In this document: positions 1-64,000 of the stretch, in pieces
How the letters are laid out: the number at the start of each line of letters is the position of its first letter
How positions within the stretch are numbered: position 1 is the first letter of the stretch
Source of the DNA: Citrus sinensis
Lineage: Eukaryota; Streptophyta; Magnoliopsida; Sapindales; Rutaceae
Assembly: GCF_022201045.2 (NCBI RefSeq)
Contig: NC_068558.1
Span: forward strand, 1,798,001 to 1,862,000
DNA: 64,000 nucleotides
Reading direction: 5' to 3'
Translations under genes and position numbers: made by a program
The notes under the pieces: generated by a model
The model's database searches: none
The model's input: only the letters and a program-made list of their open reading frames with translations
What the model was told of the DNA's origin: nothing

Positions 1-181
1 CTCTCAAATATTCGAGGGCTGTCCACTCTACTCACATTTCGTGAGGTTACAATTAATATTTACACACAGATTCTACAATTAGGACCTTCATCGTGTCATG
101 TACTCCTCTGAAGCGCTGCCCAAATTCTTCAAACCCTCTCAAATATTCGAGGGCTGTCCACTCTACTCACATTTCGTGAGG
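1..181. repeat. 46-bp direct repeat with about 135-bp spacing
   Basis: The first 46 bases of the window recur exactly at 136-181; the shared unit begins CTCTCAAATATTCGAGGG and ends TTTCGTGAGG. The 89 bases between the copies are not obviously repeated. The array may continue to the left of the window. No coding potential is seen. It could be the edge of a tandem repeat or of an LTR element whose body lies outside the window. Confidence 0.75.
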
Positions 182-2925
182 AATAGACTAGCTCCACTCA
201 ATTATGTGATAATTGAGGAAGGATTGTAAATAAGCCCCATAAATGCTTTTATGAAGGCTCGAACCCTTGCACTCATTATTCTAAGTGCAAGGGCTCCCAC
301 TGGACCAAAGGCCCATTGGTATTCAATAATCGGACTTAAAATAACTTTTAAAGCTTGAGTAGATCATTATACTTCAAAGTGTACTTGTTATGTTCCAAAC
401 CATCAAACCACCAAATGGGGTTTGAGTGTACTTGCGAAAGGCATTCCAACGCTGAAGTCATATAATTTGAAGTAGAATTTATAATTCTGCTTTTGAATTC
501 TTTTTTATTTGAAAAGAAACTGGCCAAAAGTCATTTTCTCGATCTTTTTAACTACTCTGAAGAGTGCAGAATTTGCAGGAGATACAATTCGAGATCTAAA
601 TCCTCACCGTCCTTTTTTTTTTTTTTTTAATTTTAGATCGCCAAATCTATAACTACTTAACTTTTTCTTTTTTTTTTATCTCCTATGGTATGTGATTTCA
701 TTAATTATCACGTGCCATTCATTTGTTTAGTTTTTGTTATCATATCTGTTAAGTTTATTAAATGTTACATAAGTAATCACATTTCTTCCCTTTGATATTA
801 TAATCTTATTCATATTTTCTGTGTCTTAAGTCTAAGTTTTTTTTTGAATTTATACTTAAACCGATTTCGAGTATTTATTGGGACATGTGGCATGGTTTAA
901 GTGGCAATATTTTTTGGTACTTACAGTAGTTTATTGAGATTGATATATAATATACAATCTATCACGTTTAAAAAATTGTACAAACCACTAAAATTGCACT
1001 AAAAATCAGTGTTGGTGCCAAAAATTTGATATAGGAAGGGCTAAGTTATAGAAAATCACAATTTAATATGTATATTTTTTCTTTAAGAAGGAAAGTACCA
1101 AAATTTTAACATTATATTCAATCATGTTGTTTACTAGGTGGTATATTATTAATGATACTTAGTCATAGGTTAAGATTTTCTAAATGTCTCATTATTTATC
1201 TTATGATATATATTAAACCCAATAATTTATTTAAAATCTTGAAGACTTTTAATTTTAGCTCTAATGTGAGCTTACAAACATAGTTAGTTGGTGAAATTGG
1301 TCACGGTGATAAATTCCTTATCAATTGAAAGAGACATAAAAGAAAGGAACCATGTCTTAATTTGATAAGGAGATTGACAGATAAGAGGAAGATATAGAGA
1401 AATTATTTTGACATATAAATAATATTTTTATTTTAAAGAGAAGAAAAGAGTAAAATAGGAACTAAGAAGAGATAGCCTTTGCATTTTAAAAATTTCATAA
1501 ACTTTGGAAGACTTTTAAGGCTATTAATGATAAATGGGTTATTGAAAAGAAAGGGTGGTGATATTTTTCACCGTGAAGTTGTGTAAATCCACCCAACTTT
1601 TGAGAACTAATTATAAAAAATTCACAATATTCTTAGCAATTTCAAATTAAGAATAAATTTGAATAATTAACTAATTAAATCATCATCAATATGATTATTA
1701 AGCTTAACTAAACAAACAAAAAACTAAGTAAATGTATTTGTGACATGATATCTCATGAAATTTATATGTTGTTATGAGATTGATTGACAGTGAGAATGAT
1801 CTAATTAATTAACTGTTTGAATTTTTTTCTTATTTTAAAATTTAAAAAATATTGTGAATTTCTTAAGAATGAGTCCTTAAAATAAAGTGATTTTACACAA
1901 ATTATCAGACGGAAATATTCTTCACTTGAACAGAAATATTTTAGAAATAATTTTACCATTTTTCTATTTAATCAACCCTTTCGCAGCACCATTTGACGCC
2001 GCCCATATTAAGAGTCATATAGAAAATAGTCCATTGAAAGATACGCTTTACACACAACATACGTCTCAGCTCTTTCAAAACATCTTTCATCACCGGATTT
2101 GGCGATTTCAACAGATCTTTGGCAGTTGAATAAATAGCTCGACGAACCACTAAAAATTTTACCACGATAGTGAACATGTAATAACCGGTTCACATAACCG
2201 TACGCGCGTCGAAGTTTACTAAAGATATTTTAGATCCTTCAAATCATTGTCTTCTTATCAGATTCGACACCTTTTTTTACCCCCCATTTTTTGGACAGGA
2301 TTCGACACTTTCAAGTCAACTAACAATAAAGTAAAGTTTCTGCGGAGTCTAATTCACTGTTTGTAATTTTTCAAATCTGAACCTTGTGTGTTGTTGGTGT
2401 CTTAGGCGTTACATTATTGCTGGCTTTGCTGCTGATAGTACCCGCGGTCCCCTCCCCTAGTTTTGTTATTGGGCCCTATATGATTATTAATTCAGACACA
2501 GACGGCCGATTCAATTTCTGACCAAAACTAGCATTTTCTTCATCTCTCCATTATTTTGTTGTTGTTACCTTAAAAAACGTAATCTATGATATGAATAGAA
2601 ATGGTCACAAGCTCAATAACAATAATCTCTCAGTCCACGAATTTTTAAACTGGAAAACGAGTACGACAGCAATTTTGAAATTTTTACTCGAATATAAAAC
2701 GACATGGGGCAAAGGCACGGGCTTCGTTTGCGGATATGGATTGACAACGATGATTATTATGCCACATATCTTACACGACAACAACGTTTCTACAAACACA
2801 AATCCCGATATCAACCACTAACCCCAAATCTGTTACAGCGAGAGAGGGAAATATAAGAAAGACAAAAAGTTTTGCTTCGTTTGAAAGTTGTTTTTGTTCT
2901 TGGTCGTGCCCGTGCTCGTGCCCAC
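182..2925. other. AT-rich intergenic region
   Basis: There is no ORF of recognisable family and no clear terminal repeat. The first 150 bases (a GGCTCGAACCCTTGCAC stretch with a short inverted partner, AGTGCAAGGGC) look transposon-derived. The rest is AT-rich with short poly-A and poly-T runs. The short ORFs at 1887-2193 and 2591-2821 overlap each other on both strands and show no protein-like pattern. Confidence 0.5.
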
Positions 2926-2934
2926 CTATATAAC
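2926..2934 (+). promoter_or_regulatory. Candidate TATA box of the TRM-like gene
   Basis: CTATATAAC lies about 490 bases before the predicted start codon. It is followed by a pyrimidine-rich leader and a plausible leader intron (GT at 3261, AG at 3368-3369). Position and context fit a core promoter, but no transcript start is visible. Confidence 0.35.
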
Positions 2935-3419
2935 TCATAACTGTGTGTATGTTACCTGCCGCCAGTGTCTATTTATAACTACTATTCACATTCACGTCAT
3001 TTTCTTTTTTATCTGTTCTGCACCGAGTCGCACTTTCTTCTTTTCTTTTCGTTCATGGCCACTCTTTTAATGGCAAAATCTTAAAGTTATTATATTGCAA
3101 TAGAAAAGAAAAGAAAAGGAAACCCAAAAAAAAAAAAAAAGGAAAAGAACTGGCGACTGGTCATATGTCGACCAGCCGATGGGACAAGACAAGCCCACTG
3201 TTTCGGTTTGGTTTTTGTCTTTTGGAGCTCTTCGAACCAGCAGTCTAGACCAAGCCTCAGGTTTGTTGGGTTCTTTTTACGTTATTTTTTTAATCTCTCT
3301 CGTAATTTTCATGACAGTAGCTGTTGATATACTGGTGCTATCCTTTTTTGTTTTCCTTTCTTTTTGCAGGTTAGCAGATGCAAAGTATGTACCGCGTTTA
3401 ATAACTTTTTTGGCATATA

Positions 3420-6400
3420 ATGGAGAAGATATCGCCTAAAAGTCCTGTGGTGTATGAGAGATACAAATCTAGCTGTGCATGGTGTTTAATTCGGTTCTGT
3501 GACTTTGGCCAAGGTGACTCTAATAACAGGAAGCTGATTTCTCATGGGAAAGGACTTAACTCACAAGTTTTAAGTAAGTATTTTATAATCAAAGATCGGT
3601 TTCTGCTGTTTCATAAATTGCTATATAAGAATGGAAGCCATTTTTATTGATCTATTTGTCAAGTCTGAACTGTTTTTAGATCCTACAGCTACGATGTTCA
3701 ACTTGGTTCTGTATTCTGTTTTTTCATATGCAGGTGGATTGGATTCAAGGAATAGGCTTGATTTGCTTTCCAACTCCAATGTAAAATGCCAGTGTATTGA
3801 TGTAAGTATCGGCAACCTACCTATTTTTGGGTTACCAACTTAACTTACTCCTGTTATTGATCCGTTCCCCCTAATTTCTGTAAATTTTTTTTCCCTAAAT
3901 GTAAGTTTTACGGAGAAGCGCCATCTATGCCAATTAGCATCTCAATTTGTTTCAGGGTGGAGTAAACAACAAGTCTCAGATGATTGATTCTGATAAGGCA
4001 GATGTAATGAGAATGAGAAAAGGAGAAGGAGAGATGGCCACTGAGTTGCAGGTCAACAAGAAGATCACTAATACTGAAGGGCAACATACACCATCTAATA
4101 ATACACAGCCCGTTGGTCGCTTGCCGACTAACCATAAAAGAAAGACAAGCAAGACTTTTCAGATGCATGGTTGTAAGGACATAGCAACCATGGGCCAGAG
4201 ACAGCCTTATAATGAAAGTTCAGCAGACAGATCTTCAATAAAGTGTACCAAAGCGATACCGACAGAAGCATCCGGCACTATGGCACATCCTAGGAGGGAT
4301 TGTGACTGTAGAAGTGTCAGCCATCCAAAGAATAAACGGGTTAGTGAAATAAATTTGCAAGTTAAGATGAATGAGGCAGCGGAAGCATTCGTAAATCAGA
4401 AGTTCACTAAAGGAAAATTCCTCGGCAAAAACAAGGCCAGCCACCAGTCTAGACATTTCTTGGATGCATTAGAGATATTGAATTCCAACAAGGAATTATT
4501 CATAAATCTGCTACAAGATCCCAATTCTTTGTTAGTCAAACATATCCAAGATTTGCGTCATTCTCAGGCAAACAAACAGGAGATCAACTGTAGCTTCCCA
4601 GAAGCTAAATTGTCAGAAAATTGTGGAACGACAGTCAGTAAAAGTAAAGAGCATGTCTGCAATCAAGTATCTTGTGACAGATACCCAACTAAAGGCAGTT
4701 TTGATCCTCAAACTTCAGAAAGAATTGTGGTTCTGAAGTGTGGATCAATAGCCGTGCAAAATGGTGCAGCTGACACCAGTGATTGCTCCTCTCCAGAGTC
4801 TCTTTATAGATTGAGGAATGAAGTGCAGAGTGCTAAACCTGCATATTTTTCCTTAGGACATATGAAGAGGAAGTTGAGACATGCTATTGGGTTTAGCAGA
4901 AAAGAGAAGAAGCCCTCGACATCAACTGATTGTACAAGACATAAATCTCCTATTGACATTGAGGACTCGGGAGATGGTGGTGGAGGAAATTGTCCGGAGA
5001 CTGCACAAAGCAACCCATTGAGCAAGTGCAATCTTGGGACTGGTCAAATGGCAAAGTCTTTCTGTGTCAGGAAGGGAGCCAAAATGGGCAAACTGAAGGA
5101 TTCTGCGTCAGGTACTAAAGAGCCAGTTGCTGCGAATGGTGGAAGTGACCTTGGAAACTCAACATCGTCCATTGTCGGGCATCTTAAACAAATTGAATCT
5201 AATATATACCTTGAATCTACGAACCATCTCTCTGAGGTTGTAAGGAAGAGAAATGAAGATTTTTCAAGAAAACAGGTACTGACGAACTCCAGAAGGATTG
5301 GTTCTCTGCCTGAATATGACTTCTTGGGAAGGTACCAGGACCATGGCTTTAATGCTGCACAGATGAGATTTTCTTCTTATAGCTATTACCAAATGGTCAA
5401 TGAAAAGAAACAACATCAGAAAGAGAAGAAAAATGGGTACATAAGTCCTGTGAGGCAGATCATAGAGGCTCCATCCTTAGCAGATTATAAGAGATTTACT
5501 GATCAATTGCAAATCTTTGATAGGAAGCCAAATGACTCCGGCAATCATTTTCCTGATATCAAAAGGTACAAAAGGTTTAGTTCCCTAAGCGATCCTTCAA
5601 GCTCTAGAGGTAATTTTTTGTTACTTTTCCAATTCTCGTGGTTCTCAAATACTTTATCTTGTCTAAGCAGCTCAGTTAATATTCAGGTTCTGTGTATAAT
5701 TCTGTGAAACGTGGAGAAATTAGTTCTTTGGGAGTTCCCTTTCAATCAAATGAATCACATAATAATGGTGCAACTCAAGGTTCTGGTCCCACCTACACGT
5801 ATGAGGACAATGAACTTTTGGAGTGCTCAAAATTGGTAAACTTTGATTCCCAGCTCTGTCAAATAAATTAGTAGTGCTTCTGTCCATATTCTTTTCTATT
5901 ACATTTTATTCTACTGCAACTCTGTGACATACTTCAGTGCATTGTTTTTTGCCACCGATTTTGGCCTTCTTCAGGATTTCCCTATGGAAAGCTTAACATC
6001 TCCATCTTCAGAAGATGCTTATTTTTCAAGCCCTTTAAGCATGAAGAAACTGGAAGAGTCTAATGGCATGAAAGATAAAGCAGAGCATGCAAGTCCAGTA
6101 TCTGTTCTGGATCAGTTCTTCGTTGAAGATATCCCTAGCCCTCTAAGCACCATATCTCGATCTGGTAGGCTTTCAAGTCAGCAATCACGAGTTATTTGTT
6201 TTTGTTCTTCCAAAATGTTGCTGACTTTACCAACTTGAACTTCTGCAGCAGAGCCAGTAGTCGAGCCAAAACAAGATTATTGTGAAGAAAACTCTTGCAC
6301 TGCTCCTGTGACATCTCCTGCAGATCTGAAGATCAATTCAAGCAATACCATGAATGAGCATGAATCCTTGTCCCAATATGTAACAGCAGTGTTGCAAGCT

Positions 6401-6844
6401 TCCGGTACAAAATGGGAAGAACTTTCAATGAAATGTCATTCGTCAGACCAACTTCTTGAACCATCCTTAATTGATGAGGTGGAGTTATTGCCTAACCTCC
6501 TCACTGTTGATAAGAAGCTCCTCTTTGATTATATCAATGAAGTCCTTCTAGAGGTATATCAAAGTCACTTCAGTTGCTGCCCCCGGCTATCATTTCTTAT
6601 ACCACAAATCCGACCAGCTCAAGCGGGAACAAATGTGGTTAACGAGGTGATGAAATGTGTCGACTTGGACATCCTGTTCCATCGACAGTTTCAAACTTTG
6701 GAGGGACTTGTTGAAAAGGACTTGGGAAAATCCAGAACAACATGGATGGACATTCGAATTGATACTGAAGTTGCTGTTACTGAATTGGTTGAAAGTGTTT
6801 TAGAAGAACTGGAATTGGAAATTTCAATCGATCTGCGTACTTGA
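3420..6844 (+). CDS. TRM-like DUF4378 protein (TON1-recruiting-motif family)
   Basis: Six coding exons: 3420-3573, 3734-3801, 3956-5609, 5687-5835, 5975-6164 and 6249-6844. All introns are GT-AG and phases agree, giving 936 aa. The start is the first ATG after an in-frame TAA at 3402-3404. The N-terminus (EKISPKSPVVYERYKSSCAW) resembles the conserved head of this plant family. A DUF3741-like segment (residues about 214-275, ALEILNSNKELFINLLQDPN), a KRKLRHAIG motif near residue 376 and a C-terminal DUF4378 domain (about 785-933, with DLGKSRTTWMDIR and a VLEELELEI helix) follow. Family members bind TON1 or phosphatase complexes and organise cortical microtubules, so a cytoskeletal role is inferred. 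No transmembrane segment is seen. The family call is firm; the exact subgroup is not assigned. Confidence 0.88.
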
Positions 6845-8349
6845 AGCCTCGAATTTTGCTTTGCATGCTTTCTCATCAAACAATGTTTGTTATGGGATGC
6901 AAACTTGCAACTGGATGAATCAAGAAAGATTATAGAATTCTTTTTGATGAGTTAGAGAGGAGGCTGCTGATCGGGGACTCATCGAATCAAAATTCAGGGC
7001 CATCAAGTTTCTTGTTTTCTACTGTTACTGTATAGTTTACAATAAATGTCGAGAAATCACAGGTTTTATTTGTTGTTTTCAAAATTCCCCCGGTGGATGT
7101 TGTTTGAAATTTTCAACACAAAATAATTTCATACAAGAAACATAGCATTCTCCGGATCCCTGAGTAATACTGACTTGGGAAGAATAACATAAACGATCCA
7201 TTTCAGGGAAGTTCACTAGCGTAGGGACGTATTTAATACATATTGAAAAATTATATCTCAAGTTAAAAAATTGTTAACAACATGGGATCTATTTGTTATA
7301 TTTTTGTATATTTTTTCAATTTTAAAAGGTTTAACCGTTAAAGAGTGGGATATTTTCACCCCTAAGTTTTTTTTTTTTTTGTTTTTGTCGCGTGTAGTAT
7401 TTTTTGAAGTCACAATTTTATCTTTAAGAATTAAGAACAGAGTCGAAACCTAAGAATAAAAAGAAAAAATATTTTGGGTTTCTAATTAACCGCCATGAAT
7501 CTATTACAAAAGTCCCTATGAATTTATAAACCCAAACAAATTTAAACTTTAATTTTAAGAATTATTAAATCCTACACATTATTAAAAATAATGGTAGTTG
7601 TCACATAAAAACATTTTTCTATTCCCATAAACAAGATTAATTCTACCAGTTTCCATAATAATAGTTGAATGAACATTTTTAATAACAAAATTCGTGAAGA
7701 ATCGTCTCTGTAATAACATGAGATAAATGATAGTTTAGTTGTTTATATAAGAAGTGAGATATTTAATAATATTGATAATGAGTCTTTTACATAACATTTT
7801 TAAAATATGAAAATACATCGAGTACATTTATAAATGTATTAGTAAATATTTTATATATTCAAAATTTTAGTTTCTAAATTTTGCTATTATCTAATTTAAT
7901 CCCTAATAAATTATTTTTTTAGATCCACCACTACTTAAGAACGCAGTAATTAATTTGCACTTAATATATTGATCTTCAGCTAAAAATATTTGTTGATGTT
8001 TATTTTTGAATGATGGGTTTTTATACTAATTATTTGCAAGAAAAATAATATATACGAATGAATTTATGTGAATTTATAAAATTAAGGAAAGAAAGAAAAG
8101 AAAAGGTTAGTTAATGATTTGTTAAAATTATATAAATAATAAAAATTTTAATTAAAAAAAAGAATGTAGAGAAGAAATTTATGAGATATTTTAATAGGGT
8201 GCACGTATTTAATGGGGGTTGCCATACAGCAGTTGGGTTGAAAATAAAATGGTATTTTAAAATCTGATTACGAATTAAAAATTATATTTCCATCATTTTC
8301 AATAAATAATTTATCCACGCCCCCCACTTCCCGCCAAACTTAACAATAA
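6845..8349. other. 3' flank and AT-rich intergenic DNA
   Basis: This holds the probable 3' UTR of the TRM-like gene (AATAAA-like AATAAATG near 7040) and then about 1.2 kb of AT-rich sequence up to the GMP synthase promoter. ORFs at 7079-7453 are low-complexity and not protein-like. Nothing else is recognisable. Confidence 0.5.
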
Positions 8350-8358
8350 AAACCCTAA
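8350..8358 (+). promoter_or_regulatory. Telo-box AAACCCTAA upstream of GMP synthase
   Basis: AAACCCTAA lies about 100 bases before the start codon, with a further AACCCCTAACCCT run near 8412-8424. Telo-boxes near transcription starts are known in plant genes for translation and nucleotide metabolism expressed in dividing cells. A role here is inferred from sequence and position only. Confidence 0.4.
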
Positions 8359-8457
8359 TTCTCCCTCATTCCTTAAACCCTGCCAAGCCAAGCCACCCAC
8401 CAAAAATCCCAAAACCCCTAACCCTACCACTAACCAGACCACCTGCACCAGCAACAA

Positions 8458-11400
8458 ATGGAGAATAAACCAGAACTCGTCCTTATCCTCGACTACGGTT
8501 CTCAATACACCCACCTAATAACCAGACGAATCCGTTCGCTCTCCATCTTGTCTCTTTGCCTCTCCGGCACTTGCTCTCTCGATGACATTACCGCCAAGAA
8601 TCCCCGCGTCGTTATCCTTTCCGGCGGCCCCCACTCCGTCCACTCCCCCGATGCCCCTGCTTTTCCCGCTGGATTCCTCGAGTGGGCCCTGTCTAACGGC
8701 GTTTATGTTTTGGGAATTTGTTATGGGCTCCAGTTGATGGTTCAGAAGCTTGATGGTGTAGTTAAGGTTGGGGAGAAGCAGGAGTACGGGAGAATGGAGA
8801 TACTGGTGGAACGTAGTTCGGGGATTTTTGGGAATAAGAAGGTGGGTCATCATCAGGTCGTTTGGATGAGTCACGGAGATGAGGCTGTTGTGTTGCCCGA
8901 TGGATTCGAAGTCGTGGCGAGGAGTCAGCAGGGAGCTGTGGCTGCTGTTGAGAATAGAGAAAAGAGGCTTTTTGGGCTTCAGTATCATCCTGAGGTAGAT
9001 GGAATTCGAATTTTCTAAAATTGTTTTTTTTTCCTCTTTTTTGGCGCTGCCCCCGGGGGGGGGGGGTGTTTATATATGAGTTGCGTTGGAGTTATTTGTC
9101 TTGATGTAAGGATGTGTGGATGTGTTGTAGGATCTATGGAGGTTTTGATGCTTATTGTCCTAGAATTTTACATAGACCTATTTGAAATGGTTTGACATAT
9201 CAGTTGTTGACTGGATGCTACTAGGGGTGGAGCCCTGTTCAGACTAGAGGGTGCCACGGCACAATCAACAAATTCCTAAATAAAATATTTTTATGATAAT
9301 ATCATTATTTTTAAGTGTAAAATCTTCATTTGGTCCCTGCAGGGACGCACATTCTCTCACAATTTTTAAACTTTAGAGAAAAATGAAAGTTATATGATCC
9401 CACAAACATTAATTCTGATAAAAACTTGTACCTTTACAATTATTAATTTATTGTTAACAAATTCTTTTATCCTTCTCTTGCTAGAAATGGGTGAGCCTAC
9501 TTTTTTGTTGATGTTTTATGGACTTTGTTTTATTTAAATTTGTATTACCTTTTTTTAATAGGAAAAGAACTTTTATACTATGAAAATAAAACTTTTGCAT
9601 ATTCCTGCCTATTCAATTGAAAAAATCATATTATTAGTTTTGAAATGTTTTAATTTGGTCTGAACTCTGAGCTCCGCCCCTGGATGTTGTGGTTTTGCTG
9701 TCGTTAGTGATTTAGTGTGGAACTATTGGAAGTTTATAATGGTATGCGAACTTCCAATTTTAATTGCTGATTATTGAATGTTCTGCAGGTGACACACTCA
9801 CCTGAAGGGATGGAAACTCTTCGGTATTTTCTATTTGATGTTTGTGGAGTTAATGCAGGCTGGAAATTGGAAAATGTATTGGATGAAGAAGTTAAATGCA
9901 TCAAGGATACTGTGGGGCTTGAAGATCATGTCATCTGTGCATTATCAGGGGGTGTAGATTCTACTGTTGCTGCAACTCTTGTTCATAAGGCAATTGGGGA
10001 CCGGCTTCACTGTGTTTTTGTTGACAATGGTTTATTAAGGTAAGAGAGTGTGAATGTTTTTTCTGAAACAACTAAGATTAGATTTCATGGAAAGACTTTA
10101 TATTGGTTCTACACTTTCATTTATCTTTTGGTTTCTCTCTGTAAATTTTCAATCATAATTTTGTTTTACATAGGTACAAAGAGAGGGAACGTGTTATGGA
10201 TACCTTTGAAAAGGATCTACATTTACCAGTTACTTGTGTTGATGCAACTGATCAGTTCCTTAGTAAGCTGAAAGGTGTGATAGATCCTGAAACGAAGAGG
10301 AAAATAATTGGAAAGGAATTCATCTGCATCTTTGATGCTTTTGCCCATGATTTGGAGCAGAAATTAGGAAAGAAGCCTGCTTACTTGGTCCAAGGAACCT
10401 TGTATCCAGATGTAATTGAATCATGCCCACCACCTGGAACGGGAAGAACCCACTCCCACACAATCAAAAGCCATCATAATGTTGGGGGGCTTCCTAAAGA
10501 CATGAAGTTGAAGCTCATTGAACCTCTTAAACTTCTATTTAAGGACGAGGTTTGGTTTTCGATTTTACCGTATCATGCGTTCATACTAATAAAGATGATT
10601 TCCATTCGTGTTTATAGTTGATTCTATTTTGGCCATTTTCTTTCTCTATTTATGAAGGTCCGTCAACTTGGCCGGATATTGAATGTTCCCGAGCAATTTC
10701 TAAAGCGTCATCCATTCCCTGGCCCTGGCCTTGCAGTGCGAGTCCTTGGTGATGTAACTGAAGGCAATTCCTTGGATATCCTTCGACAGGTATGTGTAGT
10801 TTATGCTTTGAGCGATAACCCTATGTCGTTGTTTACCCTTTTAAACCTTAGTTTTTTGACTTCTTTTCAGGTTGATGAAATTTTTATTCAATCAATCAAG
10901 GAGGCAGGTCTTTATGATTTGATTTGGCAAGCTTTTGCAGTGTTTTTGCCTGTAAGATCAGTTGGAGTTCAAGGCGATCAAAGAACTCATTCTCATGTTG
11001 TTGCTCTCAGAGCTGTTACAAGCCAAGATGGAATGACAGCAGATTGGTAAGCCCCCAATTTTTTCACTTTTGATGGTTTCTGTAGAGTTGTGTATATGCA
11101 TAAGCTAGCAAACGACCATATGAGCATTTGATGGCATGTAAACTAAGGTCTATATTCATGTTCCATCGGAAGTTTATTTCGATGAACCTTGCCTCTCGAA
11201 TCCCTTGTCTTTACTGCTAATTGTTTTTTTATTCTTTTTTCAAAAGGCTGCTAATTTAAAAGTTCATAATTTTGCAAATTTATTGTCATGTTTGTTTTCT
11301 AGTGCCGCTAATTATTTCTATGGAGTGTTGGAAATTACTCTTTCGCTGTATTCTCTGTGAAATAGTGTAGGCTTTTTGGCTTTGATTTTTGGGGTAGAAT

Positions 11401-11581
11401 AAAATTTCTTGCATGCAACTTGCTTATTTTTTCTCTTTGGATCTGTGGAAATTACAGGTACTATTTTGAACACAAATTCCTTGATGATGTAGCCAGAAAA
11501 ATCTGTAATACTGTTCGAGGTGTAAACCGAGTTGTTCAAGACATCACATCAAAGCCTCCATCTACGATTGAGTGGGAATGA
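8458..11581 (+). CDS. GMP synthase (glutamine-hydrolysing)
   Basis: Exons 8458-8994, 9789-10039, 10174-10549, 10658-10789, 10871-11046 and 11458-11581 join in frame to 531 aa, close to the 525 aa of E. coli GuaA. The enzyme converts XMP, glutamine and ATP to GMP in de novo purine synthesis, probably in the cytosol (no transit peptide is seen). The class I glutamine amidotransferase domain comes first: nucleophile Cys88 in GICYGLQ and the His177-Pro-Glu179 of the catalytic triad at the end of exon 1. The ATP-pyrophosphatase P-loop SGGVDS is at 232-237, and the C-terminal dimerisation domain contains [13 protein letters not shown] and ends IEWE, as expected. All key residues are present. Intron 1 (about 790 bp) holds a hAT-like element and a C5G12 tract. 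Confidence 0.96.
9050..9066. repeat. C5G12 homopolymer junction in GMP synthase intron 1
   Basis: Five C followed by twelve G, just after a T-rich stretch. The same C5G12 arrangement occurs at 29147-29163. It could be a G-quadruplex-forming tract or a sequencing or assembly artefact. Confidence 0.7.
9221..9683. mobile_element. Non-autonomous hAT-like element in GMP synthase intron 1
   Basis: The left end CTAGGGGTGGAGCCCTGTTC and the right end (9657-9683, closing CTCCGCCCCTGG) are imperfect inverted repeats over about 25 bp. The CAGGGGCGGAGC-type terminus is common in plant hAT elements. A near-perfect 8-bp duplication, TGGATGCT before and TGGATGTT at the right edge, fits hAT insertion, although the exact left boundary is off by a few bases. 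There is no internal coding sequence. The element is AT-rich, about 460 bp. Confidence 0.55.
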
Positions 11582-12482
11582 TCCTCTGTTGAATGCCTTG
11601 TGGCTTATGAAAAGTACAAGACTCTTTAGTCGTTTAGAGTTAAGCTTATGCATCAATTATTACCTTCCCTCTGCTTCTAATCAAGAGGGGTCATGAGATG
11701 AAAGTTGAATTACACAAAAGCTCATAGTGTTTTATGTCTGTGCCCTTATCCATATTACATAATTCTCATAAGGTAATATATTTTGGAGGGTTGATGGCTT
11801 AACATTTGTGCGGAGACTTCGTACTGACTTGTTACTACACTATTTTTTTTACCATATCGGTTTTTATGAGCTTTTATGCTTTTGCTATATTTATCAGAAA
11901 TTATATGTTTCTGTTTTCCTCAAGCTATATGAGAAGTGTGTATTTGTTGCTGATGTGAAGGTGTGACTTGAGCATCAAAAATTTGTTAGCAAGAACTGTG
12001 AAATGCTGAATTCATGCTTTAGAAACCTATTTCCTATCTTTGCTTGTATATACATTTTCACAATTAAGCTTCAATGTTATTATGTTATTACCATTGTCAG
12101 TCCATTTTTTTTGTTTGATGGTGGCACTTGCTGCTCATAGTCTGTGGTCTCCACCATAATTGTGATTATGGTGTAAAATAATTATCACTTATCTTTAAAA
12201 AGCATTGATTGAGATGGCCACAATGATCTGTCTCACCACCTCTTTATACCTGCCCAATCATAGTTATAATGGTGGGATTCAGATTATCATCGTCTATATA
12301 AAACCCTAAATTAGTGTTCTTCATTTCTGATTATGGTAAAATGTATCAGAATTTTTTTTCAACAGTTGGAATATAAGTCTATCTTATAACTTCTGACAGT
12401 TGACCCCTTTCTATGTGGAACATGCTTTTTATGTCAACATTTGAATCCAGCTGAGCAAACCATTGTATTTTTCAGTATAGTA
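11582..12482. other. Spacer between GMP synthase and the dioxygenase
   Basis: This contains the GMP synthase 3' UTR and the leader and promoter of the dioxygenase gene. No other gene is visible. A TTG-initiated extension from 12441 is in frame with the dioxygenase but lacks an ATG. Confidence 0.5.
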
Positions 12483-13569
12483 ATGCCAGAACTGCAGATT
12501 TCCGTTCGGCTACCTGTGTTGGATTTATCCCAACCGGTGTCTCCCTCCTTTCTATCTTCCCTTTCTGAAGCCTGTCAAGAATGGGGCTTTTTTTATGTAA
12601 CTAACCATGGTATCTCCCAGGATATGTTTAAGAAAGTCTGTTCATTCTCCAAACGTATGTTTAGCAGTCCCACAGATACCAAGCTCAAGCTTGGACCATC
12701 ATCATGCATCAAAACCTACACCCCTCATTTTATAGCTTCCCCTTATTTTGAAAGCCTGCGGGTTTCTGGTCCAGATTACTTTGCTGCCGCAAAGGCTTCT
12801 GCATGTGTGCTTTTTGGCCAACAGAGTTCTGACTTCAGGTAACATTTTCTTTAACATCCCACTGTCTTGGCACTACAGTTTTGTTAATCATTTATCTGCA
12901 TTAGGTTAATGTTATCTTGCTTTTCAATTTCGTAGTGAGTTATTGCAAGAGTATGGGATCAAGATGGTGGAGTTATCTCAGAGAATCTCAAAGATTATAT
13001 TAATGAGTTTGGGAGGTGATTATGAAAGGAAATTTTATGAATCTGAATTTGGTAAGTGTCAAGGGTATTTGAGGATCATAAATTATACACCACCAGAGAC
13101 TGTCAAAGAAGATAAAGAGCTTGAAGGGCTTGGAATGCACACTGATATGAGTTGTCTAACGCTAGTCTATCAGGATGAGATTGGTGGACTCCAGATGAGA
13201 TCCAAGGAGGGGGAGTGGATTGACATATTCCCATGTGAGAATTCACTAGTAGTTAATGTTGGAGATCTTATGCAAGCTTGGAGCAATGGGAGGTTAAGGT
13301 CATCTGAGCATCGGGTTGTTTTGAAACGATTCATAAACCGTCTCTCACTGGCTTTCTTTTGGGGTTTTGAGGATGAGAAGGTGATTCGAGCACCGGATGA
13401 AGTTGTGGGAGAAGGATGCTCAAGGATTTACAAGCCCTTCGTTTGCTTGGACTATTTGAAGTTTAGAGAAAATAATGACGAAGGTAAATTCGAGAGAATT
13501 GCGCATACTGTCAACGATTTTGCAGGGATAAAACAGAAGGGAGGTATGGCATCAGTTCTGGAGTTTTAG
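12483..13569 (+). CDS. 2-oxoglutarate/Fe(II)-dependent dioxygenase (GA20ox-like)
   Basis: Two exons, 12483-12838 and 12936-13569, give 329 aa, typical for plant DOXC dioxygenases. The N-terminal DIOX_N domain shows LPVLDLSQP and EACQEWGFFYVTNHGI. The jelly-roll catalytic domain has the iron ligands His187 and Asp189 (GMHTDMS) and His244 (SEHRVV), and the 2-oxoglutarate-binding R-x-S at 254-256 (RLS). All catalytic residues are present, so it should be active. Family members oxidise hormones or specialised metabolites. The closest feel is to the uncharacterised gibberellin-20-oxidase-like group rather than a true GA 20-oxidase, so the substrate is unknown. The protein is probably cytosolic, with no signal peptide. 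Confidence 0.92.
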
Positions 13570-15370
13570 CTGGGTAAAAATGTACAATATCCAGTTAATT
13601 AAATTGTATCCAAATGTGAATGTGTATGTTCTGTATCGCCTGATCGGCTATCTGATGGTGACAAATCTTCTCTAAAGTCCGTACTCTGTTGGTGTAAGTG
13701 TGAGTTTGTTGTTATTATTGAATCCAACGACATTTTTGTTTTCTTGCCTTTACTTAATTGCTTTTGAGAAATGGGGCTTTGAAGACCCGACAGGCAATTC
13801 CAATAGTTACATTTTAATTTAACTCAAATGAGTAACAACAACTGGGTCAAAAGCATGATCTGTAAACTTAACAGTTAACAAGACCCAAATAGATAATGTC
13901 CTATTCCATTTCCGCGGCCAATTCAGTAGCATCTGCAGTATCAGGATTGAAGCAAATTCTTCATCAGTGCTTATTACGATCTAAAGGGGCTCGTGGTTTT
14001 CTCTTCGGTCATCTTTTTCTGTGGTCAATATAGTTATTTGAATTTAGCGGACGTATAAATAAGAATCCTTTTACTGTTTTTTGCATCTAATGCTAAATGA
14101 TTGTTTAATTTTTTTTATTTTGGTTTAATTAACTATTTAATCTTTACATTTTGAAAAATCTCAAAACTCCCTCGTTTTAAATATGTTATTACTCTCTGGT
14201 CCTTTCTTTTTATTCACTTTTATAATAATACAATTGCTACTATATTTTTTTACACTAATTAATTTACTCGTTGAGAAAATTAATTATTCATTATGAATTA
14301 ATCAATAAATATCAATATAAAGAACTAGTATTTTTCACGTCTTTACAACAATCTTGCTAATTATTACTTATAAATAAATTAATATTGGTGAACTTTAAAC
14401 AATGTTTAATACCCTTACAACAATCTTACTAATTAATTATTTACAAATAAATTAGTTTACAAAGTTAATTCTTAAAAAATAAAAAAAATATTACACTAAT
14501 TTTATTTTACTTTTAAGATAGATTTAATAAATTAACATTTTTTTTCTTTTTATTAATATTCCAAGAGTATTATTGTAAGGACATTATTGTAAAAGTAAAG
14601 AAAAAATAAGAGTATAATATAATTAATCATAATAAGACTTATTGACTTTAATATTAAAGAAGCTAGTGGGTTTTAGAACAATAGGACTGTTCCACCGCAA
14701 TACAAATTTTTCTCTCCTACTGGTTCGCAACAAATATTATTTCCGCCATTATTTACGACGAGATTACGAAAGGCCGCTGCAAATTCTAGAGCCGTCTTTC
14801 AAATGACAAGCTCAGATAGAACCCATTGTCATAAAAGAATCGGATAAAAAGTTTGCATGATAAGACATAATAAAAGCATTCAAAGTTTTCCAGGATCAAA
14901 ACTCTTCCTGGGTTGCACTATTAATTGCTGGCCAATGATTATTAACTTTTGAGGACACCTTTTGCTTGTTGCTGTCACTTTTCAACGAAGACATGTTGAT
15001 TGCCCATTGCCACTAGGAAAAAATCACTTTCTTGATATGGATTGGTAGGTTCATTCTTAAGAAACCCATTAATTGCAAATCTTCATACAGATTCGTTTAT
15101 GAAGGATTAATTCAAAGGGTCCCTCGGTGTGTTTCACATGATTACTCAAAGTTGATTGCGATCCCATCAAGGGTTTGGCGTAAGATACGTGCTTTTCATT
15201 CGAAGAAAGTTACATTATCATTTGTCAGAATAAAGCTTATTTCCCCGAACTATATTACTCTCTCGCACTCTTTTGAATTTGATTTTGCAAAATGCTCTCA
15301 ACTGCACTACACTTCTTTCTTGGGACAATATATATAGGGGATCAAACAATTTCTGAGTATAAACCAAGAT
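13570..15370. other. AT-rich intergenic DNA
   Basis: This holds the 3' UTR of the dioxygenase, about 700 bp of very AT-rich DNA (14090-14680) and the 3' flank of the convergently transcribed bHLH gene. An ORF at 15032-15337 has no recognisable domain. Nothing else is supported. Confidence 0.5.
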
Positions 15371-18332
15371 TCAACACTTCCAAGCAACTCTTTGTAGTGA
15401 TTGTTTGATTATCCCAGCTGATGCGACATTTGATCCTCTGTACTGAATAAAATAAAACATGCATGGTTAAGAATAATTATGTTAGTTATAAAGGAAAAGA
15501 TATTCTCAATATTTGCTTGCAATTTCACGTACGTACCTCACTTTTGATAGTAAGAGATAGAATGCCTCGATTGGTGGATGACTGAACCGAGTGGGAATAT
15601 AAATGAAGGTTGCTTATTGCATCCATAATCTCGAGCAACATTCCTTCCCTCCATGGACACTTGATCTCAATTTGAACATCCTTTTCATTTATGCTCACAT
15701 TTATATTATCTGCTGTCGCAAAACGTTCAAACTCTGGCTCCGACTCATAGATGTCACGAGATTTTCTCTTCTTTGCTCTACTAGTTTTGCTGTTGTCATA
15801 ATTAGCCTCTAACTTTGCTCTGCAAGACTCCAATTCTTTGACTTTTCTCTCAAGCTCTTGTACGTATTCTATTGTGTCATCTAGTATAGATACTTTGTCA
15901 AACTGCAAACGAGTTAAAAATTTTAACCAAGTGATGAATGTTTAGTGATCAATAATTGTAAGGAATTGAGTTTTAATTAGCTACCTTGCTGACTGAAGGT
16001 ACCATGGATTTGAGAATAACAAATCTTTCATTTAGCTTTCCCCTTTGCCTCCTCTCCGATTTTACATGGTTAGTAGCAGTTTCCTCAGCCTCTAGTCTCG
16101 AAACATCATCTTTAATGTGATTATCTTCCGACGACTCAAGCAATCTGTAATTAATTATCCGAGGAACTTCAAATAAGATCTTCTTCAATAACTTTTGTGA
16201 AACTCCGTCTCTTTGTTTCTTGCAACTCACCAATCCACCTTTCTTCCAACTGGCAAAGCTGGATTCTTGGCTGTGGTTTTGAAAATGCGGCCGCGAAACT
16301 AGCTGATGGGAGGTTTTTAGAAGGGAAGAAAGGACACTTTGATAGAGCAAATCATGGCCTTGGGGATCCAGTGAGGTTAGCTCTGTGGGATTACATTCTT
16401 CAACTTCTTGCAAACAATGGCCAATTTTTTTATCATCTTTTGAAGCAGAGACACATTTCGTAGCATCTACAAGTGTTTGGGAAATGCTGTCACTAGAATT
16501 CACGGAATGAACACAGTTACTGAACTCATCATCCATGACTTGCCAGCTTTGTACTTGAGAAGCCACCCCATTTATGCCTCCAACCATAAATGAATAATCT
16601 GCTGGTTGATTGTGCTTGATGCCACTAGAACCGTTGTTATCTGGAGAAGCCATTTCTAACACTTCATAACCCACAACTGGAACCATTGTAGTGTCAAGAT
16701 TCTGTGAACAAAGTGCAGCACAAGCGAGATCTTTGTCATCTCTCATGTTTCCAGCACCGCTACTGGAATTACCGGAAATCATTGGACATGGAATCTCCAT
16801 GAATGAAGTCTTAATGTGCTGAATAAAATCAGGTTCCTCCAACACCTTAAGAAAACAAGTCATGAAGTATCAATAACTTGAACTGGCACTGTAATGTGCA
16901 AAGCAAAAATCTGAGAGATTGTAATCAAACGGGGATCTGATAGAAAAGTTACCAGCTCAGTTACCCCCAACTCAACCACACCATGCAAATGTGGGAAGCA
17001 TACTACTGTCTGAAAAATAAATAAATAGATAAATAATAGAGAGGAATTATGACTGCTCTTATTTGTACCAAAACATATATTTTATATTAGATTTACTTGT
17101 ACCAAATCATATATTTTATATTAGATTTACTTTGTTTCCATTTCTCATTTGTGCAAGATTCTTGACTCTAGAAATGGAAACTCAATAAGATGCTAGTAAA
17201 TGCGTCATTGAAAAAGATATAGAGGGAAAGAGAAACTGCACCTGAATAGATGCACTCTGAGAGATGCAGTGCCGGTTTATGAAACAAAGACCAAACACAG
17301 AAAAAAAATATTTAGATTCTTCTTCCAATTTGAATTTCTTAGCCAATTGGTATCATTTTAGGCTGAAAATTTAGTTCTCAGTATCCTACCTTTGCCAGCA
17401 GAGAACGACTGAACACTTTGCTGTCTGCATACTGAGCATTGCACAACCATATAGGCTGATTATTTGCAAGTGCCCTTCCTGGCAACCTAAGAGCAACGTA
17501 AGCGAAAATTTAATACAACAGGGATTATTGTGTATGCAATTTCGAAGGGTTGAGTACAAAGATGTGTGGTCAAAATTACCCTTCACCGATGTTGAAGTTA
17601 AATGACATGCAAACCAAGTAATACCACTCGGTATCAGTAAGATCTTCAGGGGACAATGCCGCTGATGGTCTTTTGCTGGCAGCTTGTGGATGACTCTCAC
17701 CAGCCGAAAGAGATTCGTATAATTCTCTCAATTGCTCACTCCTTTGCAAACCCAATTGGTTGGAACTGAGCTCTACTGATTGAATTGTTTTCCTTGTCTT
17801 AATATCTCCATTGTAGTAGCCATCACCCCACTCCAAGACCCTAAAATATCATTCACAATCGAAAGAAGAGTAAAAAAGAAGTAAAAAAGTAAGATGAAAA
17901 CAAAAACAAAAACAAAAAATCAACTTTTGAGCTCTCTAGTCCAGCAGGCCAACATGTCCCTAAATCTGGAACTAGATTGTCCCCATTTGTCTACGTCAAT
18001 TTTGAATCTTAAGCAGACCCAATTGATAAAAAAGAACAAAAGCCAGAGCAGAAAATCATTTTCGCATATATTAAAACAAACTAACTTGAGTGTTTGTTCA
18101 TTTTATATCCGTGCTCGAAGGAAAAATGTATATATTTGAGAAGAAACAAAAGGGAAGCAGAACAGGGATAAGCCAGAACTGAAAGAAGAAGGAACTTTGA
18201 GTACCCAGGTTGTGTATCTGAAATGGTCCAGAAAATTGCATAGCTCCACTGAATGCTTCTCACAGCAAGAGCGAGCTGTTTCTTCAGGCTCTCTGGCACT
18301 CTCTTCTGATTTTGAATCTTAGTAGTATCCAT
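15371..18332 (-). CDS. bHLH transcription factor, subgroup IIIf (GL3/EGL3/MYC1-like)
   Basis: Eight exons read leftwards: 18332-18205, 17840-17580, 17486-17390, 17256-17242, 17009-16953, 16845-15985, 15902-15537 and 15442-15371. Every phase agrees, giving 618 aa (GL3 is 637, EGL3 596). The N-terminal MYB-interacting domain has NIQWSY-like [46 protein letters not shown] and [11 protein letters not shown]. The acidic middle is variable. The bHLH starts near residue 445 and is followed by [18 protein letters not shown]. An ACT-like dimerisation domain (about 545-618) ends LQRVAWKC, matching the GL3/EGL3 tail. Such proteins pair with R2R3-MYB and WD40 TTG1 partners to control trichome, root-hair, seed-coat or anthocyanin programmes in the nucleus. 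The basic region has unusual substitutions (Gln453, Gly455). Confidence 0.93.
17242..17256 (-). other. 15-nt microexon of the bHLH gene
   Basis: Five codons (Ser-Ala-Ser-Ile-Gln) are flanked on the minus strand by an AG at 17258-17257 and a GT at 17241-17240. Without this exon the protein would lack the SASIQ segment that sits between SRSLLAK and TVVCFP in GL3/EGL3 relatives. With it the two neighbouring exons join in phase. ORF scanning alone would miss it. Confidence 0.85.
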
Positions 18333-21300
18333 TTGATGAAATGCAAAAAGAAAGCTTAATCTAAAAAGCAAGGTACTGAAAAACCAATCACACACTAACA
18401 AATCTTGCTCAATTCTTGATTCCTCATTTTCAACAGACTAAAACATCTAACCTTTATGGGCGTTTGGCAAAACTGTTCTGTTTCGAAAATAAAAAGCAAA
18501 AGCAGCCCGGACTCAGACTCAGACTCTACAGAAGTAGCTGAACCTCGAGGGTTCGTAACTCAAAGATGGCCGGGAGTTTTTGGGTAGCCGTGTAAAGCTG
18601 GTGTCATTAATCTTTATCAGACAGATGTACAGGACGTGAGTTAAAAGGTCCATTACTGTAATGGAATGGACCAGTAGCAATTAATTCCTTGTTGTAATTT
18701 ATACATTCTCAGGTCACTCACTTTGATGAACGAAAAATAATAATAATAATGGTAATAGTATCTTAGCATCAATCTCAAAAAATGGCACTAAATAACCCAA
18801 TAAAAGAGTAGGAAGCAAAGCACGCACACAAGAAGATAACTTATTGGTTCTTTTTAGTTGAAGAGGGTAATAAAGATCTGAACTTTACTGACCCAGCAAA
18901 CAGAAACACTTGGTCCTACAAGCTGATCACACAAACACAGCCACTATCTCCAGTCTAAAGACTAAAGTAGTTGCAATAATTTTTCACTCACAGAACCAAA
19001 CCATCAAACCAGTAGCTCAATCAACAAAAAAAGGAAAAATGAAAGACAAGTACAATTGAAAACAATGAAGTTCGTTTCAAGTGAAATATGATTTCATGTA
19101 TATGCTCTGCAAGTGCTTTGCTTCGATTTGTGTTCATGGCTTTTGGAGATATCAAGATACATAAAGCATGCATATATATGAATTGAAGAGTTGCGTGAGA
19201 AAGGCTAATAGCCTAATAGGAAATGAAAGATAGGACAAAGAAAGAAGATAGAAACGTGGAACTGGTGCAAAAATTACAATAAACAGTGGGTCACATGAAC
19301 ATTTACGCAGTGTCAAATCGAAGGAGGGATTTGGTGAGAAATAATAACGAATAAAAAAACCAAGTCATTTATTCCAATGAATACTGCTTCTTCAAGTCTC
19401 TCTTGTTTCTGCTTGAGGATTCTCTAATTACGCTGAAAATAGAATTCTCCAGTTTATTATTCCTGTAAATTCTGATTAAAAGTTTGAGTTAAATGGATAG
19501 TTTATTGAATAATTTTTTTTATTTTTACCATATTATATACTTAATATGGTGGTAAAAGTGTCAGTTGATATTGATGATGAATGTTAAAAGCACTTTTTAA
19601 TAGAATATTAAAAGCCTTTATTTTAGAAAAAGTGTCAAAATATTAGCAAGCCAACAAAGCAGAGGGACGGACCCTGAAACAATGCAATTCCTTTCACAAC
19701 CCAAAAATAACTTAAAAAGCCAGACTTTCATGATAGAATTCAGTAAATTACTGTCGCTAGCTCTTCTAATTAAGAGAATTGCTATTACATGAAACATTAA
19801 TTCATTGGAGAATTTGCAGAATGCTTACATATGTGTGTGTGTTTTTATGCGTGTGAAAATGGAAATAAAAATAAATGGGAATGGTGCTGGCAAGAAGCCC
19901 ATCGTGTTCCCGCACCCCCACTCTATTGGAATTAATTTGGAAACAGAAATAGACATAACCATAGCCATAAGCCATAGCCTTTTCAGAAGCTATAGCTATA
20001 CTCACTATGAAATTAAATGGAGCTTTTGCGAAGCCGAAAAGCATCCACATGTGGAAGTAGAGCAAAGGCAATATTTTGTTGAGAGAAATCAAGCGTGCCT
20101 TTTTTCATCCAAGACATCTCATTTTAATAAACCATTAGGGTTTGGGCAACTGACTAGAGTTATTCTTTCGTAAATGTAAAAAAAATGGTTTGAGCGCCCA
20201 CATATGTATTGTAAGGGTTTAATTTAAATTTTATTCCTCAAACCTTAAGTGATGGTAGTCTTTTTCCTAAGAGTAGAGTTTACGTCCTTTGAATATTTGA
20301 GAGGGTTAAAATTTAGGCAGTGCCACATATAAGATTTAATGTAAACTGATCTCAATAATTGTATGATTGTAAATATTATGAGCAATAATTTCCTAAAAAA
20401 AAAAGACATCTCATTTTAATAAAATAAGAAATATTATTAACAAATAAAAATATATATAAATTTTAATGTCCTTACTGCTTAAGTTTCAATTTAAATTTTC
20501 TTAGTTAAAAGCTTATAAGACCCATGCATGCTACTACTTCAGAGGCTAACTAATAGCTAACGACTAATAAAAAGAAAAAAAAGCTAAGTATCATCAATTC
20601 ACCATAAAAAAAATTTACTACTTAATCTCTCAATATATATACATACCTCTTAACATTTCTAAACTCGAGCCTTTAACCTTATTGAAATTTTTAAGTTCAT
20701 GTTTTACCAAACTTCTTTTTTTTAGGATTAAGGTCCCTTTCATTGGTGTTTTTAAATTAAATGGCCTTTTAATATACCTTTCAGTGCCATTTCTATGCAC
20801 CAAAAATTATAGATTCTCCCCTAAATATATGTAAAAATACTTAAAACCAAATTTAATAAATTATGACACTCATACCTGTCAAATTTCAGATTTCCTGTGG
20901 TTTTGATGGTGCAGTGTTCTTTGTTGGTGGCTATGGCTCCGGTGATGACTACTTCTGGTCGTTGTAATGCAGCCACGGCTCATGTTTTTTTTTTTTTTTT
21001 TTTTGCTAATTTCATGAGTAATGTTTTGGTATGTCTAGTAAATCCTAGAACTAGAAGAAATTGGACAAGATGGTTGGTATTTCGTACCTTTCTAAAAAAG
21101 CAGAGATAATCTCCTAGCAATAGCATTCAGGATGAAAACGAACTCTTTGGCTCGTTCTACTTTAGTAGAAATTGAAATTATGTGTATGTACGAAGAGTCA
21201 AAGAAAATAAAAAAGAAATTGATGATATAATACCATATAATAATATCCAATTGAAATGGAAATGAAATAAAATTTAAATTAAATTAACGAGATCGAGTCA

Positions 21301-23056
21301 ACATTACTTATTCACAATCGGTGATGAAAGAAAATATTATCAAAATATCATCATTTTCACTACGAAGTTTTTATGTAGAGATGTAGAGATAATTTCATGG
21401 CTTGACCCGTCGGATTACACTTATATGTCCAAATCATTACAGTTCGATGTAATTAATGACACATTACTAAATCATGTAGAATTTACAAATAGTTGCGCAA
21501 GTTAAAAGTGTAAGACAACCTAATTAAGACTTCATTTGATACAAATTTTCAAATTAAACTTATTTAAGTAGAATTTTATTGGTAAAGTTTTTATTTAACA
21601 AAAATTTTATTAAAAATTATAAAATTATTTTAATAGATAAGTTTTTTAAAATGAAGTTATAAAATGCTTAAAGGCTCTACTAAAAAAAATAATTTTTCAA
21701 AATAATTTTTTAAAGGAATTAAATAAGATTAAAAATTAAGTATTTAAATATTTAATATTTAAAAGAATTTTAACCTCTGATCCCAATTCCCAAAAATAAA
21801 AAATGTGAGCTCTTATTGACAAAGACAAAATGACTTATTTAACCTTAAAAAATTCTACTGAAAAAACATTTGAACAACAATAAAAAAATAAAAAAAAAAA
21901 CTTATATGATTAAATAGATATTTATAGCCATTAAATAAATCATTAATCATACCAATAAGGCATAAACACTGACGATATTTCAACTCAATACTGATACCAA
22001 CCTGACAGAAACGGCAACTTACGAGTGCCGTTTGACTTGTTCTTGTTTTTTTAAGAAAAATAAATTGGAAGTTTGAAACAAAATTAAAAACAAAAAAAAA
22101 AATTCCAAATTGCAAAATCCTCGGCAGAACCCAACTTCTATCTACGTGGGCCATCGACTTGGAGCTTAGAGTCAGACTGGACGTTATAAAACGTTCTCAA
22201 ACAACAAACTTAATTCGAAAATTTATGATATGTTTTGAATTAAACTTTATTTTATTTCGTATCTTAAAATTTGTTTGGTATTGATATTTGGTAATTATAG
22301 TTTAAAATGTATAGTATTAAAGTGTTTAGACTAGTTACTGTAATTTAAAAATTATATTGATATAATTTTTTACTTGTATAATAAAAAATTTAATATATCT
22401 TTAATAATTTTATCAAAATTATATTTACTACATATTATTAATTTTTATTTTATAATTATGATTTTTTTTTCCTCACAGCAGCCGTCTCTTAAAGATACAA
22501 CACATCAATTCCAAACATAACCTTACTCTTACGGATCCTCAAAGTTTTAACATCATTTATAAAAGATGAAAAAATCTTTCATTTTTTGTTACCCTACTAA
22601 CAGATTCGTCTGGTGACCCATTAATTAGAGCTTTTTTTTTTTAATAAAAAAATTTGAATTATCGGTCATTGGATCTTTTTGCTCGCAATCTAACGGCTAA
22701 TCCGCTACAAGACAAACAGTGGGGTTACTTTACCACCTAGGCAAAGTAGCTGGACCCATTTCTAAAGACGATGGTGGATGACACCTGTCAATTGGACCTT
22801 ACCCAGCGTGATTGGAGCTTACGACACGTGTGAGTTATTGAATAAGGAAAATGTTATTTTGACCCGAAAAAAAATTGTATTACAAAATTGTGATTAAAAA
22901 AAAAAAAAGGAAAGATTAAAATGTCTTGATAAAAAATAAATTGATTAATGACTACCTGATATTTTAGCCTCTTTATGTTTTTTTGTCAAAATTTTATAAC
23001 TAAACATCTGACTAAAGAGTCAATATTGATAAAAATATAGAATTAAGTCATGAGTT

Positions 23057-23079
23057 CACACACACACACACACACACAA
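23057..23079. repeat. (CA)n microsatellite
   Basis: A run of about eleven CA dinucleotides in non-coding DNA. Confidence 0.9.
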
Positions 23080-24834
23080 AATTATAAGACGCCGAAGAAG
23101 ATACACGTATAATTGAAGGTCTGAGGTTACATCCATGGAAATCAATTGGGCGCTTCATTCTCTCCAACCTGAACCTTCACCCATGCATGTAGCTACTAGC
23201 CACGCCCACGTAGCACGTGGATGTGGTTCTTGTTTGATCACACATTTAAACAAACCCCATTCACTAATAAACAAGTAGAATTCTTTTTTTCCAAAAAAAA
23301 AAAATTATATAGAATAAATAAATTTGGGGCTGATTGCGGCGAGTTGTTAATTTTAATTAATTGCTGACCTAGCTACCTGTCAAACAGTTTATTGATGGGG
23401 GCTTCTATTGACTTTATCGGTATGGGTGGCGGAGAAATAACCTTTCCTAATTTGAACTCTTTGAATTTTTTAAGATCTTATATCATTTATCTTTGAGTGA
23501 TAATATATGTGCATAATTTAATTTTTTTACTTTATTTATTTATTAACTACCAATCACTCATATATATTTTTACTCAGGAAGAAATCAGATCAGAAGAGAA
23601 TCTTAATCCGTGCGTGATAAAATTTTATAATTAAGAATCTCTAATAAATTGAGTGTCAGATCTGTAATAAATTTTAAAAGGTCCGGTTATATTGAAATTC
23701 CTATAAAATAAAATACGTCTTCATAACTACACAATTAAAATTATAATGTATTTTTTACTATTTATCATTTTAGTTATGTAGCTATAATTTACCCTCTATC
23801 TCATAACTACTCCCAAAGTAGTCATTCCCTTTTAACAATATAAGTTGTTAATTGGTTTGCTCGTGAACTTCTTTGTTTGCGGTTTCAATGGCGAAGTTAT
23901 TCTGATTTTTTTCACTCTTCTAGCATTAATTTGCTGCTCCATAATGATCCACTAATAATAATGCTATGTCGAATTTAATATGATGGTGGGATCAATCTTT
24001 GTTTGGTGCTTTTATATCTTTTAGAAACACGATATGGTCATATGATTATATTGCGATAAAATTAATTAGTCATATGACTATAGCATGATCAGAAGCATTC
24101 ATCTTGTATCTTGTCATACACACGAGATTCAAAGTTTGAAATCAAAAACAAATTTCTAGTGATTATATTTACTCATACTAATTAGCATCGACTAAAGAAA
24201 CCTATTAATCTTCTATAAAAGATTTATAAAACCAAACAACTCCTCATCCTCAAGTCCCAAAACGGTAGACATATTGAATGATGGTAAACTTAACCCCTCC
24301 CGGCCTCCCCCCCCCCCCACCACCCAAGAGAAAAAAAAAAAGGCATGTGTCATCCACATCCTTCTTTCTCTACATTACATATATTGATTTGTTGAGACAA
24401 CAAGCTAAGAAATGAAAATTCCTCAATTCGTATTGTTAATTGAATATTAAATCCTATTAAACTAGTTCAATTGATAAAATCTACCATATAGAATCAAGAG
24501 ATGTAGACTCTAGCGTTCCAATTCAATTTATGTAGCTGAAGGGAGTATTAAGATACCATTAGTCCATAACTTCGGAAAAAAAATATATTAAACCCTATTC
24601 TTATCATATTTGTGATAAACAACGAAACCCTAGCCATAGCTAGGAACTTGTGGTCCTTCGGTTGAAGAAAGAAACAATAATTTTTTACCATTAATTAAAT
24701 AAAAAATAATTTAGTTCATTATTCGTGGTGTGAGTTCAAAATACAAACACAATTAGTCAATCATTGATTTCTTGCCAAGAAAAGCATCGAACATAGGAAG
24801 TTAGGTACCCACCAGGGCCACCACCATACAAGTG

Positions 24835-24867
24835 CCCCCCCCCCCCCCCCCCCCCCCCAAAAAAAAA
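24835..24867. repeat. C24-A9 homopolymer tract
   Basis: Twenty-four consecutive C directly followed by nine A, in intergenic DNA. A shorter C12 tract is at 24307-24318. Similar junctions recur at 47985-48012 and 53098-53126. Confidence 0.85.
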
Positions 24868-25258
24868 GAATCTAAAAGATCTGCGAGAATATATGATATA
24901 AGGATAACAAAAATTATTTCTAGTTTTGGACCAAATGCAGTAAATGCTAATTAATAACTCATTCTGTCTTTTTTTTTTTTTTCTCATTTTCACTGATAAA
25001 TCTCGAGAAATTTACATTTCTAATTACTTTTATAAAATTGTTAGCAAATTCAGTCACGTAACAAAATTTCTTATTATAATAGCTAATAGTTACACACACT
25101 CATGGACAATGGAGTGTATGTAATAAATTTCTCATTATAATATTTGGGAAATTTACACCAATAACCATAAATTTTTTTGTTTTTTTCATCTTAACCCCTC
25201 AAACAAATTTCTATCAACATTAGCCATAAAAGAACCGTTGAGACCAAATTACCCCTCT

Positions 25259-25637
25259 CTCTCATCTCCCTTTCCTCTTCCTCTTGCCTTCTTCTCTCCA
25301 GTTCTCTACTAATTTCAGCATCCACCTCTTTTTTCTTCTTCTCTCTCCTATAATCCTCGTAATCGTTCGGTCTAGCGGGGTCGTGCTCCTTGATTACGGT
25401 CGAAGTGACGTCAACCAATGCCGGTTGCGGCAGCGCTACCACGTCGTCGGGGGAAGGTGCGATTGCAGGTGAGGAATGGGGTCTAGTCGGGAGAGAATTT
25501 TGGGTGGTTTTGGGTTTGGATTGGGGCTTGAGAATGGTTTGTGGTGGCGCGAAAATTGACTAGATAGTGGTGGTCGTGTTGGTGGGTTTGTCCTCATCGG
25601 AGGGTGGAGGTAGGTCTCCATACAGCCCGCCTAGCAT
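25259..25637 (-). pseudogene. Captured N-terminus of a DRT111/SPF45-like splicing factor
   Basis: Reading the minus strand from the ATG at 25637-25635 gives MLGGLYGDLPPPSDEDKP, then an in-frame TAG, then FAPPQTILKP. Further on come QPALVDVTSTVIKEHDPARP and NDYEDYRREKKKKEVDAEIS, with a charged helix RRRQEEEEREMRERG. This order matches the N-terminal region of plant DRT111 (the SPF45 homologue, a splicing factor with G-patch and RRM domains). The G-patch and RRM are absent. The early stop and a deletion after it show that the copy is broken. The homology stops where the terminal repeat starts, as expected for transduplication. Confidence 0.85.
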
Positions 25638-25848
25638 TTCGCAACGTGGCTTTTAATGGAAAATCCCGGGGAATTTGAATTCCGAAATTGGATTTTGGAG
25701 AATTAAAAAGCTGATTTTGTTTTGTTGTTTGGGTTGTCGGATGAGATTCGATCTGAGGTAGAAGAAAATATTACATACGAATAAGAAGAGACGAACAAAG
25801 ACGAAAGGACTGGCGAAAACAAATAAATACTGAGGTAGAAGAAGGCAA

Positions 25849-25942
25849 CCTGTCGCACCAAGCATGGTGCGACAGGTGCCTGTCGCACCAAAGCATGGTG
25901 CGACAGGTGCCTGTCGCACCAAGACTTGGGCCTGTCGCACCA
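25849..25942. repeat. Palindromic GTGCGACA module
   Basis: CCTGTCGCACCA and TGGTGCGACAGG alternate, giving two to three adjacent hairpins with 12-bp arms. Related modules occur inside the next element at 26583-26655 and 27668-27725. Fortuitous translation yields repeated VRQAPVAPC-type peptides that should not be taken as a gene. Confidence 0.85.
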
Positions 25943-26215
25943 AGCTTCTTTTCGTTTGTAAAGAAGGGTAATTTGGGGAGAAAAGCGTATGTTTGGCTAA
26001 TGTTGATAGAAAAAAGTTGAGAGGGTTAATTGTGAAAATAGCAAAAATTTTATGGTTATTTTCGTAAATTTCCCATAATATTTGCTTCTAATTACCTGCA
26101 CAATGATGGCCATCACCCGGAGAGTTGAATAACTCTCACCAACACTCGTCCTCCATCGCCCGTGAGAGTTGAAAAGCTCTCGGCTAACTCTCATGGACGA
26201 TGGTCTCTATTGCCT

Positions 26216-28072
26216 GAGAAATTTACAAAAATAATCATAAAACTTTTACTATTTTCACAATTAATCCTCGAAATTTTTTTCTATCAACATTAGCCAAAGA
26301 CACGCTTTTCTCCCCAAATTACCCTTGTTTACAAACTAAAAGTAACTTTCTTTCTCCCCTTTTATCAAACCAAACGCAGCTTTGCACTCTTGAATCATCA
26401 CCGGCGACGGCAAAAGGCAACAGTAAACGCCGATGGTGAACGGTAAAAGTGAAATCTGATCATAATTCATCCGGATCCAACACCAATCGGCACCACTGAG
26501 TGGTTTAAGTTATTTTCTAAACTTGCGAGAGAGTTTCAGTGCAGTTGCTTGCTGCGAGTCGTTGGACAATCAACACGAAGCTATGTGCGACAGGTGCATG
26601 TCGCACGAAGCTATGTGCGACATGCGCCTGTCGCAGATAGGCGCCCGTCGCACAATTGATCACTATCATTTTCCAATTCGTCAAAATGGTTTCAAGTGAA
26701 TGAAGAGATCTAGTCAACTGTTAGCTATAGCTAGGGTTACTTTGATCTCTTGATCAGCTCGTTCCCATCCTAAACGCTGATTAAATAACATATATAATAT
26801 AAGTAGACCATTTTAACATACTTATTAAGTCACAGAACTGCTCCTTATATCATGTTGATAATAATATCAAAATCCAAAATCCAAATAGCTAGCTAAAATG
26901 GCATTCATCTGCACTTGCAACTGCACCTTGATGCATATAACACCATGCTGCCACCATATCTGCCGACTGCTATTGGCTCTTCTTGTGCTTTGGCTTTTAC
27001 GAACCAGAACCAAGTAACGCAACAAGATGCAGGTGCAAATGCAGATAAAGAATACATCTTAGCATCCTGTTCCTGTAGCATATTGGACGTCTATACATGA
27101 GGATATTGGGGCCCACCTCCGGCAGGCCGTCGTCGTAAAGGAGCGGGTAGAAGTTTACGAGCCCATGCGCCATTTTGTCTTTGCCGCCCCAGTCAACATG
27201 GCACCCGTGCTGTGTGTGGCCGCCTGTGAGCTCGTCGGGGGCCACCGCGAACAAGCCATTGTTGCTGCTGCTGCTTTGCATGTCATGCATGCAGCCTCGT
27301 TCATTCATGCAAACCAAATACGAAGCTTCTCATGGCGGATGCAATGCTTCCGTTTGGGCTGGAGTTGTTGGCCAGCTCCGACAACCCGGCCGGAAACAAC
27401 TCGGGTCGGATTTTACGTGTGATGGTTGAGATGACACGCGCCATGGGATCACAAGGTGTTGTGGAGGGGCAGTACAATGAGCTACAATGTAGTCAATGTG
27501 ATGAGATGATGATCGGAAATTGAATGGTACTACAGATGTGGAAATGACCTATGAAACATACAAGAAAAATGAAGGTGGGTTGCACACGTGCGGTGCGGCG
27601 TGTGGAGCAATATTAGGAGGTGGGAGTGTGGAGGAGATCGAGTTATCACTGAACCTTCAACTGCTAGCTATGTGCGACAGGGTGCCTGTCGCACGAAGCT
27701 TTGTGCGACAGGCACCCTGTCGCCAGATTCACCCACGACTGCAGTTCCCTGAAACTCTCTCGCAAGTTCAGAAAATAATTTATACCACTCAGTGATGCCG
27801 ATTGGTGTTGGATTCGGATGAATTATGATCGGATTTCACTTTTATCGTTTGCCGTCGGCGTTTACCGTTGTCTTTTGCCGTCACCGGTGATGATTCAAGA
27901 GTGCAAAGTTGCGTTTGGTTTGATAAAAAGGGAGAAAGAAAGTTGCTTTTGGTTTGTAAACAAGGGTAATTTGGGGAGAAATGCTTGTCTTTGGCTAATG
28001 TTGATAGAAAAAAGTTTAGAGGGTTAATTATAAAAATAACAAAAGTTTTATGGTTATTTTTGTAAATTTCCC
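26216..28072. mobile_element. Pack-MULE carrying a geranyl diphosphate synthase small-subunit copy
   Basis: A perfect 9-bp duplication CTATTGCCT (26207-26215 and 28073-28081) flanks a 1857-bp element. Its inverted repeats are long, about 340 bp each, from GAGAAATTTACAAAAATAA on the left to TTTTTGTAAATTTCCC on the right. They share CTTTTATCAAACCAAACGC and CCGGATCCAACACCAATCGG type blocks. GTGCGACA modules lie just inside each arm. No transposase is present. The centre holds a broken GPPS small-subunit coding region on the plus strand. The termini resemble the neighbouring 929-bp element. Confidence 0.9.
27078..27642 (+). pseudogene. Captured geranyl diphosphate synthase small-subunit-like pseudogene
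   Basis: Three blocks in two reading-frame shifts: 27078-27320 (AYWTSIHEDIGAHLRQAVVV, YEPMRHFVFAAPVNMAPVLC, VAACELVGG, MHAASFIH); about 27320-27522 (PNTKLLMADAMLPFGLELLA, RILRVMVEMTRAMGSQGVVE, GQYNEL); and 27524-27642 (YETYKKNEGGLHTCGAACGA, ILGGGSVEEIE). Order and motifs match the heterodimeric GPPS small subunit of monoterpene-producing plants. Both CxxxC motifs that mediate subunit contact are kept (CVAAC and CGAAC). About 15-20 codons are missing after MHAASFIHAN, with a frame change there and a second one near 27523. It cannot encode a normal protein. The intact parent gene is not in this window. Confidence 0.85.
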
Positions 28073-28512
28073 CTATTGCCTTGGAGATGATGATAAGAAA
28101 TTCATTCTGTTAAGTGGCTAATTTTGATAATAATATTGTAAAAGTGGCAAAATAGGTAAATTTCCCATAAATTTGGCTCTCTGCTTAATGAATTTATGTA
28201 TCATCAATTCCACTAATTCGAATTGAAGATTGTATTTGTACGTGGGGTGTGATTAATCTGCACATTGTTTCCACAATGAAATTAAAATTCCAACAATCAT
28301 CCAAAATCTAGTTCGTAATTAACCTCTCCCATCATAAAATTTCAACCATTGTTAACTTATCGGGAATGGGAGATTCTTTTCATAAAAAAAAGCATGAATC
28401 TCACTCACGGTATATAAAATGGCGGGTTGTCCTTAGACCTGTTTTCAATATAATAGAGTCGTAGAGATTGCGATTTTTTCTTTTAAATATTATATTAGAG
28501 AGTACAAAATAA

Positions 28513-29314
28513 GAGTGGAGTTATTGGCACCCCTCTAAGTTCCTAAAAAAACCCCTTTTCTGAGTGCACCGCTTAAATATTTTTATATATACATCACTTC
28601 TCAAAAATCACATTTTAATTCCAAAATTACCCTCATCACTTTACCCTTTTTTCCTTTTTTAGGTTTTAAATTCTCATCCTTCATATTTATATTTAGAACT
28701 TATTTATTTGTATCCATTCATTTCTCAAAACTAATCTTATTGATTTAATTTACAATAAATCGATTAACTTTTTCTTTTCTAGTCTTAAATTTTATCCCCA
28801 ACTACTGGTTTTCAATCCAATCTTCTATTCTTCGCATTTAAAAAAAAAATAATAATTCGATCTAGTTAGCTAGTATAAAAAATCAACAAAAAAATATATT
28901 TTCTTATATCTATCACAAGATCAAAAGAATGTGGGAAGCATAACAAATAAAGAGGTGAATCAGCTGCTGAAGAGTAGATGTTGTTATGGAGTTTTAATTA
29001 CTTAAATATTTAGATTTTATTTTTTTTGCTTTTAAAGTGTATTTATTTTTATTATCATAGTGACTTGATGACACTCTAGTGGATTTCATTTCAATTTCAA
29101 TTTGAAGTATTTGCTAGTTAAAAAAAAAAAATTGTTGCAGTTGCCGCCCCCGGGGGGGGGGGGAGGGGTTGTTCATTTGTTAAAGATGACGAAGGGGGTT
29201 AATTTCGGAAATAAACCAGAGTTTCAAATCACACTGCATTCATCAATTTACTTTGGGGTGCGGCAAGGAAAGGGGTTTTTTAAGGAAAGTAGTGGTGTGC
29301 CAATAGCACCACTC
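28513..29314. mobile_element. Non-autonomous MULE of a second terminal-repeat family
   Basis: A perfect 9-bp duplication ACAAAATAA flanks the element (28504-28512 and 29315-29323). The ends GAGTGGAGTTATTGGCACCC and GTGCCAATAGCACCACTC are inverted over about 55 bp, and both arms contain a CCTTAAAAAACCCC-like box. The interior is AT-rich with a C5G12 tract at 29147-29163 and no recognisable captured gene or transposase. Confidence 0.82.
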
Positions 29315-30189
29315 ACAAAATAAATATTGATAAATAGTGTCCATGTAAGCTGGGATCTAAAACCCAGCCCAATACTTGTCGGAATCTGTTGTGGTGTGTC
29401 AAAATTAAAACTCCAACCCTAAAATCTAAAACCAAAGTAATATATTAAAAAATTAAAAAAGAAAAGAAAAAAGCTCAGACCCAAGACGTTCAACCCTCAA
29501 ACGATGGGATAATGAAATGCGTGACCAACTCAATTAAAGAGTTTTTAAAGAGTTGTTGACAGAGATTGAATTTCGAAAAATGAGTATCAGTTGCTGTTAT
29601 ATTTGGCGGCGATGCATAGTTTGCTGGTTTTTGTAATTAACATAGAAAACGTATTAAATTGCTTTCAGGGAAATTATTACTTAATAATTTTTGAGATTTA
29701 ACGATTCTGAGCTCCCCCTCGTACATGAGCTTTGTGGAAGTTGTGACAAAGGTGCTTGGTTAAATTTTCTTTTGAACGCCAAAGGATCCCCAAAAGTCCC
29801 TCTCTTTGCTACAGAAAAGCCAACGTGGTTGATAATGTTCGGTGGTGTGTGTGTGTATATATATGGTGTGGTCTTCAATTCTTCAGCTTTTGTATTGCAG
29901 ATTGTTTCTGGATGTGTGCGTTTAATCCATATTACAAGTTCTCACCGCAGAAATTGCAAGTCCTAAAATACAATTCAAGAATGCTGGATCACGTGCAATG
30001 TTTGCCAAAAACTAACTCCAGAAAGCAAGTTTACTTGTTGAAGGCAAAAATATATACAATCTTCAGAAATCACAATATCTCAATGTTTCAAAGGCCATCC
30101 CAGCACTTAATAATTAAGACTTAAAGCATAAAACCAATTCATGATCAATACTAAGCTAAAAAAAGTTTATGTTACTGATGTAACTTACA
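29315..30189. other. Intergenic DNA and 3' flank of the BLOC-1-like gene
   Basis: No supported gene. ORFs at 29681-30124 overlap in three frames around a (GT)n/(AT)n stretch near 29846-29862 and have no family signature. Confidence 0.45.
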
Positions 30190-32813
30190 TTACAGAGGTC
30201 GAACAAGTCTGTTTACAGCTGTGTCCAGAGCATCTACATTCCTCCTCAGGAATTTTCTTCACAAGAATTAAGGAACCAAAATACCACAATGATTAGGGAT
30301 AAGCCAATTAAAGTATCACATGGTGCAATGATGAACATTTTTAAAATCTGGAGAGAAACAAAATGAAATATGAGTTTCTCTGCCATCTTTATGAAATAGC
30401 AACAAATAAGCCACCTTCTCATCCACCCACATCCATTTAAGAATAAAGCAGGATACACCAATGGATCCTTCCTTAGCAGCTCAAAGAAGCAGAAAAAGAG
30501 CCAGAGCAATGTAAAACAAATCACATATGACACACCGAGTACAGTGGAAAAGGATACAGTTGTGCAGCTAGATTGTCGATGCCTTTCATTTCCTCATTTA
30601 ATCTGAAATTGAAATCAGAATGATGGATCAGATCAGGCTGTAATAACCATGAAAAAGAGTTAAACTTTTGGTATGCATGCTACTGGTGTGTGGTTCCCAT
30701 TCAAGTTGAGGAAAAAAATGCATGCAAAAGTCACCAATAAACCAAGTTACAATCAAAATTCATTTTATCAGTCTGCACACTGGCAGGTTTTCTCTGCCTT
30801 ACAAGTCTGACCTTTGGCACTGTTATAGCAAAGAAGACTTTACAAAATAGTTTCTTTCTCTGATAGCATCTTAGGTGGCTCAAAATTTTCTCTGATGGCA
30901 TGAGTCAGACACACACTTATATTTGCAAGAGCAATGGAAAATTGGCGATGTATGGTTTAGAGAGAATCTGCATATGGCACCAAAATTAATACCAGTAGAT
31001 TTGTCTAAATTCGGAAATAAATCAGATAAAATAAATCCAAAATATGGTTCCTGGAAGGTAGCTTCAACTTATATCTATGAGAATAAGACAATACTCCAGA
31101 CCTATATTTCACATAAGACTTCTGAATCTCTAAAATCTCCAAGTGTCAGCTACAGCAATTACCCAAAGCTCCTTATTTTTGGAATATGAAAGCAATCATT
31201 TAACAATGTATTAAGGTTTTGTAGTCATTAGATCAATAACATGTTAATCAGATCATTCGAAACTAAACAAATGGCAATGAAAAGATCAATGAAGCATTCC
31301 AATTCCACCACATAACTTCCTCCATCAGTGCAGCTCAAAGTAATAGGCAAGACCTCATTCGGATGCATTATAGACAACCACTAAAAATAAATAAATAAAC
31401 ACAGTTCTTTGTCATATGCATCATCACTTCAGTTCAGCAATTTCTTACTTCACTTTTTGGACCAAAATCTACATTTATTTCCAACATTTTTCAATTCTTG
31501 AGTATTTTGCATAAAAGACTAAAAGCTGCAATAGAAAGATACCTGAGACATGAATTTATATAATGATTTCCTTTTGTTGCTGCATCAAGGACTGCCAAGT
31601 ATGAGGACAAGGAAGGTTTGTTAAAAAATCATCATATCAAATGAAAAAAATGTTACAAGCATCTGGTTTATGCAATTAATAGCAAGAGAACGACCCAAAC
31701 ATGACAAGTACTGAAACCAAAGAGGTTGCTTCGACCTGCCCATACAGAAATCCTACTGCCCTTCCACCTCATTTTGCAGCATAAGTACAGAGATTTAAAC
31801 AATTAGTAGTGCTTCTAAATGTCATGGGATTTTAAGCTTGGTTAATTATGTTACAACAAATTGTGGGCTATGGGATTGATGAATCATTAAGGGTCCATTC
31901 AGTACAGTTGATGGGGAGCTGTAGCTTAAATGCTACAGTTGTGAAGGGTTCAGTAAACTCTTAAGCCAAGGTGATTTTATCTGACTGTTGTTTGATAAAA
32001 AAAAAAACTCATAACAGCTTTATTATTTTTGTCAAAAATATTACTCAAAGTCATATTTACCAAGGATAATGAATTTTTATTTCACTGCTAGAGGTTTTTT
32101 CCCCCTCCTCTCACAACAGCTGTGGCTTAAATAAAAATGTTTCGATTTACCTGATTCTTGAAGGCGGCCTGCAGCATCACTAAAGCATTGCATGTGATCA
32201 ACTGAGCTGCTAGTAACCTACAATAATCACATTGCTCTATAAGATAAATTTCACATGCCCGAGTCCTAAATTTCACAAAGAAAAAGGACAAAGAATTATG
32301 CACCACTGAATCAGGTCTATGAACGTGAACTAGTAACAATTAAAAAAGAAAAAAAAAAGGCCATATAAAGTTTGAAAAAAATCACTAAAATAACATATAA
32401 TTTAAGCTTGAGGAACCAGAATCTAATATAAGAAAATTTTCCTAGGAATTTACATATTAACAACAACAACAACAATAATAATAATAAATAATTCAAAGAA
32501 AAGTAACTTTAAAATTCACAAGAATACTGAAACTTATGAATTCAGCAGAGGTCTGTGGAGGTACCTCAGATAGAGCCAGGCGGAGGGAAGCAAAGAGGGA
32601 AGAAAAGCTGTCGGCAATGGCGACGGAGTCTCTCTCCACCACCTCAAGAGCTTTCACGATGTCGTTTTGATTGAAGGATGGTTTCGGTTCGGTGCTCTCG
32701 AGTCTATCGGGATCCCGCGTGGGTTCGGCAGAAGTTGACTGAGGAGCATTATCGGGGTCCGAGCATGGGAACTCTGGATGCTGAGTAAACTGTTGTTGTT
32801 CTTCTTCCTCCAT
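30190..32813 (-). CDS. Small coiled-coil protein, BLOC-1 subunit 2-like
   Basis: Five exons on the minus strand: 32813-32565, 32217-32151, 31591-31543, 30602-30558 and 30256-30190. Phases agree and give 158 aa. The first 45 residues are acidic and Pro/Gln-rich. The rest is helical with heptad-like spacing: ALEVVERDSVAIADSFSSLF, VDHMQCFSDAAGRLQES, LRLNEEMKGIDNLAAQL and a RRNVDALDTAVNRL tail. I associate this conserved plant protein with the BLOC-1 subunit 2 (BLOS2) family, which acts in endosomal trafficking. That assignment is from memory and moderate in confidence. It might instead be a related small coiled-coil subunit (BORC-type). The last intron looks U12-type. The gene is divergent to the RING-H2 gene. 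Confidence 0.72.
30257..30557 (-). other. Candidate U12-type GT-AG intron in the BLOC-1-like gene
   Basis: On the minus strand the 5' splice site reads GTATCCTTTT, matching the U12 donor consensus. TTCCTTAAT lies about 11 nt before the 3' AG, matching the U12 branch-site consensus and spacing. There is no polypyrimidine tract. The intron is phase 2, and the join restores LKFLRRNVD. Confidence 0.8.
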
Positions 32814-33073
32814 CTCGCCTTGCGCGATGATTAGAAATTAGAAAATATTCTTCAATTTCTTTTTCTCTTAAATTTTAATGGACCGGGTTTGGACCGGGTT
32901 TCCTTTTCTTAAGTGGACCGGGACACTTAAATAAACGCCCGTCAAAATGAACCACCACCAACTACAAACTCACTTACAAACACACACAAACTCGCTCTCG
33001 ATACTGTCGTTAGAAAGAGAAAGGGGAAAAAAAAAACAAAAAAAAAACTTTACCTTTTGTCTCAGTTGTGGAG
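32814..33073. promoter_or_regulatory. Divergent 260-bp promoter
   Basis: The start codons of the BLOC-1-like gene (minus) and the RING-H2 gene (plus) are only 260 bp apart, so leaders and core promoters share this interval. It contains three copies of GGACCGGG (near 32880, 32891 and 32915), two of them in tandem as GGACCGGGTTT. A shared regulatory element is inferred. Confidence 0.6.
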
Positions 33074-33436
33074 ATGGCGACTTGGAATCTAACGGAATGG
33101 GTGAATCTCGTGGCGCGACCTTGGGATAGTGATTCGCTGACTGTTGCAGATCAAATGGAGCTCCTTATGCCCGGTTTAATTGATCATCGTCAAGAGTTGC
33201 CGAGTCGTCGTCGTGATGAAAGCAAACAAGCAAATACAAATATGAAGAGGGTGAAAATTGAGGAGTCGCAGTCCTGCTGCTGCGCCATTTGCTTGGAGGA
33301 GTTCTCAGTTGGATCAGAGGCTTGTTGCGTGGGTTGCTCTCATATGTATCACGACGATTGCATTGTCCGGTGGTTGAAAAATAACAATTCGTGTCCCTTG
33401 TGTCGCCACAGGTTGGCTGTGTCTTCTTGTTCTTGA
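33074..33436 (+). CDS. RING-H2 zinc finger protein (probable E3 ubiquitin ligase)
   Basis: A single-exon 120-aa protein. The start is the ATG at 33074; GTG at 33068 is in frame but not an initiator. The C-terminal RING-H2 domain is complete: Cys70-x2-Cys73 (CAICLEEF), then C-S-H-M-Y-H, D-D-C, and a final NSCPLCR. The spacing C-x2-C, C-x-H-x2-H, C-x2-C is right for zinc binding and E2 recruitment, and the Trp of the IVRWLK motif is present. There is no transmembrane segment and no GLD motif, so it is not ATL-type. Substrates are unknown. Confidence 0.93.
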   Translation: MATWNLTEWVNLVARPWDSDSLTVADQMELLMPGLIDHRQELPSRRRDESKQANTNMKRVKIEESQSCCCAICLEEFSVGSEACCVGCSHMYHDDCIVRWLKNNNSCPLCRHRLAVSSCS

Positions 33437-33966
33437 TTGGAATTGGGATTCCTCATCCCGAAGTTGTAACCATGGTTGGGTCTTGTAATAAATTTACCCT
33501 TTTTTTCTTATTAATATCAATTAAATACAAGTTTTTGTATATTTTATTTTTATTTTCATTTTTTTACCCTAATATTAATTAGCAGCTTTTAATTTTTTTT
33601 CTCCCCTCATTTATTTTTGTATTTAATTTAATTTTCCTTTTCTTTTTTTTTTTCTCTCCTCGTAGCCTCCGCTAAAAAATTCCATATCTCGCAAAGTTCT
33701 AACATCTAAGAAATTCAACTAGAATTGCATAGAACCAAACTCAAAACAAACAGCAAACAATACGCTATTTTATTTGCTTATTGCTTTAATTGTTTGTGGA
33801 AGTTAATTTTTGCTTCGAAAAAATGGCTGCCAACAGTAACTAATGGCCAAAAAAAAAAAAACTAATGGCAGTAATCCTTGCCATAGAATGGTTCCTTTTT
33901 GCTTTTGGAAAAAAAATCGCGCCTCTATCAATGGTTCCTTTTGGCCGCTTGTGAGGGCAGCGGTTC

Positions 33967-33994
33967 TAGCCCCCACAAAAGTATTGTGGGGGCT
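33967..33994. repeat. 12-bp-arm hairpin
   Basis: TAGCCCCCACAA and TTGTGGGGGCTA face each other across a 4-5-base loop. This may be the core of a small foldback element, but outer boundaries were not found. Confidence 0.6.
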
Positions 33995-34583
33995 AAATAT
34001 TCTTTATATTCTTCTCCCTTGCGAAATATAAGTGGAGTATGGACATCCTCTCCTGTGAGGGATTATTTGTATTGGGCATGTACTTCATAGAATTCATTGT
34101 AATAATGTAAGTCTCAATCATGTATATCTGATTGTAAATATCAGTGTAATACCCCTCTGCTACAATAAGCAGTTATTGTAAATATCTGTGTAATGCAGTA
34201 ATCTAATGATTAATCAGTCTTAAAAAAAAAATGACAAGGAGATTTAACTTGATTTTAGAGTGACAATTTTGAAAGAGGGTAAAACTTATGTGATTGATAT
34301 ATAGGTGAGATTTAGTTATATTTTCCATTGTACATAAGAGTAACGATGTAATTTTTTTTTTTAATTTTTCCTCTTTTTTCCATGTCGCTGACGGGATCCT
34401 ACCAGTTTATTTTTTATGAAATACATGTCACTGATGGGATTCCACCAATTTATTTTTATGAAATATAAGGTGGAAGCTTATGGATGATAAAAGGGAACCA
34501 TTCTCTTCATTGTTTATTGTGAGTTTAGCTTCTCTAAATGGTGTTGGAAACTTTTAATTATTGGCTTAAACTTTACTTCGAGA

Positions 34584-34693
34584 GCGTTTGGGGCAGTTGC
34601 GCTGCCACATCGCAGCTGCTCCCCGTGCTTTAATTTAGGGTGTTCCAGGGGATATTCCCCTAAATTAAAGCATGAGGAGCAGCTGCGCTGCCA
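34584..34693. repeat. Foldback element with GCGTTTGGGGCAG end
   Basis: Arms of about 29 bp (34612-34640 and 34657-34686) read GCAGCTGCTCC...TAAATTTAGGG-like on one side and CCCCTAAATTAAAGCAT...GAGCAGCTGC on the other. The left edge carries GCGTTTGGGGCAG, also present at 49062-49074. The right terminus is diverged. It is probably a short MITE relic. Confidence 0.55.
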
Positions 34694-36343
34694 GACCCTT
34701 CATCTTTTAGATAAAATAATAAAATTTAATTTATATTTTAAAAGTGTGAAAATCTCATTTTATTCTTTATTTTCATTCAAAAGATTAGGACAAATTAGGA
34801 GTTCGTTGATGAAGTTTTTTTAATCTTATGAACAAAAATAGTAGTAAGTTGAGGTTTTCATATTTTTAGAAGGTAAATTGATAAATAGAGGATAAGTTGA
34901 AATTCGCCCATATATAAATTGATTTCTTAAATTTTTTAGTCTCTTTTCCAAGTCTCAATTTATTATTGGTTATAACTTATAACGAGAAAGAGATTTAAGG
35001 GAGAGAGAGAGAGAAGAGAAACAATTATAATATGCAAATGAAACCCACTATTTTATTTTAAAATGAAAATTTCATATCTCAATATAAATCATTGAAATGG
35101 GTGAAATCCAATCATCCAATGACTAAAAAATTGTGTTAAATTTGTGTTTGAAAATAAAGCACCTGGTCTAAGCTTTAGATTTTTATGTAAAATCTAACAT
35201 GCAGTATCATCTATCCTTATTCAGGTGAAAATATTCTTCTAGACTTGTTTCAAAGTAAACTCAAACCATGACTCATATCATTCAATCTTTACCCTTTATT
35301 ATTTTCTAATCCAAGGGCTTAAAATTTATGTTTGAAAGTTGTGTCCCTTAATTTGTTCCAATATTATATATATAGAAATTGTCAAGTGCGGACACTTTTA
35401 TTTTTATTTTTTTTATGAGAACACGCTATTAAGCCTTATGTCTTTATATGTAATTGAACAATTGTTGCCATATAATTTAATAGTAAATTGAAATTAACTC
35501 TATTAAATCGTATGTCTTAATAGCTTTCTCAAGTATAGATGTCCTTAATTTTTTGTTCACGCAGACATGTTAATAAGTTATATCATTATTTAACCATGAC
35601 TATTAAGTTATATGAAATATATTTGTACAGAAAAATAAGAGTAATAAAAAAATGAGAGCGTCGCATAAGAGAAGAACTCATCTACATAGTTATTCTCTTA
35701 TGTGGATGAAATACTCTATAAAACGATACTACTTTAAAGTAAATCCATATTTTAACATTTGCACTTGATAATGATTAATATACATGTATATGTTTCTGTC
35801 ATGACGTCCTGATAAAAAGTTTTATCCTACACCTTCAATCTCATTTTACCAGATACCGGTTAGAGAGTTTTTACTTCCTCTAAATGGCTTTTACCCGAAA
35901 TTTTATTAAACATAATAAAGGTGAATTCGTTATTTGTTTATTTGATATTGTTGCAAAAAACTATAGTGACATCATAATATTATCAATTTTTGTTTATAAT
36001 AATTCAAAGGCAAATGAAGGTTGGTTTCCTTTAGTTTGATGGAACCACCGTACATTTGACCTTCTAAAGAATTATCTGAATAGAACTTAAGATGGTAAAT
36101 AAATTCACTTGATAGAGATAAATTTTCAGAAAATATCAATTAACATAGGTTAAAATGAAGATGTCACATGTTAGCAAAATAAATAAAAAATATAAATTTT
36201 AATACATTAGAGATTGTATTTTTTTTGCCTGTTAATGCATTAAAATCTATGTTTTTTTTATCTTCACATTATTAAAATAAAGATGTCCTCATTAGAGAAA
36301 CAACAATAACAACAACAACAATAATAATAATACTTCTAGTTAC

Positions 36344-36470
36344 TGGTGCCTAAACACAGATTTTTGATAAATACATTATTATACCATATAGTGTTATAGT
36401 TAATTGAATAAAAACACTATAACTTCATAATAACGAATTCCTGTAAAATCTACATTTAGGCGTTCGCACC
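36344..36470. repeat. Small foldback MITE related to the 40.2-40.6 kb element
   Basis: The left edge TGGTGCCTAAACACAGATTT faces the right edge AAATCTACATTTAGGCGTTC, ending GCACC. The interior has an ACACTATAAC-type palindrome. The CTAAATG/CATTTAGGC terminal box is shared with the foldback element at 40231-40646. Confidence 0.5.
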
Positions 36471-36762
36471 TAAGCCTTATTGCATATCAAAACAAATGCG
36501 AAGAGCAAAGAAATAGAGATAATAATGCGATTTTTTAGAAAATGATCAACTACTACAGTACTTGGTGGTGGAGAAAGAAACTAAAGAATGAGTGAAATTA
36601 TATTACGAGCTAAGTTAAATTTTTTGGTAAAAATCCTGTATCTATAGAAGGGTTCGATTAGAAGAATTATATAATACAAGAATTTTTGTAATTACAGCAC
36701 CTAAATGTAGAGATGACGATGGTAATGACTTCTAGTATTTCAGGAAAATCATTTTCTTTTAC

Positions 36763-37998
36763 CTTTTTTTTTTAAAAATTACAAGAGATGATATCTTTAT
36801 TTAGTTAACATTGTGAATAAATACAAAAATGAGCCGGATGTTATTCAATCATGAGACGGCATTAGCTTGTTCCAAAGCTATTTGTGCTAATGAATGACCT
36901 ACTTCATTACAAATTCTCGGAGCATGATGAATTTAATTTGCTGCAAACTCTTCAAACATTCTTGGATTTCAGAAACAATCCAAAAAATTTCAGTGCTTCT
37001 TCCTTTCTTGTTTAGCACCAGGTCAACTACCTCCTGAGCATAAGTTTCAGCCACCAGAGGAAAACAACGTGCACTTTTTGCAAGCCCTAAACTAATCTTG
37101 TGGCTTCAGATTTAGCAAAAGCTACATCTCTATGGAGTTTAGGCCATCCTGCAGGCGGGGACTCCACTGCTGTCTTGTTTCAGATTTCTTTCCCAAAGTT
37201 GCCTAATTCTTCTGCAAGATTGCACCTCTACTTCTGCCCTGGCAAGTGATATTTGAGAATCTCCATTCTTATCTTTGAAGAAGAAGAGATTTCGAGGATG
37301 CCAAGGAATCCAGCATGTTGCAACTATTAGCTCCATATTAGATTTGCTTCTCTTCCTTGCTATCTCCAACACAACTAAAGATATCTATGCTTTCCGACTA
37401 TTTAAGATCTTCTTCATAAGGTGTAAGCCTCCATATTTTACTAGCTACATTTCGAAACCAAGGGCTTTGCAGTTTCCTCTTCTTTCAAGGATTTACTGTT
37501 GTAGGCAGTAAACTTCTTGCTGCTCTCCACACAAAGATTTTAACTTTTGCTGGTAAAATCTAAAGACTAAATGACATTCCATGAACATTGCCAATTGTTT
37601 GAGGTGCTAGGTTGATCAGGAAAGTTTAGCTTTAAGGCCACCACTCACCCTTTTTATCAAAAAGCCATAAAGGTTGATCAGGACTAGGAACTCTTGGTAA
37701 TGGAGTATTTAAAATCTGCTTGATATCTTCTTCCATAAAGCTCCGTTGAATCAGATCCTCCTTCCATTTGTTGTCATTTTTAACCATCTCAGATACGGTG
37801 GAGTCTAGGAAAAGTTTTTGGGGAGAAAAAGGCTTAAATGTATTAGTCTTGGCAGCCAACAACTCTGATAAGTCTAAGTACTCTTTCCATCACCAAATCA
37901 CCAATCCTCATTCCTCCATCTCAAACCTTTGTGGATAACCTATCTCTCCCATAAGATGCTTCTCCAAACATAAGGTGGTTTTGTTCCTATTTTTGCCT
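36763..37998 (-). mobile_element. 5'-truncated LINE retrotransposon relic
   Basis: On the minus strand the sequence translates in broken frames into late reverse-transcriptase and RNase H regions of plant L1-type elements. Examples are PPYVWRSIL, DNKWKEDLIQRSFMEEDIKQ, ILNTPLPRVPSPDQPLWLFD, then a tryptophan-rich ATCWIPWHPRNL block and a C-terminal RNase H block (AFAKSEATRL region). It ends in a poly-A tail, seen as T11 at 36763-36773 on the plus strand. Imperfect flanks AAAATCATTTTCTTTTA and AAAATCAATACTTTTTA may be the target duplication. Stops and frameshifts make it inactive. Confidence 0.8.
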
Positions 37999-38153
37999 AA
38001 AAAAAATCAATACTTTTTAAATATCTAGCTTATCTTAGCATTAAAGATTTAAGGTGTTGGATGAATCTCCTATCTTGTTTAGCCGCCATTTTCTTTTACT
38101 TCAACAAGGAGTTGACCACTCAACTAATAAGTAGTTTTTTCAATTTGAATTAA

Positions 38154-38626
38154 TGGTGAGTTTACTTGTTGCATTGGAGAATCGAAATAAGAATGATTAA
38201 TGTTATTTACTTGATAAAAATAGAGATGAGAAGGGAAATAAAACTTATGGGGCTCACATATTTTTTGGATTAAAGAATGAGAACTTGATTCCCATTAGAG
38301 AGGTAGGGAACCAAGTTTGCATTACTTAAAACTTTCCATTTTACCCCACCCAAATTTCATAATTTCACTTTTGTCCTGAAATAAAATTATATTATATTGT
38401 TATTGTTATTGCTATTATTATTATTCTTATTTTTTAATTATTGTTAGAATGGGTTATTTTAGTAACTTGTAACAAGTCGTTGCAATTTCAAAATAAAATA
38501 AACATATTAATGACAATACAGTTTATTTCGATTATGATTTATACAACTAAAGTAAATAATTTATTTTGATTCGTATTTCATATTCTGAACCCAGTCCATT
38601 ATGATTACCGTTTAGTAAACGCATCA
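38154..38626. mobile_element. PIF/Harbinger-like MITE, copy 1
   Basis: The left end TGGTGAGTTTACTTG and the right end TTTAGTAAACGCATCA are inverted. TAA flanks both sides (38151-38153 and 38627-38629), consistent with the 3-bp TWA duplication of this superfamily. The right half (TAAATAATTTATTTTGATTC, then CCAGTCCATTATGATT) is closely similar to the right half of the element at 58701-59285. Confidence 0.65.
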
Positions 38627-38689
38627 TAAGTTAGAAGGGGAAAAATTCAAGTTGAAGATAAATTGAATAAATCTTTGGTCTCTTATGGA

Positions 38690-38857
38690 TGACATGTCAT
38701 TTACAACTTAATTAAATAGCTTATATGTCATACATACCATGGATTGTGTATGATATGTCAGTAATTTATTCATAGAGTAGATGACATGTTATTTACTAAC
38801 TCTGAAGTGAGAATTGTCTGATATGTCATAGTTCACATATACATAGATGACATGTCA
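38690..38857. repeat. Cluster of TGACATGTCA-like palindromes
   Basis: Two exact TGACATGTCA palindromes (38690-38699 and 38848-38857) with several near copies between them (TATATGTCATA, TGATATGTCA, TGACATGTTA). They are roughly regularly spaced. Nature unknown. Confidence 0.5.
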
Positions 38858-39639
38858 TATTATGAAGTAATTGAGTTATTTAAATAAAATTTTAAAGTAA
38901 TTTGACTTATACACTATATATACGAGTATCATGAATCAAATATTCATATAATAATTTATTTATGTAAATTCTTATTAATTGATTAAATAAAAAAATATTC
39001 TTTATCAATTGAATATATATTTTATTATTTATTATTTACATTATTAGCTAAATACGAAACTAAATATCTAAATTTTGAATTATATTAATAATATTAATAT
39101 AAATTATTTTGTGGTTTAAAAGAAGATGCTATAAATAATATTAGTTTCGACTATTTTGTAGGTAAATTTTAACGTATATATCACCGTCATAAAATAGAAA
39201 TCCTTCCAAAATAAAAGAACACGATTTTAATAACTCGCGGAGGCTGGTGTTTTGTTTGTTACTTGTTACTAATTCAAATCTTTTTAAAATCGGGGAACGC
39301 AAAATTGAAGATGGAAAGAAAACAAAGCACAAGGCGGGAACCCTACTCCAAATTTAGAGGAGTGGGCCCACAGCTGCATCTTTTTTTCTTTCGATAGACC
39401 ATAAACTGCACTTAAACAGAAAACATCAACACAAGGACACTTTCTGTTTTTTTAAGAAAGCAACTAAAAACAAAACCAAAAACGAATTTTCTTTTGGGAG
39501 AGAAATTAGGGAAAAAAAACAAAAAAAAAAGCTCACGGTTACGCACGTCCATTTCATAATCTTACAATTTGATTTCCCAACAACAACAGCCATAACTTTT
39601 TTTTTTTTCTTCTTTTCCTTACAAGATCTCAGGCTTCAA

Positions 39640-40644
39640 TTGTTGTTTAATTTGACAATTCGAAACGTTTCGTTTTGAAAGCTTGTTGAGTTTAATTCAT
39701 ATCGATTTAAGAGTTGTTCGATATTTTTTTTTATCTCAATTCTCGACGGTTCCTGGCTTTGTAAGATCTGAAACGAAGCAGCGTCTATTGTTATGATCTC
39801 TCAGGTTCGTAGAACTAACTGCATTTTGTTTCTACTTGTTATTTGTATTCAAAATTTCGGGTTTCTGCGGAACATCAATCATTTGTTTGAATTTGTTTGT
39901 TGCTTGTAACTCTGCGTGTGGTTGTTTGCTTTTTGAGGGAGAACCGTGTGATTTAAAGGATTGGTTTTTGAGTTCTTGTTAGGGTTTCTCATTTTCTTTT
40001 TCCTCGAATTATACTTAATTTGATAGCCAAAAAAAAAAAAAAATTGAAATTTATGTTATACGTGCTTGCTAACATTGAAAATTTAGCTTAATTATGCTAA
40101 GTATTTATTTTTTCGGTTCACATGAAGTGTAGGTAAAGAAAAGAATATGCTGAATTTATTTATTTATTTATAAGTGAAAATCTAGAAAGTGTGGATGTAT
40201 GTGTGCGTGCGTGTCTATATATATATATATAACAATTCTCAGGCACGGATGCCTAAATGTAGATTTTGTATGTGCTGTCACGCAATATGATGTTGTAGTT
40301 TTTGTTCAATTAACAATATGGTGTAATAATGAATCTGAATTTTTGCATCCGCATGAGAAAAGGACTTATATCTCTTGTGTTGATTCCCGCATCTTTTAAA
40401 ATGCGGATTTGTTGTATACACCATATGGTGTATACAATGAATCTGCATTTTAAAAGATGTGGGCATCCGCACTTGAGATTGATTAACACACATATATATC
40501 CTTTTCTCATGTCGACACAAACATGCACATTTTGTGTAGATTCGCTATTACATCATAAGGTGTAATAGTATTTTTGTGCAATTAGCTATAACACTGTATG
40601 GTTTAATAGCGAATCCGCATTTAGGCATTCACATCTGAGAATTG

Positions 40645-40676
<32 letters not shown>

Positions 40677-40982
40677 CTCGTTGCATTTTAAATCTCATGT
40701 TTGTTGAGTTCCACAAAATTGGTGGGTTTTGTTTTGAAATTCATTGGTGTGGAGGTGGTACCTTGCTCTCGTTGTTATTTGAAAAATTTGTGTTTCCCTT
40801 GAATTGAGTTAGGTCGTACATGACAGGAAGTGGGGTTAGACATATTGTACTTTGAGATGCACACTTTATAGTACATGGTAAAAAAACTGTTATTAATTAA
40901 CTTGTAGATTCTGCAGCACTGTGTCCATAATTGATTGCCAATAGAGAATTCCAGTAATTCTCCTAATGAGCATATAGTAAAA
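39640..40982 (+). promoter_or_regulatory. 5' leader of the kinesin gene with a leader intron
   Basis: A T-rich leader runs to a donor at 39805 (CTCTCAG then GTTCG). A matching acceptor TTCTGCAG ends at 40917, giving a leader intron of about 1.1 kb. The exon carrying the start codon follows. An ATG at 39794 would open a reading frame that meets TGA soon after the splice, so it would be at most a tiny upstream ORF. The transcription start itself is not located. Confidence 0.5.
40231..40646. mobile_element. 416-bp foldback MITE in the kinesin leader intron
   Basis: The two halves are inverted copies along nearly their whole length, from AACAATTCTCAGGCACGGAT to ACATCTGAGAATTGTT. At the centre is a perfect 26-bp palindrome (40412-40437, core CACCATATGGTG). 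Both ends abut (TA)n runs, compatible with insertion into TA. There is no coding potential. It would fold into one long hairpin if transcribed. Confidence 0.8.
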
Positions 40983-43900
40983 ATGGAATCGGACGAAAAT
41001 GGGGTATTTGACCATTCAACTGGAACTCCTGCTGAAAATATAGAAGCTCTTGATAACATGGCTGAGGGTAAGAAATTTATACTTTCTCTCCCCGCTCACA
41101 AACGCTTGCATGCATATGGCAGACATTATTGTGCTGATATTTGTTTTCATCCCACTAAATCTTACCTGTGAAATTTAATTTAACGTAGGTAATCAGCTAT
41201 CAACGCTTGTGGAATGGTTAAATGAGATGATCCCTCATATACATTTGCCATTTGAGGCTTCAGAAGAGAAACTTAGGGCATGCTTGGTTGATGGCACGGT
41301 TTTGTGCCTTGTCTTGAACAAGTTGAGCCCTGATTCAGTTGAAATGGTTGGTTTCATATTATGTTGATATATTGTACTAGTGTGATTTCATTTCCTTTTC
41401 TTGTAAAGGTTTCATCGTTTAACCTGAAGCTGCAGTTCCATTTTGGATGCTGTTCTTTTCTACTTGAACATACATTTCCTTTTATACTTTAGGGTGCCAA
41501 TTTTGAGCCTGGTCCTGCGAATGTCAAGAGGTTTCTTGCAGCTATGGATGACATGGGATTGCCCAGGTTTGAATTGTCAGATTTGGAGCAGGTACCTTAA
41601 AGTTTTGTGTGTTGAAATTGCAGCATATACCATTTCAATGTTTTCTGAAGCATGTCTCTTAGTTGGATTGCTGAATTGTAGAACCATTGTGAGCCAATTT
41701 GAATTGAGGTATGCATGGTTAGTCGGTTAGCCCTTAGCTGAGATGAGAGAGGTTCTGGGTTGACTTATTGGGCGCATTTATTCTGCTGGCAATGATCCTT
41801 TTTCAGCGTGGATTCATTATATATCATTATTGAAAAAGACCCTTGGATGGGATGCGGCTTTGCAGGAAACTTTCATCAAAGACTTGTTGTGTCAGACTCT
41901 TGAAAATGGGGATACATATTTCAACAATCATTTTAATAGTAGTAGGAGAATGCACTGCTGTTTGCTAAATATGTATTATATTTTGAGAGTGGTATGCAGA
42001 TTTGATATGAAACTTCTTTGGAAAGCTTGAAAAATATTTCTTACTGCAGTTTCACTACAAACAATCTTATAATATGATGTGTTTGCCACATTATCAATGC
42101 AAAAACATACTTTGACACTTTGATTTTGTACGTGTTTTGTTAGAAAGTAAAGCATTGAATGCCTTATGTCTTTTAGGAAAAAAAAACTTGTGTTCATGTA
42201 TACAAAGTACACGCTGTAGCAAAAACCTGTCATTCAAAACCAAATTAGCTGAACCTGATTGAATATAGGTTGGAAGGGTGATTTTTTGATGAGAATCAAC
42301 CCTCATGTTTGGTATTGGTTTATAGTGAGTTGTCCACATTGATCTGTACTTGGATATTTGGTACTAACTGGTTGAAGTTTTAAGTCTTGCAGTCCTATAT
42401 TATCTCTTCTTTGGTTGTAACTCTTTATTCCTTCTAGCTCATCTCTATGATTATTTGAGATACTGTGCAGGGGAACATGGCGCCGGTTTTGCAGTGCCTT
42501 AGATCACTTAGAGCAAGTTTTTCTTTCTGCGACGAAGAAGACACAATCCAAGATCATTATAGAAAAAGATGGAATGTGTCAAGGTTAGATAAATTCCCTG
42601 CCACAGAACAGGAGGAGAGGCAGTGTAACTCTTTAGATAGAAAATTCCAGCATAGTTTGCATAGTACTGCTACATCAGGTATGGCTATCTTTTTAAATGA
42701 TGCAGAAGAGTTGTTAACTGAATATGCATTTGTTTGTTTTTTCCTCCTTTTCCTAGCATGTAGAATAGAAATGTTTTGCTTGTCTAGTACATCTTATTTA
42801 GCATGAAATACCAGCAGTATTCAAGACAGAGACTGAAGGACTTGATATTATTTAATTTTTCAAATTAATAATTATACTTTCTCATGACTATGTTGGCAAT
42901 GTTGCTTATAAGATTTCGTTTTTTAATAATATTTCACAGAGGAGTCTGCTTTGATGCATCATCTTGCACATACATTTCACGATGTGCTCCATCTGAAGGA
43001 AGGAGGTTATACAGATGTTTCTGATGTCAAAATTTTGGAATTTGTAAATTCAAGCTGCATGGATGTAAGTTCCTCAGCTTCTTTATGTGTCTGCTCATGA
43101 TCAGACCTCAGTCTCTGTTAAATTTTAGTGTTTCTACAGAATCTTGAGTCACAATGTCGTTCTAATGCAAATTTGCAATTTATCTATGCAGAATGCCTCC
43201 ACTAAATCACTGTTCAATATTGTGAATAGAATCTTGGATGAATGCGTTGAAAGAAAGAATGGGGATGCACCTCATGTAGGGCAGTGTGCTTTCTAAGCGT
43301 GCCTTACTTTATACATCATTATATTGTTTTTTCCTAGAGCATATGGTATTTTGCACCCTCATTTGTAGCTTTTACCCTTTTTCCTCTCTCTTTTCTCTTC
43401 TCAGCGTGTGGCATGTCTACTGAGGAAAGTTGTGCCACTGATTGAAAGACGAACTGCAACTCAATATCAGAATTTCAAAAATGTAAATTGCTGTAAATAA
43501 TTATGTCTAAAGCATATTTCCTAATGAACTGCTTCCAAATATTTCATGTTCTTATTGTGCTATCCTGCAGCAAAATAATCTTTTTAGGGCTCGTGAGGAG
43601 AAATACAAGTCAAGAATTAGAGTACTTGAGACCCTGACAGTGGGGACTACAGAGGAGAACCAGGTACTTCATTACCAGTCTGGGGGTGTTTGGCTTAGCT
43701 GTTTATTTACTTTGTGTTATATGTGAACTCCTCTTTGTAGGTTGTTGCCAACCAACTGGAGCGAATAAAGGTGTGTTCAACTCAAGTCCCTTGTTGATTT
43801 CACAATGTCCTGAAACTTAATGCATGGTCTTGATATAGTTTCCTTAAATCAAAGCGGTTGCTATTGCAAAACTCCTGCACATGTTGATTCTTTTGTCTTC

Positions 43901-46900
43901 AGTTTTCAATCATGCTGCTTCTCTTATTATTGAGCATGATTTTGCTGCATATTTATGGTGAAAAGCTTCAGAATTAATTGTATTTCTTGCTTGTCACGTG
44001 GCTTAATGTATACTAACAAGACTATATGTTTTTGAGAATGAAATGCTTTCCACCCTTAATTTCACTCTTGAAGTATCTAGAGATTATTGACTTGTATCCT
44101 TTATATCTTCCATTTGTATTTCTCATGTTCCATAAAGTCGTTATGGTTGATGATAACTTAATTAGTGTAAGTTCTTACTATAAACCTTATCATTTCATTT
44201 ACTGTGGTTTTTCATCTGCCTTTATAGATGAATAGACTGTCATTTTCTTTCATTTGATATTTTTTAGTATGCCGTATTATGTAAAAGTAACAAAAAATTA
44301 AATTAATAAAAATTGACAGTAGTTGACATTGGCCTTTTAGTTAGTGATAACTAGGAACTTTGTTATGGTGAAATACTTCATGTTTTATTTATCTGTTTGT
44401 GTTGTATTATTTTGATTATTGCTTCTTGTTGCTGTAGACTGAGAAAACCAATATAGCGCAGAAGGAAAAGCTTGAAGAGCAGAACGCACTTAGATTAAAA
44501 AAAGAGAATGATGATCGTGATATTGAGATTTCAACGTTGAAACAAGATTTGGAATTGGCCAAAAGGACGCATGAATTGCATTGCTTGCAATTGGAAGAGC
44601 AGATTTATGAAACTAAAATTGAATCACAAAAGAAGCTTCAGGAACTTGAGCGTCTTTTGACAGTTTCAAAGAAGAAAGTAGAAGAACTTGAGTCATTATC
44701 TGAATCAAAATCTCAAAGATGGAAAAGGATAGAGCATTCTTACCAGAGCTTTATGGGTTGTCAGCTTGGGGTTATACAGGTCTGTTTTAATTGTTTGTTC
44801 TTGCACTTTTGGTGCATTGATGCTTATTCCAGTGACATGACAATTATCTCATTGATTAGGATTTGAGGGTAGCATTTGAGTCCACAAAACATGAAGTCTT
44901 GGAAACAAAAAAGAATTACTCAAAGGAATTTGATTGCTTGGGTAAGAATGATAACTATCTATCATTTTAGCTGAGTTTGCTATCAAGCTGTTGTTCGGCT
45001 ACTGGTTGGATATTCTCTCACGACGACCACCTTCTTAATTTAATAGGCCTAAACCTTAAACGGCTTATAGATGCTGCTGAAAAGTATCATGTAATTCTAG
45101 CAGAAAATCGAAGACTGTATAATGAAGTTCAAGACTTGAAAGGTACATCATGCAGTGCAAATTTTGTTTTGTTTGTTTAGAGACTAGCTTGATGTTTATA
45201 TTTTCTTTTCCAAACAGGAAATATTAGAGTTTATTGTCGAATAAGGCCATTCCTTCCGGGTCAAAGTAAAAAGCAAACAACCATAGAATATATTGGTGAG
45301 AATGGTGAATTAGTGGTCTCGAATCCCTTAAAACAAGGAAAAGACAATCACCGGCTCTTCAAGTTTAACAAGGTTTTTGGACCAGAAGCCTCTCAAGGTC
45401 GTAATTTATTGATGTTATGTGATTTTATGACTAGCTATGTCATTTTTGTGGTCATATGTTCAATTTAGTTGCAATGAGTAGGAAAAATTCTGACTTCATC
45501 ACTTAACTGCCATATGATGACAGAGGAGGTTTTCTTAGACACTCGGCCATTGATACGATCTGTTCTAGATGGGTATAACGTTTGTATATTTGCCTATGGA
45601 CAAACTGGATCTGGAAAAACCTATACGATGGTGTGTAACTTTTGTGCATAATTTATGTGAAAAGTTTTGATATTTAAAACATTGACCTGTTCACATTTTG
45701 TTCCTTTGTTATTTTTTTTTTAATCCCCAGAGTGGGCCTTGCATATCTTCGACAGAAGATTGGGGTGTCAATTATCGAGCCTTGAATGATCTTTTCGAGA
45801 TCTCAGAAAGTAGGAAAAATTCCATTCTATATGAAGTTGGTGTGCAGATGGTTGAGATTTATAACGAGCAAGTTCGTGATCTACTCTCAAGTGATGGTCC
45901 ACAAAGAAGATATCCTTTATTAATTGGTCGTACTCATTCTTCCCTCATTCTTAGGTTTTCAACTCCAGACCTTTTCTTGGCTGGTTAATATGATTATTTA
46001 TTTTTTGTTCATTTTTTTCTTGTTATGCATGTACACTGAAAGTTTATTTTCCATTGTTCATTTACGAATTCAATTTGTATATCATTTGTCATTGTCCAGT
46101 CAACTGTTATGGTAGTATTGTCTGTTTTGTTTTTTGGCTTTGATCACAGTTTTAAGGATTTCTATGTTTCCCTTGACTTGCACACACTTGGGATTTGGAA
46201 TGCCACCCTACCAAATGGGTTAGCTGTTCCTGAAGCAAGTATGTACTCTGTTCAATCAACCGCAGATGTTCTTGAATTAATGAATATTGGGTTAATGAAT
46301 AGAGCTGTATGTTCTACGGCACTTAATGAAAGAAGTAGTCGATCCCACAGGTTGTATTTTCTTTATTGATTTTGTGTGCCAACTACTTCCTCTTGTTATT
46401 TGTGACGAGGGTGTAACCACTTACTTCTCTGGTGCAGCATTCTTACCATACATGTTCGCGGCACGGACCTGAAAAACGGTGCTATTTTGCGTGGCAGCCT
46501 ACATTTGATAGATCTTGCTGGTAGTGAACGGGTGGATCGTTCTGAAGCAACAGGTGACAGACTTAGGGAGGCACAACATATAAACAAATCACTATCAGCC
46601 CTTGGAGATGTAATCTTTGCTCTAGCACACAAGAATCCTCATGTCCCCTATAGGAATAGTAAACTGACTCAAGTACTCCAAAGTTCTTTGGGTAATAATT
46701 GATTTCTGCTGTGAAGACCACATGGTTTTCTGCATACAATCCTAGTCATTTGCTCATGTCTATATGAACAACTTGCTTTTTGCAGGCGGTCAAGCAAAGA
46801 CCCTTATGATGGTGCAGCTTAATCCTGATGTAGATTCCTATTCTGAAACCATAAGTACCTTGAAGTTTGCTGAGAGAGTTTCTGGTGTTGAATTAGGCGC

Positions 46901-48839
46901 TGCACGGAGCAACAAGGAGGGAAGAGATGTTAGAGAACTCATGGAACAGGTTATTTTTACAGTACTTTCTTCTGAAAAATTTTCAGCAGGGTCACTACTA
47001 TTGTAATGTTTTTAATTATTGTGACTTAAACTTACTCTCCTAGGCAAAATGATGACTTTTAAAATTTTGCTTAAAGTCCAGGAAGTCTGCTATACACATC
47101 CCAATATCAACAACAAACCCGTTATTCTGAATCCCTCAACTGCACATTAAGTTCTATACTTCTATTCAATTTGTCCGTTTGCGAAGTATAGTGCAATCGA
47201 TTGTCGGAGGGGAATTCTTGGGACTAAACTGATGAGTCTTGTTCTAAAATTTATTTCTTTCATCCCATGTTATTTTCATTTTTTTTTTGTTTTGATTCGG
47301 TCTTGCAGGTTGGATCTCTTAAGGACATTATCACTAGGAAAGATGAAGAGATTGAGCGGTTGCAGGTTCTTAAGGCTAATATCAGTGGGGTGAGGCATCG
47401 TGTGCGCTCACTAAGCCATGGGCGTTCCTCTTCATCTCCAAGAAGACGTTCTGTGGCAAGCCCTCGAGCAAGTCAAAGATCACCTGTGGGCAAAGGCCCG
47501 GGACATAGTGACAAAGCAGCTTCTAATATGGACAATTGCTCAGACTACAGTGACAAACGCTCTGAAGCTGGTTCGCTGCACTCATTGGAGGACATCAGAC
47601 ATCAAAAGGAATGTCTCTTACCATCAAAGGTTTCCACTGGGGATTTGAGTCAGAATTTAACTGAAGACTTTGTGCTCTTGGGCTTTGGGGATGAGGTCTC
47701 TGAGGAGAGATTGAGTGACATATCTGATGGTGGTCTTACTATGGGAACAGAAACTGATGGTTCAACCAGCGTGGTGGAGTTCACTCTTTTCCCTGAACCT
47801 TCAAAACCAACTGAGAAATCAGATAACACCAAAAAGTGAGTATTTTCAACTTAATATTATAATTACTGCTGAGATTCTCTTTGGAGTTCAGTAGGATTTT
47901 CCACATTCTGGTACTTTGCATTATTTTATCAGTGCAAAAATTTCTTATTTTTATTTCACCCATTTGCTAGATCAGAAGAATTAGTTTTTTTTTTTGGGGG
48001 GGGGGGGGGGGGAGGCCTTGGGGCTTTCAATAGATTTTCAGTTATATAGTTGCAGTTTCATGAGTACTTTGCTATATTGTTTTATACCCTTTTGAACTTT
48101 CTTGACCTTTTGCTTCTTTTTTGGTGGATCATCAGCCGGATGCCTGAACTTCTTGAGTTTGTATGGCTGACATTGTCATCTATTTTTAATAAGCGAAGAT
48201 AGCAAGTTTTTACAAATGCTCTTTCAGAAGCATCTGAACTATTAAGATCATGCTAATCAATGAGTTTGCATCAAATAACTCAAGTGTTGTTTGATAGATG
48301 CATGTCTTGAGTTATTGGGTGCAGCTCTTGGGTTGGATTAAGTGCTGTAATGTAACTTAGCCACACCCACATTTTTAATCTTGAAATCAACTTTTATATA
48401 TTTCAATATAATAGTACAAATTAAATATTTTTTTTTTCATTAACACATGCAAATACACTATTAAAGTGGAAGTGGCTTTATTATTGTTGACTTTAATGGT
48501 TATTGCATCACCTCATTTAAACAAATCTGTTATCTTATTCAGTTTTTGTGGTTGAATGCAGACCCAGTCTTCCATCCAAACATCCCAAACCCGCACCACA
48601 AAGGCCAGTGCCGAAAAATTCTTCACGCTTTTCATTGACCTCAAAGACTCCATCAAGTATGTGAGCTAGAATATGTTTTTGCCAAGGCTAGGATGAATTA
48701 ATTTGATTTATTGATAATATAGTGTCCCTTCTCAAATTTCCCTCCTAACTGTTTCCGATCGTCTTGAAATACGTCAGGTTCTCGAAAACCAGTTGCTGGC
48801 AGTTCCTCTTCAACCAAGAACCCCAGAGGATGGCATTAA
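40983..48839 (+). CDS. Kinesin-14 with N-terminal calponin-homology domain
   Basis: Twenty-one exons: 40983-41067, 41189-41346, 41493-41591, 42471-42678, 42940-43064, 43192-43275, 43405-43482, 43571-43663, 43741-43770, 44438-44779, 44860-44941, 45047-45142, 45218-45397, 45524-45630, 45731-45909, 46186-46350, 46438-46691, 46786-46949, 47309-47835, 48562-48656 and 48778-48839. They join in phase to 1070 aa. The CH domain spans about residues 30-150 ([32 protein letters not shown]). A coiled coil covers about 310-480. The motor begins at [11 protein letters not shown] (495) with P-loop GQTGSGKT (579-586), switch I NERSSRSH (about 696-703) and switch II DLAGSER (729-735), all intact. A Ser/Arg-rich basic tail follows. 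Such plant kinesins are minus-end-directed and link actin with microtubules. The first ATG after an upstream TGA was taken. One motor intron is AT-AC. Confidence 0.94.
45910..46185 (+). other. Candidate U12-type AT-AC intron in the kinesin motor domain
   Basis: The donor reads ATATCCTTT, the strict U12 AT-AC consensus. Near the end is CCCTTGAC (branch A at about 46176), 10 nt before the terminal AC at 46184-46185. Splicing there joins AG to A and gives [15 protein letters not shown], the expected motor sequence. No GT-AG pair in this interval keeps both frame and homology. Confidence 0.87.
47985..48012. repeat. T11-G17 homopolymer junction in a kinesin intron
   Basis: A T run passes directly into seventeen G within the intron after exon 19. 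It is the reverse-complement type of the C-A junctions elsewhere in the window. Confidence 0.85.
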
Positions 48840-50394
48840 AATAGAAGCATATTAGTAGTAAAATGATAGCGAGTCCCAGTTTAGTGTGTAATTTTGATCA
48901 GGCTCATCACTCTTGACCTTCAATTCTTCAGCTTATCTCATACGATCTTTTCTATTGGTAGGGTTAGGTGGGAGTATCTCTCTCTGTAACATATACTGAA
49001 GACAGTTCAGTTCAATGTAAGTTTATGTGTAGCGTTTTGTTGATTTGCTCATATTTAAGGGGCGTTTGGGGCAGCTGCTCTCCACCCTATATTGTAGCGA
49101 ATATTCCCCTGGAATATGGCATGGGTCCCAAACGCACTATAAATTTGTTTTAGTCACTCTTTTAGTATTATGCTCTTGCCATCAAATTAATAGGACTTTT
49201 ACGTTAAATTATATACATACTTCGACAACTAGAGTGTTCATTTCACAATAATTGTAACTTGAAAATTACAACATGACAATACATGTTAAATAAAACCTTA
49301 GTTTGCAGAGGATCCAACAAAAGAAAATACATTATGCCCCTCATAAATTGTCTTCAGTCACATTCGGGAGCGAAACTATGGATAAGGTTTTGGGAAAGGG
49401 CGGGCAGGAAAAAAAATAAATAGAAAAAGAAGATAAAGAGGGTTAAATTGAAATTTGAAAGTCAGGTCATTGTTATTTTGTTAGGTATTAAAATTTTCTG
49501 TTTAGGCCTTCAGACTCACTGTATAAAGTTTGTTACTTTCATATTACAGCCCTCTGAAAAAATCTTGAGTGTGTTGTATGGTACAGTTTTGTGCGTAAGG
49601 AACAAGGATCCTTTTCTTATTTCTTTTTTCATTTTTTTAATTTCTTTTTGTTAAATGAATGGTTAAAACTGAATTTTAAATTTTAATATTAACAGTTAAA
49701 TTATTTTTTATTTATAATTAAGTTAATTTTTTTCAATTAAATTTAAAAAACAAAGAGAAATTAAGAGAGGAAAAAAAAAAAAACAGAGAATCTTAATCCT
49801 AATGCAAGCAAGCATAAATGATTCCAGGCAGATAAAAGAAGGAATCATGTCCACTACAACCATGGCAATATCAGTATGAAAATGTCATCCTGGCAGACAA
49901 ACATACGACATATGTCATAATAGCTTAGTTACTATATACGCATAGTTACTATTAAAAATAAATGAATCAACGAATTATTGTCAAATACTTGCAATAAAAA
50001 CTCATAAAAACTATGCAAACAAACAATGGGAATCGTGCTTACTGTCAACTTGTCAATTAAGAATCAAACAAAAAATAGCCAACAAATTATTAATTTGTGG
50101 AAATGGGTCATTTAAATCTTTAAAATATGAAGAGTTCATTTTTAGAGGCTTAAAAGTGATTTTTATTTTTAAAGTTAAAGGTTAATTTTGGTGTTTGGTA
50201 AATTTTTTAAATTATTTTCAGCAAAATCACTTTATCTTACATCAAATTTTAAAAAATAATGAAAGAGAAGTTTTTTAAAATCTAATTTTCATAATGAGTT
50301 TTATATTTAATACAATTTCATATATATCCTAATTTTTTTAAAAAAAAATAAAAAATTATTATTAATTAGGAGATAAAATCATTATATTTAATTA

Positions 50395-50425
<31 letters not shown>

Positions 50426-51233
50426 ATATTGAGATAATAAAATAAATAAAAAATATTTATTTAAGTTATCAATTATTATATATACATGTTTATAAATGTA
50501 TAAATTTTATTCAATGTTATGTTAAATTAAATCATTTATATTCTTATAACAGTTTAATAATTGAGTATTCTTTGGTTATTTCCATTCCAACAATATAACG
50601 TCAATGATCTTAATAATTTTTTATTTTATTCCTAGTAATACTAATCGATGAATGATCTTCTTGCATTGCTGTCAAAACTAATTACCATATATGAGTGGTT
50701 TAACATCTCAAAATAGTTAAATTAAGAATTTTCCTTTTCTTTTACAGTGCAGTACTTATTGCCAAAGATTAATTACAAAATGAATAAATAAACAAAGAAA
50801 ATACGCAAATGAATTGTCTGGCATGCAGGTGTATTATTGATTGATGCAAATTAAGTAGAAAATCTGCCCCTGCCAAATAAAAATGTAATATACTACAGGT
50901 GTGTATATATGTAAATAAATCTTATTCTCTGCATGTGCAGCATATATATGGGATAAAATCACCAGATTAACATGCCATTTTCAAAATTCTAAGTAGTCAA
51001 ATCAATAAAATCTTTCCTCAAGCATACACAAATAAAATTAATGATTCTAATTAACCATTTATGGTTATAATATATTCTTCCCTATGAAGTACAGGCTAGA
51101 GAAGCAAACTCAATAATTAAATCAAAATCAGAATCAAATCAAACCAAACCCACATTACTATTATTATTATTATTTTATGCTCTCAGTCTCGGGTTTTCAG
51201 AACTTTGCCATCTTCGGTTTTGGCATCGAAAAC
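48840..51233. other. Kinesin 3' UTR and AT-rich intergenic DNA
   Basis: No gene is supported. The stretch 50100-50640 is very AT-rich with an (ATT)n array at 50393-50423, and a second (TTA)n is near 51157-51176. A short terminal-inverted-repeat fragment lies at 49059-49137. Confidence 0.45.
49059..49137. repeat. Short inverted-repeat element with GCGTTTGGGGCAG end
   Basis: The left edge GGGGCGTTTGGGGCAGCTGC faces the right edge GGTCCCAAACGCA. The interior has ATTCCCCTGGAAT. The left 13 bases are identical to the edge of the foldback at 34584, so both look like deletion derivatives of one MITE family. Confidence 0.5.
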
Positions 51234-51921
51234 ATGGAGGCTGCATTCAAATCAGTTTTTTTCGTTAGTCTCCTTGTATCATCAAGTCCGTTCCTTAATC
51301 TTTTTTTTTTTTTAATTAACAAAAAACCGTCCTCTCATTTCATTTCATACATGATACATTTCATCTGCATGTTTATGTTTACGTATAATTAATTAACGTA
51401 AAATTTATTAACTATGACGTGAAGTTAATTATGAGGCTAGCGTAGCTAATGGGGGGTCGAGAAATTTTAAAATACATTAGAGGTATCATGTCAGTCATAT
51501 AACAAGTAAATGATATTATAACATATGTGTATTTATTTTGAGAACTCATCATAAAAGTAGTGGTTATATTAAATTTAATTAAACATATCATGTATGCATC
51601 AATTGATTGTAATACATGGGGAGTATTTTAAAATTTCTCTATTAGTTGATGAATGAATTTAAGAAGATGAAATGTTTGGCATGCATTGCAGGTGTGCTGT
51701 TTTGGACATCAACGCCAGCAGCTGGGCTAACCCCTTGTACGAGTGATGAGGACTGCAGGACGATGCATGATCCCCCCTGTGACCATCCCTTGCGCTGCAG
51801 TAATTGGAATCTCTGCGACTGTCCTCTTACTCTTCTTCGCATTCCCATGCCTTCATATCGTCGCGCCATCTGTTCTTTTTACGTTATCTTAATCTTGTAT
51901 TATCAAATCCATCATCAATAA
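51234..51921 (+). CDS. Possible small secreted cysteine-rich peptide
   Basis: Two exons, 51234-51285 and 51692-51921, would give 93 aa in phase. The first exon encodes a hydrophobic signal-like segment (MEAAFKSVFFVSLLVSSS) with the intron just after it, the usual layout of plant defensin-like and other small cysteine-rich peptides. The second exon supplies Cys33, 39, 47, 53, 59 and 61 with spacing C-x5-C-x7-C-x5-C-x5-C-x-C. The tail after residue 62 is long and hydrophobic, unlike a typical mature peptide, so the gene may be decaying or mis-modelled. The donor AA|GTCCGT is weak. The family is not recognised with certainty. Confidence 0.38.
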
Positions 51922-52176
51922 TAATAATAATAATAATACCGCACACGATAATGGGTCCTGGTGGCTCAGTTTTGTCACTCCCAGCTGAGTGAGTGGGTCA
52001 GTTTCTTTTCGTGAGTATTTCGTAAAGTTTAAAGGTGTGAGTTACAGTAGATAAATCGTTTCTCTACAACTCAACATGGGTTTTCAGCGAGTCAAAAAAA
52101 CATAAAGTGTGGTTGGTGAGTTTAATTACTTCTTGATTGAACTACCATGGAGACATAAGAACTTATTAAGAAGTGT

Positions 52177-52306
52177 ATGGCCATTTCCTTAGAAGGGGAA
52201 GAAGAGGATAAGGTTTTTTTTGTTGGAAAAATGAAAACAAAAGGTGTTGAAATTGCTGCGGGATGTCTAGTCGGGAAGATCCTGACCACAAGGGAAGTGA
52301 GTATAA
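52177..52306 (+). pseudogene. LINE ORF1-like (DUF4283) fragment
   Basis: From an ATG at 52177 the frame reads MAISLEGEEEDKVFFVGKMK and then GCLVGKILTTREVSI. The LVGKIL-x-x-REV pattern is typical of the DUF4283 domain in plant LINE ORF1 proteins. Homology stops exactly where the following transposable element begins, so it appears to be interrupted by that insertion. Confidence 0.5.
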
Positions 52307-52556
52307 GGGTAATTTTTGGATACTTCTCCTGAGTTTTGACCTTATTAGACTTAGATAGAATGTATGTATATATTGACATATAGCACCCCTAGGCGTGTAT
52401 AAGCGTTAGGGAGTTGTTTGGTAAATGGGGATAATTTTGTAATTGCAGAAGTTTTAATTTTTACATCTTAAAAAATTAATTGAAACAAACCAATGGCTCT
52501 CATGCACGTCCTCCTCTCTCCACCTGAACCACAGAGATTTTATCGACGTCACACCT

Positions 52557-52910
52557 ATGACCGACTCTATCATCGCGGCCGTCGAATCCGCCGATTTGAA
52601 GAACACCAATAGCGAGAACATGAACAATGCCAATACTAATAACAAGAGCGAAGGAGTGGTGGTTGAGAGCGGTGCCGACGGAGTTGTGAACTGGCAAAAT
52701 GCGAGTATAAGGCAGAGATATTGTCGCATCGGCTGTACAAGCAGTTCCTCTCGACACAAGTGGCTTGCTTGAGGATCGCCACGCCGGTGGATCAGTTTGC
52801 CGAGGATTGACGCTCAGTTTGCTCAGTCGCAGGAAGTCGTCTCTAAGTACACCACTTTAGGTGTTGGTCAAGGCTTGGTTACTGATGACCAAGAGCTCGA
52901 TCGGTTCGTG
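52557..52910 (+). pseudogene. Captured KNAT3-like class II KNOX fragment
   Basis: After MTDSIIAAVESADLKN comes GVVNWQNA, then, after a 1-base loss, YKAEILSHRLYKQFLSTQVA and CLRIATPVDQF. After another shift come LPRIDAQFAQSQEVVSKYTT and GVGQGLVTDDQELDRFV. This is the start of the KNOX1 domain of class II KNOTTED-like proteins. The homology ends at TTCGTG followed by GTGTGTGC, where a KNOX gene would enter an intron, so genomic DNA rather than cDNA was captured. ELK and homeodomain are absent. Frameshifts make it non-functional. Confidence 0.83.
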
Positions 52911-53097
52911 GTGTGTGCTATGTATTCTACTTTCATTAAGTTATTATTGATTTTAAATTTCTTTTCCATTTTGTTTGCTTGCTTGATTGCTTTCTTATCT
53001 TACTAAAATCTTGAATTTTAAATTCACAGAGGAATTTATTGTGGTTGCTATTGACTAATTCGAGGCATTATACATATAAAAAAATGTTTTTTCCCCA

Positions 53098-53126
53098 AAA
53101 AAAAAAAAGCCCCCCCCCCCCCCCCC
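53098..53126. repeat. A11-G-C17 homopolymer junction
   Basis: An A run followed by one G and then about seventeen C, inside the KNOX-carrying element. Confidence 0.85.
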
Positions 53127-53696
53127 GCGCCCTCAATTTGGGTGATTTTTGGGTATAACTGATATGTTTAATTACTTCAGGTCAAACATATCAGTACATG
53201 AGGATAAGTTAATTGGTTACAATGATAAAGTTTTAAATCTTTGGCTACAAGTTAAGTTGTAAATTTGAAGCAGAATGAGCAAGAATTTTGTTAGGAGATG
53301 GCAAAATTTTGAAACAGACGGCCGGATTCTGAAACGGAAGAAGTTGTGATTCTAGTGGAAATATAAAAAATTTGGTGAAAGCTACAAAGCCAGAGACCAT
53401 TTCCTTTTATTGGAAGTTGATTTGCTCTATTCTCAGTTAATTAAGGGTATTATTATAATTTCACAGAGAAACCAAACAGCTTCCTAACACTTATTTACGT
53501 CTAGGGGTGCTATATGTCAATATATACATACATTCTATATAAATGTAGAAAGGTCAAACCTCAAGGGAGGTATCCAAAAATTACCCTCGATAATAATAAT
53601 AATAATACCGCACACACTAGAGGTCCCGACCTGGGCTCGGACAATTTTTTTTTTAAAATTGTCAAATATGGTTCCGAAAATGTCCTTTACTTTTAG

Positions 53697-53876
53697 GAAG
53701 CTTCAGTAGACGACCTCAAGAAGCGTCGATGCTATCTATGCGACCAGAGAGGCACCAGACTGCCCACGCACGATTATACCAAATTCTCTAATCACGAATC
53801 TTGTCCCGCTCGATCCTTTATCAATCACATCAAAGGTAAAATCCATGCTGCTTCCAACAAAAAAAAAAGAAGGTAA
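53697..53876 (+). pseudogene. Exon-like Cys/His-rich fragment of unknown origin
   Basis: After an acceptor-like TTACTTTTAG, an open frame runs 59 codons to TAA: EASVDDLKKRRCYLCDQRGT, RLPTHDYTKFSNHESCPARS, then FINHIKGKIHAASNKKKRR. The CxxC and following His/Cys residues and the lysine-arginine-rich end look like a real last exon, perhaps with a zinc-binding site and a nuclear signal. No upstream exon was found before the transposon at 53586. It is either a stranded terminal exon of a disrupted gene or another captured piece. I do not recognise the family. Confidence 0.4.
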
Positions 53877-54105
53877 AATCCATACGGTACAGCCTCTAAC
53901 ACCGGAACTTTCTCAGTAATTTCCGCACTTGGCTCTCTTTCTTGAAAGTTGAAACCCTCTATATAATTAAACCCCACACGGACGCTTAAACCCTCCGTAA
54001 AATGAAATACAATAAAAAGGCGCGCGTCAAAATTTTCTCGAGAAAATGAATCCCACCCATTCCCAGGTTGAAAAATCATTTTGAGTTTCAATTTATTTAG
54101 CGGCA

Positions 54106-54440
54106 ATGACAAGAAGGCCCGAAGCTGCAAGCTTTGGAATGAAAAATGGAGAGAAAGTGAATGGTAAGTTTGTTCATTCGGTATTTCTCTGTTACATTCT
54201 GGTCAAATGAAATTATTTATTCGCGTTAGCCTCTATGAATATTGGAGCAATTTTTTTTTTTTTTTTTTTTCAGGGTTGCAATTATAGCTTAACTTAAAAA
54301 TGCGTGGCTTAGGCTCTTCATGTTCAATTTAGCTGCTATCGTGAGCAAATTGTATGAATTAACAAGTTGTTAATTTTGAACTCATCAATGCAATTTTATT
54401 AATCTCATTTGCAGTTACTTTTCCAGTTTCAAGACTGTAG
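54106..54440 (+). promoter_or_regulatory. Upstream ORF across the leader intron of the carrier gene
   Basis: ATG at 54106 begins MTRRPEAASFGMKNGEKVN. With the intron 54164-54414 removed it continues VTFPVSRL and stops at 54438-54440, fourteen bases before the main ATG. It would be a 27-codon uORF able to lower translation of the carrier. The alternative that this is the true N-terminus is excluded by the TAG. Confidence 0.5.
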
Positions 54441-54454
54441 AAAGAGTTGAAATT

Positions 54455-57400
54455 ATGGGTGGGTATAAGAAACAAGCTAGAACAAGCGATCAAAGCTCGA
54501 TAAAATGCAGGTGTAATCCAGTCGAAGGGGCATCCTTTGAACTTGCTGATTTTGTCAGCAAAGAGGATGCTCTTGCTCTCGCGGATAACAGTAAGCAGAC
54601 CAACAAAAAGGCTGAACCAAAGTCCCCCATGATACTGAGCACAGCCCAGCTAATTGCTGCTGTTGGCCAGCTTTGGGATTCTGCAAATAGACTTGCTATT
54701 TTCCATCCCAAGGGTAACTTGATCGACAGTCATAGTGAGTGTAAGAAGGAGGTCTTGAGGAATTTGGATAAGGAAGAAAATGCCTGGGTACCTCTTTCAA
54801 CTGACAGTAAATACTTCTGTGTTGATGTTAGCAGTGCTGGCCAATTTTCACCTATGGTGCAGCCAAACCTAGAGTTTCTCAAAGTAACACAAAAGATGTC
54901 GGTGTTTGACTCTTGTAGTAAAAAGTTTGCTCATTCAACGTTCTGGACGTTTCTACGGAGTGGTGCCAGCTTAAGTAATGATACCTGTGTTTGGGGACTG
55001 GCAAGTGCAGGAATACCATATCAATTGGGGAATGTTCATCGATGGATGACAGAAAAATTTCCTGCTGGATTTACATATGCAGACAGCATCCCTGACAGTG
55101 AGAAAAGAGCAGCTGGTGAACAGTGTATTCTTGGAGATACCACCGGCTGTGCAGGGGCTTCCATTTCAGGGGATACACTTAGTCCTGCTTCTAAGCCGGC
55201 CACCGAAGATCATAACAAGTCAGATTTAAGCAAATCCAAAGGTCAATCATCTTGTTTTAATGCAAAATTGATGATGAGTACACGAACAACCAAATCTCTG
55301 CTTTCAGATTATTTTCTCAAAGACGTCTCTGATATGAAGGAGGATTGCGACGTCACAAGGCAACCGTGTTCGAGTCTTTGTGCTGATTATTGTATTAACT
55401 CTGTAGCTTCATCTAATGGTACATGTGAAAAATGCCGCCATCTGATGGATGATGATGCACTTCTTGAAAACAAAAGGAATCAATCTGATAAGAATGTTGT
55501 TGAGGATGAAAATAAAATGGAGTTTCACTCACCGAAAGCTGAGAAGCCTCATCTTTCCCTTGCTAAGCAAGAGCATGCTTTTGCAGGGGCATTGGCCGGT
55601 GTATTTGTTAGCCTTTGTCTACATCCTGTTGATACAGTTAAGACAGTGATTCAATCTTGCCATACAGAGCAGAAGTCTATCGTTTACATTGGAAGATCCA
55701 TTGTTTCTGAACGAGGTATGATGTTTCTGGGTAACTGATCAGTTTTTTTTTTTTTTTCCTTTTTCTTAAAATACTGGGATGATTTGAATTGTAATCTGTC
55801 GACTTTACTAAAAGGCCTCCGCTAATTGATGGAGATATTATTCAGGTCTAACTGGGCTTTATCGTGGAATTGCTAGCAATATTGCATCGTCAGCTCCAAT
55901 ATCTGCTGTTTATGCTTTTACGTATGAATCAGTTAAGGGAGCTTTACTTCCTCATCTCCCCAAGGTAATCTGAACTTCAAACCTTTTACTTTGAGCATCT
56001 TCTCCCTTTTCTTTCTTTTGGATTGGCTCCGAGAGTCCGAGTGCTTGCACGAAGCTCTATCCCTCCATCTTTTCAATTAGTGATCATAGGGTGTGGGAAA
56101 GAGGAAAAAGGAGAGTTGCAAGATAAAGAGAGCTTTGGATTTTTGCACATAGCTTGTGATATTACTTTTAGTATAATGCTCATCTGCTTTTCAATAGTTT
56201 TATTCATTTCTCTCACACAGGAGTTTCACTCTTTAGCCCATTGCACGGCAGGTGGTTGTGCAAGTGTTGCTACTTCTTTTATTTTTACTCCTAGTGAACG
56301 CATAAAGCAGCAGATGCAAGTTGGTTCCCGCTACCATAATTGCTGGTACACTTTTTTGAGTTCCTGGGTTTACCTCTGCCAATAAGAATACATTAATGTC
56401 AATCGCTTATATTGACGTGTATTTCAAGGATTGTTTTTTGTTTAACTTTCTCCTCAACTTTAAATCCTCAATACATGCTCATTTTAGTAGGTCTTTGTCA
56501 ATTTCCGTAGATACCAATTTCAGTTTCTGCCATAGTTTTATAACTATTTTGTTCTGGTTACTTAGCAATCTGTCTTTGTAGGAATGCATTGGTTGGAATA
56601 ATTAAAAATGGTGGTTTGCATTCATTATATGCCGGTTGGGGAGCTGTACTTTGCAGGAACGTTCCACACTCAATCGTTAAGGTAGGTCTTAATGAAACTA
56701 GATTGGTATGCGTGCTATGTACTACTTTTATTCTCACTTGACATGCTGCGCTCGGGGGTCCACTAGAGCAAAAAGAAAATTACTAGAAAGAGAGATGTAT
56801 AAAAAAGAAAAAACACCTTAATAGATAGAATAGCAGAAAAAGTGGATTAAATCTGAGGTCTGATGTTGTCCTGGTCAACTCCAAGGAGTTTTAAGAGGGA
56901 TCCATAAGAGCCTAGTTTAATGTTTAATGAGTGATACAAATATCTATCTCGGTGGTCATTATGTTGGAATATTTTATTTTATTTTATTTTTAATTTCAGT
57001 TTGATTTCATATGCCTTTCTTTTAGTAACTTTCTCTCTTGGGTCATTTAAGCATGTAATTTTGAAGTTACTTCACTCCTTGCAGTTCTATACATATGAAA
57101 GCTTAAAGCAAATGATGCTGCCATCGCTAAAACCTGGTGCTCAACCCAACACCATAGAAACGGTTTGTCCCTCTTCCCAGTGTGTGATAATCCTGCTGAA
57201 GCCAGCTGTTCCTCTGGCTTCAGCTAATATAAATTTGTTTCAGCATTCTTCAAAAAGACTTATGCAGGATCTGCTAATCTATTACTGCAGTTAATTTGTG
57301 GAGGAGTGGCTGGATCTACTGCTGCTTTGTTCACAACTCCTTTTGATGTGGTGAAAACCAGATTACAGACACAGGTTTTGTAGTTTTAGGCATAAGTTCA

Positions 57401-58367
57401 TTGACTCCCTTCATGTTTTTCTTGACTAAAATTTTTAGGTTCCGCCAATAAAAAATTTGATGGTTACTGACTTTTGAGAGTAACTTTTAATAACTTTAAA
57501 CCTAATAATGGAGCTTTTGTCTCTATGCTTAGATTTTAAGGATACTCACTTGAAGCTGTAATATTGCCCAAGCTGTCTATTTTAACGCTTTCTATAAGTT
57601 TCAACACCTTAAAAATTTTAATGGGCGTTTCCCAAAAGATGGGGAAAAAAACAAATTACTGGAATGTAAAAAGAGTGGAGTTGAGAGCTAATGGCAATGC
57701 ACAAGTTGTAAGGATAACTAGAGTGGATTACACTGTTACTCGACTCCTTCATGGCATCTGGTTATCATAATTCTGGATCATATGTCAACTTTACACATCG
57801 GTCATTCTGCAGATTCCTGGATCTACAAGCCAATACAGTAGTGTGTATCATGCCCTTCAAGAAATAGGCAAGCGTGAAGGTTTGAAAGGTCTCTACAGGT
57901 ACTGCATCTACGCACTCTTTGTTCTCGTGTGTCTTATAATTACAATTGATCAGTTGAATAGTTTTATATCAAGCTATCTGCTTGGTTTTTCTATGTGTTA
58001 TGAATTTTAGCAGCTTCATTTTGGGACTATCTAGTTCTTGCAAGGTGGTACTTTTCCCTTTTATTAACATAGTCTACTATGTTCCTGAATCTATGATGTT
58101 ACAATAGCCTTTCATGTATTTGTCATCAGGGGATTGATTCCTAGATTGGTTATGTATATGTCCCAAGGAGCACTCTTCTTTGCGTCCTACGAATTTTTCA
58201 AAGGAGTATTTTCTTTGGAGGTGCCGCATCTTAGTACACTGAGAATCCAGCACAAACAAACCGAAGAAGATGATGTAGTGTCAACAGAATCTCTATTTCC
58301 TTCTACATCACCAGCACCACCTGGAGCATCACCATCACAACCAAGGCTGCGTCATCCATATTCATGA
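54455..58367 (+). CDS. Mitochondrial carrier family protein with long N-terminal extension
   Basis: Eight exons: 54455-55715, 55846-55964, 56221-56345, 56582-56681, 57085-57162, 57291-57374, 57813-57898 and 58130-58367. They join in phase to 696 aa. The last 320 residues hold the three carrier repeats, with signatures HPVDTVK (390), TPSERIK (483) and TPFDVVK (577), followed by GLYRG, SLYAGWG and GLYRGLIPR loops. The first 380 residues are hydrophilic, Ser/Cys-rich and without a recognised domain. Typical carriers are about 300 aa. Plant relatives with such an extension exist (At4g11440-like, from memory). The substrate is unknown, and localisation in the mitochondrial or another organelle inner membrane is inferred from the family. 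The start follows a short uORF. Confidence 0.9.
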
Positions 58368-58700
58368 CTGTTTCAGAGCATACAAACACACATTTTGTTA
58401 GTGATGACGTCATCATATAAAAAAAGGAGAAATTGGTCCACTGATCAGATTCTTTTTGCCCTGCCCATTCACCTGATATCCATTCGTAACTGTACACTAC
58501 TGTTTCACACAAATATGAAACAAAAGTACTCCATTTGTCTTACCTTCAATGTAAAAAAAAGAAAAGGAAAGGAAAGGAAAGAAAAGAGAGAAGCAGGGTA
58601 CCATATATCTGATTGTATCATTGATTTTTCCATAAAATTGAAATAAAATTTTGCATAAAAGTCTCCCATTTCTTGAATTTAGTTGGTGTCAACATATTTA

Positions 58701-59285
58701 TAGTGTGTTTACTTTGGGAATTAGAATCCGGAATTGGAATTGAAATTTTAGAGTCCACCTAAATTTGAGAATGGAAAATGGGAGACTAATCCTAGGGGGC
58801 CAAAAATCAATCTCTCTTTCTCAAGATTGACTATTTTGACCTCAAAAAAAGGAAAATGGCTATTTTGTCTTCAATTGAAAAAAATTATTATAATTAATTA
58901 ATTTTATAATTAAGTGATTAATTAATAAATTATAATAAATTAATATACTAATTAACATATTTTGAATTTATTATTGCCATTATTATTAACGATAAATTTT
59001 TTTACAATTAATTAATATATTATTAACAATAATTATTATTATGAATAATTTTTGAATAAATAATCACAATAATTAAAATATAAAATTATAATTATAACAA
59101 ATTTTTTTTAATAATTTATTACAATGTAACTCATTTAAATTTTAATTTTAAAACAAAAGAAACACATTATGTCAATCTACCTTATTCTAATTTTAATTCT
59201 TACAACTTAAATAAATAATTTATTTTAATTCACGTTTTATATTCTCATTTCAGTCCATTATAATTTTGTTTTTGTAAACGCACCA
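58701..59285. mobile_element. PIF/Harbinger-like MITE, copy 2
   Basis: The left end TAGTGTGTTTACTTTGGGAA and the right end TTTTTGTAAACGCACCA are inverted, and TTA flanks both sides (58698-58700 and 59286-59288). The right part shares TAAATAATTTATTTT and CAGTCCATTATAATT with the copy at 38154-38626. The interior is AT-rich and non-coding. Confidence 0.65.
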
Positions 59286-59522
59286 TTACAGTTTTTAATA
59301 ATATTATCATTGTTTATCTGATAAATCATGATTTGATCGTGCATGTGCTTTTCATTATTGGCGGACAAGTTAGTGCATCTCGAGGTCATTGTCAACTCCT
59401 CGAGCACAAGCAGTAATTATTATTATTAGCTACCGATAATGCCCCCCATATATTGAATGACGGCAGACTTTTTTTCCAATTTTTATGTTTTTAAAAAAAA
59501 TCAAAATACCGAATAACAAGAA

Positions 59523-59594
59523 GTCGTTGTAGTATAGTGGTGAGTATTCCCGCCTGTCACGCGGGTGACCCGGGTTCGATCCCCGGCAACGGCG
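59523..59594 (+). tRNA. tRNA-Asp (GTC)
   Basis: A 72-nt cloverleaf: acceptor GTCGTTG pairs with CAACGGC (one G-U), discriminator G. The D-arm TAGTATAGTGGTGAGTA carries the A box. The anticodon stem CCCGC/GCGGG has anticodon GTC at 59556-59558, and the T-arm CCCGGGTTCGATCCCCGG carries the B box. There is no intron and CCA is not encoded, as expected for a nuclear plant gene. Confidence 0.96.
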
Positions 59595-59602
59595 TAAATT
59601 GA

Positions 59603-59610
59603 TTTTTTTT
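59603..59610 (+). terminator. Pol III terminator of tRNA-Asp
   Basis: Eight consecutive T, eight bases after the tRNA 3' end. Confidence 0.85.
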
Positions 59611-60325
59611 ATCATGGATTTCCGTGCATTTCCAAAAAATAGATGCAGCAAAATCCGTAGAATTTCTGATGATGCACACAATAATTGAAGCGAGGGCACG
59701 ACTACAATAATGAGACAAAGGTCAAGGACAGAGAAATAACGAAATAACACAGGGCCACATTATTCATTATTTCATCACCCAAAAAGGGAAAGAAAAAAAG
59801 GAAAATGGCTGTTTTGCTAACAATGTATGAACTTCTTGGCTCCAATAAAGCAATGAGAACATTCAAACACCATTCTGTAGGGTGTAGAAGCTACTTCTCT
59901 TCAGCACCATGTCCTTGATATAATACATACAAAATGTATACCAAAGTTACTATTATGTTCAACAATTGATTTCCCCTCCCTATAAGGTAACAATATGGAC
60001 AGTATTTTGTTTCTGTTCTAAACTCTTTAACTATAATGCAGATGGACAAAAGCGATTATACATGAAAGGATTTTGCCGGGTCAAGGTAGAAGCCCCCTCA
60101 GCTTTGGGCATGAATCGGCAAATTTTATCACCAAGCCCCATTTGGGAAGTGTTCAATGAAGCCATTTAGCTTCAATGAGCATTTTGTCGGGTCTATGTCA
60201 AAACTCAGTTAATGCCTACTTCCTCTCTTTCCTTTCAGTCCTCATCATGAGGAAACCTGTAGAGGAACTCTCCAGAGAAACCATATTAGCTTTTAACCCA
60301 ATTAAACCTTCCAGGTGTAGGGACT
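59611..60325. other. 3' flank of the DUF3527 gene
   Basis: Non-coding DNA between the tRNA and the minus-strand stop codon at 60326; part is probably 3' UTR of the DUF3527 gene. ORFs at 59966-60360 run antisense to it and are not protein-like. Confidence 0.45.
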
Positions 60326-63048
60326 CTATACCCTTGCAATCGGAGAGAAAGGAGGGTTAATCATGTAAGTCTGTGGGATGTCTTCAGCCCTTTTTGAGAA
60401 TTTCTTCTTCTCCTCCTCAGTGACTGCTTCAATCAAGAATTTCACTTCATCCTCGATAAGCACTTTCAGTGAATTGCAATGTGGCAATTTCGTACTTCTT
60501 TCCTGAGCAGCAGCAATAGAAGCTTCTGAACCATGCAATATCCCAACACAAATGGAAAATGCTTGTAAAGTGGATAACTGAGCATGAAAATCAACTGCAT
60601 ATAGCCCCTCCTCAAGGAACATCATAGTTAAAGCTGGTGTGCTCTCTTTAGCACCCTGCATATAAATCAAAACAAAAAACTCCTGAGAGGCTGATTTTAT
60701 AAAGAATGCTTCCCAACTGCCTACTTCTGGATAGACACCAAAATGCTATCTAAAATTGTTCAAGACTACTCTAAGATGAGCATATACGAAATAAATGGAA
60801 ATATCATATAAGTTAACTGGTGGAGATTAAATGCTAGAGGACCAGAATACAATGAACTGATTTCCATGGAAATCCAAGAGTACTTTTAGTATATGCTGTG
60901 CTCATAATATACACATTTGGACGATAATATTGTTTATCTCAAAACAGTAGCATAAAGGCCATATAAATTCCACACCATCCGATGCACTAGGTGCAGGTAA
61001 AACATTGATTTTAACATTCAATGATCTTCTTCACTACAAGATTTCATGTTTGGAATCTTTCTATATACAAATACTAATTCTTTTTCTTTTACTCTAAATA
61101 ATATGAAATTTTTACTGTATCTTTCTTTTATCCAATCCACAGAGGCATCAAAGCAAAAGCTTACCTGAACGAAGAGTTCAAAAGGCTGCTGATTGTCCAG
61201 GAGTGGTCTATCTTCAGCATCATGAATATTAGTATCGCTAAAAACAGTAAGAGGGCAGGCCATATCCCAGCCACCACAATCACAGCCTCCACCCAACCTC
61301 CATCGATCAAGTAATGAAGAAGGGCCCCGGCTTCCAGGACTTGGTAAACCATGGTTACCAGTTGGAATTACTACCTTTACCTTTTCCGAACATTTGATTT
61401 CAAGTCGGTCTTTTCGCCTCTGCTCAACCATAGAGAGGTTGAGTAGATTCGAATGCATTTTATCACTAACTCTATGCCCCTTGTATTTCAAGCTCTCTCT
61501 TTTCTCAAATGGCACTTGAATGACAATGGCTGCAATTTCAAGGTTTGGAGGCAAATCACCTGATGCCCATGGGAATGGATTTGATTTATTAGAAAAACCA
61601 ATTTTTGCTTGCTCTTTGGACTTCACCGAATCAGACTCATTACTTCCCTCAACAATGCCTTGATTGGTATCCTTAGGAGGTGTAGCATCAGACGAACACT
61701 TCAGAAGTTCTTGAGCAGAGACACTTTGACTTGCATGTGCTATATCATACAACACAAACTCTGTAACCATAGAGTTGTCAAAAACCCCACCATCTCTTAA
61801 TTCTGAGCATATATGGCAGGAAACCTGCATCTGTCCCACCATTGAGCACTCTCTGTTGCGATCATTTGATCCCCACCCACTGACGTTGCTTCTTTTTCTA
61901 CCATCGAAGGAGTGGAAGGTATATACCCAATTAAAAGCATTATCAGCTTTCCATGTCCTAGCCACAATAACATCTTCTGGGGAACTCAAAGAGAACTCAA
62001 AAAAGGGTACCCCTTGCTTGTGTTCCAACTTGAGAAGGCCATGTAGGTGGACTGGTGAATGTGCCACAGCTGAACGATGCTTATCTTTCTCAACAATCTG
62101 AGAATTGAATTCTGAATTCTGAGCTGTATTAGAAAAATCATGCAACAAAGATTTCCTAAACGCCCTTTCCCTTCTCACATTTTCTGTCCCAATTTTTTTG
62201 ACTTGATTATGTTGCACTGCATGACACGAAGGGCTTCGTACAGACTTGGACTTCATCAATGGATCAAACATCTTTCTGATAGGGTTAAAACGAGTCTTAG
62301 AGCTAGCTCTGGAGGAATGATCACATTCTGATGGAGACGGTGGATAGGCCATCTCCACTTTCGCAGAATGAGACTTCTGAAATGTCAAAATTGTGTCTAT
62401 TTCAAGGAGGTTGTTACCATCATCCAGAGGACCAACAACCTCACCACATCTGAAATTCAAATCCTCAACTGTATCTCTCCTTGGAGTTTCAGCAGATTGT
62501 TTTTGTCTTGCATCCAACTTCAGACCGAATTCAATGAAGTCACCTGCTGGGCACAATTCTATAAAAGGCTTGCAAACAGACAACATATTTGAGGTTGAGT
62601 TTACAGACAACACTGAGTTTCTCTTCCCAGAGCTTTCCTCATCTGAACTACATAAAGAATCAAGAACTCTGAAGGGAAGAGAGGTATCATTACTGCAAGG
62701 AAATTCGATTTTTTTCCTTCCCTCAATAGCTCCCATTTTCTTCATCTTCCTCACCTCGTTGGATGTTTGATATATTGAACCTCGCTTCAGCTCTATGTTA
62801 CCCTCCAGTCCAACAGGTCCAGCTGGAGTACTTTTACAAGAGGAACTACGGTAACAACGGAAGCTAATCTCTGTGAAGCCTTCCCTTACCCTCAGCAGCT
62901 CATCTTTACGGATGTGTTTTCCTTTTGTTTTCCTCTTTTCAATATTCGAACAATGTCGAGGAGGCAGAAGAACAGTGTTAGGACTCAGACCCATTGTGCT
63001 GATTTTGTCGCAATCCATCTCCATCTCTAGTGCCATAGCTAGATCCAC
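60326..63048 (-). CDS. DUF3527 domain protein
   Basis: Two exons on the minus strand, 63048-61165 and 60655-60326, join in phase 0 to 737 aa. The intron runs GT at 61164 to AG at 60656. The N-terminal half is basic and Ser-rich (ISFRCYRSSSCKSTP, RKMFDPLMKSKSVRSP). The conserved DUF3527 region starts near residue 335 (LLKLEHKQGVPFFEFSLSSP, WVYTFHSF). It continues through GGCDCGGWDMACPL and the second exon (PALTMMFLEEGLYAVDFHAQ, LSTLQAFSICVGILHGSEAS), ending NPPFSPIARV. The family is plant-specific and of unknown biochemical function. No signal peptide or membrane segment is seen. The start is the ATG before MDLAMALEME; a further 5' exon may lie upstream as leader. Confidence 0.92.
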
Positions 63049-64000
63049 AGTTCTGAAGTAAACAAGAAAATGAATAGCTATTAAAATGGAATTCAGCAGA
63101 CATAAATATCATATAGAAAAGCAGAAGTGATAAAAAATAAAAGGAACAGTGCCAAAAACTTCAGTTCACTAACTAGTAATGCAAAAACAAACGTAACAGC
63201 CGAAGATTTGTCCTGAAATTTTGATTTTATGCTATCAAATACGTCAGCAGAGAAAATGCAGAATGAGGAACAATACACTACCAAATATTTTATACCAACC
63301 AAAACTTCCCACAGCCTATAACATACGGGAACTCCGTTAACAACAAATCTTCATATGGAGGTAAAAATCGGATCTTGACATGCAGGAGCCTAACAAATAA
63401 TATGTGGCTCACGGCAGCTACAAGAGAAATTATAAAATTCAAAGCCTAACCAATTGTAGTACTCTAGTATAGCACTGGTTCAGAGACCTTAACTTTACCA
63501 AATACCATTATTGTTTGAAAAAGCAGGCGCCGCATAAGTTAATCCAAACTTTGAGATCACAAAACTTCAAAATAAGTGTGATCTCATAAAACTGAAACTC
63601 TTGAACAAACAAAGAATCCTATGATAAAGTGACAGATATAAAGGCTACAAAAAATAATTTAAAGAAAAAAAGAAAAAGAAAATAACTTTAGTTTCACTTG
63701 CATTCTAAGCTAAACAAAAGAAGAAAAAATAAAGGGAAAAAAATGCTTGAGAAAATAGTCATAACCCCGCTAGATCTCAAAGAAGTAAGCTCAAAGACAA
63801 ACCCAACAAACAGCAAGTGATCCAATCATCATAATCTCCAGCCTCTCTTAAACTTAAAGTATCAATGGGACAATAAATCGACATCTATTAGGGACACAAC
63901 CGGAGTCATGTTAAAAAAAGAACAAAGTGCGCACTTAACATGCCAAAAGAATCAACACAGGTACAGTGAAAAAGCATAAGCAAACAAATTTGCCAGGCTT
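63049..64000. other. Leader/promoter side of the DUF3527 gene
   Basis: AT-rich sequence with no supported coding exon. It probably holds the 5' UTR, possibly with a leader intron, and the promoter of the minus-strand DUF3527 gene. The ORF at 63093-63302 has no recognised domain. Confidence 0.4.

Follow-up and report, generated by a model that had tools for sequence, protein, structure and literature searches.

Pack-MULEs of rice and other plants were reportedly treated by Jiang et al. in 2004 and again in 2011. In KI-MULE, also called Kaonashi, a MULE duplicated a ULP1-like protease, and DUF1985 is known from ULP1-like transposon genes. The names KI-MULE and Kaonashi, as well as a preference of Pack-MULEs for GC-rich sequence, appear in the sections of PMC8277862 used here, and two or more parents can be assigned to 5-10% of the putative genes in Oryza that derive from MULEs, according to the corresponding sections of PMC4858842. 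Within Citrus, CitMule of clementine has a FAR1 domain, short degenerate ends and 9-bp duplications (PMC4334395, in part).

The window analysed here, a 64,000-nt stretch of the Citrus sinensis genome, holds a 1857-bp element at 26216-28072. Like the Pack-MULEs in the available parts of PMC8277862 and PMC4858842, it has long MULE arms, a 9-bp duplication and no transposase of its own, it contains a GC-rich piece of a host gene whose parent lies on another chromosome, and it is present in more than one copy. Unlike the Pack-MULEs described in those parts, it has a donor, on C8, that matches no nameable gene, and pieces of the gene for the small subunit of geranyl diphosphate synthase (GPPS.SSU) are nested in the filler from that other donor. 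We put the probability at about 93% that this is a two-donor, two-copy, non-coding Pack-MULE consisting of C8 DNA with nested GPPS.SSU pieces and moved by a transposase acting in trans. It is a clear example of a non-coding mobile element of a kind well known in plants, not a new kind of thing. No published account of this element, or of a GPPS small subunit in a Pack-MULE, was found among the papers listed from the open-licence PMC literature. The features of the element, by window position, are as follows.

26207..26215: left target-site duplication, CTATTGCCT
26216..26655, plus strand: left terminal inverted repeat; its good part is 26218-26539, and short GTGCGACAGG-type repeats lie at the inner end
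26656..26867, plus strand: first piece of C8-derived filler, 94% identical to L018 from 3557 to about 3770-3780; right end approximate
26870..27081, plus strand: second piece of C8-derived filler, 97% identical to L018 4122-4333
27079..27313, plus strand: GPPS small-subunit fragment A, 96% identical to L009 3267-3033 of the C9 gene; CAT microhomology at the left join
27310..27646, plus strand: GPPS small-subunit fragment B, 96% identical to L009 2969-2635; contains a 2-nt frameshifting insertion
27643..27656, plus strand: resumed C8 donor sequence, 14 nt, L018 4365-4378; TTAT microhomology at the join
27657..27671, plus strand: scrap of 15 nt that matches C8 donor L018 3615-3629 exactly but is too short for certainty
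27668..28072, minus strand: right terminal inverted repeat; good part 27749-28070
28073..28081: right target-site duplication, CTATTGCCT

The ends of the element are sharply defined. The same 9 bp, CTATTGCCT, occur at 26207-26215 and at 28073-28081 and abut the element on either side, whereas pairs of 9-mers drawn at random from the window were identical in only 35 of 2,000,000 draws. The coordinates and the perfect duplication given in an earlier reading, made from the sequence alone (hereafter, the sequence-only reading), are exact. Its figure of about 340 bp for the arms is a fair one for their good part: 26218-26539 and 27749-28070 are 92% complementary over 322 nt with no gap, and similarity at 85% extends to 26640 and 27668 when gaps are allowed. 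Short palindromic repeats of the form GTGCGACAGG...CCTGTCGCAC are found at the inner arm ends (26563-26655 and 27668-27725) and also at about 25835-25940, and they are more numerous in the copy on C2 described below.

The C9 and C8 donors together explain nearly all of 26656-27671. When the C8 locus was aligned to the element with a word size of 7, C8 sequence was found both before and after the GPPS part, which is therefore nested inside C8-derived filler; a donor stretch of about 340-350 nt is absent between the two filler pieces. Both outer joins show microhomology, CAT (3 bp) from C8 to GPPS and TTAT (4 bp) from GPPS to C8, which random breakpoints equal or exceed in 5.4% and 1.6% of cases, respectively. 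Clear microhomology is absent at the join of GPPS fragments A and B and at the join inside the C8 filler, and a later deletion could have produced these two inner joins. Five frames around the C8 donor site gave no Pfam match up to 0.1 and an AMP-binding gene (PF00501) lies about 5.6 kb off, so that the donor is intergenic, intronic or part of an unrecognised gene. The broken coding region reported by the sequence-only reading is present with all of its motifs (CVAAC, GQYNEL and CGAACGAILGGG), spread over three reading frames, and no transposase was seen in the three element frames tested. The GC content of the GPPS part, 52.6% as compared to 35.0% for the window, agrees with the preference for GC-rich sequence attributed to Pack-MULEs in the sections used of PMC8277862.

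A genome search with the interior (26840-27660), in which all five first-pass candidates were scored, returned seven matches: the window itself, the C2 copy, a pair of adjacent blocks on C9, a block on C8, and two further matches on C9 that are weak. The adjacent C9 blocks belong to an intact 320-aa ORF with no visible intron (L009 2435-3397, minus strand), which matches PF00348 at 3.8e-11 and has as its best PDB match 3qkc_B, a GPPS small subunit (1.8e-77); against solved structures, three GPPS small-subunit sequences outrank every GGPPS chain. The ORF contains both CxxxC motifs, CVAAC and CGAAC, which we take to be a mark of the GPPS small subunit. This subunit steers prenyl synthases towards monoterpene precursors. 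The intact parent that the sequence-only reading proposed to look for thus exists on C9, with blocks 96% identical to the element, and the proposed transduplication of a terpene-pathway gene is borne out in the sense that the MULE took part of a GPPS small-subunit gene. That the element carries most of the subunit is correct by coding length, the captured blocks amounting to 235 + 335 nt, or 570 of 963 coding nt (59%); it is not correct for the first 43 codons, the last 66 codons, and the inner 63-67 nt between fragments A and B, all of which are absent.

The two weak matches (76% and 83%) fall at a second place on C9, about 7.3 kb from the parent blocks, where L019 4352-4915 (C9:27470351-27470914) represents a decayed GPPS.SSU-like paralogue; no minus-strand frame longer than 90 aa was found in it. 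The flanks of the element are not shared with the parent locus, as window positions 24001-25140, 26084-26206 and 28082-29500 have no match there, and no arm of the family of this Pack-MULE is found in the 7 kb around the parent. As for the right flank, only one other match, of 50 bp, was found in the same genome for the stretch up to about 28477, and therefore no paralogous empty site shows there.

The second whole copy, on C2 (L010 2276-4216), is 1941 bp long; its extra length is made up of additional short repeats where the right arm meets the interior. Its internal joins are the same, and it has its own 9-bp duplication, GAAGAAATC, which is unlike CTATTGCCT at the C3 site; the Pack-MULE has thus moved as a unit. 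The inner GPPS deletion and the 2-nt insertion are common to both copies, indicating that the moving unit was already non-coding. Relative to the window copy, the GPPS parent differs at 19/564 sites and the C8 donor at 14/418, while the window and C2 copies differ at 14/982 sites in the GPPS and C8 parts together. As the donor divergences are alike and the copy-to-copy divergence is lower, both donors fit one capture period that preceded the last transposition. With both donors, the joins and the daughter copy readable in one genome, one can follow in what order capture, frame loss and transposition took place.

The arms of the two copies differ at 24/698 sites, more than the interior (14/982; p = 0.007, Fisher's exact test), so no single simple clock serves for both; the excess may be due to methylation or to exchange with other members. 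When the decayed C9 paralogue, 75% identical, was used as an outgroup, six of nine polarisable shared differences fell on the parent's side and three on the element's side (seven could not be polarised), which makes the age of capture rough. Although an excess of C>T is general in plants, the copies are probably methylated and silent to judge from mutation type: 31 of 36 polarised copy-specific changes are C>T or G>A, comprising 11/14 in the interior and 20/22 polarised in the arms (of 24), and the sequence context of the six changes in the GPPS part is CG in five and CHG in one. These six, which are one synonymous and two replacement changes in the window copy and three synonymous changes in the C2 copy, are too few for a selection test.

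By sequence similarity, the arms are common to the Pack-MULE and to elements with Mutator-type transposase frames. Copy numbers for the arm family are lower bounds, as the best 40 of 738 candidates were scored. At 16 of 38 arm loci a transposase-like frame lies no more than 250 bp away, against an expectation of about 0.1 even within 3 kb; such frames were defined as matches to a 218-aa frame of one short member (L037), and 42 of 150 listed matches were compared with the 38 arm loci. That 218-aa frame matches the start of transposase frames, with at least 150 matches in the genome (150 of 490 candidates scored), more than 20 of which fall in frames of 880-900 aa. Downstream of an arm 82-83% identical to those of the Pack-MULE, L029 (C1:9542053) has a frame with PF10551 (3.5e-18) and PF03108, which is interrupted by a TAG and runs off the end of the fetched stretch. 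PF03108 was also matched in L050 (24.9 bits, for a cut-off of 25; arm 89-91% identical) and in L051 (35.9 bits, with a partial PF10551 below cut-off; arm 74-79% identical). Among the members read, no transposase-bearing one is complete with both arms.

Ends were examined at 21 loci (L010 and L021-L040), and both were found in ten. Perfect 9-bp duplications occur at the exact ends of five (L010, L021, L024, L030 and L032) and are offset by one base in two (L022 and L038), while those of three are not clean (L023, L037 and L040); as the scan admitted offsets and lengths of 7-11, weak matches mean little. The family is comparable to KI-MULE in that some kin bear Mutator-type transposase frames and DUF1985 pieces occur in three short members (L037, below cut-off, L038 and L040). 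KI-MULE is marked by a ULP1-like peptidase gene beside the transposase; no peptidase domain was seen in the frames scanned here, and those DUF1985 carriers that were looked at are short derivatives. The family resembles CitMule, as seen in part of PMC4334395, in being a Citrus MULE with 9-bp duplications, and differs from it (FAR1, short degenerate ends) in its long arms and in kin with PF03108, of MuDR type, and PF10551. Two other members carry gene fragments. L021 913-8549 (C8:13348412-13356048), flanked by a perfect 9-bp duplication, contains an inositol-phosphatase-like fragment (PF22669) and also apparent frames of a nested LTR retrotransposon. A 963-bp member on C6 (L032 1462-2424), with the duplication AAAGGCATC, has a legume-lectin-like fragment (PF00139).

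Gap repair inside a MULE copy probably gave rise to the mosaic. Synthesis would have left the arm for the C8 site as template, moved on to the GPPS gene, returned to C8 and finally to the arm, with matches of 3-4 bp guiding two of the joins, and the already frame-broken unit would then have been moved by transposase supplied in trans from transposase-bearing kin. This reading follows the Pack-MULE and Pack-TIR models in the available parts of PMC8277862 and PMC4858842. It is extremely improbable that GPPS.SSU was copied here by ordinary segmental duplication or as a processed pseudogene and came only by chance to lie between two MULE insertions. Identical joins recur at two sites that are not linked, with exact arms and a separate 9-bp duplication at each; C8 DNA flanks the GPPS part on both sides; the flanks of the parent locus are not shared; and the captured part begins and stops within the CDS. 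Intron loss is not usable as a discriminator here, since the parent ORF has no visible intron. It is scarcely conceivable that the element encodes a functional chimaeric protein. A stop-free run of 119 codons (27063-27422), in which about 77 GPPS-like residues follow the first six, would be its source, but this run has no methionine before the GPPS-like part, both copies contain two frame breaks, and the three element frames have no Pfam match at 0.001. For the GPPS fragment itself, protein function is rejected on account of the frame breaks common to both copies, and we infer that the element copies have no visible protein function.

The sequence-only reading further suggested that the GPPS copy, lying between long inverted arms, could yield antisense or small RNA against its parent. 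That this position would do so by itself is not supported: nowhere in the element is there an exact complement of 13 nt to the GPPS part, and hairpin RNA of the arms would therefore target the arm family and not the parent. Since the arms and the GPPS part do not pair with each other, we reject parent-directed hairpin small RNA as an immediate product of the arms; for small RNA against GPPS to arise, separate transcription in antisense or the action of an RNA-dependent polymerase would be required. Perfect identity with the parent over up to 167 nt (runs of 167, 59, 51, 39, 37, 36 and 25 nt) nevertheless means that parent-directed small RNA could arise. In keeping with these runs, and with the presence in the parent CDS of about half of the 21-mers (274/547 for the window copy and 253/547 for the C2 copy), the fragment might act in trans, with element transcripts giving rise to small RNAs that lower C9 GPPS.SSU expression and monoterpene output. 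We consider this very unlikely, in view of the missing complement, the intact parent ORF, the 7 kb around it with no arm of the same family, and a mutation spectrum that suggests a silenced element. Even less likely is an extended version in which the upstream C8 filler would supply a promoter for the GPPS fragment, small RNAs of both copies would tune C9 GPPS.SSU, and monoterpene scent would vary with the insertions. With a GPPS small-subunit donor, presence or absence of the insertion is simply comparable with scent.

Along with the second donor and the second copy, a neighbouring element at 25146-26074 goes beyond what the sequence-only reading had found. This second Pack-MULE, with the duplication ATAATATTT, ends 132 bp before the left CTATTGCCT, and its ends are similar to the arms of the GPPS element, one at 89% over 133 nt and the other at 76% over 110. 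It carries the start of a gene that has an intact-looking relative on C2 (87% DNA identity) and that we take to be SPF45/DRT111-like; the captured piece itself has no Pfam match. Counting this piece, the arm family and its near kin have captured at least four unrelated gene fragments (GPPS, inositol-phosphatase-like, lectin-like and SPF45-like). Of eight copies sampled, seven (all except the window's own) still have the native start together with a 148-aa frame that ends in the arm; captured codons are identical in four of these seven, and a fifth differs by one change. Compared to the C2 gene, dN/dS is 0.37-0.56, a value that includes that gene's own constraint and is based on 6-8 synonymous and 10-11 replacement changes, and the captured frame may possibly be under constraint. 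The whole 122-aa frame of the neighbour is matched at 93% or more in 30 places, including the window, and is stop-free in 25 of them, and all eight copies examined have perfect and differing 9-bp duplications; the neighbouring element looks recently amplified.
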